NCBI GenBank assembly: GCA_031277315.1
Contig: JAITMP010000029.1
Location: 1 to 49,476 of the forward strand
Length of the DNA stretch: 49,476 nt
Origin: Zoogloeaceae bacterium
GTDB lineage: Bacteria; Pseudomonadota; Gammaproteobacteria; Burkholderiales; Rhodocyclaceae
Reading direction: 5' to 3'
Shown here in pieces: positions 1-49,476 of the stretch. Below the pieces are notes generated by a model, which was not told where the DNA came from, ran no database searches, and worked only from the letters and a program-made list of their open reading frames with translations. Each line of letters opens with the position of its first letter. Position 1 is the first letter of the stretch. Both the position numbers and the translations under genes were made by a program.

Positions 1-1
1 G

Positions 2-886
2 GCCAGTTTCGACGCCGATTCGTCGCTCGACAGGCACGCGCTGCAAATAGCATTGGCGGCGGCAGCCGATCAGGTCGATCAGCAAATGTCGCCGTGGAAA
101 TCCGACAGCGATCTCTCGCACCTTAACCGCGCATCTGCTGATGAATGGGTGACACTGCCGCCGGAGATATTGCAAGTGCTTGCGCGTGCGCAGGAAATTT
201 GCCGCTTGAGCGCGGGCGCTTTCAATCCGGCGGTGGGCGCGCTCGTCGATGCCTGGGGTTTTGGCGCGCCACGCGACACGCCCGATCCAGCCGCCATCCG
301 CGCTGCGCGTGAAGCTGGCGTGCGCCCTGTCCACGAAAGTCTGGAACTCGATGCCGCTGCCGGTCGCGCGCGCAAGCACGCGCCCATGCAACTCGATCTG
401 TGCGGCATCGCCAAGGGCTACGCGGTGGATCGCATGACGGACGTGCTGCGCCGCCACGATGTAAAACACGCCCTCGCGTCACTCGATGGCGAGTTGCGCG
501 CGCTCGGCAATCAGGCCGATGGGCAGCCGTGGTCGGTCGCGCTCGAAAGCCCGCAACAAGGCCGTCGCGCCGTGCATGGCGTGATTGAATTAAGCGACTT
601 GGCAGTGGCCACCTCGGGCGACTATCGCCGCTGGGTGCAGGTGGGCGAAGCGCATCTGTCGCACACCATGGATGGCCGCCACAACGCGCCGGTGAACAAC
701 ATGATCGCTTCCGTCACGGTGCTCGCGACCGACTGCATGAGCGCCGACGCCTGGGCCACCGCGCTGCTGGTAACCGGCGCGGAAGACGGCTTGGCGCTCG
801 CGCAGCGCATGGGGCTGGAAGCCCTGTTTCTGCTGCGGCGCGGACAAGATTTGGTGGAAATCGGCTTGGGACGTTTTGGCGGTTAA
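2..886 (+). CDS. FAD:protein FMN transferase (ApbE family), 5'-truncated
   Basis: The reading frame is open from the left edge, so the N-terminus, including any signal or lipoprotein sequence, is missing. ApbE enzymes attach FMN covalently to threonine residues of exported redox proteins, using FAD and a divalent metal. Visible family features are the early DQQMSPWKSDSDLS stretch (canonical form: M-S-x-W-x-P-x-S-x-L), the DLCGIAKGYAVD motif, ATSGDYRRW, and a C-terminal DCMSADAWATALLV segment that normally supplies metal ligands. The usual D-P-R-T-G-x-P motif is replaced by DGRHNAPV, and the canonical DLGG by DLCG, so this is a divergent branch. A second, more canonical apbE lies at 19782-20858. 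The partner flavoprotein is not visible. Confidence in the family is high. Confidence 0.87.
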   Translation, partial: ASFDADSSLDRHALQIALAAAADQVDQQMSPWKSDSDLSHLNRASADEWVTLPPEILQVLARAQEICRLSAGAFNPAVGALVDAWGFGAPRDTPDPAAIRAAREAGVRPVHESLELDAAAGRARKHAPMQLDLCGIAKGYAVDRMTDVLRRHDVKHALASLDGELRALGNQADGQPWSVALESPQQGRRAVHGVIELSDLAVATSGDYRRWVQVGEAHLSHTMDGRHNAPVNNMIASVTVLATDCMSADAWATALLVTGAEDGLALAQRMGLEALFLLRRGQDLVEIGLGRFGG

Positions 887-919
887 GGATTTTTGATGTC
901 CCGGTGAAAATTCAAACCG

Positions 920-1783
920 CTACAACCCCTCCTCATCCAGCCAGCGCAGGATGCGGTCGGCGACGCGCGTCCAGTCGCGTTCGAGCATCATGCCGTGGCC
1001 CATGTCGGGGAAGATGTCCGCCGTGACGCCGTAGTGGCGGGCGGTCATGTCGACCTGGGAGGTCGGGATCAGGTTGTCGCGTTCGGCACCGAGCACCAGC
1101 AGCGGCGGCAGGCGCATGCGGCTTTTCAGCGGCAGATTGAAGAAGGTCATGTCCCAGATGGCGCGGTGCGATTCGGGCTGCATGCGTTTGTACCAGCGGA
1201 CGAGATCGGCGGTGTCGACCGGCTGGGCGAACATCGCCGCTTGCAGGGTGTCGAGCGCCGGCTGGCCGCCGCCGAGCAGGCGGTTCAGATCGTAGAGCAG
1301 GTTCGGCCTGCGGAAGGCGAGGCCGAGCGCCGCCGCCCACAGTCCTTGCGGCGGCACCGAGGCGAGCAGCACGACGCCGGCGGCCTCGTGCGATTCGAGG
1401 TATTTCTGCGCCACCATGCCGCCCATCGAGTGGCCGATCAGCACCGGCGGCGCCGGCAGTTGCGCCGCCACTTCGGCGGCGTCGCGCACGTAGCGGTCGA
1501 TGCCGAAACTGTCGAGTTGCGCATGGCCGGGCGAGCCGCCGTGGCCGGAAAAGCTGAGGGCATGGCTGGCGTAGCCGTGGCTGGCGAAATACGGCAGGAA
1601 GCGTTCGTCCCAGCACCAGGCGGCGGCATACGCGCCGTGCAGGAACAGCAGCGGCGTGGCGCGGCCGCCAGTGGCCGGCATGCGGCGGATGACTTCCAGT
1701 TCCGCCGGTTCCTTGTTGCGCGCTGTGTCGTGCGCCGTGTTGTGCGTTTTGTTGTGCGCTGTGTTGTATGTTCTGCCGCTCAA
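920..1783 (-). CDS. alpha/beta hydrolase
   Basis: Serine hydrolase of the alpha/beta fold, substrate unknown. It shows an oxyanion-hole LFLHGAYAAAWCW segment, the nucleophile elbow GHSMGG, a late acidic residue in GAERDN and the catalytic histidine in DMGHGMM. There is no signal peptide in the chosen form. I chose the TTG at 1783 because a GAGGG ribosome-binding site precedes it by six bases. An ATG at 1840 would lengthen the protein but overlap the start of the divergent DUF2905 gene. The N-terminal region before the fold contains a tetrapeptide repeat of the (T/K)-(A/T)-H-N type, encoded by a 12-bp tandem repeat. Those residues are not conserved hydrolase sequence, so the true start may lie still further downstream. 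Confidence 0.8.
   Translation of the reverse strand: MSGRTYNTAHNKTHNTAHDTARNKEPAELEVIRRMPATGGRATPLLFLHGAYAAAWCWDERFLPYFASHGYASHALSFSGHGGSPGHAQLDSFGIDRYVRDAAEVAAQLPAPPVLIGHSMGGMVAQKYLESHEAAGVVLLASVPPQGLWAAALGLAFRRPNLLYDLNRLLGGGQPALDTLQAAMFAQPVDTADLVRWYKRMQPESHRAIWDMTFFNLPLKSRMRLPPLLVLGAERDNLIPTSQVDMTARHYGVTADIFPDMGHGMMLERDWTRVADRILRWLDEEGL
1720..1767. repeat. 12-bp tandem repeat, four copies
   Basis: Four consecutive 12-base units of the form GCGCTGTGTTGT, with a few substitutions, run from 1720 to 1767. They fall in the extreme 5' part of the minus-strand hydrolase, where they encode a degenerate Thr-Ala-His-Asn tetrapeptide repeat. One of several 10-12 bp period repeats in this window. Confidence 0.85.
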
Positions 1784-1808
1784 TTGGATGCCCTCGCGTA
1801 TAGTGCCA

Positions 1809-2768
1809 TCATTGTTCTTCCTCGCTTGTTTCGCGCTCATGCTGAAGTGGCTGATCGCCTTGCTGATCACGGTGTTCGTCGCCGGTCTTTGCCTGCCGCG
1901 GCTGGCCGCCCTGTTGCGCGTCGGCCGGCTGCCCGGCGACGTCAGCGTGCGCTTCCGTGGCCGCGTCTACCACTTCCCCTTCGCCACCGCCTTGCTCCTC
2001 TCCGCTCTGGCGACCTTGCTCTTCCGTCTGCTGTAGGGCGGCGTCGAATTCGATCCAGCCTTGCGGCGTCCACTGGAACAGCCGCCGCGAGACGGGCTGG
2101 CCCTGATGGCGCTCGACGGTATCGACCGTTTCGCGCAACTGTTCGATTCGCTCCGGGTTCAGGGTCGGCGTGAACACCACCACGTCGCGCGTCGGCATGC
2201 CGAGGATGAGCGTGTTGCCGTATTTCAATGTCATTTCCGCCCAGCGCCAGTGCAGCAGGGCGCGGCTGGCGGCATAGCCGTCGCCGGTTTCGATCACGTA
2301 CAGCCAGGGCAGTTTGGCGACTTGCTTGATGGCGATCTCGCCGTGGGCGCGGTCGAGGTTGACCAGCGCCCGCTGGTGCAGGCGGTCGAGATCCATGCCC
2401 CAGGATTTCATCATGCCGTGCGACACCAGTTGCGCGCCCTCGGCGAAATCGAGAACGTAGATGATGCGCACGTCGGCGGCGAATTCGCGCGCGATGAGCG
2501 CGTTGTCGGTGAACCAGGCGTTGAAATCCGCGTCGCCGCGATCCATGCGCGCCAGTTGCACGGCGAGGCGTTTGCGCATTTGCTCCAGATAACGCTGGCC
2601 GATCAGCAGCGGGCGCAGCGCGGCGAGCGATTCCTCGACGCCGTGCGGCGGCGGCACGGCGGCGGCGGTTTCTTCAGCGGCTGTTTCCGCTGCGGGTGCT
2701 TCTGCGTCCGGCGCTTGCGCGAAGGCGGCGGCGGCGAAAAACAGGGTCAGGAAAAAAAATATCCGCAT
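1809..2768 (-). CDS. DUF1444 family protein with signal peptide and antisense-overlapping tail
   Basis: The start is the ATG at 2768, giving MRIFFFLTLFFAAAAFA, a clear Sec signal peptide. A short Ala/Glu/Pro-rich spacer follows, then a domain resembling DUF1444 (YtpQ-like). Its marks are VRIIYVLDF, WGMDLDRLHQRALVNL, then GDGYAASRALL and GMPTRDVVVF. The function of this family is unknown. Family similarity appears to end near WTPQGWIEFDA (about base 2043). The remaining roughly 78 residues are Gln/Glu/Gly-rich low complexity and are exactly the antisense of the DUF2905 gene. The natural stop has probably been lost, leaving a read-through tail. The gene is 42 bases downstream of the cca stop, so the two may be co-transcribed. 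Confidence 0.7.
   Translation of the reverse strand: MRIFFFLTLFFAAAAFAQAPDAEAPAAETAAEETAAAVPPPHGVEESLAALRPLLIGQRYLEQMRKRLAVQLARMDRGDADFNAWFTDNALIAREFAADVRIIYVLDFAEGAQLVSHGMMKSWGMDLDRLHQRALVNLDRAHGEIAIKQVAKLPWLYVIETGDGYAASRALLHWRWAEMTLKYGNTLILGMPTRDVVVFTPTLNPERIEQLRETVDTVERHQGQPVSRRLFQWTPQGWIEFDAALQQTEEQGRQSGEEQGGGEGEVVDAATEAHADVAGQPADAQQGGQPRQAKTGDEHRDQQGDQPLQHERETSEEEQ
1839..2036 (+). CDS. DUF2905 family small membrane protein
   Basis: A 65-residue protein with two hydrophobic helices. It opens MLKWLIALLITVF, carries the central conserved G-R-L-P-G-D motif, then FPFATALLLSALATLLF. This pattern and length match the DUF2905 family of unknown function, usually a stand-alone inner-membrane protein of about 65-70 residues. 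I chose the ATG at 1839 because the conserved family starts there; no strong ribosome-binding site is visible. The whole gene is covered on the opposite strand by the C-terminal extension of the DUF1444 gene. It is divergent from the hydrolase at 920-1783. The amino-acid conservation argues that this strand is the functional one here. Confidence 0.78.
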   Translation: MLKWLIALLITVFVAGLCLPRLAALLRVGRLPGDVSVRFRGRVYHFPFATALLLSALATLLFRLL

Positions 2769-2772
2769 GAGC

Positions 2773-2820
2773 AATCAGTTCGGAAATCAGTCCGCAAATC
2801 AATCCGTAAATCAGTCCGCG
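2773..2820. repeat. 12-bp tandem repeat carrying four in-frame stop codons
   Basis: Four 12-base units of the form AATCAGTCCGCA run from 2773 to 2820. The repeat spans the end of cca and the upstream region of the DUF1444 gene. On the minus strand each unit contributes a TGA, at 2811-2813, 2799-2801, 2787-2789 and 2775-2777. Because 12 is a multiple of three, all four are in the cca frame, so the cca stop is followed by three in-frame back-up stops. Confidence 0.9.
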
Positions 2821-4055
2821 CTGGGCGGCAGCCGCCGCACCGCCGCCACGCGTGCTTCGTGAATCTGCGCCGGAATCCGCGCCTTGTCATCACTGGCGGC
2901 GGCGGCGATGGCGGCGGCGTCCACCGTTCGCGCGGCGGCAAGCGCCGCCCGCCAGCGCGCGGCGGCGGGCCATGTAGCGGGCCATGTGGAGGCAATCGGC
3001 GAATCGCCATCGCCACGGCCAAAATAATCGCACGCGCAGGCGTCGAGCAGCGACAAAAACCGTTCCGGCCGCCGCAGCGCGTCGCAGCGCTCCAACGTGT
3101 TCACTACGGTGGCCGGGCGCAGTTCGCCGATGCGCCCGAGCGTGCCGTGCTCGCGCGCCGTCAGCACGGCCAGATCGCGGCAGTCGGCGGGCGCTTTGAG
3201 CCGCTCCGATACGGCGCGGGCGTGTTTGGCGCCGCGTTCCTCGTGGCCGTAATGATGCGGCAGGATGTCCGCCGGCGTGTCACCCTTGCCCAGATCGTGC
3301 AGCAGGCAGGCCCAGCGCACCGGCAGCGGCTGGGCGCGGGCGGCGGCCTGATCGATGACCATCATGACATGCTCGCCGGTGTCGATTTCCGGATGATGCG
3401 CCGGCGGCTGCGGAATGCCGAACAGGCGGTCGAGTTCCGGCAGCAGACGGCCCAGCGCGCCGCATTCGCGCAGCACGCGGAACATGCGCGAAGGGCGCGC
3501 CTCCATCAAGCCGCGCGCCAATTCCTGCCACACCCGCTCCGGGACGAGATGGTCGACTTCGCCCGCCGCGACCATGGCGCGCATCAAGGCCAGCGTTTCA
3601 TCCGCCAGGGCGAAATCGTGAAAGCGGGCGGCGAAGCGGGCCAGCCGCAGCACGCGCACGGGGTCTTCGGCGAAGGCGGGGCCGACGTGGCGGAACAGCC
3701 GCCGTTCGAGATCGGCGCGTCCGCCGTAAGGATCGACCAGCGCTCCGCTTTCATCCTCGGCGATGGCGTTGATGGTGAGATCGCGCCGAGCCAGATCTTC
3801 TTCCAGCGTGACATCCGGCGCGGCATGGAACACGAAGCCCTTGTAGCCGGGCGCGGTCTTGCGCTCGGTGCGCGCCAGCGCGTATTCCTCGTGCGTCTCG
3901 GGATGCAGGAACACCGGGAAGTCCTTGCCGACCGGCTTGAAGCCGCGCGCCAGCATGTCCGCCGGCGTGGCGCCGACGACGACATGATCGCGGTCCTGCA
4001 CCGGCAGGCCGAGCAGGCGATCCCGCACCGCGCCGCCGACGACATAAGTTTTCAT
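2811..4055 (-). CDS. cca: multifunctional CCA tRNA nucleotidyltransferase
   Basis: Adds or repairs the 3' CCA end of tRNAs. It is 414 residues, close to the E. coli enzyme, and recognisable along its length. The N-terminus [13 protein letters not shown] is the nucleotidyltransferase signature. DRD in [11 protein letters not shown] gives the metal-binding Dx[11 protein letters not shown] and [16 protein letters not shown] form the neck and fingers. A C-terminal HD phosphohydrolase domain has CLLHDLGKG, so this is the bacterial multifunctional type with phosphatase and phosphodiesterase activities. I chose the ATG at 4055 because MKTYVVGG matches the family start and a GGGAAG lies just upstream. 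Near the C-terminus a 12-bp duplication creates TWPATWPA. Confidence 0.96.
2965..2988. repeat. 12-bp direct duplication inside cca
   Basis: GCGGGCCATGTA is followed directly by GCGGGCCATGTG. On the cca strand this duplicates the tetrapeptide Thr-Trp-Pro-Ala in the C-terminal part of the enzyme without breaking the frame. Confidence 0.8.
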
Positions 4056-4150
4056 CCGCTGCTTCCCGCGCGCGACAGGGCGCAATTATGAATGGGCGAA
4101 AATGCGCAATTTTAGCGATTTGGCGGAACAAACAGAACACGCCGTGCCAT

Positions 4151-4170
4151 ATCGGGCGCAATCGGGCGCA
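4151..4170. repeat. 10-bp direct duplication
   Basis: ATCGGGCGCA occurs twice in immediate succession in the 237-base gap between cca and the rhodanese gene. Apart from this repeat and a weak promoter-like TATACT, I see nothing definite in the gap. Confidence 0.75.
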
Positions 4171-4236
4171 TATTGCGCCGCATTTGCGCGCGGGCGGCCG
4201 TGCCGAACAAGACGAATGGCCGGCGGATGGCCCTGT

Positions 4237-4242
4237 TATACT
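4237..4242 (+). promoter_or_regulatory. possible -10 box of the rhodanese gene
   Basis: TATACT within TGTTATACT lies about 50 bases before the rhodanese ATG. There is no convincing -35 at the expected distance, so this is tentative. Confidence 0.3.
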
Positions 4243-4292
4243 CGGGCCGCATTCTGCGAGAGCGTCTATTGCGAGAGGACAGAGAGAACGCC

Positions 4293-4679
4293 ATGAAACA
4301 CCTTGAACCGAAAGAAGCGTACCAGTTTCTGCACGACCACCCGACCGCGCTTTTCATTGATTGCCGCAGCGAAATGGAATTCCTTTTTGTCGGCCATCCG
4401 GTCGGCGCCATGATGATTCCCTGGAACGACGGCCCCGACTGGGAAATCAATCCGCATTTCGTCGCCCACGTCAGAAAAGCCGCCAGCGTCGACCGCCCCA
4501 TCGTGCTCATCTGCCGCAGCGGCAACCGCTCGGTTTCCGCCGGCTACGCCCTCGAAGAAGCCGGCTTCACCGAGGTCTACAACGTCCTGCACGGTTTTGA
4601 AGGCGAACTGGATGACAACCACCAGCGCGGCACCCAAACCGGCTGGCGCCGCGACGGCCTGCCCTGGGAACAGTGCTGA
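4293..4679 (+). CDS. single-domain rhodanese-like sulfurtransferase
   Basis: A 128-residue stand-alone rhodanese domain. The active-site loop is CRSGNRS with the persulfide-forming cysteine at residue 75. The earlier FIDCRSEMEF corresponds to the conserved D-x-R-x-x-x-E element. These proteins transfer sulfane sulfur from thiosulfate, persulfides or a protein donor to acceptors such as cyanide or thiols. There is no signal peptide, so it is probably cytoplasmic. I chose the ATG at 4293 because it follows a purine-rich GAGAGGACAGAGAG stretch and begins the conserved domain. The stop overlaps the GTG start of the next gene, a membrane thioredoxin-like protein, suggesting coupled expression and a shared thiol or sulfur role. 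Confidence 0.9.
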   Translation: MKHLEPKEAYQFLHDHPTALFIDCRSEMEFLFVGHPVGAMMIPWNDGPDWEINPHFVAHVRKAASVDRPIVLICRSGNRSVSAGYALEEAGFTEVYNVLHGFEGELDDNHQRGTQTGWRRDGLPWEQC

Positions 4680-5221
4680 CGGCGCTTGAACCGGCGCCAG
4701 CGCCGGTGTCAGTATCGCGGCGCCGTTTCGGTTTCCCCGCCGGAATCTGGTTTTTTCTCGCCGCCTTTCTCGCCCTGCATTTCTGGCAGGCGCGTGAAAT
4801 GCACTCCGGCGTCATGCCGCCGCTCGAAGGGCGGCTTGCCGATGGCCGCCCGGTCAGCCTCGATGCCGCCCTGCGCGAAGCCGGCGGCAAGCCCCTGCTG
4901 CTGTATGTCTGGTCGAGTTCCTGCCCCATCTGCCGCGCCGAGGAAAGCGTCATCGCTTCCCTCGCCGAAAGCGAGCCGGTGCTGACCCTCGCCATGCAAT
5001 CCGGCGACGCCGAAACAGTGACGCGGTTCATGCGCGAGCGCGGACTGGCCTACCCGGCGCTGGTCGACGCCAACGGCGAACTGGCCTGGTCGCTCGGCGT
5101 GCGCGCCACGCCGGCCTGGTTCATCGTCGACCCGCAACGCGCCATCCGCTTCTCCGGCCTCGGCTACACCACCGGCTGGGGCCTGCGGGCGCGGCTCTGG
5201 TGGGCGCGGACGTTTGCGTAA
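4673..5221 (+). CDS. membrane-anchored thioredoxin-like disulfide oxidoreductase (ScsD/TlpA-like)
   Basis: A 182-residue protein with one N-terminal membrane segment (GIWFFLAAFLALHF, about residues 24-37), followed by a periplasmic thioredoxin fold. The redox motif is CPIC at residues 84-87, within WSSSCPICRAEE. A TPAWFIVD segment supplies the cis-proline loop. It likely catalyses thiol-disulfide exchange in the periplasm. The composition resembles ScsD or TlpA-like proteins, but the precise family is not certain. The GTG at 4673 overlaps the rhodanese stop (GTGCTGA), consistent with translational coupling. No partner such as ScsB or DsbD is visible nearby. Confidence 0.83.
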   Translation: MLTALEPAPAPVSVSRRRFGFPAGIWFFLAAFLALHFWQAREMHSGVMPPLEGRLADGRPVSLDAALREAGGKPLLLYVWSSSCPICRAEESVIASLAESEPVLTLAMQSGDAETVTRFMRERGLAYPALVDANGELAWSLGVRATPAWFIVDPQRAIRFSGLGYTTGWGLRARLWWARTFA

Positions 5222-5238
5222 TTGCTGGATTCTGAAAC

Positions 5239-5556
5239 ATGGATCTGTCGAATCTTGAACTCCACGACGCCATACTGCTGGCCGTCCACCTTGATCCTGT
5301 CGCCCGGATAGCGGAAATCTGTTTGGAATATTACCCGAGCGAGCAGTCGGGGGAACGGGTTCGCGGCGCGCTACGCTTTTCCGGTGTGAGCCATTTCAAC
5401 CAACTCACGGACTTGACACAGCTTGAGAACCACTCTTGGGCTGGAAATATAAGCTACTGGGTTACGGGTGAAACGCCCGGCGTGAGCTACATTTACCTGG
5501 CACGCGGCCTTATTGCGGTCACAGCGGCATCAGTTGAACTTGTGGCCGACGCTTGA
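5239..5556 (+). CDS. conserved hypothetical protein
   Basis: A 105-residue soluble protein beginning MDLSNLELHDAILLAV. It has no signal peptide, membrane segment or catalytic motif that I recognise. It looks like a small beta-rich domain: alternating hydrophobics in AEICLEYYP, GALRFSGVSHFN and VSYIYLARGLIAVTAAS. Genes of this general look occur in scattered bacteria, but I cannot name a function. It is 17 bases after the thioredoxin-like gene on the same strand, and convergent with yifB. Codon use is a little less GC-extreme than its neighbours. Confidence 0.65.
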   Translation: MDLSNLELHDAILLAVHLDPVARIAEICLEYYPSEQSGERVRGALRFSGVSHFNQLTDLTQLENHSWAGNISYWVTGETPGVSYIYLARGLIAVTAASVELVADA

Positions 5557-5568
5557 TTCATTGCGCTC

Positions 5569-5599
5569 AAGCCGACCGCTTACAACGGTGGTTTGGCTT
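5569..5599. terminator. possible terminator hairpin between convergent genes
   Basis: AAGCC at 5569-5573 and ACCG at 5575-5578 can pair with CGGT at 5586-5589 and GGCTT at 5595-5599, giving a bulged stem between the convergent ends of the hypothetical gene and yifB. It has no strong T-tract, so the call is weak. Confidence 0.35.
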
Positions 5600-5604
5600 A
5601 GGCG

Positions 5605-7092
5605 TTAAAGCCCCGCGCTGCGCCGATAGTGGATGGCTTCGGCGATGTGGGCGGCGGAGATGCTTTCGGCGTTATCCAGATCGGCGACGGTGCGCGCCAC
5701 TTTCAGTACCCGGTGGTAAGCGCGGGCGGAAAGGTTGAGGCGGGCGATGGCCTGCTTGAGCAGTTGCGCGCCGCCCGCGTCGGGGGCGCACAGCCGGTCG
5801 ATTTCTTCCGTGGCGAGATGGCTGTTGGGCTTGCCCTGTCGCGCCTGCTGCGCCGCGCGCGCCGCTGTCACGCGGGCGCGCACCGCCGCCGACGGTTCGC
5901 CGTTCGCCCTGCCCTGCAATTCTTCTTCGGCCAGCGCCGGCACTTCGATGTGCAGGTCGATGCGGTCGAGCAGCGGCCCGGAGAGCTTGGCGCGGTAACG
6001 CGCCACTTGATCCGGCGTGCAGCGGCAGCGCGCTTCGCCCAGATAACCGCAGGGGCAGGGGTTCATGGCCGCGATGAGTTGAAACCGCGCCGGATAATCG
6101 ACACGCTGGGCGGCGCGGGCGACGCGGATGTGGCCGGATTCGAGCGGCTCGCGCAGCGCCTCCAGCACGCGCCGCTCGAATTCCGGTAGTTCGTCGAGGA
6201 ACAGCACGCCGTGGTGGGCGAGCGAGATTTCACCCGGACGCGGATTCGCGCCGCCGCCGACCAGCGCGGCGGCGGAAGCGGTGTGATGCGGCGCCTGGTA
6301 CGGGCGCCGCCGCCAGTGTTCGAGGCGGAAGCCGCCGTGCAATGACTGGATGGCCGCCGCTTCGAGCGCCTCGGCTTCTTCCATCGGCGGCAGCAGGCCG
6401 GGAAAACGCGCCGCCAGCATCGACTTGCCGGTGCCCGGCGGACCGGCCATGAGTAAACTGTGGCCGCCCGCCGCCGCGACTTCCAGCGCGCGCTTGGCTT
6501 GCGTCTGGCCTTTCACGTCGGCGAGGTCGGGATAGTCGGGCGCCATCGGCAGCGGCGCGCCGGTATAGGACGGCAACGCTGCCTGACCGTTAAGGTGAGC
6601 GCATACTTCCAGCAATGACCGCGCCGGCAGGATCGCCGCGCCCGCGCACAGCGCCGCTTCCGCCGCGCTCTGCGCCGGCAGCACGAAGCCGCGCGCTTGT
6701 CCGCGCGCCGCCAGACACATCGCCAGCGCGCCGCGAATCGGCCGCAGTTCGCCGGTCAGCGACAACTCGCCGGCGAACTCGTGTTCGGTCAGCCGCTTGC
6801 TGTCGATCTGGCCGGAGGCGGCGAGAATGCCGAGCGCGATCGGCAGATCGAAGCGGCCCGATTCCTTCGGCAGATCGGCCGGGGCCAGATTCACCGTGAT
6901 GCGGCTGGCGGGAAACTCGAAGCGGGCATTCTGGATGGCGGCGCGCACCCGCTCGCGCGCTTCCTTCACCTCCGTGTCGGCCAGCCCGACGATGGTGAAA
7001 GACGGCAGGCCACGGCCAAGATGCGTCTCGACGGTGACTTCGGGCGCTTCCATGCCGGCAAGGGCGCGGCTTTTGAGAACGGCGAGTGACAT
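5605..7092 (-). CDS. YifB/ComM family Mg chelatase-like AAA+ ATPase
   Basis: A 495-residue protein. The N-terminal ChlI-like Lon-C fold (MSLAVLKSRALAGMEAP to about residue 165) is followed by an AAA+ ATPase with Walker A GPPGTGKS at 217-224 and Walker B VLFLDELPEF. The zinc-like cysteine cluster NPCPCGYLG...CRCTP follows, then the Mg_chelatase_C domain ending in RTVADLD and AHIAEAIHYR. In naturally competent bacteria the homologue ComM is a hexameric helicase that extends branch migration during recombination of incoming DNA. Elsewhere YifB is uncharacterised. I chose the ATG at 7092 because the conserved family start is MSLAVLKSRAL. The frame stays open for more than 1.7 kb further upstream, but that part is an antisense shadow. 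Confidence 0.95.
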   Translation of the reverse strand: MSLAVLKSRALAGMEAPEVTVETHLGRGLPSFTIVGLADTEVKEARERVRAAIQNARFEFPASRITVNLAPADLPKESGRFDLPIALGILAASGQIDSKRLTEHEFAGELSLTGELRPIRGALAMCLAARGQARGFVLPAQSAAEAALCAGAAILPARSLLEVCAHLNGQAALPSYTGAPLPMAPDYPDLADVKGQTQAKRALEVAAAGGHSLLMAGPPGTGKSMLAARFPGLLPPMEEAEALEAAAIQSLHGGFRLEHWRRRPYQAPHHTASAAALVGGGANPRPGEISLAHHGVLFLDELPEFERRVLEALREPLESGHIRVARAAQRVDYPARFQLIAAMNPCPCGYLGEARCRCTPDQVARYRAKLSGPLLDRIDLHIEVPALAEEELQGRANGEPSAAVRARVTAARAAQQARQGKPNSHLATEEIDRLCAPDAGGAQLLKQAIARLNLSARAYHRVLKVARTVADLDNAESISAAHIAEAIHYRRSAGL

Positions 7093-7200
7093 GATGGCGG
7101 GCAGTGTAACCGAGGCGCGCCGGTTTCGTTTCATGCTCCATGCGTTGCAATTCCGGCGCATGCGGCGTAAGTTGGCAGCCTTCCACACAAGGAGAGCGCC

Positions 7201-8055
7201 ATGAAACAATCCGGCAACACGCCGCCGTTCCACATCGGCCGGCGCGGTTTCATCATGACCACCCTGAGCGCCGGTTTCGCGCTGGCCACGCAGCCCATCA
7301 TCGCCCAGACCGTGATCCACACTGACGAGGCGGCGCTGGACGCCGGCCCCATCGACGTGCCGGCCAGCGGCGGCGCGCTGCCCGCTTACCGCGCCATGCC
7401 CGCCGGCGGAAAAAATCTGCCGACCGTGCTGGTGGTGTGTGAAATTTTCGGCGTGCATGAATATATCAAGGACGTTTGCCGGCGGCTGGCGAAGGCGGGC
7501 TATCTCGCCATCGCCCCCGAAATGTATGCGCGGCACGGCGACGTCGCGAAGATGAGCGACATTCGCCAAATCATCGACGGGCCGGTGGCCGCCACGCCCG
7601 ATGCCGAACACATGGCCGATCTCGACGCTTGCGCCGCATGGGCGGCGCAGCACGGCGGCGATCCGGCGCGGTTGGGGATTACCGGCTTCTGCCGCGGCGG
7701 GCGCACCACCTGGCTCTATGCCGCGCACAACCCGAAGCTGAAAGCCGCCGTCGCCTGGTACGGCCAGCTCAAGGGCGCGGCTACTGCGAATCAACCGAAG
7801 TGGCCGATTGATCTCGTCGCGAAACTCAAAGCGCCGGTGCTCGGCCTCTACGGCGGACAGGATCAGGGCATCCCGCCCGAGCAAGTCGCCGCCATGCGCG
7901 AAGCCGTCGCCGCCGCCGGCAAAAAGGCCGAGATTCACGTCTACCCCGACGCCCCGCACGCCTTCCACGCCGATTACCGCCCGAGCTACCGCAAGGCGGA
8001 CGCCGAAGACGGCTGGCAGCGCATGATGGCGTGGTTCGGGGGGAACGGGGTTTAG
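7201..8055 (+). CDS. dienelactone hydrolase family protein, Tat-exported
   Basis: A 284-residue protein with an alpha/beta-hydrolase dienelactone-hydrolase domain. The nucleophile is a cysteine in GFCRGG (Cys164), with Asp221 in GGQDQGI and His253 in DAPHAFHAD completing the Cys-Asp-His triad. The [10 protein letters not shown] segment carries the conserved Glu81. The N-terminus reads RRGFIMTT at residues 14-21, then a hydrophobic stretch and Ala-Gln, which looks like a twin-arginine signal, so export in folded form is inferred. DLHs hydrolyse lactone or ester bonds; no aromatic degradation genes are adjacent, so the substrate is unknown. AAGGAG eight bases before the ATG supports the start. 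Confidence 0.9.
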
Positions 8056-8319
8056 GACAAATACATCAAAGGTTGGCGGATTGCGCCCTGCGCCTTGCCT
8101 GTGCCTTGAAAATTTGGCGCGCCCGGTTTTGACGACATGCCAATTCGGGTATTGATTTTTTGAATCGCGCAACCCTTCAAGCGTCACAGGCTGGCGCGTA
8201 AAATCAAATCGCGCGGTGTCGGGAGGGAGTCTGCTTTCTTCCCTTCTTCCAGAACCCGCGCCCAATCCGCGCAGCCCGCGCCGCGCAGCCAGCATCGTGT
8301 CAGACAGGAGGAGCCGATC

Positions 8320-8913
8320 ATGAAACACCCGAGTTACAAACCGCTTGCCCAAGCCGCCATCTCCTCCGGCGGCTGTCATGTCTTGAGCGCGCACAATCCG
8401 GCGGCGGTGCGCATTGATTCCCCGGCGCTGGAGGTGATGACCGACCTCGCCGTGATTCCCGTCGCCACGATTGCGCCCGGCGACAGCTTGCACAAGGCCA
8501 ATCAGTCGATGCTGCTGCGCGGCGTGCGCCTGCTGCTCGTGGCGGACGACGGTGGCGGCTTGTCCGGTGTCGTGACGACCAACGATCTGCTCAGCGAAAA
8601 GCCGGTGCTGGTCGCGCAGGCCCGTGGCGTCAAGCGCGACGAGTTGTGCGTCAGCGATGTGATGACGGCGGTTGGCCGCATGGAAGTGCTGCATTTTTCC
8701 GATGTCAGCAAGGCCGAGGTCGGCCATATCGTCGCCACCCTCAAGGCGGCGATGCGCGTGCATGCGCTGGTGGTCGAGGAGCGCGACGGCAAGCAGGTCT
8801 TGCGCGGCATCTTCTCCGCCACGCAGATCGCCCGCCAACTCGGCGTCCAGATCGTGACCTACGAAGTGGCGCGCACCTTCGCCGAAATTGAAGCGGCGAT
8901 TGCGGGGGTTTAG
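8320..8913 (+). CDS. CBS-domain pair protein
   Basis: A 197-residue cytoplasmic protein with two CBS motifs. The first spans about residues 45-95 (VATIAPGDSLHKANQSM, ending GVVTTNDLLSE). The second spans about 110-170 (VSDVMT, then LVVEERDGKQVLRGIFSATQIARQLG). CBS pairs bind adenine nucleotides or S-adenosylmethionine and usually act as sensors. No effector domain is fused here, so its partner is unknown. A strong AGGAGGAG precedes the ATG. The 264 bases upstream (8056-8319) hold no gene that I can support and presumably contain the promoter. The gene ends convergently with mgtC. Confidence 0.9.
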   Translation: MKHPSYKPLAQAAISSGGCHVLSAHNPAAVRIDSPALEVMTDLAVIPVATIAPGDSLHKANQSMLLRGVRLLLVADDGGGLSGVVTTNDLLSEKPVLVAQARGVKRDELCVSDVMTAVGRMEVLHFSDVSKAEVGHIVATLKAAMRVHALVVEERDGKQVLRGIFSATQIARQLGVQIVTYEVARTFAEIEAAIAGV

Positions 8914-8935
8914 CCGCCGTTCTCCAGCCGCAAAA

Positions 8936-9679
8936 TTAGTTGCGGGCGCGGGTTAACTGGAAGCTGTCCACGCCGTCGAAGCTCGCCAGTTCGCGGGCCA
9001 GATCGGACAAGGGCATGACGGGGCTTCTGTCCTTGGCGATGGCGACGAAGCGCCATTCGGCGTGGCCATCCTCGAAGCTGATCGCCAGCGTGCCGCTGGC
9101 GATGTTGTAGCCGCGCTGTTTGGCAAGCTGGCGCAGCACGGTTTCCTTCGGCGCGAAGTCCTGGCGGAAGCGCAGCGTCACGCCGACGGCGGAACGGGTC
9201 GGCAGCCAGTGTTCCAGCCGCGATACCCACATCATGCAGGCCACCGCCAGCAGGGTGAGTGAGAGCGCCGCCAGATAAAAGCCGACGCCCACCAGCACGC
9301 CGATGGCGGACGTGGCCCAGATCGACGCCGCCGTGGTCAGGCCGCTGATGTTCATGCCTTCCTTCATGATGACGCCGGCGCCGAGAAAGCCGATGCCGGT
9401 GACGATGCCCTGAATCACGCGGGACAGATCGGCAGCCGTGGTGTGCGGATTGGCGTGGCCGCCGTACCAGAATTCGGGATAGCCGACGATGACGGTCATT
9501 GCCGCCGAGGCCATGCACACCAGCCCGTATGTCCGCATTCCCGCCGCGCGGCCATGAAAGGAACGCTCGTAGCCGACGGTGAGGCCGAGCAGCAGCGCCC
9601 CGAACAGGTTCAGGAGAATGATGACATTGACTCCGATTTCCGATGCTGACCAATATGCATCGAGGGTGTTCGGCAGCAT
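8936..9679 (-). CDS. MgtC/SapB family membrane protein
   Basis: A 247-residue protein with a membrane N-terminal half that matches MgtC. It has LLGLTVGYERSFHGRAAGMRTYGLVC, the GIGFLGAGVIMKEG segment with conserved glycines, and GLTTAASIW. Further hydrophobic segments follow, then a C-terminal soluble ACT-like domain starting around HWLPTRSAV. MgtC proteins influence magnesium adaptation and inhibit or modulate the F-type ATP synthase in pathogens; in environmental bacteria the role is unclear. AAAGGAG upstream of the ATG at 9679 supports the start. It is 15 bases downstream of the NlpC/P60 gene on the same strand, so the two probably share an mRNA. No magnesium-sensing leader is possible in so short a gap. 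Confidence 0.93.
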   Translation of the reverse strand: MLPNTLDAYWSASEIGVNVIILLNLFGALLLGLTVGYERSFHGRAAGMRTYGLVCMASAAMTVIVGYPEFWYGGHANPHTTAADLSRVIQGIVTGIGFLGAGVIMKEGMNISGLTTAASIWATSAIGVLVGVGFYLAALSLTLLAVACMMWVSRLEHWLPTRSAVGVTLRFRQDFAPKETVLRQLAKQRGYNIASGTLAISFEDGHAEWRFVAIAKDRSPVMPLSDLARELASFDGVDSFQLTRARN

Positions 9680-9694
9680 GATTACGCGCTCCTT

Positions 9695-10165
9695 TTAAAA
9701 ATAAGTTCGCGCCTCGGTGAAGCGGTCGGCGAAGTAACCTGTGGTCAGGCTGTCGGTGCGCACCCGCGCCTTGCCCTTGCTGCTCGGCGCGTGGATGAAG
9801 CGGCCATCGCCGAGATAAATGCCGACGTGGGAATACGGCCCCTCGGTGTTGAAAAACACCAGATCGCCGGGCTGCATCTCGTCGCGCGGAATCACCCGCC
9901 CCTTGCGGGCAATGTCGCTGACATTACCGGTCAGGCGCATGCCGACGGCTTGATTGAAAACATAACTGACCAGGCCGCTGCAATCGAAACCGCTGTCGAT
10001 ATTTTTGCCGCCATAACGGTATTTGCTGTCGAGCAGCCCGAAGGAAAACAACACCACTTCCTCGGCGCCGCCTGCTGGCCCGGACGGTTTGCGCGACGCC
10101 ACCGGCGCCGTGCCGCACGCCGTCAGCATCAACGCCAGCAGCAGGATGCAAAGGCGGGCCATCAT
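9695..10165 (-). CDS. NlpC/P60 family lipoprotein endopeptidase
   Basis: A 156-residue lipoprotein. The signal peptide ends in the lipobox LTAC with Cys17 as the lipidated residue. The NlpC/P60 papain-like domain contains FDCSGLV with catalytic Cys62, SHVGIYLG with His113, and FIHAPSSKG with His125. Such enzymes (Spr/MepS or YafL-like) hydrolyse peptide bonds in peptidoglycan stems, typically at the D-Glu to mDAP or mDAP to D-Ala position. It should act in the periplasm, tethered to a membrane. It sits between bcp (27 bases upstream) and mgtC on the minus strand. There is no SH3b domain, so it is a minimal form. Confidence 0.93.
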   Translation of the reverse strand: MMARLCILLLALMLTACGTAPVASRKPSGPAGGAEEVVLFSFGLLDSKYRYGGKNIDSGFDCSGLVSYVFNQAVGMRLTGNVSDIARKGRVIPRDEMQPGDLVFFNTEGPYSHVGIYLGDGRFIHAPSSKGKARVRTDSLTTGYFADRFTEARTYF

Positions 10166-10192
10166 CGTTTCATCCCGGTCGGAAAAGACGGG

Positions 10193-10657
10193 TTATCGCA
10201 ATGCCCGCGCGGCGGTCAGCACGTCGGCGGCGTGGCCATCGGCTTTCACGCCGCGCCATTCGCGCCGCAGCGTGCCGCCGGCGTCGATCAGAAACGTGCT
10301 GCGCTCGATGCCGATGACATCCTTGCCGTAGAGCTTCTTCGCCTTGATGACGGCGAACAGCCGGCAAGCGGTTTCCTCGGTGTCGGAGAGCAGATCGAAA
10401 GGTAGACGGAGCTTGCTCTTGAAGCCCTGATGAGACTTCAGGCTGTCGCGGGAAATGCCGAACACCGAACAGCCGAGCTTGAGAAATTCGCCATGCAGAT
10501 CGCGGAACTGGCCGGCTTCCGTGGCGCAACCGGGCGTGTTGTCCTTCGGATAAAAATAGATCACCAGCGGATGGCCAAGCTGATCGGCAAGGCGAAATTC
10601 GCCGCCGGTGCCGGCCAGCGCGAAGTCAGGAACTTTTTTGTCGAGCGTCATGTTCAT
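10193..10657 (-). CDS. bcp: thioredoxin-dependent peroxiredoxin, PrxQ/Bcp type
   Basis: A 154-residue peroxiredoxin that reduces hydroperoxides. The start MNMTLDKKVPDFAL and the active-site region YFYPKDNTPGCATEAGQFRD identify the PrxQ/Bcp subfamily, with Cys44 as the peroxidatic cysteine. The resolving cysteine that E. coli Bcp has five residues later is absent (glycine there). The position used by the Xanthomonas-type enzyme, 36 residues later, is a lysine. Other cysteines are Cys63 and Cys98. It may work as a 1-Cys enzyme, or use an unconventional partner cysteine. The open frame extends upstream, but conservation starts at the 10657 ATG. Confidence 0.93.
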   Translation of the reverse strand: MNMTLDKKVPDFALAGTGGEFRLADQLGHPLVIYFYPKDNTPGCATEAGQFRDLHGEFLKLGCSVFGISRDSLKSHQGFKSKLRLPFDLLSDTEETACRLFAVIKAKKLYGKDVIGIERSTFLIDAGGTLRREWRGVKADGHAADVLTAARALR

Positions 10658-10697
10658 GGGCGGGTTTCCGGGTGGGGAGCGGGTTGGCGCTGAATGA

Positions 10698-11114
10698 TTA
10701 CAGTATTTCGACCCGAACCGATAGCGCGGTATAAATCGGCAAGGCGCGCCGATCGCAGGATAGCAACGGGATGCCGGCGGACGCCGCGGCGAGCGCGACG
10801 AGGCCATCGTAAACAGCGCCGCCGGCGATACCGGCATCGGTCAGCGTCGCCAGCGCGCGGGTTGACGCCTGCGGCGTCAGGAACACGCTGGCGGGAAAAT
10901 TTGCTTCGATCACCGCTCGCGCGCCGGCGGCGCTCAGGCGCAGTTCGCCGGGCAAGCGCGTCAGCACCGAGTAAGTCTCGAACACGGCATGTCCGGCGAG
11001 GCCGAGCATCACGCCGCGCGTGCGCTTGGTCACCGCCGCGTGCAATTCAGCGGTTGGCGCTATGAGGGCAATCGCCGCGCTCGTATCGAGGAGCAGGTCA
11101 GCGCTGATCGGCAA
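10698..11114 (-). CDS. vapC: PIN-domain toxin, VapC-like
   Basis: A 138-residue PIN-domain ribonuclease, toxin of a type II toxin-antitoxin pair. The four acidic residues expected of the metal-binding active site are visible: Asp10 in LLLDTSAA, Glu46 in AVFETYSVL, Asp103 in VYDGLVA and Asp121 in LLSCDRRAL. VapC toxins cleave tRNA or rRNA; the target here is unknown. I chose the TTG at 11114, which overlaps the antitoxin reading frame by 17 bases, because no ATG or GTG is available near the domain start. The overlap with the upstream antitoxin gene is typical of coupled vapBC expression. Confidence 0.85.
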   Translation of the reverse strand: MPISADLLLDTSAAIALIAPTAELHAAVTKRTRGVMLGLAGHAVFETYSVLTRLPGELRLSAAGARAVIEANFPASVFLTPQASTRALATLTDAGIAGGAVYDGLVALAAASAGIPLLSCDRRALPIYTALSVRVEIL

Positions 11115-11331
11115 GACGCAGTTCCCGGATGTCGTCGGCGCTGAGCGCCGGTCCGTCGGCGGCAATGACCATGCGCCCGTCGCGTTCGACGAGATTGTCA
11201 GGCGTTATCGCCTCGATGCGTACGCCGGTACCCTCGATCACGATGTCGACCGGCCCCGGAACCAGCCCCAGGCGGGCGCGAATTGCGGCTGGAATGATGA
11301 CCCGGCCAGCTTTGTCAATGGTAGTTTGCAT
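11098..11331 (-). CDS. vapB: AbrB/MazE-type antitoxin, VapB-like
   Basis: A 77-residue antitoxin. The N-terminal swapped-hairpin AbrB domain reads TTIDKAGRVIIPAAIRARLGL, which binds DNA. The C-terminal tail (about residues 45-77) should wrap the PIN toxin. I chose the ATG at 11331, since MQTTIDKAGR is the usual start. An alternative ATG at 11349 would add six residues but run across the palindrome that looks like the operator. Directly upstream of vapC with coding overlap, it forms a complete type II toxin-antitoxin module that probably represses its own promoter. Confidence 0.88.
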   Translation of the reverse strand: MQTTIDKAGRVIIPAAIRARLGLVPGPVDIVIEGTGVRIEAITPDNLVERDGRMVIAADGPALSADDIRELRLADQR

Positions 11332-11354
11332 GGTATTAAAATACCACATGGTAT
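11329..11354. promoter_or_regulatory. putative vapBC autoregulatory operator
   Basis: TGGTATT-AA-AATACCA is a perfect 7-base inverted repeat with a 2-base spacer (11331-11346), immediately upstream of and touching the vapB start codon. CATGGTAT occurs again at 11347-11354, exactly 18 bases from the first copy at 11329. Two same-facing half-sites plus one inverted half-site fit cooperative binding by an AbrB-type dimer. A TTATAA at about 11359-11364 could be the -10 region on the minus strand. Binding is inferred only. Confidence 0.5.
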
Positions 11355-11489
11355 GGAATTATAAAAGCTTGTTCATGCACGGATCAGGTGTCTCGCCGCG
11401 CCGACAGCGGTTGACGCCGGCTTCACGCGGCACGATCATCAGATTGAACAGGTGCGATTCGGCATCCGGTCGGCATGTAAGAGGTAAAA

Positions 11490-12158
11490 GTGAACTTTCC
11501 CACGGGACTGTTTCCCCAAAGCTGGATCATCGGCGCTTTCGCGCTGCTGGCCCTGATTTTGCTTTGGTGTCTGCGCACCGCGCCCTGGCGGCGGCTTGCG
11601 GATTCGGGACAAATGAATATCTGGCTGGGCGGCATCGTCGTCCTTATGCTGTTCTGGAGCATGAGGGCCGGCGTCAAGCCCGGCCTTGATCTGCACCTGC
11701 TCGGCGCGACGACTTTCACGCTGATGTTCGGGCGGCAGTTGGCGATTCTCGGTTTTTCGCTGGTGATGGCGGCGGTGACGCTCAACGGCGCCGCCGGCTG
11801 GGAGGCTTACGCGCTGAATGTCCTGCTCTGCGCCGTGTTTCCCTGCTTTGTCGCAGACGTGCTGTTGCGCATCGTTGAACGCTATCTGCCGCCGAATTTT
11901 TTCTGCTACATCTTCGGCGCGGCTTTTTTCGGCGCGGCGATTGCGATGGTGTCGACGGGACTGCTGGCGTCCATTGTGCTGTGGCTGGCCGGCGTGTATT
12001 CCGCCGACATGCTGTTTGACAACTACCTGCCCTATTTCGCCCTGCTCGGCTTCGCCGAAGCCTGGATGAACGGCGTGCTGATTACCCTGATGGTCATCTA
12101 TTATCCGCGCTGGGTGGGCAGCTTCGACGACCGGCGCTATCTGTACAAGAAGCGTTAG
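11490..12158 (+). CDS. CbiM-like energy-coupling-factor ABC transporter permease
   Basis: A 222-residue polytopic membrane protein with about six hydrophobic segments. The middle reads HLLGATTFTLMFGRQLAILGFSLVMAA, which resembles the CbiM/COG3235 group of predicted membrane proteins related to cobalt or nickel ECF permeases. No CbiN, CbiQ or CbiO partner and no vitamin B12 riboswitch is visible nearby, so the substrate is unknown. The ATG at 11490 follows AAGAGGTAAAA, a fair ribosome-binding site (a GTG at 11488 overlaps it). The 126 bases before it hold only a presumed promoter. The next gene starts 9 bases later and may be co-transcribed. Confidence 0.75.
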   Translation: MNFPTGLFPQSWIIGAFALLALILLWCLRTAPWRRLADSGQMNIWLGGIVVLMLFWSMRAGVKPGLDLHLLGATTFTLMFGRQLAILGFSLVMAAVTLNGAAGWEAYALNVLLCAVFPCFVADVLLRIVERYLPPNFFCYIFGAAFFGAAIAMVSTGLLASIVLWLAGVYSADMLFDNYLPYFALLGFAEAWMNGVLITLMVIYYPRWVGSFDDRRYLYKKR

Positions 12159-12167
12159 GCATATACC

Positions 12168-12614
12168 ATGACACGCTTGGAATTCGTGCGTGCGCTAACA
12201 AAACACGGCCTGTTTATTTTCGGGATTTATTTTGGTGTGGCTGTTATTGTCCATGTCGACGTTAATTTAAGCGTGGCAGCGATTGACCCTTCGAATTCCG
12301 ATACATGGCCTGAAATGGCCCCTCAAATTCGTTACTTTTTTATCCCGATTCTTGGCACTATCGTCGCAATTGCGGCAGTCTGTCTTAATGCACTGGTTAA
12401 TTTTTTTCACAGACGGGATTTTCATTGGGCTATCTGGTTTGCGCTGGGTTTGGCATACAGCTTCATGCTATCCGGGCTACCTTTGATTCGAATTACCCAT
12501 ATGCCAATGCTCAGCGGAGCCATTGGCTTGCTTTTTACAGTATTTGTCGTAGCTGCTGTTCGCGTTATCTTTGGAAAGAAATCCTGTGATGCGCAATCTG
12601 GCGAGGCGCTTTAA
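12168..12614 (+). CDS. hypothetical membrane protein, AT-richer than neighbours
   Basis: A 148-residue protein with four predicted membrane helices (about residues 13-30, 53-73, 84-103 and 112-132). One loop holds FFHRRDFHWA. I recognise no family. Its codons contain many more A and T at third positions than its flanks, which suggests recent acquisition or weak selection. It begins 9 bases after the CbiM-like permease. It ends 23 bases before the convergent purU stop. Confidence 0.6.
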   Translation: MTRLEFVRALTKHGLFIFGIYFGVAVIVHVDVNLSVAAIDPSNSDTWPEMAPQIRYFFIPILGTIVAIAAVCLNALVNFFHRRDFHWAIWFALGLAYSFMLSGLPLIRITHMPMLSGAIGLLFTVFVVAAVRVIFGKKSCDAQSGEAL

Positions 12615-12637
12615 CCCGCCCGCCTTCCAGAAATTTC

Positions 12638-13501
12638 CTAGCGAAATACTACCGTCCGGTGACCGTTGAGCAGCACGCGGTCTTCGATGTGGTAGCGCAG
12701 GCCGCGCGCGAGCACGGTTTTTTCGATGTCCTTGCCGTAGCGCACCAGATCTTCCACCGCGTCGCCGTGGCCGATGCGCACGGCGTCTTGCTCGATGATC
12801 GGGCCGGCGTCGAGTTCGGCGGTGACGTAATGGCAGGTGGCGCCGATGAGTTTCACGCCACGGCGGTAAGCCTGATGGTAAGGCTTGGCGCCGACGAACG
12901 AGGGCAGGAAGGAATGGTGGATGTTGAGAATGCGTCCCGGATATGTTTCGCACAGCGCGGGCGGCAGAATCTGCATGTAGCGCGCCAGCACCATCAGGTC
13001 GCCGCGCGCCGCCTCGAACAGGCGCGCGATTTCGGCATTGGCCTGGGGCTGGTTTTCCGGCGTCACCGGCACGTGATGAAAGGGGATGCCGTGCCATTCG
13101 ACGAAGCCGCGAAACGTTTCGTGGTTGGAGATGACGCAGGGAATGTCGACGTCGAGTTCTTTCGATTGCCAGCGCGCCAGCAGATCGTAGAGGCAATGTT
13201 CCTGCCGCGAGACGAGGATGACGACGCGCTTTTTCTCGGCTGAATCGGCGATGCGCCAGTCCATCCGGAACGCGGCGGCGATGGGCTGGAAGCGGCGGCG
13301 GAATTCGGCGAGATCGAACGGCAGCGAATCGGCCCGGATCTCGATGCGCATGAAGTAACGCCGCGCGTCGTCGTCGGCGTGATGGCTAGTTTCCAGAATC
13401 CAGCCGTCATTTTCGGCGATAAACGTGGCGACGCGCGCGACGATGCCGACGCGGTCGGGGCAGGAAGCGGTCAGGGTGTAGCGGCGCGGCGCGTGCATCA
13501 T
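12638..13501 (-). CDS. purU: formyltetrahydrofolate deformylase
   Basis: Hydrolyses 10-formyltetrahydrofolate to formate and tetrahydrofolate, balancing one-carbon pools and supplying formate for purine synthesis. The 287-residue protein has an N-terminal ACT domain (TASCPDRVGIVARVATFIAEN, about residues 11-90) that in homologues senses methionine and glycine. The C-terminal formyltransferase fold has ILNIHHSFLPSF (the catalytic Asn-His pair), GATCHYVTAELD and AGPIIEQD (the catalytic Asp). The start ATGATG at 13501 overlaps the end of the ABC-F gene by 4 bases, so it is probably translationally coupled to it. Confidence 0.95.
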   Translation of the reverse strand: MMHAPRRYTLTASCPDRVGIVARVATFIAENDGWILETSHHADDDARRYFMRIEIRADSLPFDLAEFRRRFQPIAAAFRMDWRIADSAEKKRVVILVSRQEHCLYDLLARWQSKELDVDIPCVISNHETFRGFVEWHGIPFHHVPVTPENQPQANAEIARLFEAARGDLMVLARYMQILPPALCETYPGRILNIHHSFLPSFVGAKPYHQAYRRGVKLIGATCHYVTAELDAGPIIEQDAVRIGHGDAVEDLVRYGKDIEKTVLARGLRYHIEDRVLLNGHRTVVFR

Positions 13502-15387
13502 GATTGTTTCTCCAGTGCTTCCCGCGTTTCCTGCGCGACGAGCCAGGCGGTTTCGGCGGCGGCCAGTTCAGCCGCGATTTGCGCCTGCCGCTGCTGGCCG
13601 GCGCGCAGTTCAGCCTTGGCCGCGGCTTGGTAAAGCGACGGATCGGCGAGGCGGGCGTCGAGCTGCTGCTTTTCCGCGTTCAGCCGCGCCATGTTTTTTT
13701 CAAGCTGTCCGATTTCCTTTTCCAGCATGCGCGCTTTGTTCGCGGATTTGCGCGCCGGCGGCGGTTTTGCCGCGCCGTCGAAGCCGGCTTTCGCGCTGGC
13801 CTTTTTCTCGTCCGGCGTATCGGGCTGGTCGAGCCATTTGCGGTAGTCGTCCAGATCGCCGTCGAAAGGCGCGAGCGCGCCGTTGGCGACGAGCCGGAAG
13901 CCGTCGCACACCGTGCGCAGCAGATGGCGGTCGTGCGAAACCAGCACCACCGCGCCCTCGTATTCGGAAAGCGCCAGCGTCAAGGCATGGCGCATGTCGA
14001 GATCGAGATGGTTGGTCGGCTCGTCGAGCAGCAGCAGGTTCGGTTTCTGCCAGATCAGCAGCGCCAGCGCCAGACGCGATTTCTCTCCGCCGGAGAAGGG
14101 GCCGACTTTCGCCGTCGCCATCTCGCCGTGAAAGTTGAAGCCGCCGAGATAGTTGCGGAAATCCTGCTCGCGCGTTTTCGGATCGAGCTTCGTCATGTGC
14201 CAGAGCGGGCTTTCATCGGGGCGCAGTTGCTCCAGTTGGTGCTGGGCGAAATAGCCGATCTTCAGCCCCTTGCCCTCGCGGCGGACGCCGGCCAGCGGCG
14301 CCGACGCGCCGGCCAGCAGGCGGATCAGCGTGGACTTGCCGGCGCCGTTGCGGCCCAGCAGGCCGAGGCGCTCGCCCGGACGCAGCGTCAACGTCAGCCC
14401 GCGCAGGACGGCGGCATCGCCATAACCGGCGCTGGCGTCCTCCAGCATCAGCAGCGGATCGGGGCTGCCGGCCGGCTCGAAAAAGCGGAATGCGAATGGC
14501 GTATCGACGTGGGCGGCGGCGACCTCCTCCATGCGCGCCAGCGCCTTGATGCGGCTTTGCGCCTGACGCGCTTTGGTGGCCTTGGCGCGGAAGCGGTCGA
14601 TGTAGCTTTTCAGGTGCGCGATCTCGCGCTGCTGCTTGGCGCGCAGCGCCTGTTGCAGCGCCAACTGCTCGGCGCGGGCGCGCTCGAAGGCGCTGTAATT
14701 GCCGCTGTAAAGTTTCAGGCGCCGCCCTTCGATGTGGGCGACATGGCCGACCACGGCGTCGAGAAAATCGCGGTCGTGCGAGATCATCAGCAAGGTGCCG
14801 CGATAAGCGCAGAGCCATTTCTCCAGCCAGATTACGGCATCGAGATCGAGGTGGTTGGTCGGCTCATCGAGCAGCAGCAGATCGGAGCGGCACATCAGCG
14901 CGCGGGCGAGATTCAGGCGCACGCGCCAGCCGCCGGAAAATTCCGCCACCGGCTTGCCGAATTCCTCATCCCCGAAACCCAGCCCGTGCAGCAGCGCGGC
15001 GGCGCGGGCGCGGGCGCCGTAGCCGTCGATGTGGCCGTAGTCCATGTGCAAGCGGGCGATGGCCTCGCCGTCGTGATCTTCTTCCGCCGCGCGCAGTTCG
15101 GCTTCGATGCGGCGCAATTCCGCGTCGCCGTCGAGAACGAATTCGATGGCCGCCTCCGGCAGGGCCGGCGTTTCCTGACCGACATGGGCAATGACCCAGT
15201 GCGGCGGCAGTTCGAGATCGCCCGCCTCCTGATGCAGCGCGCCGGTGAGCAGCGCGAACAAGCTCGACTTGCCGCAGCCATTGGCGCCGGTGAGGCCGGC
15301 TTTCTGGCCGGCATGCAGACTGAGATTGACGCCCTCAAGCAGCGGCCGTCCGGCGCGGGCGAGGGTGAGATTGCGCAGCAGGATCAC
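13498..15387 (-). CDS. ABC-F family ATP-binding protein (YheS-like)
   Basis: A 629-residue soluble protein with two ABC ATPase domains and no membrane segments. Domain 1 has Walker A GANGCGKSS, signature FSGGWRVRL and Walker B LLLLDEPTNHLDLD. Domain 2 has GRNGAGKST, FSGGEKSRL and again LLLLDEPTNHLDLD. The linker between them (about residues 245-320) is charged and helical. The C-terminal tail (about 540-629) is a predicted coiled coil. ABC-F proteins act on the ribosome, resolving stalled or non-canonical elongation. Length and order fit YheS better than Uup or EttA. It is upstream of and overlaps purU by 4 bases. Confidence 0.93.
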   Translation of the reverse strand: MILLRNLTLARAGRPLLEGVNLSLHAGQKAGLTGANGCGKSSLFALLTGALHQEAGDLELPPHWVIAHVGQETPALPEAAIEFVLDGDAELRRIEAELRAAEEDHDGEAIARLHMDYGHIDGYGARARAAALLHGLGFGDEEFGKPVAEFSGGWRVRLNLARALMCRSDLLLLDEPTNHLDLDAVIWLEKWLCAYRGTLLMISHDRDFLDAVVGHVAHIEGRRLKLYSGNYSAFERARAEQLALQQALRAKQQREIAHLKSYIDRFRAKATKARQAQSRIKALARMEEVAAAHVDTPFAFRFFEPAGSPDPLLMLEDASAGYGDAAVLRGLTLTLRPGERLGLLGRNGAGKSTLIRLLAGASAPLAGVRREGKGLKIGYFAQHQLEQLRPDESPLWHMTKLDPKTREQDFRNYLGGFNFHGEMATAKVGPFSGGEKSRLALALLIWQKPNLLLLDEPTNHLDLDMRHALTLALSEYEGAVVLVSHDRHLLRTVCDGFRLVANGALAPFDGDLDDYRKWLDQPDTPDEKKASAKAGFDGAAKPPPARKSANKARMLEKEIGQLEKNMARLNAEKQQLDARLADPSLYQAAAKAELRAGQQRQAQIAAELAAAETAWLVAQETREALEKQS

Positions 15388-15461
15388 GATATGTCACAGC
15401 GCCCGGCATAACCGGCGCGGGGAAAAATGCTATTGTACGCATGCTTTTCCAGGGGACTCTC

Positions 15462-16163
15462 ATGAGAAGAATCATCATGAAACGCCTGTCATGCTTGCCG
15501 TTTGTTTTGTTCGCTGCCCTGTTCCGCCCGTGCATCCAGATCGTCCACGCCGAAGAAGCGGCGCCGGCCGCCATCACGGAAGCGGAGCGCGCACAACTTC
15601 TCGACCGGGCCAAGGCGCTCAAGGCGGACGCGGCGCAACGCAAGCAGGAGGCGAAACAGAAACACACCGAGGCGGATGCCGCCTGCTGGCAGAAAACGCT
15701 GGTGTCCAGTTGTCAGGAGGATGCCCGGCGCGCCTACCGCGACAGCGTGGCGGAAGCCGGCAAGCTGGATGTCGAAGCGAAAAAAATCGAGCGTGAAGTC
15801 AGGCAGCGCGACAGCGTGACGAAGAAAGCGCGGCAGGCCGTCGAAGCGCCGCAGAAGCAAGCCGAGCGCGAGCGGAAAATCGCCGAGACGAAAAAGCGGG
15901 CGGCAGAGCAGCAGCAGACGCGCGCCGAACGGGCGGCCAAGAGCGCGCAAAAAGCGGAGAAAGCCAGCGCCCGCGCGAGAGAGAGCGAACAGGAACAGCA
16001 AGGAAAACTCGAAGCGCGCCGGCAGAAAGAAGAACGGGCCGAGCGCAAGGCGCTTGAGCGGGAAAAGAAACGCAAACAGTTGGCCAAGGAACGGGCGCGG
16101 CAGCAGGCGCAGCAGGACGAACAAGCGCAGCAGCAGACGCAGCAGGACGGGCCAGCGCGGTAA
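15462..16163 (+). CDS. secreted coiled-coil protein of unknown function
   Basis: About 233 residues. A signal peptide runs from MRRIIMKRLSCLPFVLFAALF to roughly IVHAEE. The mature part is almost entirely charged helix rich in Lys, Arg, Glu, Gln and Ala, typical of a long coiled coil (TolA-like in look). Two cysteines in DAACWQKTLVSSCQEDARR are spaced as in a small betaproteobacterial family of exported hypothetical proteins, and could form a disulfide. The function is unknown. The start may be the ATG at 15462, or at 15477 with AGAAG upstream. The gene has its own upstream region divergent from the ABC-F gene. Confidence 0.75.
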   Translation: MRRIIMKRLSCLPFVLFAALFRPCIQIVHAEEAAPAAITEAERAQLLDRAKALKADAAQRKQEAKQKHTEADAACWQKTLVSSCQEDARRAYRDSVAEAGKLDVEAKKIEREVRQRDSVTKKARQAVEAPQKQAERERKIAETKKRAAEQQQTRAERAAKSAQKAEKASARARESEQEQQGKLEARRQKEERAERKALEREKKRKQLAKERARQQAQQDEQAQQQTQQDGPAR

Positions 16164-16173
16164 GCCTTCCGCG

Positions 16174-16226
16174 CCAGCGCAAAGCCAGCGCAAAGCCAAC
16201 GCAAAGCCAACAAAAGCCGGCAAAAG
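16174..16226. repeat. 11-bp tandem repeat downstream of the coiled-coil gene
   Basis: CCAGCGCAAAG occurs twice exactly, then once as CCAACGCAAAG, followed by two shorter 10-base relatives. A related CCAGCGCGGTAAG at 16152-16164 includes the stop codon of the preceding gene, so the array appears to have grown from the gene end. Confidence 0.85.
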
Positions 16227-16251
16227 CGCGGCGCTTGGTTTGGACATCTAA

Positions 16252-17535
16252 ATGGACGCAAATCTTTCGGCGCTTGATCGGCATCCGGCAACGGGAACGT
16301 TGTTTTCCGCGCCGAAGGATGTCGCAAAACTCGGTCAGGTGTTTACGCCGCAGGCTGTGGTCGCGTTTATGCGCGGCGGCTGCCGGAACCGGGGGCGGGT
16401 TCTGGAACCGTCCTGCGGCGACGGCGCGTTTCTCCGGCATTTTCCGGGCGCGATGGGCATCGAAATGGATCGCCGGCATGCGCCGCCGGACGCGCTCAAC
16501 ATTGATTTTTTTTCCTACGACGAAGCCGAGAAATTCGACACCATCATCGGCAATCCGCCCTATGTCCGCTTTCAGGACATTCCGGCGTCGACCAAGGCGC
16601 TGCTGAAACGGGAGGGCTTCGACGGGCGCTCCAACCTGTATCTTTTTTTCATCGAAAAAGCGGTTCGTCATCTCAAGCCGGGCGGTGAACTGATCTTCAT
16701 CACGCCGCGTGATTTTCTCAAGGCGACCAGCGCCGTCAAGCTGAATGACTGGCTGCATGCGCACGGAACGATCACCCATGCCGTTGAATTGGGCGATGCG
16801 AAAATATTTCAGGACGCGATTCCCAACTGCCTGATCTGGCGTTACGAACTGGGCAATTTTTCGCGTAAAACGCACTGCGCGGCGGTGGCGATGAAGGGGC
16901 TGCTGGAAGAGCCGTTGGCGCAATTGCCGCCGCACTGGAACCTGAAATGGGAAGAAAGAAATTTTCTCATCCGCGCCGGTCATCTGCTATTTTCAAGGAA
17001 CGATTACCCCTTGCGCTTGTCGGACGTGGCGACGGTCAAGGTCGGCGCCGTGTCCGGGGCGGATGCTATTTATGCGGATTCGGTTAATGGCACGATGGAG
17101 TTCGTTTGTTCGACGACGGCCAAATCCGGGCAAACCCGCCGCATGATCTGGTGTCCCGCCGCGCCGCACGAGGCGCTGCTGCCGCACAAGGCGCGTTTGA
17201 TTTCGCGCCGGATCCGGCGCTTCGATGAAAGCAACTGGTGGCAGTGGGGCAGGGGCTGTTTCCTGTCGGACAAGCCGAGGGTTTATGTCAATAGCAAGAC
17301 GCGCAATGAAAAACCTTTTTTCATTCACGGCTGTCTCCATTACGATGGCGCCGTGCTGGCGGTTTTTCCGGCCTCTCCGCATGTCGACATTGTTGCGTTC
17401 CGCGATGCGCTGAATGCGCTAGACTGGAAAGAGTTGGGCTTCGTCTGCGATGGCAGATTTCTTTTTTCGCAGCGCAGTCTGGAGAACGCGCCGGTGCCGG
17501 CGGATTTCAGCCGCTTCACATCCGGCCGCGCGTGA
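16252..17535 (+). CDS. orphan N6-adenine DNA methyltransferase (Eco57I/TaqI-like class)
   Basis: A 427-residue protein. The N-terminus contains LGQVFTPQAVVAFM, the usual T-G-Q-x-F-T-P element of amino-methyltransferases. It continues into motif I (VLEPSCGDGAF, SAM binding) and the catalytic motif IV NPPYVRF (about residue 103). GGELIFITPRDFL follows. The C-terminal half is a likely target-recognition domain. It would methylate adenine at N6. No restriction endonuclease or specificity subunit is adjacent, so it is either an orphan regulatory methylase or the remnant of a restriction system. GC content is lower than that of the surrounding genes. It lies between the coiled-coil gene and gshA. 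Confidence 0.85.
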   Translation: MDANLSALDRHPATGTLFSAPKDVAKLGQVFTPQAVVAFMRGGCRNRGRVLEPSCGDGAFLRHFPGAMGIEMDRRHAPPDALNIDFFSYDEAEKFDTIIGNPPYVRFQDIPASTKALLKREGFDGRSNLYLFFIEKAVRHLKPGGELIFITPRDFLKATSAVKLNDWLHAHGTITHAVELGDAKIFQDAIPNCLIWRYELGNFSRKTHCAAVAMKGLLEEPLAQLPPHWNLKWEERNFLIRAGHLLFSRNDYPLRLSDVATVKVGAVSGADAIYADSVNGTMEFVCSTTAKSGQTRRMIWCPAAPHEALLPHKARLISRRIRRFDESNWWQWGRGCFLSDKPRVYVNSKTRNEKPFFIHGCLHYDGAVLAVFPASPHVDIVAFRDALNALDWKELGFVCDGRFLFSQRSLENAPVPADFSRFTSGRA

Positions 17536-17563
17536 ATTTCTTTTTTGATATTTTTTAACTGCC

Positions 17564-18853
17564 GTGGTTCCACATCTCAAAACCGCTTTGACCGGCCCGC
17601 TGCTCGATCTGGAGCGGACTTTTCTCGACCGCGCCACGGCCATCGAGCAATGGTTCCGCGCGCAATGGCAGGAGCATACGCCGCCGTTTTACTGCTCGGT
17701 TGATCTGCGCAATGCCGGCTTCAAGCTGGCGCCGGTCGATACCAACCTCTTTCCGGGCGGCTTCAACAACCTGAATCCGGTTTTCCTGCCGCTGTGCGTG
17801 CAGGCGGCGATGTCGGCCATCGAAAAAATCTGCCCCGAGGCGAAGAACCTGCTGCTGATTCCCGAGAGTCACACGCGCAATCAGTTCTACCTGAGCAACG
17901 TGGCGCGGCTGGCGACGATTCTCGAACGCACCGGCCTTGAGGTGCGCATCGGCACGCTGATCCCCGACATCCAGACGCCGACGCCGCTCGATCTGCCCGA
18001 CGGCGCGCGGCTGCTGCTCGAACCGCTGCGGCGCGTGAATGGCCGGCTCGGCCTTGAAGGCTTCGATCCCTGCGCCGTTCTGCTCAACAACGATTTGTCC
18101 GCCGGCGTGCCGGAAATCCTGCGCGACCTGCACGAGCAAACCCTGATTCCGCCGCTGCACGCCGGCTGGCATGTCCGCCGCAAGTCGCGCCACTTCGCCG
18201 CCTACGACCGCGTGGTGGGCGAGTTCGCCCAGGCGATGGGCATCGACCCCTGGCTCATCAATCCGGATTTCGCCGTCTGCGGTGAAGTGGATTTTCATGG
18301 GCGGCAGGGTGAGGAATGCCTCGCCACCAACGTCGACGCGGTGCTGACGCGGATCCGCGCCAAGTACGCCCAGTACGGCATCAACGAGCCGCCTTTCGTC
18401 ATCGTCAAGGCCGACGCCGGCACGTATGGCATGGGCATCATGACGGTGCGCGACGCCGCCGAAGTGAAAACGCTCAACCGCAAGCAGCGCAACAAGATGG
18501 CGGTGGTGAAAGAGGGCCTGCAAGTGAGCGAAGTCATCATTCAGGAAGGCGTGCTCACCTTTGAGACGATCGAGGGCAACGCCGCCGAGCCGGTGGTGTA
18601 CATGATCGACCGCTACGTCGTCGGCGGTTTCTACCGCGTGAACACCGAGCGCGGCCGCGACGAGAATCTCAATGCACCGGGCATGCGCTTCGAGCCGCTG
18701 GCCTTCGACTGCGGCTGCACCATGCCGGACTACAACTGCGCGCCGGACGACGCGCCCAACCGCTTCTTCGCCTATGGCGTGGTGGCGCGGCTGGCGCTGC
18801 TGGCGGCCGCCGTCGAACTGGAACTCTCCGCGCCGCCGTCCGATATCGAATGA
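17564..18853 (+). CDS. gshA: glutamate-cysteine ligase, betaproteobacterial/acidithiobacilli type
   Basis: Catalyses the ATP-dependent joining of glutamate and cysteine, the first step of glutathione synthesis. The 429-residue sequence matches the gshA family typical of betaproteobacteria and Acidithiobacillus rather than the E. coli family: CSVDLRNAGFKLAPVDTNLFPGGFNNL near the N-terminus, then IPESHTRNQFY, VKADAGTYGMGIM and PDYNCAPDDAPNRFFAYG. I chose the GTG at 17564 because conservation begins within the first few codons. The stop overlaps the gshB start in an ATGA junction (18850-18853), giving a tightly coupled biosynthetic pair. Confidence 0.95.
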   Translation: MVPHLKTALTGPLLDLERTFLDRATAIEQWFRAQWQEHTPPFYCSVDLRNAGFKLAPVDTNLFPGGFNNLNPVFLPLCVQAAMSAIEKICPEAKNLLLIPESHTRNQFYLSNVARLATILERTGLEVRIGTLIPDIQTPTPLDLPDGARLLLEPLRRVNGRLGLEGFDPCAVLLNNDLSAGVPEILRDLHEQTLIPPLHAGWHVRRKSRHFAAYDRVVGEFAQAMGIDPWLINPDFAVCGEVDFHGRQGEECLATNVDAVLTRIRAKYAQYGINEPPFVIVKADAGTYGMGIMTVRDAAEVKTLNRKQRNKMAVVKEGLQVSEVIIQEGVLTFETIEGNAAEPVVYMIDRYVVGGFYRVNTERGRDENLNAPGMRFEPLAFDCGCTMPDYNCAPDDAPNRFFAYGVVARLALLAAAVELELSAPPSDIE

Positions 18854-19794
18854 AATTCGCCTTCATCCTCGATCCGCTTGAAGGGCTGAAAGCCGACAAG
18901 GATTCCAGCATCGCCATGATGCGCGCGGCGCAAGCGCGCGGCCATGCCGTCGCGGCGATCATGCGCCCGGCGCTGGTCTGGCGCGACGGCGCCGCGCATG
19001 CCGCCGCCGCGCCCCTGACCGTGCGCGAGGACGATCACGACTGGTTCGAGGCGCACGCGCCGCGCCAGACGCCGCTCGCCGCTTTCGATGCCGTGCTGAT
19101 GCGGCAGGATCCGCCCTTCGATATGGAATATGTTGCCGCCACCTGGCTGCTCGAACAGGCCGAGGCCAGCGGCGCGCGCGTTTTCAATGCGCCGTGCGCC
19201 GTGCGCGATCATTCGGAGAAGCTGGCGATTCTGGCGTTTCCGCAACTGATTCCCGAGACCGTGGTGGCGCGCGAGGCGGCGGCGCTGAACGCTTTCATCG
19301 ACGCGACCGGCGACGCGATCCTGAAGCCGCTCGACGGCATGGGCGGCAGCGGCGTGTTCCGCGTCCGCCGCGATGATCCCAATCGCAACGTCATCATCGA
19401 AACCCTGACCGGGCAGGGCGCGCGCACCATCATGGCGCAGCGTTTCCTGCCGCAAATCGCCGAGGGCGACAAGCGCATCCTGCTGATCGGCGGCGCCGCC
19501 GTGCCTTTTTCCCTGGCGCGCATCCCGAAGCCGGGCGAGACGCGCGGCAATCTCGCCACCGGCGGCACCGGCGTGGCGCAGCCCTTGTCCCGGCGCGAGC
19601 GCGAGATCGCGGAACACCTCGCGCCGCTGCTGCACCGGCGCGGCATTCTGCTGGCCGGCATCGACGTGATCGGCGACTGCCTGACCGAGATCAACGTCAC
19701 CAGCCCGACCTGCTTTGTCGAAATTACCCGGCAGACCGGCTTCGACGTGGCGGGCATGTTTGTCGACGCGCTGGAAAAAGCGTGCCGGACTTGA
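18850..19794 (+). CDS. gshB: glutathione synthase
   Basis: Adds glycine to gamma-glutamylcysteine. The 314-residue protein begins MKFAFILDPLEGLKADKDSS, the conserved GshB start. It carries MRQDPPFDMEYV, the ATP-grasp loop PLDGMGGSGVFR, and the C-terminal GIDVIGDCLTEINVTSPT that binds metal and ATP. Length is close to the E. coli enzyme (316). It overlaps gshA by 4 bases, and its 3' end overlaps the apbE GTG start by 13 bases, so gshA-gshB-apbE is one transcription unit. Confidence 0.97.
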   Translation: MKFAFILDPLEGLKADKDSSIAMMRAAQARGHAVAAIMRPALVWRDGAAHAAAAPLTVREDDHDWFEAHAPRQTPLAAFDAVLMRQDPPFDMEYVAATWLLEQAEASGARVFNAPCAVRDHSEKLAILAFPQLIPETVVAREAAALNAFIDATGDAILKPLDGMGGSGVFRVRRDDPNRNVIIETLTGQGARTIMAQRFLPQIAEGDKRILLIGGAAVPFSLARIPKPGETRGNLATGGTGVAQPLSRREREIAEHLAPLLHRRGILLAGIDVIGDCLTEINVTSPTCFVEITRQTGFDVAGMFVDALEKACRT

Positions 19795-20858
19795 GCCGCG
19801 GCGCGGCCCGGAAAATACCGCGCTGGCCCTGGTGGTGGCTGTTCCTGACGGCGGCGCTGTTTTCGGCCTGCGATCGCGGGCCGCCGCTGATTCAGCGCGA
19901 AGCCTATGTGTTTGGCACCCGCGTCGAAGTGTCGGTGTGGGGCGAATCGGCGCAACAAGCGGGGCAGGCCTTATCCGCCGTGCTGGCCGAGTTCGATCGC
20001 CTGCACCGCATGCTGCACGCCTGGCAGCCTTCCGAACTGATGGCCCTGAACGACGCCATCGCCCGCGGCGAGCGCGATATCGCCGTCTCGCCGGAACTGG
20101 CGTTCATGCTGCGCGATGCCGCCGGCATCGCAGCGCGCTCGGATCAGTTATTCGATCCGGCGCTCGGCGGGCTGATCGCGCTGTGGGGTTTTCATGCCGA
20201 TGAATTCGCACCGCGACTGCCCGACGCGGCGGCGCTGGCGGCCTTGATGCGGACGCCGCCGCGCATGTCGGATCTGACCATCACGGACAACCGCGTGACG
20301 AGCGCCAACCGCGCCGCGCAGCTTGATCTGGGCGGCTACGCCAAGGGCTACGCGCTCGACCGCGCTGCCGCCATCCTGAAGGGCATGGGCGTCCACAACG
20401 CCCTCATCAATATCGGCGGCAACGTCATGGCGCTCGGCGACAAGGGCGGCCAGCCCTGGCGCGTCGGCATTCAGCATCCGCGCGCCGCCGCGCCGCTGGC
20501 CACGCTGGCGCTGCGCGACGGCGAGGCGATCGGCACCTCGGGCGATTACCAGCGTTATTTTGAACTCGACGGACGGCGTTACTGCCACCTGCTCGATCCG
20601 CGCAGCGGGCGGCCGGCCGAAGGCGCGCAGGCCGTCACCGTGCTGATCCCGCCCCGCTCCGGCGCCGGCGCCTTGTCGGATGCCGCCAGCAAGCCGCTGT
20701 TCATCGCCGGCGCGGGGCAGTGGCGCGACATGGCGCGGCGTCTCGGCGTCGATTACGCCCTGCGCATCGACAGCGACGGCGTGATGCACATCACCGCCGC
20801 CTTGCGCGAGCGGCTGACCCTGCTGGCGGCCGATCTGCGGATCGAGGTCGAGCCGTGA
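19782..20858 (+). CDS. apbE: FAD:protein FMN transferase, lipoprotein
   Basis: Periplasmic flavinyltransferase that attaches FMN to threonine residues in partners such as the Na+-pumping NADH dehydrogenase or Rnf complex subunits. The 358-residue precursor has a membrane signal (WPWWWLFLTAALFSAC) with a lipobox-like F-S-A-C. Conserved blocks are DLGGYAKGYALDRA, INIGGNVMALG, GTSGDYQRYFE and LLDPRSGRPAEG, then GALSDAASKPLFIAG. The canonical DPRSGRP motif is intact, unlike the other ApbE at the left edge of the window. The GTG start at 19782 lies within the end of gshB. No partner flavoprotein is seen in the window. Confidence 0.94.
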   Translation: MPDLSRGAARKIPRWPWWWLFLTAALFSACDRGPPLIQREAYVFGTRVEVSVWGESAQQAGQALSAVLAEFDRLHRMLHAWQPSELMALNDAIARGERDIAVSPELAFMLRDAAGIAARSDQLFDPALGGLIALWGFHADEFAPRLPDAAALAALMRTPPRMSDLTITDNRVTSANRAAQLDLGGYAKGYALDRAAAILKGMGVHNALINIGGNVMALGDKGGQPWRVGIQHPRAAAPLATLALRDGEAIGTSGDYQRYFELDGRRYCHLLDPRSGRPAEGAQAVTVLIPPRSGAGALSDAASKPLFIAGAGQWRDMARRLGVDYALRIDSDGVMHITAALRERLTLLAADLRIEVEP

Positions 20859-20886
20859 ACAGGCGCTTATACCGCCGGCCTTCGGT

Positions 20887-20892
20887 TACAAT
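20887..20892 (+). promoter_or_regulatory. possible -10 box of the PTS operon
   Basis: TACAAT in CGGTTACAATCGCC lies 24 bases before the ATG of the EIIA gene, in the only gap between apbE and that gene. There is no good -35, so the call is tentative. Confidence 0.3.
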
Positions 20893-20916
20893 CGCCGCGT
20901 TGCTTTCGTCACGATC

Positions 20917-21321
20917 ATGATCGGCCTGTTTCTGATTACTCACGGCAGTCTGGGCGAGTCCCTCGTCCAGTGCGCCTGTCACGTCCTCGGCGGGCAGCCG
21001 CCGCACATCGCGCAGCTTGGCGTTGCCGGTCAGGACGATCCCCTTGCCGTCCTGCCGCGCGCCCGCGACATGCTGCGCTCCGTCGATACGGGCGGCGGCG
21101 CGCTGCTGCTCACCGACATCTTCGGCGCCACGCCGGGCAATATCGCGCTGAAACTGCTCCAGCCGGGCCGCATCGAGGGCGTCGCCGGGGTGAGCCTGCC
21201 GATGCTGCTGCGCGCCCTGACTTACCGGGACAAGGACATGCAAACGCTGGTTGCGAAAACCCTCGCCGGCGGGCGTGACGGCGTCATATTGATGAAAGGC
21301 GCGACGGATGCCGCGGGCTGA
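20917..21321 (+). CDS. PTS EIIA component, mannose/fructose family
   Basis: A 134-residue EIIA-man domain. The phosphorylatable histidine is His9 in LFLITHGSLGE, and LLLTDIFGATPGN is the second conserved block. EIIA accepts a phosphoryl group from HPr. In betaproteobacteria this lone domain forms, with HPr and EI, a sugar-independent regulatory PTS, since no EIIB or EIIC permease is encoded alongside. The same organisation is seen here. The gene overlaps ptsH by 14 bases. A weak TACAAT promoter element precedes it. Confidence 0.94.
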   Translation: MIGLFLITHGSLGESLVQCACHVLGGQPPHIAQLGVAGQDDPLAVLPRARDMLRSVDTGGGALLLTDIFGATPGNIALKLLQPGRIEGVAGVSLPMLLRALTYRDKDMQTLVAKTLAGGRDGVILMKGATDAAG

Positions 21322-21577
21322 AACCGAAATCATCAACAAGCTCGGCCTGCACGCGCGCGCCTCGGCCAAGCTGACCCAGTTGGCGACGGCGTTCTCCAGC
21401 GAAATCTGGCTCGAACGCAACGGCCGCCGCGTCAATGCCAAAAGCATCATGGGCGTCATGATGCTGGCCGCCGGCAAGAGCGCCAAAATCATTGTCGATA
21501 CCGAAGGCCCCGACGCCGACGCCGCCTTGCAGGCCATCCTCAAACTGATCGCCGACCGCTTCGGGGAAAACGAATGA
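21308..21577 (+). CDS. ptsH: phosphocarrier protein HPr
   Basis: An 89-residue HPr. The phosphorylation site is His15 in NKLGLHARAS. Ser46 in NAKSIMGVMML is the residue targeted by HPr kinase in organisms that have one; no hprK gene is in this window. HPr passes phosphate from EI to the EIIA encoded just upstream. The ATG at 21308 lies inside the end of the EIIA gene. Confidence 0.96.
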   Translation: MPRAETEIINKLGLHARASAKLTQLATAFSSEIWLERNGRRVNAKSIMGVMMLAAGKSAKIIVDTEGPDADAALQAILKLIADRFGENE

Positions 21578-21626
21578 GGCCGCTGCGTTCAATGCCGCGC
21601 GCGCGCCGGCGGCAACGGGTTGAACG

Positions 21627-23363
21627 ATGACGTTCGCCCTGCACGGTCTTGCCGTCTCTCACGGCATCGCCATCGGCCGCGCCCATCTCATTTCCCACGC
21701 CACGCTCGAAGTCGAGCATTACCTCCTGCCCGAACGTCATGTGGGCGAGGAACTCGCCCGCTTCGATCAGGCCGTCGCCGGCGTGCGGACGGAACTCGAC
21801 GCCCTGATGGCGCACGCCGATCCGGGCGCGCCCGCCGAACTGACCGCGTTCATCGACCTGTACCGCATGCTGCTGACCGATCCCCTGCTGACCGAGGCGA
21901 CGCGGGCGCTGATCCGTCAGCAACGCTGCAACGCCGAATGGGCGCTGGTGCAGCAGATGGAGCAGATCGTCGCGCAGTTCGAGCAGATCGAGGACGAGTA
22001 CCTGCGCGAGCGCAAGGCCGACGTGGTGCAGGTGGTCGAGCGCGTGCTGAAAATGCTGATGGGCCGCCCCGGTCACCCGCCGGCGCATGCGCAGGGAGAG
22101 CACCTGATCGTCGTCGCTCACGATCTGTCGCCGGCCGACGCCATCCAGTTCAAACAGTGGAAAATCGGCGGCTTCGTCACCGATCTCGGCGGCGCCACCT
22201 CGCACACCGCCATCGTCGCGCGCAGCCTCGCCATTCCGGCGGTGGTCGGCCTACACCATGCCCGTCATTTGATTTACGAAGACGACATGCTGATCGTCGA
22301 CGGCGCGCGCGGCGTGCTGATCGTCGACCCCGATGCCGATGTGCTGGAAGAATACCGCCGCCGCAAGCGCGCGCTGGAAGCGGCCCGCGCCAAGCTGAAG
22401 CGCCTGAAAAAAGCGCCCGCCGTCACCCTCGATGGCGTGGATATCGCGCTCGCCGCGAATATCGAGCTGCCCGGCGACGTCGCGCAAGTCCAGGCTGTCA
22501 ATGCCAGCGGGATCGGCCTGTTCCGCACTGAATTCCTGTTTCTCAACCGCGACGGCATGCCCGGCGAGGAGGAGCAGTACGCCGCCTATCGCGGTGTGGT
22601 CGAGGCGATGGCGGGTAATATCGTCGTCATTCGCACGCTGGACATCGGCGCCGACAAAAGCCCGCGCGGCGTCGACATCGCGCGCACCGGCCCCAATCCG
22701 GCGCTCGGCCAGCGCGCCATCCGCTACTGTCTGGCCGAGCCGCGGCTGTTCCTGACACAGTTGCGCGCCATCCTGCGCGCCTCGGCCCACGGCCCGGTGC
22801 GGCTGCTGGTGCCGATGCTGGCGCACGCCCACGAGATCGCCCAGACGCTGGCCATGATCGAGCAGGCCAAGGCGCAGTTGCGCGAGCGCGGCCAGCCTTT
22901 TAACGCGGCGCTGGAAATCGGCGGCATGATCGAAATTCCCGCCGCCGCGCTGGCCCTCGGCGTGTTTCTGGAAAAGCTGGATTTCCTCTCCATCGGCACC
23001 AACGACCTGATCCAGTACACCCTCGCCATCGACCGCGCCGACGAAACGGTGGCGCATCTCTACGATCCCCTGCATCCGGCCGTGCTGCGCCTGATCGCCC
23101 ACACCATTCAGGCCGGCGCGCGCGCCGGCGTGCCGGTGGCGGTGTGCGGCGAGATGGCGGGCGACCCGCAGTTCACGCGCCTGCTGCTCGGCATGGGCTT
23201 GCGCATCTTTTCCATGCACCCGGCGCAGATTCCCGAAGTGAAACGGGAAGTGCTGCGCAGCAACCGCGCCGGATTGCGCCGCAAGGTTGCCCGTCTGCTT
23301 GCCCTGGATGATCCGGTCGCGCTGCGCCGGCGGCTGGCGCGGCTGAACGCGGCGGCGGATTGA
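21627..23363 (+). CDS. ptsI: phosphoenolpyruvate-protein phosphotransferase (enzyme I)
   Basis: Enzyme I transfers phosphate from PEP to HPr. The 578-residue protein starts LHGLAVSHGIAIGRAH, then a helical HPr-binding region. The phosphohistidine domain GGATSHTAIVARSLAIP has active-site His193. The C-terminal PEP-binding TIM barrel contains FRTEFLFLNRD, GIMIEIPAAAL-like GMIEIPAAALAL, FLSIGTNDLIQYT and VCGEMAGDP with the catalytic cysteine. It has no N-terminal GAF domain, so it is EI rather than EI-Ntr in the strict sense. It follows ptsH by 49 bases. The run EIIA-HPr-EI is the standard betaproteobacterial regulatory PTS. Confidence 0.95.
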   Translation: MTFALHGLAVSHGIAIGRAHLISHATLEVEHYLLPERHVGEELARFDQAVAGVRTELDALMAHADPGAPAELTAFIDLYRMLLTDPLLTEATRALIRQQRCNAEWALVQQMEQIVAQFEQIEDEYLRERKADVVQVVERVLKMLMGRPGHPPAHAQGEHLIVVAHDLSPADAIQFKQWKIGGFVTDLGGATSHTAIVARSLAIPAVVGLHHARHLIYEDDMLIVDGARGVLIVDPDADVLEEYRRRKRALEAARAKLKRLKKAPAVTLDGVDIALAANIELPGDVAQVQAVNASGIGLFRTEFLFLNRDGMPGEEEQYAAYRGVVEAMAGNIVVIRTLDIGADKSPRGVDIARTGPNPALGQRAIRYCLAEPRLFLTQLRAILRASAHGPVRLLVPMLAHAHEIAQTLAMIEQAKAQLRERGQPFNAALEIGGMIEIPAAALALGVFLEKLDFLSIGTNDLIQYTLAIDRADETVAHLYDPLHPAVLRLIAHTIQAGARAGVPVAVCGEMAGDPQFTRLLLGMGLRIFSMHPAQIPEVKREVLRSNRAGLRRKVARLLALDDPVALRRRLARLNAAAD

Positions 23364-23383
23364 TGGCTTGGCAAGCCCCGAAA

Positions 23384-23412
23384 TTGACAAGCTCCGCCGG
23401 CCAAGGTAACTT
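23384..23412 (+). promoter_or_regulatory. promoter of metX, feeding the SAM-II leader
   Basis: A perfect -35 TTGACA (23384-23389) is followed after exactly 17 bases by a weak -10 TAACTT (23407-23412). Transcription would start around 23419, just at the 5' edge of the riboswitch aptamer, so the switch would occupy the very start of the mRNA. Confidence 0.6.
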
Positions 23413-23418
23413 TCTTCC

Positions 23419-23479
23419 GCAGCGCCGATTTGACCGTCAGCTTGCGGGCGCTTTAAAAATACGGCTAAAACGAGGACGA
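23419..23479 (+). promoter_or_regulatory. SAM-II (metA motif) riboswitch aptamer
   Basis: Arm AGCGCC (23421-23426) pairs perfectly with GGCGCT (23447-23452) to form P1. The loop reads CGATTTGACCGTCAGC and ends in TTGCG. The 3' tail contains the hallmark GCTAAAA (23464-23470). Loop CCGT (23434-23437) can pair with ACGG (23461-23464) as part of the pseudoknot. The order and sequence closely parallel the crystallised Sargasso Sea metX SAM-II element as I recall it: GATTT..ACCGT, TTGC before P1', an A-rich linker, GCTAAAA. SAM binding should lower expression of the downstream methionine gene. The gene context (metX) supports the call. Confidence 0.85.
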
Positions 23480-23484
23480 TCCAG

Positions 23485-23520
23485 CCCGGTCTTAGCCACA
23501 TCAAGCTGACCGGGTTTTTT
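23485..23520 (+). terminator. intrinsic terminator downstream of the SAM-II aptamer
   Basis: CCCGGTC (23485-23491) pairs with GACCGGG (23508-23514), extended inside by AGC/GCT, and is followed by six T residues. It lies a few bases after the aptamer and 5 bases before the metX ATG. It is the likely expression platform: transcription stops when SAM is bound. No Shine-Dalgarno is visible between it and the ATG. Confidence 0.75.
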
Positions 23521-23525
23521 ATTGC

Positions 23526-24652
<1,127 letters not shown>

Positions 24653-24656
<4 letters not shown>

Positions 24657-25249
24657 CGAACGTCCTCGGCCGTTTCGATTTTGAAGCCATCGCCAAATGG
24701 ATCAAGCCGGGCGAGAAAGTGCTCGATCTGGGCTGCGGCGACGGCAGCCTGCTGCGCTATCTGCGCGACGAGAAAGGCGTGCTCGGCTACGGCGTCGAGA
24801 ACGATCCGGCGAATGTGCTCGCCTGCGTCCGCAACGGCGTCAACGTGATCCAGATCGACCTCGAAGCCGGCCTCTCCGGTTTCGAGGACGGCTTCTGCGA
24901 TCACGTCGTCATGTCGCTCTCCCTGCAAACGGTGCGTCATACCGAACGGCTGCTGGCCGAGATGCTGCGCGTCGGCCGCGAGGCGGTGGTGAGCTTTCCC
25001 AACTTCGGCCATCACAGCTACCACGCGGCCATCGCGCGCGGGCGCATGCCGGTTTCCGAGAGCCTGCCCTATCAGTGGTACAACTCGCCCAACGTGCGCT
25101 TTTTCACGATGGCCGATTTCGAGGCCCTGTGCGCCGAGCGCGGCATCGTGCTGCGCGAGCGGCTCGGTTTCGACGGCGAAGCCGCCGTCACCGAAGACCT
25201 CAACCGCAACGCCAGCATCGCTGTGTATCGTCTGGGGAAAGCGGGTTGA
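24653..25249 (+). CDS. metW: methionine biosynthesis protein MetW
   Basis: A 198-residue methyltransferase-fold protein with the SAM-binding motif [12 protein letters not shown] (about residues 24-35). The MetW signatures are [33 protein letters not shown] and [10 protein letters not shown]. It is required with MetX for homoserine acylation in several proteobacteria; its catalytic role is not settled. The start overlaps the metX stop in an ATGA junction, so both fall under the same SAM-II control. Its stop overlaps the TTG start of the MFS gene. Confidence 0.95.
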
Positions 25250-26733
25250 ATTCCCCGCCGCATTCCCCATTGCTGCGCTCGAAGTTTTTCTGGATTGCCG
25301 TGCTGTATTTCGCCGAGGGCTTTCCGCTCGGCGTGTTCTACGAAATCTTTCCCGTTTATTTCCGCCAGCAGGGCGTCGACCTGCGCAATATCGGCGCGCT
25401 CTCCCTGCTCGGCTTGGCGTGGACGCTGAAATTTCTCTGGGCGCCGGCGGTGGACCGTTTCCGCCATCATCGCCGCTGGATGGCCGCCGCCGATCTCGGC
25501 ATGGGCGCCGTGATGATCGCCTTCGCCGCCGCTACCGGTCTGCCGCATTGGGTATGGGCGGCCATCGCCGTTTTCGCCCTGCTCTCCGCCACCAATGACA
25601 TTGCCATCGACGGCTACACCATCGAGCTGCTGCGCCGCGACGAAATGGGGCGCGGCAACGGCCTGCGCATCGGCTTCTACCGCGCTGGCATGATCGCCTC
25701 GGGCGGCGTGCTGATGGCGTCCGACTGGCTCGGCTGGCCCGGCGCTTTTGCCTGCGCCGCCGCCGTCTTCGTCCTTTGTGCCGGCGCTTGTCTGCTGGCG
25801 CCGCGTGAACCGGCGCGGGCGCATTTGCCATCGCTTGGCCTCGTGGCGGAAATACGCGCTTTTCTGGCGCAGCCGCGCGGGGCGGCGGCGTTGGCGCTGG
25901 TGTGCGCCGGCACGCTTTGGCTGGCCGACGGCGCGCTGGCATTTTCCGCCCAGCGGCCCTGGCTGTGGCCGTCGCTCGCCGTCGCCTGCGCCGCCGCCTA
26001 CGGCCTGCTGCGGCTGATCGGCAAACGGGACGAAAAGCAGAATCAGACGGCGCGGCAAGGCGAGGCGTCAGCGGGCGAAGCGCCGGCGGGCGCGCTTTTC
26101 GGCGCGTTGACCGACATGATGCAGCGCCCCGGCATTTTGCCGGTGCTGGCGTTCGTGCTGATCTTCAAGCTCGGCGACGCCTCGATGGGTTTCATGATCA
26201 AGCCGTTCTGGGTCGACGCCGGTTTTTCCGCCTCCGAAATCGGCCTCGTGTCGGTGAATCTCGGCCTCGCGCTGTCGGTCGCCGGCGGACTGACCGGCGG
26301 CTGGTATGCCGATCGCGCCGGCATCTTCAAGGCGCTGTGGGTGCTTGGTCTGGCGCAGGCGGTATCCAATCTGGCTTACGCGCTGGCTGCCTGGGTGATT
26401 CCGCTCGGCGCCGTGCCGCTGCCCTCGCATCGCGCCTTGATCTACGCCGCCAGCGCGCTCGAATCCTTCACCGGCGGCCTCGGCACGGCGGCTTTTCTCG
26501 CGTTTCTGATGGCCATCGTGCGGCGCGAACACAGCGCCGCCGAATACGCCTTGCTCTCCTCGGTGTTCGCCGCCTCGCGCTCGGTTGCTGGCTGGGCCGG
26601 CGGCCTCGGCGCGCAAGCCATCGGCTACGGGCCGTATTTTCTGCTCACCTTTTTCCTCGCCTTCCCCGCCTATCTGCTGCTGCCCTGGGTGCGCAGGATG
26701 CTCGACGCGCAGGCGTGGCGCGAAGATGGCTGA
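25246..26733 (+). CDS. AmpG-like major facilitator transporter
   Basis: About 495 residues with roughly 12 membrane helices. The N-terminal region FFWIAVLYFAEGFPLGVFYEIFPVYF resembles AmpG and PAT1-like MFS members, followed by LLGLAWTLKFLWAPAVDR and ATNDIAIDGYTIELL. A long hydrophilic loop (about residues 260-285) separates the halves. AmpG imports anhydromuropeptides for peptidoglycan recycling, but the same fold also carries other substrates, so I keep the call general. The TTG at 25246 has GGGGAAAG upstream and overlaps the metW stop. The stop lies in an 11-bp tandem repeat. Confidence 0.85.
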   Translation: MNSPPHSPLLRSKFFWIAVLYFAEGFPLGVFYEIFPVYFRQQGVDLRNIGALSLLGLAWTLKFLWAPAVDRFRHHRRWMAAADLGMGAVMIAFAAATGLPHWVWAAIAVFALLSATNDIAIDGYTIELLRRDEMGRGNGLRIGFYRAGMIASGGVLMASDWLGWPGAFACAAAVFVLCAGACLLAPREPARAHLPSLGLVAEIRAFLAQPRGAAALALVCAGTLWLADGALAFSAQRPWLWPSLAVACAAAYGLLRLIGKRDEKQNQTARQGEASAGEAPAGALFGALTDMMQRPGILPVLAFVLIFKLGDASMGFMIKPFWVDAGFSASEIGLVSVNLGLALSVAGGLTGGWYADRAGIFKALWVLGLAQAVSNLAYALAAWVIPLGAVPLPSHRALIYAASALESFTGGLGTAAFLAFLMAIVRREHSAAEYALLSSVFAASRSVAGWAGGLGAQAIGYGPYFLLTFFLAFPAYLLLPWVRRMLDAQAWREDG

Positions 26734-26757
26734 GGGATGGCTAAGGGATGGCTGAGC
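26725..26757. repeat. 11-bp tandem repeat giving stop codons in all three frames
   Basis: GATGGCTGAGG, GATGGCTAAGG and GATGGCTGAGC follow each other directly. The MFS stop is the TGA at 26731. The equivalent TAA at 26742 and TGA at 26753 fall in the other two reading frames, because the unit length is 11. The result is a three-frame translational stop. Confidence 0.9.
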
Positions 26758-26849
26758 GCCGCCGCCCGGCCGTTTGTTCCGGGCAAGGCTCGTGTAAGAT
26801 GCCGCATGGTTTTTGAAATGCATCCTTCTTTCTCGCGCCGCGTGGCGTC

Positions 26850-27896
26850 ATGACGCGCCCCCATCCGCTGCCCGACCGGCATGCGCTGGAACAACTGGCG
26901 CGTGACGGCGTGCTGACGGGCGAAGGGCTGGACATCGCCCTGCGCCGCCTCGGTTATTTGCCGGATGCCGCCGCCTGGCGGCGCTTCGGCAATCTCGCCC
27001 TGCTGGCGGCGGGCAGCTTGCTGCTGCTGGCCGGTATCGTGTTCTTCTTCGCGTTCAATTGGGACGTTCTGCACCGCTTCGCCAAAATCGGGCTGATCGC
27101 CGCGCCGCTGATCGCCGCCACCGCGCTTGCCGCGCATTTCGCCGGACAACATCGTTTTCGCGCCAGTCTGGCCTGGCTTGGCGCGGCGGTCGTGTTGACC
27201 GGCGTGCTGCTGGCGGTGATGGGACAGATTTACCAGACCGGCGCCGACAGCGAACTGCTGTTCGCCGGCTGGGCTGCGCTGACCCTGCCTTGGGTGCTGG
27301 CGGGCCGCGCGCCCTGGCTGTGGCTGTTCTGGCTGCTGCTGGTGAATGTGGCGCTGGGTCTGTTCATATCCGGACGGTTCGGCATCTGGATGCTGTTGGG
27401 CGGCTTGTCCGACGGCCTGCTCTGGCTGCCGCTGCTTCTCAACGCCGCCGCGCTCTGCGTCTGGGAAATGCGCTGGCCGCGCCTTGGCTGGATGCGCGCA
27501 TCTTACGCGCCGCGCATCATCGGGCTGCTGGCCGCGCTGTGCGCCACGACACTGGGCGTGACTTGGTGCCTGCAAGAGTATGGCCGGATCGAGTGGCGGG
27601 TGATGCGCTACACGCCGCTGATCTATTTCGCCTGGCTGGGCGCGACGCTGTGGTTTTATCGCTGCCGCCGCCACGACATCGTGCCGCTGGCTGTCGCCGC
27701 GCTCTCGTTCATCATCGTTGTCACCAGCGAACTTGTTCACTGGTTGTTTGATTTGAGGGGCGAGTGGGCATTTCATTTACTTCTCACCGGCCTGGCGGTG
27801 GCCGCGATGACGGCCGCTGCCGCCGTCTGGCTGCGGCGCACGGCGCAAGCTTGGGAAGCGGAAGCGATCAACACGACATGGGCGCGCGACGCATGA
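26850..27896 (+). CDS. DUF2157 domain membrane protein
   Basis: A 348-residue protein. A short cytoplasmic N-terminal region, LEQLARDGVLTGEGLDIALRRLGYLPD, precedes about 9-10 membrane helices starting NLALLAAGSLLLLAGIVFFFAFNWD, the hallmark of DUF2157. The motif GQIYQTGADSELLFAGWAALTLPW recurs in the family. The function is unknown. It is the first gene of a three-gene operon with a DUF4401 protein and a GDYXXLXY-domain protein, a conserved association across proteobacteria. It overlaps the next gene by 4 bases. Confidence 0.88.
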   Translation: MTRPHPLPDRHALEQLARDGVLTGEGLDIALRRLGYLPDAAAWRRFGNLALLAAGSLLLLAGIVFFFAFNWDVLHRFAKIGLIAAPLIAATALAAHFAGQHRFRASLAWLGAAVVLTGVLLAVMGQIYQTGADSELLFAGWAALTLPWVLAGRAPWLWLFWLLLVNVALGLFISGRFGIWMLLGGLSDGLLWLPLLLNAAALCVWEMRWPRLGWMRASYAPRIIGLLAALCATTLGVTWCLQEYGRIEWRVMRYTPLIYFAWLGATLWFYRCRRHDIVPLAVAALSFIIVVTSELVHWLFDLRGEWAFHLLLTGLAVAAMTAAAAVWLRRTAQAWEAEAINTTWARDA

Positions 27897-28975
27897 TGTT
27901 CCATACCGATCCCATTGATCGCAACGCGCTGGCCGCCGCCCTGGCGGAAAAGCTGCATGCCGCCGGCCATCTGCGCGTTCCCGCCTGGCCGCCGCCGGCG
28001 GTTAAAGACGCGCCCGTGTCGCGCTGGATTCTCGCCTTGCAGGTCGTCGGCGGCTGGCTGGCGGCGCTTTTCCTGCTGGGGTTTCTCGGCACCAGCGCGA
28101 TGCTGGCGTTGCGCAGCGCGACCGGCTGGATCATCGTCGGGCTGCTGCTGAGCGCCGGCCCCGCGCCGTTCCTGATGCGCACCGAAAACACCGTGCTGCG
28201 CCAGTTTCTGTTCGTCGCCGCCTTGGCCGGGCAGGGCGCGCTGTTCTGGGGCGTCAGCAGGCTCTCGGACCACGGCGTGCTTTTCGACGGCATGGCTTTT
28301 TTCCTGCTGGCGCTCTACGAAGCCGTCTTGCTGGTATGGGTGGCGTGGATGCCGCACCGGTTGGTGGCGGCGCTGGCCGGCTGCGGCGCATTCGCGGGCA
28401 GCTTGGTGATGGCATTCCCGGATGTGTTTTTACTCCTGGGCGGTGACTGGTGGGCCGGTGTTTACTGGCTCGCCGCCGGTCTGCTCTGGCTGCGGGAACC
28501 GCGCTGGCGGGCGTCGCGCCATGCCGATGCGATGACCGCGCTGGCCTGGGCGCTCACTTTGCATAGCCTTGTGTATGCTTTGTCTCGATCTTTTGCGTAT
28601 TTCGTGATGAAGGACATCGGCTTCTCCTTCACTCTGTTTCTGCTGCCGGCGGGCAGCGCCGCGCTCGCCGTGCTGCTGGCGCGCTCCTTGCCGCGCGACG
28701 GGCGCAATCTGGCCGCCGTCGCGCTGCTGCTCGTCGCGCTGGCGCTGACATGGCAAGCGCCGGTGGTCGGCATGGGCGGCGTGGCGCTGGCGCTCGGCTT
28801 CGCGCGCGGGCGGCTCGCTCTGATGTGGATCGGCGGCGCGGTGTTGGTCTACGGCGTCAGCCGCTTCTACTACGATCTGCAATTGCCGCTGCTGGACAAA
28901 TCCGGGCTGATGGCGTTGGGCGGCGGCTTGCTGTTGGCGGTGCGCGCCCTGTTCGGACGGGAGGAAAGGGGATGA
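27893..28975 (+). CDS. DUF4401 domain membrane protein
   Basis: A 360-residue polytopic membrane protein, with 10 or so hydrophobic helices after a 40-residue soluble start. It contains VSRWILALQVVGGWLAALFLLGFLG and a C-terminal VYGVSRFYYDLQLPLLDKSGLMALGGGLLL, which I associate with DUF4401. The function is unknown, and it is always found next to DUF2157 proteins in such operons. I chose the ATG at 27893 (ATGATG) because it overlaps the preceding stop and removes an unconserved extension. The next gene starts at its stop codon. Confidence 0.88.
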   Translation: MMFHTDPIDRNALAAALAEKLHAAGHLRVPAWPPPAVKDAPVSRWILALQVVGGWLAALFLLGFLGTSAMLALRSATGWIIVGLLLSAGPAPFLMRTENTVLRQFLFVAALAGQGALFWGVSRLSDHGVLFDGMAFFLLALYEAVLLVWVAWMPHRLVAALAGCGAFAGSLVMAFPDVFLLLGGDWWAGVYWLAAGLLWLREPRWRASRHADAMTALAWALTLHSLVYALSRSFAYFVMKDIGFSFTLFLLPAGSAALAVLLARSLPRDGRNLAAVALLLVALALTWQAPVVGMGGVALALGFARGRLALMWIGGAVLVYGVSRFYYDLQLPLLDKSGLMALGGGLLLAVRALFGREERG

Positions 28976-29490
28976 CGCACAGCCGGCGAGCCCTGATCTG
29001 GGCCGGTCTGGCGCTGACGCTGATCGCCGCCGGCTGGGGCGTGTGGAGCAACGAGCGCATTCTCGCCGATGGCCGCGTGGTGCTGCTCGAACTCGCGCCT
29101 GTCGATCCGCGCTCGCTGATGCAGGGCGACTACATGGCGCTGAATTACGCGCTCGCCAACGATCTGCGGCGCGAACAGCCGGAGCAGGATATGCGTGATG
29201 CGCGCGCCGACGGCTACGCCATCGTGCGTCTCGACGAGCGGCGGCTGGCGAAGCTGGCGCGCGCGCAGCCTGAAGCGCAGCCGCTGGGCGCGGACGAAAT
29301 CGCCATCCGCTACCGCGTGCGCAACGGCCAGTTGCGCATCGCCACCAACGCTTTTTTCTTTCAGGAAGGGCGTGAACCGGAATTCAGCACGGCCCGCTAC
29401 GGCGAATTCCGCGTCAGCGACAGCGGCGAACCGCGCCTGACCGCGCTGCTCGACGCCAACTTTGCGCGGCTGGGCAACAACCGCTACTGA
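28972..29490 (+). CDS. GDYXXLXY domain protein
   Basis: A 172-residue protein with one N-terminal membrane anchor (ALIWAGLALTLIAAGWGVW) and a periplasmic domain. GDYMALNY around residue 44 is the defining GDYxxLxY motif. It is followed by YAIVRLDERR and a C-terminal RYGEFRV. It completes the DUF2157-DUF4401-GDYXXLXY set; the proteins probably form a membrane complex of unknown role. The ATG at 28972 overlaps the upstream stop by 4 bases and has GGAGGAAAGGG before it. Confidence 0.9.
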   Translation: MTHSRRALIWAGLALTLIAAGWGVWSNERILADGRVVLLELAPVDPRSLMQGDYMALNYALANDLRREQPEQDMRDARADGYAIVRLDERRLAKLARAQPEAQPLGADEIAIRYRVRNGQLRIATNAFFFQEGREPEFSTARYGEFRVSDSGEPRLTALLDANFARLGNNRY

Positions 29491-29492
29491 AA

Positions 29493-29813
29493 TTACGACC
29501 GGGATTCCGGCGCGGGTTTCAAATCCACCGCGCCGCGCAGCTTGCGCCAGGTTTGCCAAGCGAGGAAGCCGCGTTTCGCCCAGCGGGAAAAACTGCGTGG
29601 CCGGGCGACGAGCAGCGCGACGGCGATACCGGCCAGCCATGCCGGATGCGTCTTGGCCCACTTCCAGCCTGAATTCCAGCCCGAACGGATTTTTTCCACG
29701 GCGTTGAAAGCCGGCGCGGCCGATTCGAGCGCATGCAGAATCATCACGCGCTGCGCCGCCGCCCGCAGTTGCAGGCGTTGTTTCTTGAGCGCCAGTTCAA
29801 CGTTTTTCGACAT
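29493..29813 (-). CDS. YqjK-like protein
   Basis: A 106-residue protein. The charged N-terminus MSKNVELALKKQRLQLRAAAQR is followed by one membrane segment near AWLAGIAVALLVARP. The C-terminal RWAKRGFLAWQTWRKLRG corresponds to the most recognisable part of E. coli YqjK. It is the last gene of a minus-strand trio with YqjE- and YqjD-like proteins, as in the E. coli yqjCDEK cluster, and overlaps the preceding gene by 17 bases. The function is unknown; the cluster is linked to stress and the cell envelope. Confidence 0.75.
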   Translation of the reverse strand: MSKNVELALKKQRLQLRAAAQRVMILHALESAAPAFNAVEKIRSGWNSGWKWAKTHPAWLAGIAVALLVARPRSFSRWAKRGFLAWQTWRKLRGAVDLKPAPESRS

Positions 29814-30213
29814 GCTTTTTGTCGTCATGGCCGTCCGCTTGCAGCATGTCGCGGTCTTGCGCCAGTTCCGCGATGCTGGCGGCGAACAAGCGCGAGCCTT
29901 GCCGTCCGGCGCGGACGGCGGCCAGCGCCGCGAGGATGCCGATGACGAGAAACACGGCGGTGAATACGCCCAGCGCCAGCAGGCGCTGGCTGTCCCACAG
30001 CAGGACGGTCAGGAACAGCGCCAGCAGAATGACGCCGAAGCCGAGAAAGAAAAAAGCGGCGGCGGCGTAGCCGAGCAGCAGGCCGAGGCGGAGCTTTTCT
30101 TCCTGCAGCTCGGTGACGAGCAGTTCCAGCCGGGTTTGCAGAATGCCGACGACGCGGGCGGCGTGGCCGCGCAAACGCGCGCCGAGACTGCCCGGTTCCG
30201 ATGCCGGCGCCAT
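29797..30213 (-). CDS. phage holin family membrane protein (YqjE/DUF1469-like)
   Basis: A 138-residue protein with two adjacent membrane helices (LGLLLGYAAAAFFFLGFGVILLALFL and LLALGVFTAVFLVIGILAAL), flanked by charged ends. ARVVGILQTRLELLVTELQEEKLR upstream is typical of DUF1469/YqjE. It is named holin superfamily only by structural resemblance; there is no phage context. I chose the ATG at 30213, where conserved sequence begins. It sits between the YqjD-like and YqjK-like genes. Confidence 0.8.
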   Translation of the reverse strand: MAPASEPGSLGARLRGHAARVVGILQTRLELLVTELQEEKLRLGLLLGYAAAAFFFLGFGVILLALFLTVLLWDSQRLLALGVFTAVFLVIGILAALAAVRAGRQGSRLFAASIAELAQDRDMLQADGHDDKKHVEKR

Positions 30214-30226
30214 GCTGCGGCAACCG

Positions 30227-30538
30227 TCAGCGGCGGCCGATGAGCAGGCCGACGAAGAAGCCGATGCCGGCGGCGATGCCGACCGAGCGCCACGGATTGT
30301 CGTGGACGTAATCATCGGTGGCGCGCGCGACCTGCTTGGTGCGCTCGACCATGGCGGCTTGCGCGTCGGCCAGATTCTCGCGCGCGCTGGCGAGGCGGTC
30401 TTGCAGCTTGGCGCGCAGATCGGCCATTTTCTCGCCCGCCTGACCGGCGGTGGCCTTGAGAATTTCCTCGGCGTCGGTGACGACGACTTTCAGATCGGAG
30501 ATGAGTTTTTGCTTGTTGACTTCGGTCATTTCGGACAT
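30227..30538 (-). CDS. ElaB/YqjD/DUF883 family ribosome-associated membrane-anchored protein
   Basis: A 103-residue protein, mostly amphipathic helix (VVVTDAEEILKATAGQAGEKMADLR...), ending in a tail anchor DNPWRSVGIAAGIGFFVGLLIGRR, diagnostic of ElaB/YqjD. In E. coli YqjD binds stationary-phase ribosomes and anchors them to the inner membrane. The ATG at 30538 begins MSEMTEVNKQKL. It is the first gene of the trio. Upstream lies the xthA stop and a 10-bp repeat array. Confidence 0.9.
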   Translation of the reverse strand: MSEMTEVNKQKLISDLKVVVTDAEEILKATAGQAGEKMADLRAKLQDRLASARENLADAQAAMVERTKQVARATDDYVHDNPWRSVGIAAGIGFFVGLLIGRR

Positions 30539-30624
30539 GGTCTTGCTCTCGGCATAAATGACAAAAAAATGATGGCTGGAACGCCGTTTCAAGGCTACCG
30601 ATTTTTACCGCCGATGGCAAATAC

Positions 30625-30674
30625 GCAGTGTGGCGCAGTGTGGCGCGGTGTGGCGCGGCGTGATGCGGCGCGGC
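30625..30674. repeat. 10-bp tandem repeat, five units, just after xthA
   Basis: GCAGTGTGGC occurs twice exactly, then GCGGTGTGGC and two more degenerate units. The array ends six bases before the xthA stop (30680-30682). It fills most of the gap between xthA and the DUF883 gene. Confidence 0.85.
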
Positions 30675-30679
30675 GCAGA

Positions 30680-31477
30680 TCAGCCGATGTCGTATTCGTA
30701 GTCGATGGTCAGCGGGGCGTGATCGGAAAACCAGCTTGCCTTGTAGACCGCCGCCCGGCGTGCGGCGGCGGCCAGACCGGGCGTGGCGACGTGGTAGTCG
30801 ATGCGCCAGCCGACGTTTTTGGCGCGCGCCTGCCCCCGGTTTGACCACCAGGTGTAAGCCTCGCCCGTGGCGTCGGGATGCAGGCGCCGATACACATCGA
30901 CAAAGCCGAGCGGGCCGAACAGCGCGCTCATCCAGTCGCGTTCCTCCGGCAGGAAGCCGGAATTTTTCAGATTGCCTTTCCAGTTCTTGAGGTCGATTTC
31001 CTTGTGGGCGATGTTCCAGTCGCCGCACAGCAGGATTTCCCGCCCTGAGCGCCTCAGTTGTTCAAGATGCGGCTGGAATTGCGCCAGAAAGCGGAACTTG
31101 GCCGCCTGCCGCTCCGGCGAGGAGGAGCCGGAAGGCAGATACGCCGAAATGACGGACAGCTTGCCGAACACGGCTTCGATATACCGCCCCTCGGCGTCGA
31201 ACTCGGGTGAGCCGAATCCTTCGATGATCCGCTCCGGCGGATGCCGAGTGTACAGCCCGACGCCGCTGTAGCCTTTCTTTTCCGCGTAGTGGAAATGGCC
31301 GGCGTAGTGGCCGAAATCGCCGCCGGGGGCGAGCAGTTCGGGGCGCATGTCGGCGGCCTGGGCCTTGAGTTCCTGCAGGCAAACGATGTCGGCCCGCTGT
31401 TCATGCAGCCAGTCGAAAAAGCCCTTGCGGGCCGCCGAGCGGATGCCGTTCAGATTCAGGGTTATGATACGCAGCAT
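30680..31477 (-). CDS. xthA: exodeoxyribonuclease III
   Basis: An AP endonuclease and 3'-5' exonuclease of base-excision repair. The 265-residue protein contains ITLNLNGIR (Asn8), CLQELK (metal ligand Glu36), VISAYLP, LLCGDWNIAH (catalytic Asp/Asn), GWRIDYH and the terminal SDHAPLTIDY histidine. All active-site elements of the exonuclease-endonuclease-phosphatase fold are present. It is divergent from pyrE, with 26 bases between the two starts. It is followed directly by a 10-bp repeat array. Confidence 0.96.
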   Translation of the reverse strand: MLRIITLNLNGIRSAARKGFFDWLHEQRADIVCLQELKAQAADMRPELLAPGGDFGHYAGHFHYAEKKGYSGVGLYTRHPPERIIEGFGSPEFDAEGRYIEAVFGKLSVISAYLPSGSSSPERQAAKFRFLAQFQPHLEQLRRSGREILLCGDWNIAHKEIDLKNWKGNLKNSGFLPEERDWMSALFGPLGFVDVYRRLHPDATGEAYTWWSNRGQARAKNVGWRIDYHVATPGLAAAARRAAVYKASWFSDHAPLTIDYEYDIG

Positions 31478-31503
31478 TGGAGCGATTCGTGGAGACGGTC
31501 TGA

Positions 31504-32157
31504 ATGGGGAACATGGATTGTAGCGGCGAGTTCATTGCTTTTGCGGTCGACACCGGCGTGCTGCGTTTCGGCGAATTCACAACCAAGGCCGGACGCCCGT
31601 CGCCTTATTTCTTCAATGCCGGTTTGTTCAACGACGGCGCGTCGCTCGACCGCCTGACCGATTTCTACGCCCGCGCCATTCTCGCCGCCGCCCCGCCCCA
31701 CGACATGCTGTTCGGGCCGGCCTATAAAGGCATTCCGCTGGCGGCCGGCACCGCCATCGCGCTGGCGCGCAAGGGGCACAATCTGCCCTACGGCTTCAAC
31801 CGGAAGGAAGCCAAGGATCACGGCGAAGGCGGCAGCCTGATCGGCGCGCCGCTCGTTGGCCGCGTGCTCATCATCGACGACGTGATTTCCGCCGGCACCT
31901 CGGTGCGCGAATCGGTGGCGCTGATCCGCGACGCCGGCGCGACGCCGGCCGGCGTGGTCATCGCGCTGGACCGCATGGAGCGCGGTCAGGGCGCGCTCTC
32001 CGCCGTGCAGGAAGTGGGGCAGAATTACGGCATTCCAGTGGTGGCGGTGGCGACGCTGGACGATCTGCTCGCCTATCTCGACGATCGTCCTGAACTGGCG
32101 CAAAATCTGCGCGCCGTTTTGCAATACCGACAACGCTATGGAATACAGACATCATGA
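31504..32157 (+). CDS. pyrE: orotate phosphoribosyltransferase
   Basis: Converts orotate and PRPP to orotidine 5'-phosphate in pyrimidine synthesis. The 217-residue protein has [46 protein letters not shown] (flexible catalytic loop) and the PRPP-binding [17 protein letters not shown]. The start could be at 31504 or at the ATG three codons later. Its stop overlaps the start of a secreted-protein gene in an ATGA junction. The divergent xthA shares the short promoter region. Confidence 0.96.
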
Positions 32158-32888
32158 TTCGATTCGCTCCGGCTTTCATTCTTTCCCCGATTCTTTCTTC
32201 AATCATTATTTTTGCCGTGGCGCTGCCGGCGCCGGCCGAGGCGCAGCAGCGGAAGGGCGGCGCGCAGGGCAGCCCGCAAGGGCGCGTCACCTACTGCTGC
32301 ACCGGCGACAACGGCAAGAAGATCTGTTCCGACGTGCTGCCGCAAGAGTGCTACAACCGCGCCTACCGGGAAGTTGATTCCCGCGGCCTCACGATCCGGG
32401 AATTCCCCGCCCCGCCCACGCCGGAAGAACGCGCGGCGCGCGCGGCGGAGGAGAAACAGGCCGCAGAAACGGAAACCAGACGGAAGGAGCAAGCCCGCAA
32501 GGATCGCGCCCTGCTCGACACATACGCCAGCGAGCAGGACATCGACGACGCCCGCGACCGCGCCACCGCCGGCGCGCAGAAGCGCATACAAGCGGCGCGG
32601 GACAAGCATGCCGTCCTGATGAAACGGAAAACCCAGCTTGACGCCGAGGCGGCGCCGCACAAGGGCAAACCGCTGCCGCCGGAACTGGATTCGCAGATAC
32701 GCGCCAACCGGGTCGATCTGAAAACGGAGCAGGCCACCATCGACGGCGGGCAAAGCGAGATCGAGCAAATCAAGGCCCGCTACGACGATGAAAAACGGCG
32801 CTACCGGGAAGCCTCCAACAGACCGCCCGCGCAAAGCGGCGGCGCGTCATCCGGGGACGGGAATACGGCAGCGCCCAGGTCGCGTTAG
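32154..32888 (+). CDS. secreted coiled-coil protein, DUF4124-like N-terminus
   Basis: A 244-residue precursor with a signal peptide ([24 protein letters not shown]). A small cysteine module, [20 protein letters not shown], then [11 protein letters not shown], resembles DUF4124-like exported domains. The rest is a charged Lys/Arg/Glu/Ala helix, with [11 protein letters not shown] near the end. Role unknown. It overlaps pyrE by 4 bases. It resembles in layout, though not clearly in sequence, the coiled-coil protein at 15462-16163. Confidence 0.75.
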
Positions 32889-32910
32889 GCCCATTAAACG
32901 AGATCCAAAG

Positions 32911-33600
32911 ATGCAATCATTCAACTGGAAATGCCCTTATTGCAACCACGCTGCAACCATTACAGAGTCAAACTTTATCTCAAATAAGTTTTTCTTTAAT
33001 CACGACAATAAAGATGGCCTTCTCGGGATTAATACGCGTGTAATTATCTGCCCGAATAGTGAATGTAAGGAGTACTCGGTAACTTCCTCCTTGCACAAGG
33101 CACAGAACACTAGTTGCGGACCTTGCTTACAAGGGGCGCCTATTTTCCGCTGGGCGCTTCGCCCTCAATCTCAAGCAAAGCCATTCCCAAGCTATATCCC
33201 TCAACCTATACTCGACGATTACAAAGAGGCATGCTTAATCAAAGACCTTAGCCCCAAAGCCTCCGCTACGCTTTCAAGGCGCTGTCTACAAGGGATCATC
33301 CGCGACTATTGGAGTATCTCAAAGAATCGTCTTGTTGATGAGATTAACGAGCTAAAAGGGAAAATTGATGCTACAACATGGGATGCCATAGATGCTGTAA
33401 GAAGTATTGGAAATATTGGTGCCCATATGGAAAAAGATATAAACCTCGTTATTGACGTTGAGCCCGAGGAAGCGGAGCTTCTCATCGGTCTTATCGAAAT
33501 ACTCCTAAAAGATTGGTATGTTGCTCGAAACGCGAGGAAACAGCATCTTGCGAGTATCGTAAGCGTTGCTCAAGCAAAAAAAGAGGCTGGAGTGCCATAA
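32911..33600 (+). CDS. DUF4145 domain protein with N-terminal zinc ribbon
   Basis: A 229-residue protein. The N-terminus has paired cysteines (Cys8-x2-Cys11 in WKCPYCNH and Cys47-x4-Cys52 in ICPNSECKE) that look like a zinc ribbon. The C-terminal half reads LSPKASATLSRRCLQGIIRDYW, then AVRSIGNIGAHME, which is the DUF4145 pattern. DUF4145 is found alone and fused to restriction or defence proteins; the function is unknown. The gene is markedly AT-richer, with AT-ending codons, than everything around it, so it was probably acquired by transfer. The ATG at 32911 follows GAGATCCAAAG. A strong terminator lies downstream. Confidence 0.85.
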   Translation: MQSFNWKCPYCNHAATITESNFISNKFFFNHDNKDGLLGINTRVIICPNSECKEYSVTSSLHKAQNTSCGPCLQGAPIFRWALRPQSQAKPFPSYIPQPILDDYKEACLIKDLSPKASATLSRRCLQGIIRDYWSISKNRLVDEINELKGKIDATTWDAIDAVRSIGNIGAHMEKDINLVIDVEPEEAELLIGLIEILLKDWYVARNARKQHLASIVSVAQAKKEAGVP

Positions 33601-33664
33601 ATCATTCAACCCGGACACGCTAAAACGTGCCGGTCAATCCAGGCGTTGATGCGCTGAATCAAAA

Positions 33665-33697
33665 AACCGGGCCGGTCTTGCTCAAGCCGGCCCGGTT
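33665..33697. terminator. bidirectional intrinsic terminator between DUF4145 and gatB
   Basis: AACCGGGCCGG (33665-33675) and CCGGCCCGGTT (33687-33697) form a perfect 11-base stem with an 11-base loop. An A-run sits on the left and T-rich sequence on the right, so it works on both strands. The gatB stop codon (33682-33684) is inside the loop, and one stem arm encodes the last gatB residues. Confidence 0.85.
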
Positions 33698-35133
33698 AGT
33701 TTTTGCTTCAGCAATTCGTTGACTTGCTGCGGGTTGGCCTTGCCCTTGGTGGCTTTCATGGCTTGGCCGACGAGGGCGTTGAAGGCTTTTTCCTTGCCGG
33801 CGCGGAATTCTTCCACCGATTTCGGATTGGCGGCCAGCACGTCGTCGATGATTTTCTCCAGCGCGCCGGTGTCGGAAATCTGTTTCAGGCCGCGCGCTTC
33901 GATCACGGCGTCGGCGCTTGCGCCTTCGCCGCTCCAGAGGGCGTCGAAAACTTCCTTGGCGATTTTGCCGGAGATTGTGCCGTCGGCGATGCGCGCCACC
34001 AGCCCGGCGAGTTGCGCCGCGCCGAGCGGCGCGGCGGCGATGTCGCGCTCCTCCCGGTTCAGTCGCGCGGCCAGTTCGCCCATCACCCAGTTGGCGCACA
34101 GTTTCGCGTTGCCGGCGCCGGCGGCTGTCACGGTCTGCTCAAAGTAAGCCGCCGTCGCGCGGGCGGCGGTGAGCGCGGCGGCATCGTAGGCGGAAAGGCC
34201 GTAGTCGCGCTCGAAGCGCGTTTTCATGGCGGCCGGCAGTTCCGGCATGCTGGCTTCGATTTCACTTTTCCACGCGGCGGAAATTTCCAGCGGCAGCAGA
34301 TCGGGATCGGGAAAATAGCGGTAATCGTGCGCGTCTTCCTTGCTGCGCATGGCGCGCGTCTCGCCGCTGTCGGGATCGAACAGCACGGTCGCCTGCCGGA
34401 TGGCGCGGCCTTCCTCGATTTCGGCAATCTGCCATTGCGCTTCGTAATGGATGGCTTGTTCGAGAAAGCGGAAGGAGTTGAGGTTCTTGATTTCGCGCCG
34501 TGTGCCGAGCGGCGCACCGGGGCGGCGCACGGAAACGTTGGCGTCGCAGCGGAAAGAGCCTTCCTGCATGTTGCCGTCGCAGATGCCGATCCACCGCACC
34601 AGTTCGTGCAGCTTTTTCGCGTAGGCGGCGGCCTCGGCGGCGCTGCGCATGTCCGGCTCGGAGACGATTTCCAGCAGCGGCGTGCCGGCGCGGTTGAGGT
34701 CGATGCCGGTCATGCCGTGAAAATCCTCATGCAGCGATTTACCGGCGTCTTCTTCGAGATGGGCGCGGGTCAGGCGCACTTGTTTTTCGTGGCCGTCGAC
34801 GGTGATTGTCAGCGCGCCGCCGGCCACCACCGGCAATTCGTACTGACTGATCTGATAGCCCTTGGGCAGATCCGGATAGAAGTAGTTTTTGCGCGCGAAG
34901 ACCGAGCGCGGCGCGATGTCCGCGCCCACCGCCAGACCGAAGCGGATGGCGCAGGCCACGGCCTCGCGGTTGAGCACCGGCAGCACGCCGGGCAGGGCGA
35001 TATCCACCGCGCATGCCTGGCTGTTGGGCGCGGCGCCGAAAGCGGTCGACGCGCCGGAAAAAATCTTCGATACGGTGTTGAGCTGGGCGTGCACTTCCAG
35101 CCCGATGACAATTTCCTGGTCGGCGAGAGGCAT
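33682..35133 (-). CDS. gatB: aspartyl/glutamyl-tRNA(Asn/Gln) amidotransferase subunit B
   Basis: A 483-residue subunit that binds misacylated Glu-tRNAGln or Asp-tRNAAsn and phosphorylates the acyl group for amidation. It starts [14 protein letters not shown], then [45 protein letters not shown]-like [15 protein letters not shown], and [13 protein letters not shown]. The C-terminal YqeY-like tail domain binds tRNA. It lies downstream of gatC, gatA and an inserted lipoprotein gene. Its last codons form one arm of the terminator. Confidence 0.97.
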
Positions 35134-35145
35134 GGCCGCTTTCTC

Positions 35146-35637
35146 TCAAGCGCAGGTGCCGTCGCGCCGGTCGTGGATGATCGGCAGGAGCCAACTGAAC
35201 GCGCCGCCCGTGCACTGTTTCTCGCAGCGCGAGAAGGCGACGGTGACGCGCTCGCCCTGTTCCCACACCCGCACGATGCAGTTGCCCTTGGTCTGGCTGA
35301 GTTCGACGATCGGCAGCGTCTTGGTCTGGCTGAAATCCTTCAGGGCGAAACGGCAGGTGCCGTGCTTGGGAATGTTGACCGTCGCCGCGAACGCATTCAC
35401 TTTCGCCTCCGTGATATTCAGCGTCAGCGCGCCCGTGAGGCCGGCTTCGTCATTGATGCGGCATTCGGCCTTGACGTTGAGCGGGCGCACCGGAATCGGC
35501 CCCGGCCGCCCCGGTTTCGTTGTTTCCTCCGGCGTCCCCGGCGGCGTTGTTGTCGGGGGCGTTTTCCAAGGCACGGTGCAGGCGCCGAGCAGCAAAACGC
35601 CGAGTAGAACGAGGTAACGCAGTCTGAGGGCCATCAT
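35146..35637 (-). CDS. predicted lipoprotein inserted between gatA and gatB
   Basis: A 163-residue protein. The signal [15 protein letters not shown] ends in a lipobox with Cys at about residue 20. A Pro/Thr-rich linker ([22 protein letters not shown]) follows, and then a small domain with cysteines at AECRIND, GTCRFAL, GNCIVRV and the C-terminal CEKQCTGG and GTCA. I recognise no family. The start ATGATG overlaps the gatA stop by 4 bases, and the gene ends 12 bases before gatB. It is thus co-transcribed with the amidotransferase genes, though an envelope lipoprotein has no evident link to tRNA charging. Confidence 0.75.
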
Positions 35638-37085
35638 AGTGTCGGGCTCCGCCGATGCCAATCCGTTGTTTGCTGATACCGATGCGCCGCGTTGAGCATG
35701 CGCGCTTCGCTGAAATAGTTGCCGATGATTTGCAGGCCGACCGGCAGGCCTTTGGCGCCGGCGCCGCAGGGGAGCGACAGGCCGGGCAGACCGGCCAGAT
35801 TGACGGCGATGGTGTAGATGTCGGACAGGTACATCTGCACCGGATCGCCGGCCTTGTCGCCGAGGTCGAAGGCCACCGTCGGCGTGGTCGGCCCCATGAT
35901 GAGATCGCACTCGCGGAAGGCGGCGACGAAATCCTGCGCGATGAGGCGGCGGATGCGTTGCGCTTGCAGATAATAAGCGTCGTAGTAGCCGTGCGAGAGC
36001 ACGTAAGTGCCGATCAGGATGCGCCGCTTCACTTCGGCGCCGAAGCCCTGGGCGCGGCTTTGGCAGTACATGTCGGCGAGGTCGCCGTATTGCGGCGCGC
36101 GCCAGCCGTAGCGCGCGCCGTCGAAGCGCGACAGGTTGCTGGAGGCTTCCGCCGGGGCGATGACGTAATAGGCTGGCACTGCGAGCCGCATGTTCGGCAG
36201 CGACACGTCGACGGTGACGGCGCCGAGCTTGCGGTATTCGGCGATGGCGGCGTCCACCGCCCGCGCCACGTCGCTCGACAAGCCCTCGGCGAAAAATTCT
36301 TTCGGCAGGCCGATGCGCAGTCCGGCCAGCGGTTGCGCCAGATCGCGCGCGTAATCCTCGGCGGGCCGCGCCAGACTGGTCGAATCGCGGGCGTCGAAAC
36401 CGGCCATGACATTCAGCAGCAAGGCGCAGTCTTCCGCGCTTTTCGCCATCGGCCCGGCCTGATCGAGCGAGGAGGCGAACGCGATCATGCCGTAGCGCGA
36501 GACGAGGCCGTAGGTCGGTTTCAGGCCGGTCAGGCCGCACAGGGCGGCAGGCTGGCGGATCGAGCCGCCGGTGTCGGTGCCGGTGGCGGCGGGCGCCAGC
36601 CGCGCCGCGACAGCGGCGGCCGAGCCGCCGGAGGAACCGCCGGGCACGGCAGCCGGATGCCAGGGATTTTTCACCGGGCCGTAGAAAGAGGTTTCGTTGG
36701 ACGAGCCCATGGCGAATTCGTCCATATTGGTCTTGCCCAGCGTGACCGCGCCGGCGGTCTTGAAGTGTTCGATCACCGTGGCGTCGTAGGGGCTGACGAA
36801 GTTCGACAGCATTTTCGAGCCGCAGGTGGTGAGCCAGCCTTCGGTGCAGAAAATATCCTTGTGCGCGACCGGGATGCCGGTGAGCGGGCCGCCCTCGCCT
36901 TTGGCGATGCGGGCGTCGGCGACGCGCGCCATGGCGAGGCTCTGTTCGGCGTCGACCGTGATGAAGGCGTTCAGGGCCGGGTTGAGTTTGCCGATGCGTT
37001 CGAGAAACAGCCGGGTCAGCTCGACGCTGGAGAGTTGCCCGCCCGTCAGGGCGGCGGAGAGTTCTTTCAGGCTGGCGTTGATCAT
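35634..37085 (-). CDS. gatA: aspartyl/glutamyl-tRNA amidotransferase subunit A
   Basis: A 483-residue amidase-signature enzyme that releases ammonia from glutamine or asparagine for the transamidation. The catalytic Ser-cisSer-Lys triad is visible: Lys76 in PVAHKDIF, Ser151 in GGSSGGS and Ser175 in [35 protein letters not shown] is strongly conserved. It lies 73 bases downstream of gatC and overlaps the lipoprotein gene by 4 bases. Confidence 0.97.
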
Positions 37086-37158
37086 AATTCAGTGGGCCGC
37101 GGCATCCGGCGCGCGTGCCGTCGGCAACGGGCGGCGCGATGCGCGGCTGAGCGGTTCG

Positions 37159-37446
37159 CTATTCGATCACCTTCGGCACCAGATACAGCCCGGCTTCGAT
37201 CTGCGGCGCGATGCGCTGGAAGGCTGCGCGCCGGTCGGTTTCGGTCACGGCGTCCTCGCGCAGGCGCTGGGCGAGATCCTGCGCGTGGGCCATCGGTTCG
37301 ACGCCGGCGGTATGCGCTGACTGCATGGCTTCGATCAGGCCGAAAATGCCATTCAACTGATCGCGCGTCTGCTCGGCTTCGCCGGGCGCGAGCGCGATGC
37401 GGGCGAGGTCGGCGATGCGCCGGATCTGGTCGAGGCTGAGGGACAT
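37159..37446 (-). CDS. gatC: aspartyl/glutamyl-tRNA amidotransferase subunit C
   Basis: A 95-residue subunit that holds GatA and GatB together. It has the typical start [16 protein letters not shown], the central [20 protein letters not shown] and the end YLVPKVIE. First gene of the minus-strand gat operon, divergent from mreB with a 93-base shared promoter region. Confidence 0.95.
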
Positions 37447-37460
37447 GGCAGAGCGGAAAA

Positions 37461-37490
37461 TTCATCTCACAAGGCGCAATAGAGTATCAT
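37461..37490 (+). promoter_or_regulatory. possible mreB promoter
   Basis: TTCATC at 37461-37466 and TATCAT at 37485-37490 are separated by 18 bases and lie 50 bases before the mreB ATG, in the gatC-mreB divergent gap. Both boxes are imperfect, so the call is tentative. Confidence 0.3.
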
Positions 37491-37500
37491 AGGCCGTTGA

Positions 37501-38583
<1,083 letters not shown>

Positions 38584-38632
38584 GCGCGCGCGGCACGGGC
38601 TTCCCGGTGTGCCGCCGCCGCATGTTTAACCG

Positions 38633-39565
38633 ATGTCGGTTGTCGGTCACCAGCTTCCCCCCATTTTCAAGCGCGGCCCCGCGCCGCTGACGCGGCTTGT
38701 CTTCTTCGTCACGCTCTCGCTGGCGTTGCTGGTGCTCGATCTCAAATATCACTATCTCGAACTGCTCCGCCAGAGCATGGCGACGGCGCTCTACCCCTTG
38801 CAGCGCGCCGCCTTCGCCCCGGTCGACTTCCTCGGTCAGATCGGCGGCTACTTCAACGATCTGACGCGGGTGCAGGACGAGAACGCCCGGCTCAAGCGCA
38901 AGGAACTGGAAGCGGCCAACTGGCTGCTGCGGCAGCAGGATCTGGAGCAGGAGAACCAGCGCTTGCGCGCCCTGCTCGACATGAAAAACCGGCAGCCGAC
39001 GCCCGGCACGCTGGCGGAAATCCTGTATGCCGGACGCGATCCCTTCACGCGCCGCGTCATCGTGGACAAGGGCAGCCAGCATGGCATCGCCGCCGGTCAG
39101 GTGGCGGTGGATGAAGCCGGCGTGCTCGGTCAGGTGACGCGTGTCTATCCCCTGCAAAGCGAGGTGACGCTGGTCACCGACAAGAATCAGGCGGTGCCGG
39201 TGAAGATCATGCGCAGCGGTTTGCGCGCCGTGCTGTTCGGCAGCGGCGGCGGACAACTCGAACTGCGCTTTCTGGCCGCCAATGCCGACGTGCAGCCGGA
39301 CGACCTGCTGGTCACTTCCGGCCTCGACGGCCTTTATCAACCCGGCCTGCCGGTGGCGAAAGTGGCGCGCGTCGACCGCGACGCCGCGTATTCCTTCGCC
39401 CGCATCCTGTGCGAGCCGGTGGCGGGCGTCGAGAAACACGGCCAGATTCTGATTCTGGGCCTGCGCGACGCTGTGGTTTTACCGCCGCCGCCCGCCGAGG
39501 CCGCCGAGGCCACCGAAACCCGCACCAAACCGGCGCCGGGGAAACGGGGCCGGAGGAGAGACTGA
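38633..39565 (+). CDS. mreC: rod shape-determining protein MreC
   Basis: A 310-residue bitopic protein. There is a short cytoplasmic start, one membrane helix (RLVFFVTLSLALLVLDL), then a coiled coil (VQDENARLKRKELEAANWLLRQQ). Beta-barrel repeats include GRDPFTRRVIVDKGSQHGI, GQVTRVYPLQSEVTLVTDKNQAVPV and LLVTSGLDGLYQPGLPVAKV. MreC activates PBP2 in the elongasome. A proline-rich tail follows. The stop overlaps the mreD ATG at 39565. Confidence 0.96.
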   Translation: MSVVGHQLPPIFKRGPAPLTRLVFFVTLSLALLVLDLKYHYLELLRQSMATALYPLQRAAFAPVDFLGQIGGYFNDLTRVQDENARLKRKELEAANWLLRQQDLEQENQRLRALLDMKNRQPTPGTLAEILYAGRDPFTRRVIVDKGSQHGIAAGQVAVDEAGVLGQVTRVYPLQSEVTLVTDKNQAVPVKIMRSGLRAVLFGSGGGQLELRFLAANADVQPDDLLVTSGLDGLYQPGLPVAKVARVDRDAAYSFARILCEPVAGVEKHGQILILGLRDAVVLPPPPAEAAEATETRTKPAPGKRGRRRD

Positions 39566-40092
39566 TGGCGATGCAACCCACGCACGGCTCGCGCCGCATC
39601 CTGCTGCCGGTGAGGCAATGGTTCATTTTGTTCTCGCTCGTCTTCGCCCTGTTTCTCAACCTCATTCCGTCGGGCAACATCCCCGGCCTGCCGGACTGGG
39701 TGGCGCTGGCGCTGACTTTCTGGTGCGTGCGCGAACCCCTGCGCGTCGGCCTCGGCACGGCGTTCGTCATCGGGCTGCTGATGGATGTCGCCTCCGGCAG
39801 CGTCATGGGCCAGCACCCGCTTGCCTACTTGCTGTTGGCATACGGCGCCGGCAGCCTGTCGCGCCGCATTCTCTGGTTCCCGCTGCCGCAGCAGGCGCTG
39901 CACATTCCGCTGCTGCTGCTGGCGACGCAGGGCGTGATGGTCGTCACCCGTCTCATCGGCGGGGCGGATTTTCCCGGCTGGAGCTATTTCCTCGGCAGCC
40001 TGACCGGCGGCCTGCTCTGGATTCCCCTCACGTTCATTCTTCTGTTGCCGCAATACCAGCCGATCGAGAAAGATGACAACCGGCCCATTTGA
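39565..40092 (+). CDS. mreD: rod shape-determining protein MreD
   Basis: A 175-residue membrane protein with about five helices. It shows the MreD pattern LFLNLIPSGNIPGLPDWVALALTFW and GLLMDVASGSVMGQHPLAYLLLAYG. The start ATG touches the mreC stop and has CGGAGGAGAGACTG before it. It links MreC to the cytoplasmic elongasome. Confidence 0.94.
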   Translation: MAMQPTHGSRRILLPVRQWFILFSLVFALFLNLIPSGNIPGLPDWVALALTFWCVREPLRVGLGTAFVIGLLMDVASGSVMGQHPLAYLLLAYGAGSLSRRILWFPLPQQALHIPLLLLATQGVMVVTRLIGGADFPGWSYFLGSLTGGLLWIPLTFILLLPQYQPIEKDDNRPI

Positions 40093-40101
40093 ACGCGGGA
40101 T

Positions 40102-42069
40102 GTGAGCGCCGCCATGCGTTTTGCCATGCGCTCCTTCGCGCGCCCCTCCATGCGCCCCGCCGAGTTCCGAAACCCGGAGCAGGATCTGTTGCTTTTCCGC
40201 CGCCGTCTGGCAGTCGTCAGCGGCTTCGTGCTGTTCGCTTTCTTTCTGCTCTTTCTGCGCTTTTTCTGGCTGCAAGTGGTGCAGCACGAGTATTACAGCA
40301 CCCGCGCCGAGGACAACCGCATTTCGCTGGTGCCGATCCTGCCCAATCGCGGCCTGATCGTGGATCGCGCCGGGACGGTGCTGGCGCGCAACTATTCCGC
40401 CTACACGCTGGAAATCACGCCGGACAAGGTGTCCGATCTGGAAAGCGTCATTGACGAACTGGCGCAGCTCGTCGACATCCAGCCGCGCGACCGCAAGCGT
40501 TTCCGCAAGCTGCTCGACGAGAGCCGGAATTTTGAATCGCTGCCGATCCGCACACGCTTGAGCGATGAGGAAGTGGCGCGTTTCGTCGCCCAGCGCTTCC
40601 GCTTTCCCGGCGTCGACATCAAGGCGCGCCTGTTCCGCCAATATCCGCAAGGCGCGCTGGCCTCGCACGCGCTCGGCTACATCGGGCGGGTGAACGACCG
40701 CGATCTGGAATTGATCGAGAACCACGATCAGTCCGACAACTATCGTGGCACCGAGCATTACGGCAAAGCCGGCCTGGAGCAGAAATACGAATTCGAATTG
40801 CATGGCCGCACCGGCTTCGAGAAAGTCGAAGTCGACGCCGGCGGGCGCGCCGTGCGGATGATCTCGCGTACCGCCGCCCTGCCCGGCAACAACCTGATCC
40901 TGACGCTCGACGCCGGTTTGCAGGCGGTGGCCGAAAAAGCCTTCGGCGGACGCCGTGGCGCGCTGGTCGCCATCGAGCCGGCCAGCGGCGGCATTCTGGC
41001 GCTGGTGTCGGTGCCCGGCTACGACCCGAACCTGTTCGTCGATGGCATCGGTCAGGCGGATTGGGAGGCGCTCAACGTTTCGGAAGACAAGCCGATGATC
41101 AACCGCGCCCTCAACAGCGCGTATCCGCCCGGCTCCACATTCAAGCCTTTCATGGCGCTGGCGGCGCTGGAACTGGGCAAGCGCGCGCCACGGCAGGCGA
41201 TTGCCGATCCCGGCTACTTCACGCTGGGCAGCCATACGTTCATGGACGACAAGCCGGGCGGCCACGGCATGGTGGACATGTACCGTTCCATCACGCAGTC
41301 GTGCAACACCTACTACTTCATGCTCGCCAACGATCTGGGCATCGACGCCATCGCCGGCTTCATGCGCCCGTTCGGTTTCGGCAGCCGCAGCGGCGTCGAC
41401 ATCGAAGGCGAGGCCGAGGGCGTGCTGCCTTCCCCGGAGTGGAAGAAAAAACGCTTCCGCAAGCCCGAGCAGCAGAAGTGGTATTCCGGCGAAACCATCT
41501 CGATCGGTATCGGTCAGGGCTACAACGCCTACACGCCGATCCAGCTCGCCCAGGCGGCGGCCACGCTCGCCAACGACGGCGTCATGTACCGCCCGCATCT
41601 GGTGCGCGAGATCGAGAACATCACGACCGGCGCGCGCACGCCGGTCGAGCCGGAGCCGCTGCGCATTCTGCACCTGAAGCCGGCCAATCTGGATGTCATC
41701 AAGCAGGCGATGATCGGGGTGACCACGGAAGGCACCGCCGCGCGCGCTTTCGCCGGGGTGGAATACGTCGCCGCCGGCAAGACCGGCACGGCGCAGGTGT
41801 ACAGCCTGCGCGGCGCGGCGTATCAGCGCGACAGGGTGAAGGAGCGTCTGCGCGACCATGCGCTTTTCATCGCCTTCGCGCCCGCTGCCGCGCCGAAGAT
41901 CGCGCTTGCCGTGCTGGTGGAAAACGGCGGCTTCGGCGCGCAGTCGGCGGCGCCGATTGCGCGTCAGGTGCTCGACTACTGGCTGCTCGGCAAGCAGCCG
42001 CAATCGGCCGCGCCCGTCATCGAGGAGAGCGTCGAAGAAACGGTTGAGGAGGCCGCCGGGGATGAGTGA
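40102..42069 (+). CDS. mrdA: penicillin-binding protein 2
   Basis: A transpeptidase for side-wall peptidoglycan. The 655-residue protein has one N-terminal membrane helix (VVSGFVLFAFFLLFLRFFWLQVV). The pedestal domain begins RISLVPILPNRGLIVDRAG. The transpeptidase domain has active-site Ser345 in the SxxK motif STFK, Ser400-Cys-Asn402 as SxN, and KTGTAQ with Lys560. The GTG at 40102 is used here; ATGs follow at 40114 and later. It overlaps rodA by 8 bases. Confidence 0.97.
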   Translation: MSAAMRFAMRSFARPSMRPAEFRNPEQDLLLFRRRLAVVSGFVLFAFFLLFLRFFWLQVVQHEYYSTRAEDNRISLVPILPNRGLIVDRAGTVLARNYSAYTLEITPDKVSDLESVIDELAQLVDIQPRDRKRFRKLLDESRNFESLPIRTRLSDEEVARFVAQRFRFPGVDIKARLFRQYPQGALASHALGYIGRVNDRDLELIENHDQSDNYRGTEHYGKAGLEQKYEFELHGRTGFEKVEVDAGGRAVRMISRTAALPGNNLILTLDAGLQAVAEKAFGGRRGALVAIEPASGGILALVSVPGYDPNLFVDGIGQADWEALNVSEDKPMINRALNSAYPPGSTFKPFMALAALELGKRAPRQAIADPGYFTLGSHTFMDDKPGGHGMVDMYRSITQSCNTYYFMLANDLGIDAIAGFMRPFGFGSRSGVDIEGEAEGVLPSPEWKKKRFRKPEQQKWYSGETISIGIGQGYNAYTPIQLAQAAATLANDGVMYRPHLVREIENITTGARTPVEPEPLRILHLKPANLDVIKQAMIGVTTEGTAARAFAGVEYVAAGKTGTAQVYSLRGAAYQRDRVKERLRDHALFIAFAPAAAPKIALAVLVENGGFGAQSAAPIARQVLDYWLLGKQPQSAAPVIEESVEETVEEAAGDE

Positions 42070-43159
42070 ATTCGTCTTCAATCCGCGTGACTGGCTGCGC
42101 CGCCTTGCCGCGCCGGTCGACCCCGTCCTGTTCGGGCTGCTCGCTGTTCTGCTCGGCTACGCCACGCTGCTGCTGGCGAGCGCCGCGCCGGAGCGGCTCG
42201 ACAACCACTTCATCAACCTCGCCGTGGCGCTGGTGGTGATGCGCCTCGTGGCGCAAGCGCCGCCGCAGCGCCTGATGCGCTTCGCCCTGCCGCTGTATCT
42301 CGCCGGCCTGCTGTTGCTTGTCGGCGTCGCGCTGTTCGGCGATGTCGCCAAGGGCGCGCGGCGCTGGCTCAACATCGGCTTCATGCGCATCCAGCCTTCC
42401 GAGGTGATGAAGATCGCCGTGCCGCTGATGCTGGCCTGGTATTTCCAGAAGCACGAAGCCATGCTGCGGCTGCGCGAGTGGATCGCGGCGGCGCTGATCC
42501 TGCTGCTGCCGGTCGCGCTCATCGCCCGCCAGCCCGATCTGGGCACCGCGATCCTCGTCTTCGCCGCCGGCTGCTTCGTCATCTTTCTGGCCGGCCTGCC
42601 GTGGAAAGTCATCGTCGCGCTCGGGCTGTCGACGCTGGCCAGCCTGCCGGTGATCTGGTCCTTCCTGCATGACTACCAGCGCCAGCGCATCCTGATGCTG
42701 CTCAACCCTGAAGCCGACCCGCTCGGCAAGGGCTTCCACATCATTCAGTCGACCATCGCCGTCGGCTCGGGCGGCCTGTTCGGCAAGGGCTGGGGCAACG
42801 GCTCGCAGGCGCATCTGGAATTCCTGCCCGAACGGCATACCGACTTCATCTTCGCCGTCGGCTCGGAGGAGTTCGGCCTGCTCGGCAACGCTTTTCTGCT
42901 GCTGCTCTACCTTCTTCTCATCGGCCGCGGCCTGATGATCGCGGCCAACGCGCCGACGCTGTTCTCGCGCCTGCTCGCCGGCAGCCTGACACTGATCATG
43001 TTTACCTACGCCTTCGTGAACATGGGTATGGTCAGCGGCGTTCTGCCGGTGGTGGGCGTGCCGCTGCCGTTCGTCAGCTATGGCGGCACGGCGCTGGTGA
43101 CGCTGTGCCTCGGCGTCGGCATCCTGATGTCGATCCGCAAGAACCGCGCGCCGGCGTAG
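42062..43159 (+). CDS. rodA: rod shape-determining protein RodA (SEDS glycosyltransferase)
   Basis: A peptidoglycan glycosyltransferase paired with PBP2. The 365-residue protein has about ten membrane helices. Visible SEDS signatures are GARRWLNIGFMRIQPSEVMKIAVPL, RQPDLGTAILVFAAG, ERHTDFIFAVGSEEFGLLG and VGVPLPFVSYGGTALVTL. The ATG at 42062 lies inside the end of mrdA, so the two are coupled. rlpA starts 3 bases after its stop. Confidence 0.97.
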   Translation: MSEFVFNPRDWLRRLAAPVDPVLFGLLAVLLGYATLLLASAAPERLDNHFINLAVALVVMRLVAQAPPQRLMRFALPLYLAGLLLLVGVALFGDVAKGARRWLNIGFMRIQPSEVMKIAVPLMLAWYFQKHEAMLRLREWIAAALILLLPVALIARQPDLGTAILVFAAGCFVIFLAGLPWKVIVALGLSTLASLPVIWSFLHDYQRQRILMLLNPEADPLGKGFHIIQSTIAVGSGGLFGKGWGNGSQAHLEFLPERHTDFIFAVGSEEFGLLGNAFLLLLYLLLIGRGLMIAANAPTLFSRLLAGSLTLIMFTYAFVNMGMVSGVLPVVGVPLPFVSYGGTALVTLCLGVGILMSIRKNRAPA

Positions 43160-43161
43160 AC

Positions 43162-44109
43162 ATGAAATTCCGCTGCCGCAATACGGCCATCCTGATCCGC
43201 CGCGCCGCCGCGCTTGCCGTGATTCCCTTTCTGTTCGCCTGCGGCGGCCAGCCGCCGCGTCAGACTGAAACCAAGCCGCCGACCGCCGGCAAACCGGCGT
43301 CGACGCCGCGCAGTGGCGGCGGCGGCTTCTATCAGGATGACGGCCCGATCGACACCACGCCGGCGCAGCTTGCCGCCGTTCTCGATGCCCAGCCCCGGGC
43401 CGAACCGCTGCACCGTTTCGCCAATCGTCCCTACAACGTGCTTGGCCGCGACTACGCGCCGATGCGCGAGATCCAGCCCTACAAAGCGCGCGGCGTCGGC
43501 AGTTGGTATGGGCGCAAGTTCCACGGCCAGAAAACTTCCAGCGGCGAAATCTACGACATGCTCGCCATGACGGCGGCGCACCCCACGCTGCCGATTCCCA
43601 GCTATGCGCGGGTGACCAATCTCGCCAACGGCAAATCGGTGGTGGTGCGGATCAACGACCGCGGCCCCTTTCTGCACGAGCGCCTGATTGATCTTTCCTA
43701 TGTCGCGGCATGGAAACTCGGCTACGTCGACAGCGGCAGCGCGAAAGTCGAAGTCGAAACCGTGCTGCCCGGCGCCGCGCTGCCGGCTTCGCCGCCACCA
43801 CCACCGTCACCGTCACCCCCCGCGCCGGACGCGGACGCCGGCGAAGCGCCGCCGCCGTTGCCCGCCGAGCAGGAACAGCGTGGCCTCTTTCTGCAACTGG
43901 GCGCTTTCAGCAGTCTCGACAACGCCGAAAGTTTCCGCGCTCACCTCTCCATGCGATTGAACTGGCTCAACGAAACCATCGGCATTTATCCCCGCGACGG
44001 CATGTACCGCCTCCACCTCGGCCCCTACCGTGACGCGCAGGAAGCCAACCGCGTCGCCGACCGCATCCGCGAAACCCTCGACTTCAAACCTTTCGTCGTG
44101 CAGCGTTGA
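43162..44109 (+). CDS. rlpA: septal-ring lytic transglycosylase RlpA family lipoprotein
   Basis: A 315-residue lipoprotein with a Leu-Phe-Ala-Cys lipobox after a short signal. The double-psi beta-barrel domain contains GVGSWYGRKFHGQKTSSGEIYDM, LPSYA-like LPIPSYARVTNLANG and the catalytic-region RINDRGPF. A Pro/Ser-rich linker (about residues 212-235, coded by CACCAC and GTCACC repeats) leads to a C-terminal SPOR domain (GLFLQLGAFSSLDNAESFR...YRLHLGPY) that binds denuded glycan. Last gene of the elongasome operon. Confidence 0.95.
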   Translation: MKFRCRNTAILIRRAAALAVIPFLFACGGQPPRQTETKPPTAGKPASTPRSGGGGFYQDDGPIDTTPAQLAAVLDAQPRAEPLHRFANRPYNVLGRDYAPMREIQPYKARGVGSWYGRKFHGQKTSSGEIYDMLAMTAAHPTLPIPSYARVTNLANGKSVVVRINDRGPFLHERLIDLSYVAAWKLGYVDSGSAKVEVETVLPGAALPASPPPPPSPSPPAPDADAGEAPPPLPAEQEQRGLFLQLGAFSSLDNAESFRAHLSMRLNWLNETIGIYPRDGMYRLHLGPYRDAQEANRVADRIRETLDFKPFVVQR

Positions 44110-44160
44110 AAACATGTAATTTTCGGCGGTGCGGATGAAATTTGCGTATTAGCTGTTTAC

Positions 44161-44191
44161 AATATTGCGAATAACTGATAATATTCCGCAA
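44161..44191. promoter_or_regulatory. AT-rich intergenic repeat upstream of the two-partner locus
   Basis: AATATTGCG (44161-44169) recurs as AATATTCCG (44180-44188), and TTGCGAAT (44165-44172) is nearly inverted by ATTCCGCAA (44183-44191). The whole 44110-44362 gap is strikingly AT-rich and otherwise has no feature that I can support. The repeats may be a regulator site or part of a promoter. Confidence 0.45.
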
Positions 44192-44362
44192 CATTTTGAA
44201 TTAAAAGAGATTTATTTTTTGCTTGTATTGGTCTCGGCTGATTGAATTTTTCAATTTTACTGAGATTTCATATTGTTCCGGTGGTTGTGTGCGATTTGGC
44301 GCCTGGGGCCTTGAGCGAGTGGTTTCCTGGCAACGTTATCCGGTTTTTGCAGTCCGTTACCC

Positions 44363-46120
44363 ATGTCACGTTTCTTTTTACGCCCTTGCCTTCTTGCTTT
44401 GGGCCTGGCGGTTATTTTTGCGTTTCCCGCTCGCGCCGACATTGGCACGGAGGAATTTCTCCGCGATCAGGAGCGGCAACGCCAGTTGCGCGAGCGCCTG
44501 TTGCCGGACGCGGAAGTTCGTTTTCCGCGTAAAACGCCGGGCGCTTCCGGTTTTCAGCTTCCTCTTTCCGAGTCGCCCTGTTTTTCTGTTAACGCCCTTG
44601 TTTTAGATGGCGAACACGCCGACCGCTTTCGTCCCGTCCTCGCAACCCTGCTTGAAGAATCCGGATTTGTTCCCGGCATGTGTCTTGGCGGCAATGGCAT
44701 CAATTTCATCATGTCCCGGCTGCAGGATCAGGTAATCGCCGATGGTTATGTCACAACGCGCATTGTTGCCCAAGCGCAGAACATCGCGCAGGAGCAAAAA
44801 ATCGTCTTGTTGATCATTCCCGGCAAAATTCGTCACCTTCGTTTCGATGGCGGTGACGCGCAGGAAAATTCATACAGCAACGTGAAACGGATGCAGTATT
44901 TCCGCAATGAATTTCCGATGGAGGAAGGCGACTGGCTGAATCTGCGCGACATTGAAACCGCCTTGGAGAATTTTCGGCGGCTGTCGTCGGTGGAAGCGGA
45001 ATTCGAAATTGTTCCGGGCGACATTCCGGGCGAATCGGATATCGTGATCCGGTGGCGGCAGAAATTTCCTTTACGCCTTACCTTGAGCGCCGACGATTCC
45101 GGTTCCCGGCAGACGGGCAAGAACCAAGGCACCGTCGCCGTTTCACTTGAAAACCCGCTCGGCCTGTCAGACATTTTGTATGGCTATTACAGCCATGATC
45201 TGGGCTATAAAAAGCGTCATAGAGACCCCATGACGGGGCAAAAACGGGTATCGGGCACGGAAGGGTACGGATTTCACTACTCCGTCCCGTTCGCCAACTG
45301 GACGCTGGCCTACAACTACGGCTATAGCAAGTATGAACAAGCGGTGGCGGGATTTTTCACCGATTATTTATATTGGGGCACGAGCCATACCCATGATCTG
45401 GGCCTGACGCGCATTCTTTACCGCGATGGCAGCCGCAAGACAAGCGCCGAAGCGGGTCTTTGGTTTCGTTCCGGTCGCAATTACATCGACGATGCCGAAT
45501 TGACGATTCAGCGCCGCCGCACCGCCGGATGGCGCATGGAGGTCGCGCATACGGAATACATCGATGACGCCACCTTGTACGCGCGGGCAAGATACAAGCA
45601 GGGCACGGGCTTGCTGCATTCCCTGCGCGCGCCGGAAGAAGATTTTGATGAAGGCACCTCGCGGATGCGCCTGATAAATGCCGACCTGTCGCTGGCTTGG
45701 CCTTTTTCTCTTGCCAAGGAGCGCTTCGCCTTCAATTCGCAGGCACACTTCCAGCACAACCTGACGCCGCTTGTCGCCCAGGACAAGCTGTCCATTGGCG
45801 GTCGTCATACCGTGCGCGGTTTTGACGGTGAGATCACCCTGATGGCCGAACGGGGCTATTACTGGCGCAACGAACTTGCCTGGCATTACGCGCCCGGCCA
45901 TCAGCTCTACGCGCTCTGGGATCGCGGTCAGGTGCGCGGCCCTTCCGCCCAATGGCTGGCGGGAACCCTCCTGGAAGGAGCGGGCATGGGTGTTCGCGGC
46001 CAGTTCAACGGGGCTGGCAACTGGTTCTATGACCTCTCTGTGTCCAGACCCGTCAAAGCGCCGAAACTGCTTTTTTCCTCCCATGGCGTCATTGCCGCCA
46101 TGATTTCACTAACCTTTTGA
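44363..46120 (+). CDS. two-partner secretion outer-membrane transporter (ShlB/FhaC/CdiB family)
   Basis: A 585-residue TpsB porin that exports the adjacent TpsA across the outer membrane. A signal peptide (FFLRPCLLALGLAVIFAFPARA) is followed by a helix rich in Gln and Arg. Then comes POTRA-like sequence (about 70-220, including ALENFRRLSSVEAEFEIVPG) and a 16-strand barrel. The conserved loop-6 motif VRGF is at residues 484-487 in GGRHTVRGFDGE. The C-terminus ends in an aromatic residue (AMISLTF), as for outer-membrane proteins. The gene and its partner are AT-richer than the elongasome genes upstream. Confidence 0.93.
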   Translation: MSRFFLRPCLLALGLAVIFAFPARADIGTEEFLRDQERQRQLRERLLPDAEVRFPRKTPGASGFQLPLSESPCFSVNALVLDGEHADRFRPVLATLLEESGFVPGMCLGGNGINFIMSRLQDQVIADGYVTTRIVAQAQNIAQEQKIVLLIIPGKIRHLRFDGGDAQENSYSNVKRMQYFRNEFPMEEGDWLNLRDIETALENFRRLSSVEAEFEIVPGDIPGESDIVIRWRQKFPLRLTLSADDSGSRQTGKNQGTVAVSLENPLGLSDILYGYYSHDLGYKKRHRDPMTGQKRVSGTEGYGFHYSVPFANWTLAYNYGYSKYEQAVAGFFTDYLYWGTSHTHDLGLTRILYRDGSRKTSAEAGLWFRSGRNYIDDAELTIQRRRTAGWRMEVAHTEYIDDATLYARARYKQGTGLLHSLRAPEEDFDEGTSRMRLINADLSLAWPFSLAKERFAFNSQAHFQHNLTPLVAQDKLSIGGRHTVRGFDGEITLMAERGYYWRNELAWHYAPGHQLYALWDRGQVRGPSAQWLAGTLLEGAGMGVRGQFNGAGNWFYDLSVSRPVKAPKLLFSSHGVIAAMISLTF

Positions 46121-46155
46121 TGTCTTGCAGCGGCGGTTGGGAAAATAGCGAAAAA

Positions 46156-46182
46156 GGGCTTGTTTTTTCACAAGGCAAGCCC
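46156..46182. terminator. hairpin between the transporter and exoprotein genes
   Basis: GGGCTTG (46156-46162) and CAAGCCC (46176-46182) form a 7-base stem. The only T-run (46163-46168) is in the loop rather than after the stem, so full termination on the plus strand is doubtful. It may attenuate or stabilise the mRNA between the two genes. Confidence 0.4.
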
Positions 46183-46245
46183 AAAATACCCCGTCGCAAT
46201 ATACTTATCTGAAATATACCGGCGTTCTTTTTGAGGCTCATCGTC

Positions 46246-49200
46246 ATGCCAAACTTTCCTGCCTTTTTTCCTGTCCGGGTTATTTCCGGTTTTTTGTTGT
46301 TATGCGCGCCTGTTTTGGTTCATGCCCAGATCATTGCTGATCCTGGAGCGCCGGGTAACCAGCGTCCGGTTGTGACGGGCACGGGCAATGGCTTGCCGCT
46401 TGTCAATATCACCACCCCGAGCGGCAGCGGTGTTTCGATCAACCAATACCGGCAATTTGACGTTCAACGCCCTGGTGTGCTGCTCAACAACAACCGCGCC
46501 CCGCAAGTGGCGACACAGTTGGGCGGTTATGTGCCCGCCAACCCCTATTTGGCCGGTGGCGCTGCGCGCGTCATTGTCAATCAAGTCAACAGCGCCAATC
46601 CCAGTTATTTAGGCGGCCCGATTGAAATTGCCGGCAGCCGCGCCGATCTCGTGATTGCCAACCCGTCGGGTCTGAACATAGACGGCGCCGTGATCCTGAA
46701 CGCCAACCGCGTCACGCTGGCGGCTGGTCAAGTCAACCTTGCTCAAGGCGCCCTCACCGGCTTTGACATTACCGCCGGGCAGATCAATATAGAAGGACTC
46801 GGGCTGGACGCCCGCGACGCTGGCTACACCGAGCTTCTTGCCCGCTCGATCGAACTCAACGCCCAGATTCACGCCCAGGATCTTGCTCTTCTCGCCGGAC
46901 AAAACCGGATCAGCGCCGACGGCGCCATTCAGTCCGGCCCGCCCGAGACCCCCGCGCCCGCCTTCGCGCTTGATGTCAAAGCCCTAGGCGGTATGTACGC
47001 CGGGCAGATCAGACTCATCGGCACCGAAGCCGGCGTTGGCGTCCGGAATCAAGGCGAAGTCATTGCCGCCGGCGCGCTCACCCTCACCTCTGCAGGCGAA
47101 CTCACCAACGGTGGCCGGATGGTTGGCGGCGACCTTGGCCTGAGCGCCCCCGCCATTCACAACCAAGGCGAGATAGCCGCTACCGGCAAGCTCCAGCTTG
47201 CCGCCGCCGACGCGCTCGTAAACGATGGCCGCATCATTGGCGGCGACGTGCGCATCGCCGCCGCGCGCCTCGCCAACCAAGGGCTTGACCTGACTGACGC
47301 CACCCCCGCCCCGGTGATTGCCGCCGGAGGCGACCTTACGCTCGCGGTAGACGAACTCAAGAACACCCATCACGGCCTCATCTACGCCGGGCAAGACCTG
47401 TCGATTGGCGGCCTGACGAACGCCGCCGCCGATTTAATTGAAAACGCCAGCGCCACCATTGAAGCGCAACGCAACCTGACGATTGCAGTCGCGGAACTCA
47501 AAAACCTCAATCTCGACTTCAGGACGCAGACCGTCGTCTGCGCCCAGGCGGGCGATTGCCAGCAGACCAGCGAGATCAACGGTCAAGAATTCGACATGTC
47601 TTCCGACACCCGTTACGGTCAGCAACGGCCCTGGTACGTCTACCCTGAGAGTTACGGCTCGAACGCCAGCCTGAACGCCCAGCTTGAATACGGCGAGCTC
47701 TACGACGACGACAACGAACCAATTATTATCATGAAAGGGGTGGGCAAAAGCGGCTGGTGGCGCTTTCGCTATACCCGGCAAGTTGAAGAAGAACAACTTC
47801 TCAACAGCGATCCTGGCCGCATCATTGCCGGGGGCGATCTGACGATAGATGGCGCGAGTCTTCTCAACGACAAGAGCCAGATACTGGCCGGCGGCGTGCT
47901 TGCCGTGCTCGCGCAAGACATCCAGAACATCGGCTACGAAGGGAAAGTCACGGTTATCGACAGCGGCACCGCCTCCCAGGTCAGGCGCAAAAAACGCAGA
48001 GGCGACGACACTCAAAGATGGACCAACTACGCCTATCTCGATGACCGCAGCTTCACCTACCATCTGGCCGGTGACTTCGGCGGGGGCCAATCCGGCATCA
48101 CCCAACCGCTCGCCGGCGGCCTGTTCAAGCCTGCCGACCCGGCCAGCCCCTACCTTTTTGCGGCTGACCCCTTCCTCATCTCGCTCAAGGACTACCTCTC
48201 CTCCGACTACTACTTCCAGCAACTCCAGCTTGATCCGGCGAATGCGCAAAAGCGGCTTGGCGACGGATTCTACGAACAACGGCTGATACAAGAACAAGTC
48301 GCGCAACTCACCGGCCAACGCTATCTTGCCGGCTACGCCGATGACCAGGCGCAATACCGCGCCCTGATGGAATCCGGCCTTGCCTATGCCCAAACCTGGG
48401 GTCTGATTCCCGGTGTTGCCTTAAGCGCCGAACAGATGGCGCAACTGACCACGCCGATGGTCTGGCTGGTCGAAGAGCAGGTCACGCTGCCCGACGGCAG
48501 TCAGGTAAGCGCGCTCGCTCCGCGCCTCTACCTTGCCGCCGGCGCCGCCGCGCCCGCCAACGCCGGCCTGATGGCCGCGCGCCAAGTGGAAATTCTCGCC
48601 AGCGGCGAACTCAAGAACAGCGCCACGATTCAAAGCCAGACACAACTGCTGCTGGCTGCCACTGACATTCGCAACGACGGTCGTCTTGCCGGCGCCCAGG
48701 TTATCGCCCTTGCCGGGAACGACCTGCAAAACAGCGGCGTGATTGAAGCGACTGACGCCATTCGCCTGCAAGCGGGCAATGATCTTGCGCTACGCACCAC
48801 CACCACCAGCAACCAGACCGCCATCGGCGAGCGCACCACGCTCAACCAAAGCGCCCGCGTCGAACTCGGAGAAAACGCCCAAGGCGAGCTCATCCTCCAA
48901 GCTGGCCGCAACCTTACCCTTGACGCAGCGGCGCTCATCAACCGCGCCGAATCCAGCCAAACCGTGATTGCCGCCGGCGGCGATATCAACCTGGGCACGG
49001 TAAAGACGGATTACGAAATGCGCTTTGGCGCCGCCCGCCGCGAAGCCATGACCGAAGAACACGGCAGCCTGATCGCCACCCAGGGCGACCTCACCCTTGC
49101 CGCCGCGAACGACCTCACCGCCCAAGGCGCCTACCTCAACAGCGCTGCCGGCCGCATCCAGCTCATGGCCGGCAACGATCTCACCCTTGCCACGGCCCAA

Positions 49201-49476
49201 TCCACCACCGATGTACAAAACAAAGTCAAGGACAGCGGCAGCAACGGTCTTCTCTCCTCGGGCAGCCAGACCCAATACTGGGACACCCAGACCGAAACGC
49301 AAACCGGCACCGTCATCTCCGCAGCGGCGGTCAGCATCATTGCCGGCCACGATGCCACGCTCAGCGGCGCCTCGGTCGTTGCCGACGGCGCCGTGCAGAT
49401 TGCTGCCGCCAACGACCTTACGATTGAATCGGCGCAAAACCGCGTTACCGCCCACTACCAAAAGCAAGAAAAGAAA
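46246..49476 (+). CDS. filamentous haemagglutinin/CdiA-type exoprotein, 3'-truncated by window
   Basis: The frame stays open from the ATG at 46246 to the last base, 1077 codons without a stop, so the protein is larger than shown. The signal peptide ends near PVLVHAQ. The TPS secretion domain follows (about residues 35-300) with GVSINQYRQFDVQRPGVLLNN and ARVIVNQVNSANPS. NPYL (99-102) and NPSG (139-142) stand where NPNL and NPNG are usual. Beta-helix FHA repeats follow, with recurrent AAGGDLTL, LKN and AGNDL. Blocks GRIIAGGDLTIDGASLLNDKSQILAGG and WLVEEQVTLPDGSQV resemble CdiA-type contact-inhibition effectors. A TGAGG precedes the start. The toxin domain and any immunity gene lie beyond the edge. 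Confidence 0.92.
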   Translation, partial: MPNFPAFFPVRVISGFLLLCAPVLVHAQIIADPGAPGNQRPVVTGTGNGLPLVNITTPSGSGVSINQYRQFDVQRPGVLLNNNRAPQVATQLGGYVPANPYLAGGAARVIVNQVNSANPSYLGGPIEIAGSRADLVIANPSGLNIDGAVILNANRVTLAAGQVNLAQGALTGFDITAGQINIEGLGLDARDAGYTELLARSIELNAQIHAQDLALLAGQNRISADGAIQSGPPETPAPAFALDVKALGGMYAGQIRLIGTEAGVGVRNQGEVIAAGALTLTSAGELTNGGRMVGGDLGLSAPAIHNQGEIAATGKLQLAAADALVNDGRIIGGDVRIAAARLANQGLDLTDATPAPVIAAGGDLTLAVDELKNTHHGLIYAGQDLSIGGLTNAAADLIENASATIEAQRNLTIAVAELKNLNLDFRTQTVVCAQAGDCQQTSEINGQEFDMSSDTRYGQQRPWYVYPESYGSNASLNAQLEYGELYDDDNEPIIIMKGVGKSGWWRFRYTRQVEEEQLLNSDPGRIIAGGDLTIDGASLLNDKSQILAGGVLAVLAQDIQNIGYEGKVTVIDSGTASQVRRKKRRGDDTQRWTNYAYLDDRSFTYHLAGDFGGGQSGITQPLAGGLFKPADPASPYLFAADPFLISLKDYLSSDYYFQQLQLDPANAQKRLGDGFYEQRLIQEQVAQLTGQRYLAGYADDQAQYRALMESGLAYAQTWGLIPGVALSAEQMAQLTTPMVWLVEEQVTLPDGSQVSALAPRLYLAAGAAAPANAGLMAARQVEILASGELKNSATIQSQTQLLLAATDIRNDGRLAGAQVIALAGNDLQNSGVIEATDAIRLQAGNDLALRTTTTSNQTAIGERTTLNQSARVELGENAQGELILQAGRNLTLDAAALINRAESSQTVIAAGGDINLGTVKTDYEMRFGAARREAMTEEHGSLIATQGDLTLAAANDLTAQGAYLNSAAGRIQLMAGNDLTLATAQSTTDVQNKVKDSGSNGLLSSGSQTQYWDTQTETQTGTVISAAAVSIIAGHDATLSGASVVADGAVQIAAANDLTIESAQNRVTAHYQKQEKK

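Follow-up and report, generated by a model that had tools for sequence, protein, structure and literature searches.

The closest described systems are the SAM-II riboswitches (Rfam SAM_alpha, RF00521) and two separately reported RNAs from beta-proteobacteria. SAM-II has already been named in beta-proteobacteria in the available text of PMC2258182 and PMC2704228. The available part of PMC4239095 (Leyn 2014) reports SAM_alpha in Rhizobiales and Rhodobacterales only, and describes a "novel" metXZ RNA element, consisting of a pseudoknot and a terminator and displaying six conserved sequence regions, before metXW and metZ of beta-proteobacteria. The same text gives the regulator of metK in beta-proteobacteria as unknown, the authors' own search for it having failed. 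The second RNA, Bp2_Cand287, is located near metZ and metX according to the accessible sections of PMC3521395, which suggest a cis-acting methionine element. It is catalogued in Rfam as the Bp2_287 sRNA (RF02424), with a cut-off of 70.

The element described here lies in the window, the whole stretch of 49,476 bases that was analyzed, and adjoins the methionine operon metX-metW on its 5' side. Judged from its sequence, it is a real, complete and ordinary SAM-II attenuator for which SAM binding is predicted. The short RNA heading the metX message is almost certainly a SAM sensor, as predicted, that halts transcription when SAM suffices. We put the probability that metX-metW is shut off through SAM-II riboswitch transcription attenuation at about 0.88. 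Family membership by score, a conserved layout, complementary strands and leader-specific pairing carry this reading.

All features of the locus are on the forward strand. A ptsI-family gene (PEP-protein phosphotransferase, TIGR01417 of NCBIfam; 21627-23363) ends 20 bases upstream of the -35 box, TTGACA (23384-23389). In 96 of 114 leaders a TTGAC precedes P1 by about 20-50 nt, compared with 2.75 in mononucleotide shuffles. The -10 box, TAACTT (23407-23412), follows a 17-nt spacer; it is weak, with three of six letters matching TATAAT, and the genus leaders have similar bases there. Transcription would start at about 23419. The aptamer core (23420-23477) comes next and is contained within the RF00521 match. 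Sequence reading and RF00521 place its strands: P1 consists of AGCGCC (23421-23426) and GGCGCT (23447-23452), the third strand, or L1, is GATTTGA (23427-23433), and the P2 5' strand is CAGCTTGC (23438-23445), with TTGC at 23442-23445. The P2 3' strand, GCTAAAACG (23464-23472), was placed by RF00521 and alignment and has GCTAAAA at 23464-23470. The terminator, located by reading and by script, has CCCGGTC (23485-23491) as its 5' arm, GACCGGG (23508-23514) as its 3' arm, and a T6 tract (23515-23520). The ATG of metX (23526-24656; homoserine O-succinyltransferase type, NF047916, 670.6 bits) is at 23526, 5 nt past the T6, and metW (24653-25249; TIGR02081, 230.4 bits) overlaps the end of metX by 4 bases. 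A generic pattern scan listed neither the promoter nor the terminator, because its promoter rule wants four of six letters per hexamer and its loop limit is 8, and the loop here spans 16, or 8 if a bulged inner stem is counted.

The preliminary description had proposed a SAM-II unit with promoter and terminator before metX-metW. Its promoter, P1, pseudoknot strands, terminator, T6 and ATG were all found where it had placed them, NCBIfam names the two genes as metX and metW, and a survey of the locus in related genomes, which it had called for, showed the same arrangement of SAM-II element, promoter and terminator. The covariance-model search that it had also suggested gave a SAM_alpha match at 23412-23485 (+) with 41.2 bits (E 5.5e-6), above the gathering score of 36 by a moderate margin. 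This is the sole Rfam match at gathering score across the 49,476 bases. At E<=1 in the interval 23300-23700, the search otherwise returned just two weak matches, RF02837 at 17.4 bits and, on the minus strand, RF02424 at 14.7 bits. Neither SAM-V nor SAM-II long loops (RF01726) turned up in the window at gathering score, or in that interval at E<=1. RF00521 had no match in any of 14 control genomes. The SAM-II ligand-contact bases, which we take to be those of SAM-V transferred onto SAM-II positions, are the third-strand U's, the U.U site and the A's of GCUAAA, and the RF00521 alignment showed all of them in the window. They are invariant in alignment A1 as well, though there the seed pattern demanded them. 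The SAM-V contacts themselves are from PMC6061858, as given in its available text.

A second model, R1, was made from 61 aptamers of the loci gathered to that point, using a seed pattern that fixes GCGC, TTTGA, TTGC and GCTAAA. The invariance of these motifs is therefore by construction, and so is the 76.7-bit score of the window element, which is among the 61 rows. The P1 cells are paired in 98.6% of cases among these relatives. The outer P1 pair covaries (AU 21, CG 15, UG 12, GC 6, GU 2, other 5), the next four pairs are invariant, and the innermost is CG in 60 and UG in one, the constancy of the inner pairs being largely due to letters that the seed pattern fixed. In the P2 pseudoknot, which is short in the beta copies, three of four pairs are constant (61/61) and give no covariation signal, since the pattern fixed both TTGC and GCTAAA. 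The outer P2 pair (21-60) is paired in 50 of the 61 sequences and broken in 11, with both-side changes in six. GCTAAA is kept in 117 of the 120 R1 matches used.

The mechanism of the unit is supplied by an antiterminator that the preliminary description had left unseen. The sequence GGCUAA (23463-23468), which overlaps the 3' strand of the pseudoknot, is complementary to UUAGCC (23492-23497) inside the terminator loop. Thus the antiterminator uses the ligand-binding strand. This switching helix is new and well-supported. The pairing was analyzed across leaders taken from 138 R1 rows, of which 120 were entered; the 18 omitted were same-place repeats, second tandem copies, and partial or weak matches. 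Dropping three leaders with GCTAAG instead of GCTAAA and removing three duplicates left 114. A script found a terminator hairpin better than -7 kcal/mol in 108 of these, at least one of them (L067) apparently mis-chosen. The duplex between the P2 3' strand and the terminator interior averages -11.6 kcal/mol in the 108 leaders, and -8.2 kcal/mol when the interior is shuffled. The shuffle test gave p<=0.05 in 48 of the 108 and higher values in 60, six of them with p>=0.8. In the window the duplex has -10.3 kcal/mol against -4.9 kcal/mol for shuffled interiors, and none of 200 shuffles was as good; some other leaders (L049, L086) have 11 unbroken pairs.

The pairing is also specific to each leader. 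When partners were permuted among 57 non-redundant leaders, a procedure that leaves shared ancestry in place, the true sum of -615.9 was reached in none of 2000 permutations (mean -554.7, sd 13.0). A leader's own strand was better than the mean foreign strand in 38 of the 57, and the own terminator had a median rank of 0.32. Covariation examined base by base was weaker than the energy test: complementarity was seen in 9 of 13 cases (p 0.06) and in 21 of 33 (p 0.033).

Folding of the growing RNA gave an order of events that fits attenuation. With the RNA made up to 23507, the minimum-energy fold consists of P1 and the antiterminator (-23.0), falling to -14.4 with 23463-23472 withheld. Once the 3' arm has been made and with P1 enforced, P1 plus terminator (-29.1) is favored over P1 plus antiterminator (-24.6), a gain of 4.5 kcal/mol. 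The program folds without pseudoknots; when folded at full length with no constraint (-30.1), the RNA retains the terminator and swaps P1 for another pairing, and P1 is likewise swapped in the fold to 23485. The antiterminator would win early unless SAM has captured its strand, this capture being the predicted step.

In the proposed model, RNA polymerase would begin at about 23419. When SAM is plentiful, it would be bound in the P1/P2 pseudoknot, which would keep hold of the strand GGCUAAAACG. The terminator (23485-23514) with its U6 would then fold, transcription would stop before the metX ATG, and metX would be off. When SAM is scarce, GGCUAA would be free to pair with UUAGCC upon its emergence, before the terminator 3' arm exists. 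The antiterminator so formed would block the terminator and metX-metW would be transcribed. SAM binding, the direction of switching and the start site are predictions of this attenuation model.

The start codon of metX raises the question of a second level of control. The ATG, 5 bases past the T tract, has no local Shine-Dalgarno sequence (+2.3 kcal/mol). The preliminary description had seen no ribosome-binding site there; this is correct, and common to the genus leaders. The P2 stretch, on the other hand, binds the anti-Shine-Dalgarno at -8.4 kcal/mol, and the Shine-Dalgarno-like GAGG at the P2 strand (23472-23475) is a candidate distant ribosome site. If this GAGG served the ATG 50 bases on, across the terminator, SAM would also block translation. 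Such dual control is unlikely, though it has several points in its favor. GAGG is conserved in 13 of 13 genus metX leaders (two of which, L026 and L036, were given a false TTG start by the script), and among 100 leaders it is present in 18 of the 20 that have a start no more than 8 nt from the T tract and in 29 of the 80 others. In Sinorhizobium meliloti, the Shine-Dalgarno of the metA SAM-II element serves an AUG 74 nt downstream, according to the available text of PMC9373788. GAGG may, however, be conserved for the sake of P2. Furthermore, an inverse correlation between local and P2 Shine-Dalgarno strength (rho -0.41, p 9e-4, 62 metX leaders) was lost when 39 clade means were used (rho -0.13, p 0.41), so that it is in effect the property of one clade; the energies and clade labels were entered by hand from 100 leader rows, with L128 and L022 excluded for a false start. 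A distant Shine-Dalgarno as a general rule was dropped on this result.

Much less probable is a leader that, once terminated, acts in trans as a small RNA, with attenuation as its by-product. Bp2_Cand287 is among the verified sRNAs of PMC3521395, and SAM-II leader sRNAs increase at high SAM in PMC9373788, as far as the available texts go. But siting before methionine genes and a leader-specific antiterminator are traits of a cis switch, and the accessible part of PMC3521395 itself proposes a cis-acting role. That the element is a relic, an aptamer-like sequence with a constitutive terminator and no ligand control, is hardly credible: the literature searched yielded no functional data for the organism, but the conserved core is intact in the window (RF00521 alignment), GCTAAA is kept in those 117 of 120 matches, and the antiterminator pairing is leader-specific. 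Transcription attenuation by a SAM-II riboswitch is the preferred reading, and the window element is settled as an ordinary, well-built SAM-II attenuator with a testable switching helix on its ligand-binding strand.

The preliminary description considered SAM-II notable outside alphaproteobacteria. This surprise proved unwarranted, because R1 matches 221 of 300 genomes of the order and the available text of PMC2258182 and PMC2704228 names beta-proteobacteria. In the class, 134 of 274 genomes match R1. By these predicted matches, SAM-II is common in betaproteobacteria and not exotic there. In 149 relatives, RF00521 matches 82 at E<=0.001 but just 30 over the Rfam cut-off, which suggests that the SAM_alpha cut-off misses many betaproteobacterial copies. 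Of the titled metX loci, 59 of 80 carry an R1 match; the other 21 (L055, L059, L062 and 18 more) have none at E<=0.1. The window MetX shares 90% identity with its counterpart in Candidatus Desulfobacillus denitrificans and as much as 91% with that of a Rhodocyclaceae MAG, which suggests Desulfobacillus or a closely related genus. A second SAM-II copy in the assembly precedes a gene named metZ by NCBIfam, and scores 26.8 bits with RF00521, below the cut-off, and 71.4 with R1. Copies in the genus mates precede metX, metZ and metH, the last named as a fragment under the full-length cut-off.

Several variants were seen among the copies. Tandem SAM-II elements occur at nine loci (L200, L201, L202, L203, L024, L112, L122, L129, L135), the second often with GATTTAA/CAACTTGC; tandem SAM-II has been published, with 44 examples in the available text of PMC9481103. 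One genome of the class (G627) has ten R1 matches, several of them paired about 100 bases apart. SAM-II-like elements precede AAA-ATPase-like genes at L200 and L287 (both G499) and L282 (G515); the L200 gene fragment has a weak bpMoxR match (PF20030, 19.2 bits, cut-off 27) and the L282 fragment weak AAA matches. L278 (G191) and L280 (G327), judged by eye alone, resemble these. Two copies appear to be translational, L118 (G009, contig C58) and L112:1474-1535 (G013, contig C133): RF00521 scores them 27.4 and 26.4 bits, below the cut-off, and GCTAAAGAGGAG is followed by an ATG within 8 bases. Copies with an insertion or long loop (L119 in G205, L126, L146) are matched by R1, L119 partly, and not by RF00521 at E<=1.

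The two RNAs reported earlier can now be compared with SAM-II. The metXZ element shares with the window element its genes (metXW, metZ), its class, and a pseudoknot plus terminator, as far as the available text of PMC4239095 describes it; the window element stands before metXW with both structures, and its assembly also has the metZ copy. It is presented there as novel and distinct, with a speculative antiterminator from other regions. The metXZ element is probably SAM-II, judged by position, genes, fold and platform. RF02424 concerns the same DNA as SAM-II, modelled on the other strand. All 30 of the RF02424 loci (E<=0.001; L119-L148) have a SAM-II match on the opposite strand, given by RF00521 (E<=1) in 23 and by R1 in the other seven, two of the matches being partial (L119, L148). 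Taken on its opposite strand, the RF02424 consensus gives the SAM-II core. The gene downstream on the SAM-II strand has a metX, metZ, metH or metK motif in 12 of 20 loci checked, these motifs being ones that we assume to be diagnostic. L119 is the only one of the 30 above the RF02424 cut-off (107.5 bits); it has no RF00521 match and a partial R1 match (32.3 bits, positions 2-33), with an insertion between P1 and GCTAAA. The window itself, at 14.7 bits on the minus strand against a cut-off of 70, does not carry the sRNA on its modelled strand. The 30 opposite-strand matches and the consensus argue that RF02424 models the reverse complement, with one of 30 loci over its own cut-off; by these comparisons RF02424 is predicted to be the SAM-II riboswitch on the wrong strand. 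Neither identity was found stated in the available text of the open-licence literature searched. These results suggest that the metXZ element and RF02424, separately published or catalogued, are one known riboswitch.

A related element precedes metK. The third R1 match in the assembly is weak (31.4 bits) and lies before a metK on another contig (C33:504-594, minus strand), a gene named by NCBIfam as a fragment under the full-length cut-off. One search gave metK loci for 30 of 41 places, and of the 47 loci in total from genus and family, 43 have a SAM-II-like leader; the observation draws on L199/L205/L276 (the C33 copy), L206-L251, L252-L281 and L296-L301. The four without it are a second metK copy (L220), a 29% match (L221), a contig-end fragment (L222) and one further locus, L245. 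All six titled genomes have the leader, Ca. Desulfobacillus denitrificans and Azospira sp. I13 among them. The MetK fragment on C33 (L205) shares 93% identity with that of another genus (G037) but 66-71% with the best genus-mate copies, so the contig may be a piece of foreign DNA within the assembly, or the result of a transfer. The metK claim is independent of C33, since the genus mates carry the leader as well.

The metK core reads CCGCC-GAGUUAA-GACAACUUGC(A/G)GGGCGG-AAAUACUGCUAAAGCGUC, and either loop may carry an insertion. In 32 aligned sequences of the 43, the P1 and P2 cells are paired in 100%. Eight of the 11 pairs are invariant; one of the P2 pairs occurs as AU in 23, GC in eight and GU in one. 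In a second helix, letters resembling CUGCUC are paired with GGAGCAG, the ribosome site of metK, so that the Shine-Dalgarno is masked. This pairing is leader-specific, at -667.9 against a permuted mean of -556.6 (sd 14.8; 0 of 2000 permutations, 48 leaders), in a test that leaves relatedness in place. An anti-sequestor helix between the P1 3' strand and CGCCUGC was rejected: it is 87.9% paired, has no both-side changes, and its measures are not above shuffles. At E<=5, Rfam gave no family at the metK element of 12 loci except SAM_alpha in one (21.4 bits). In the order, the R2 model matches 160 of 300 genomes. This count is an upper bound for the metK kind, as the weak matches include metX-type elements; of the best 30 R2 loci order-wide, 27 precede metK. 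In the class R2 matches 28 of 229 genomes, mostly weakly, and of eight such loci examined one is before metK, five are not, and two lack the core by pattern.

It is likely that bacteria with the metX switch also carry, before metK, an undescribed member of the SAM-II superfamily with putative control by SAM. With a helix over the metK ribosome site, translation of SAM synthetase would be repressed at high SAM. Compared with SAM-II, the third strand of the metK leader has a G in place of the initial U of GAUUU. Analogy with SAM-V (available text of PMC6061858) would put this position next to the adenine pocket. By our own mapping, this G suggests that the ligand or its affinity may differ. No report of the metK leader was found in the accessible text of the literature searched. 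If true, the metK leader would fill the regulator gap stated in the available part of PMC4239095 and extend the SAM-II class to SAM synthetase. The window finding is of value for clearing up what the names metXZ element and RF02424 stand for, and for the metK lead.

The window element shares with SAM-II (RF00521) the P1 helix, the H-type pseudoknot, the GATTTGA third strand and the TTGC/GCTAAA core. The layout is also shared: a promoter just 5' of P1, a terminator behind, and a methionine gene. The window type differs by having AGCUUGC...GCUAAAGCG as its core and an outer P2 that is short. It is like the S. meliloti metZ SAM-II element in its predicted transcription attenuation, and like that of metA in having a Shine-Dalgarno within P2 distant from the start codon used (PMC9373788, available text). 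For S. meliloti metA, the authors could predict no SAM-II-driven antiterminator in the same available text, whereas in the window the P2 strand is common to the terminator and the antiterminator. Both SAM-V and SAM-II long loops (RF01726) belong with the window element to a common pseudoknot superfamily, as described in the available text of PMC6061858 and PMC2864571.
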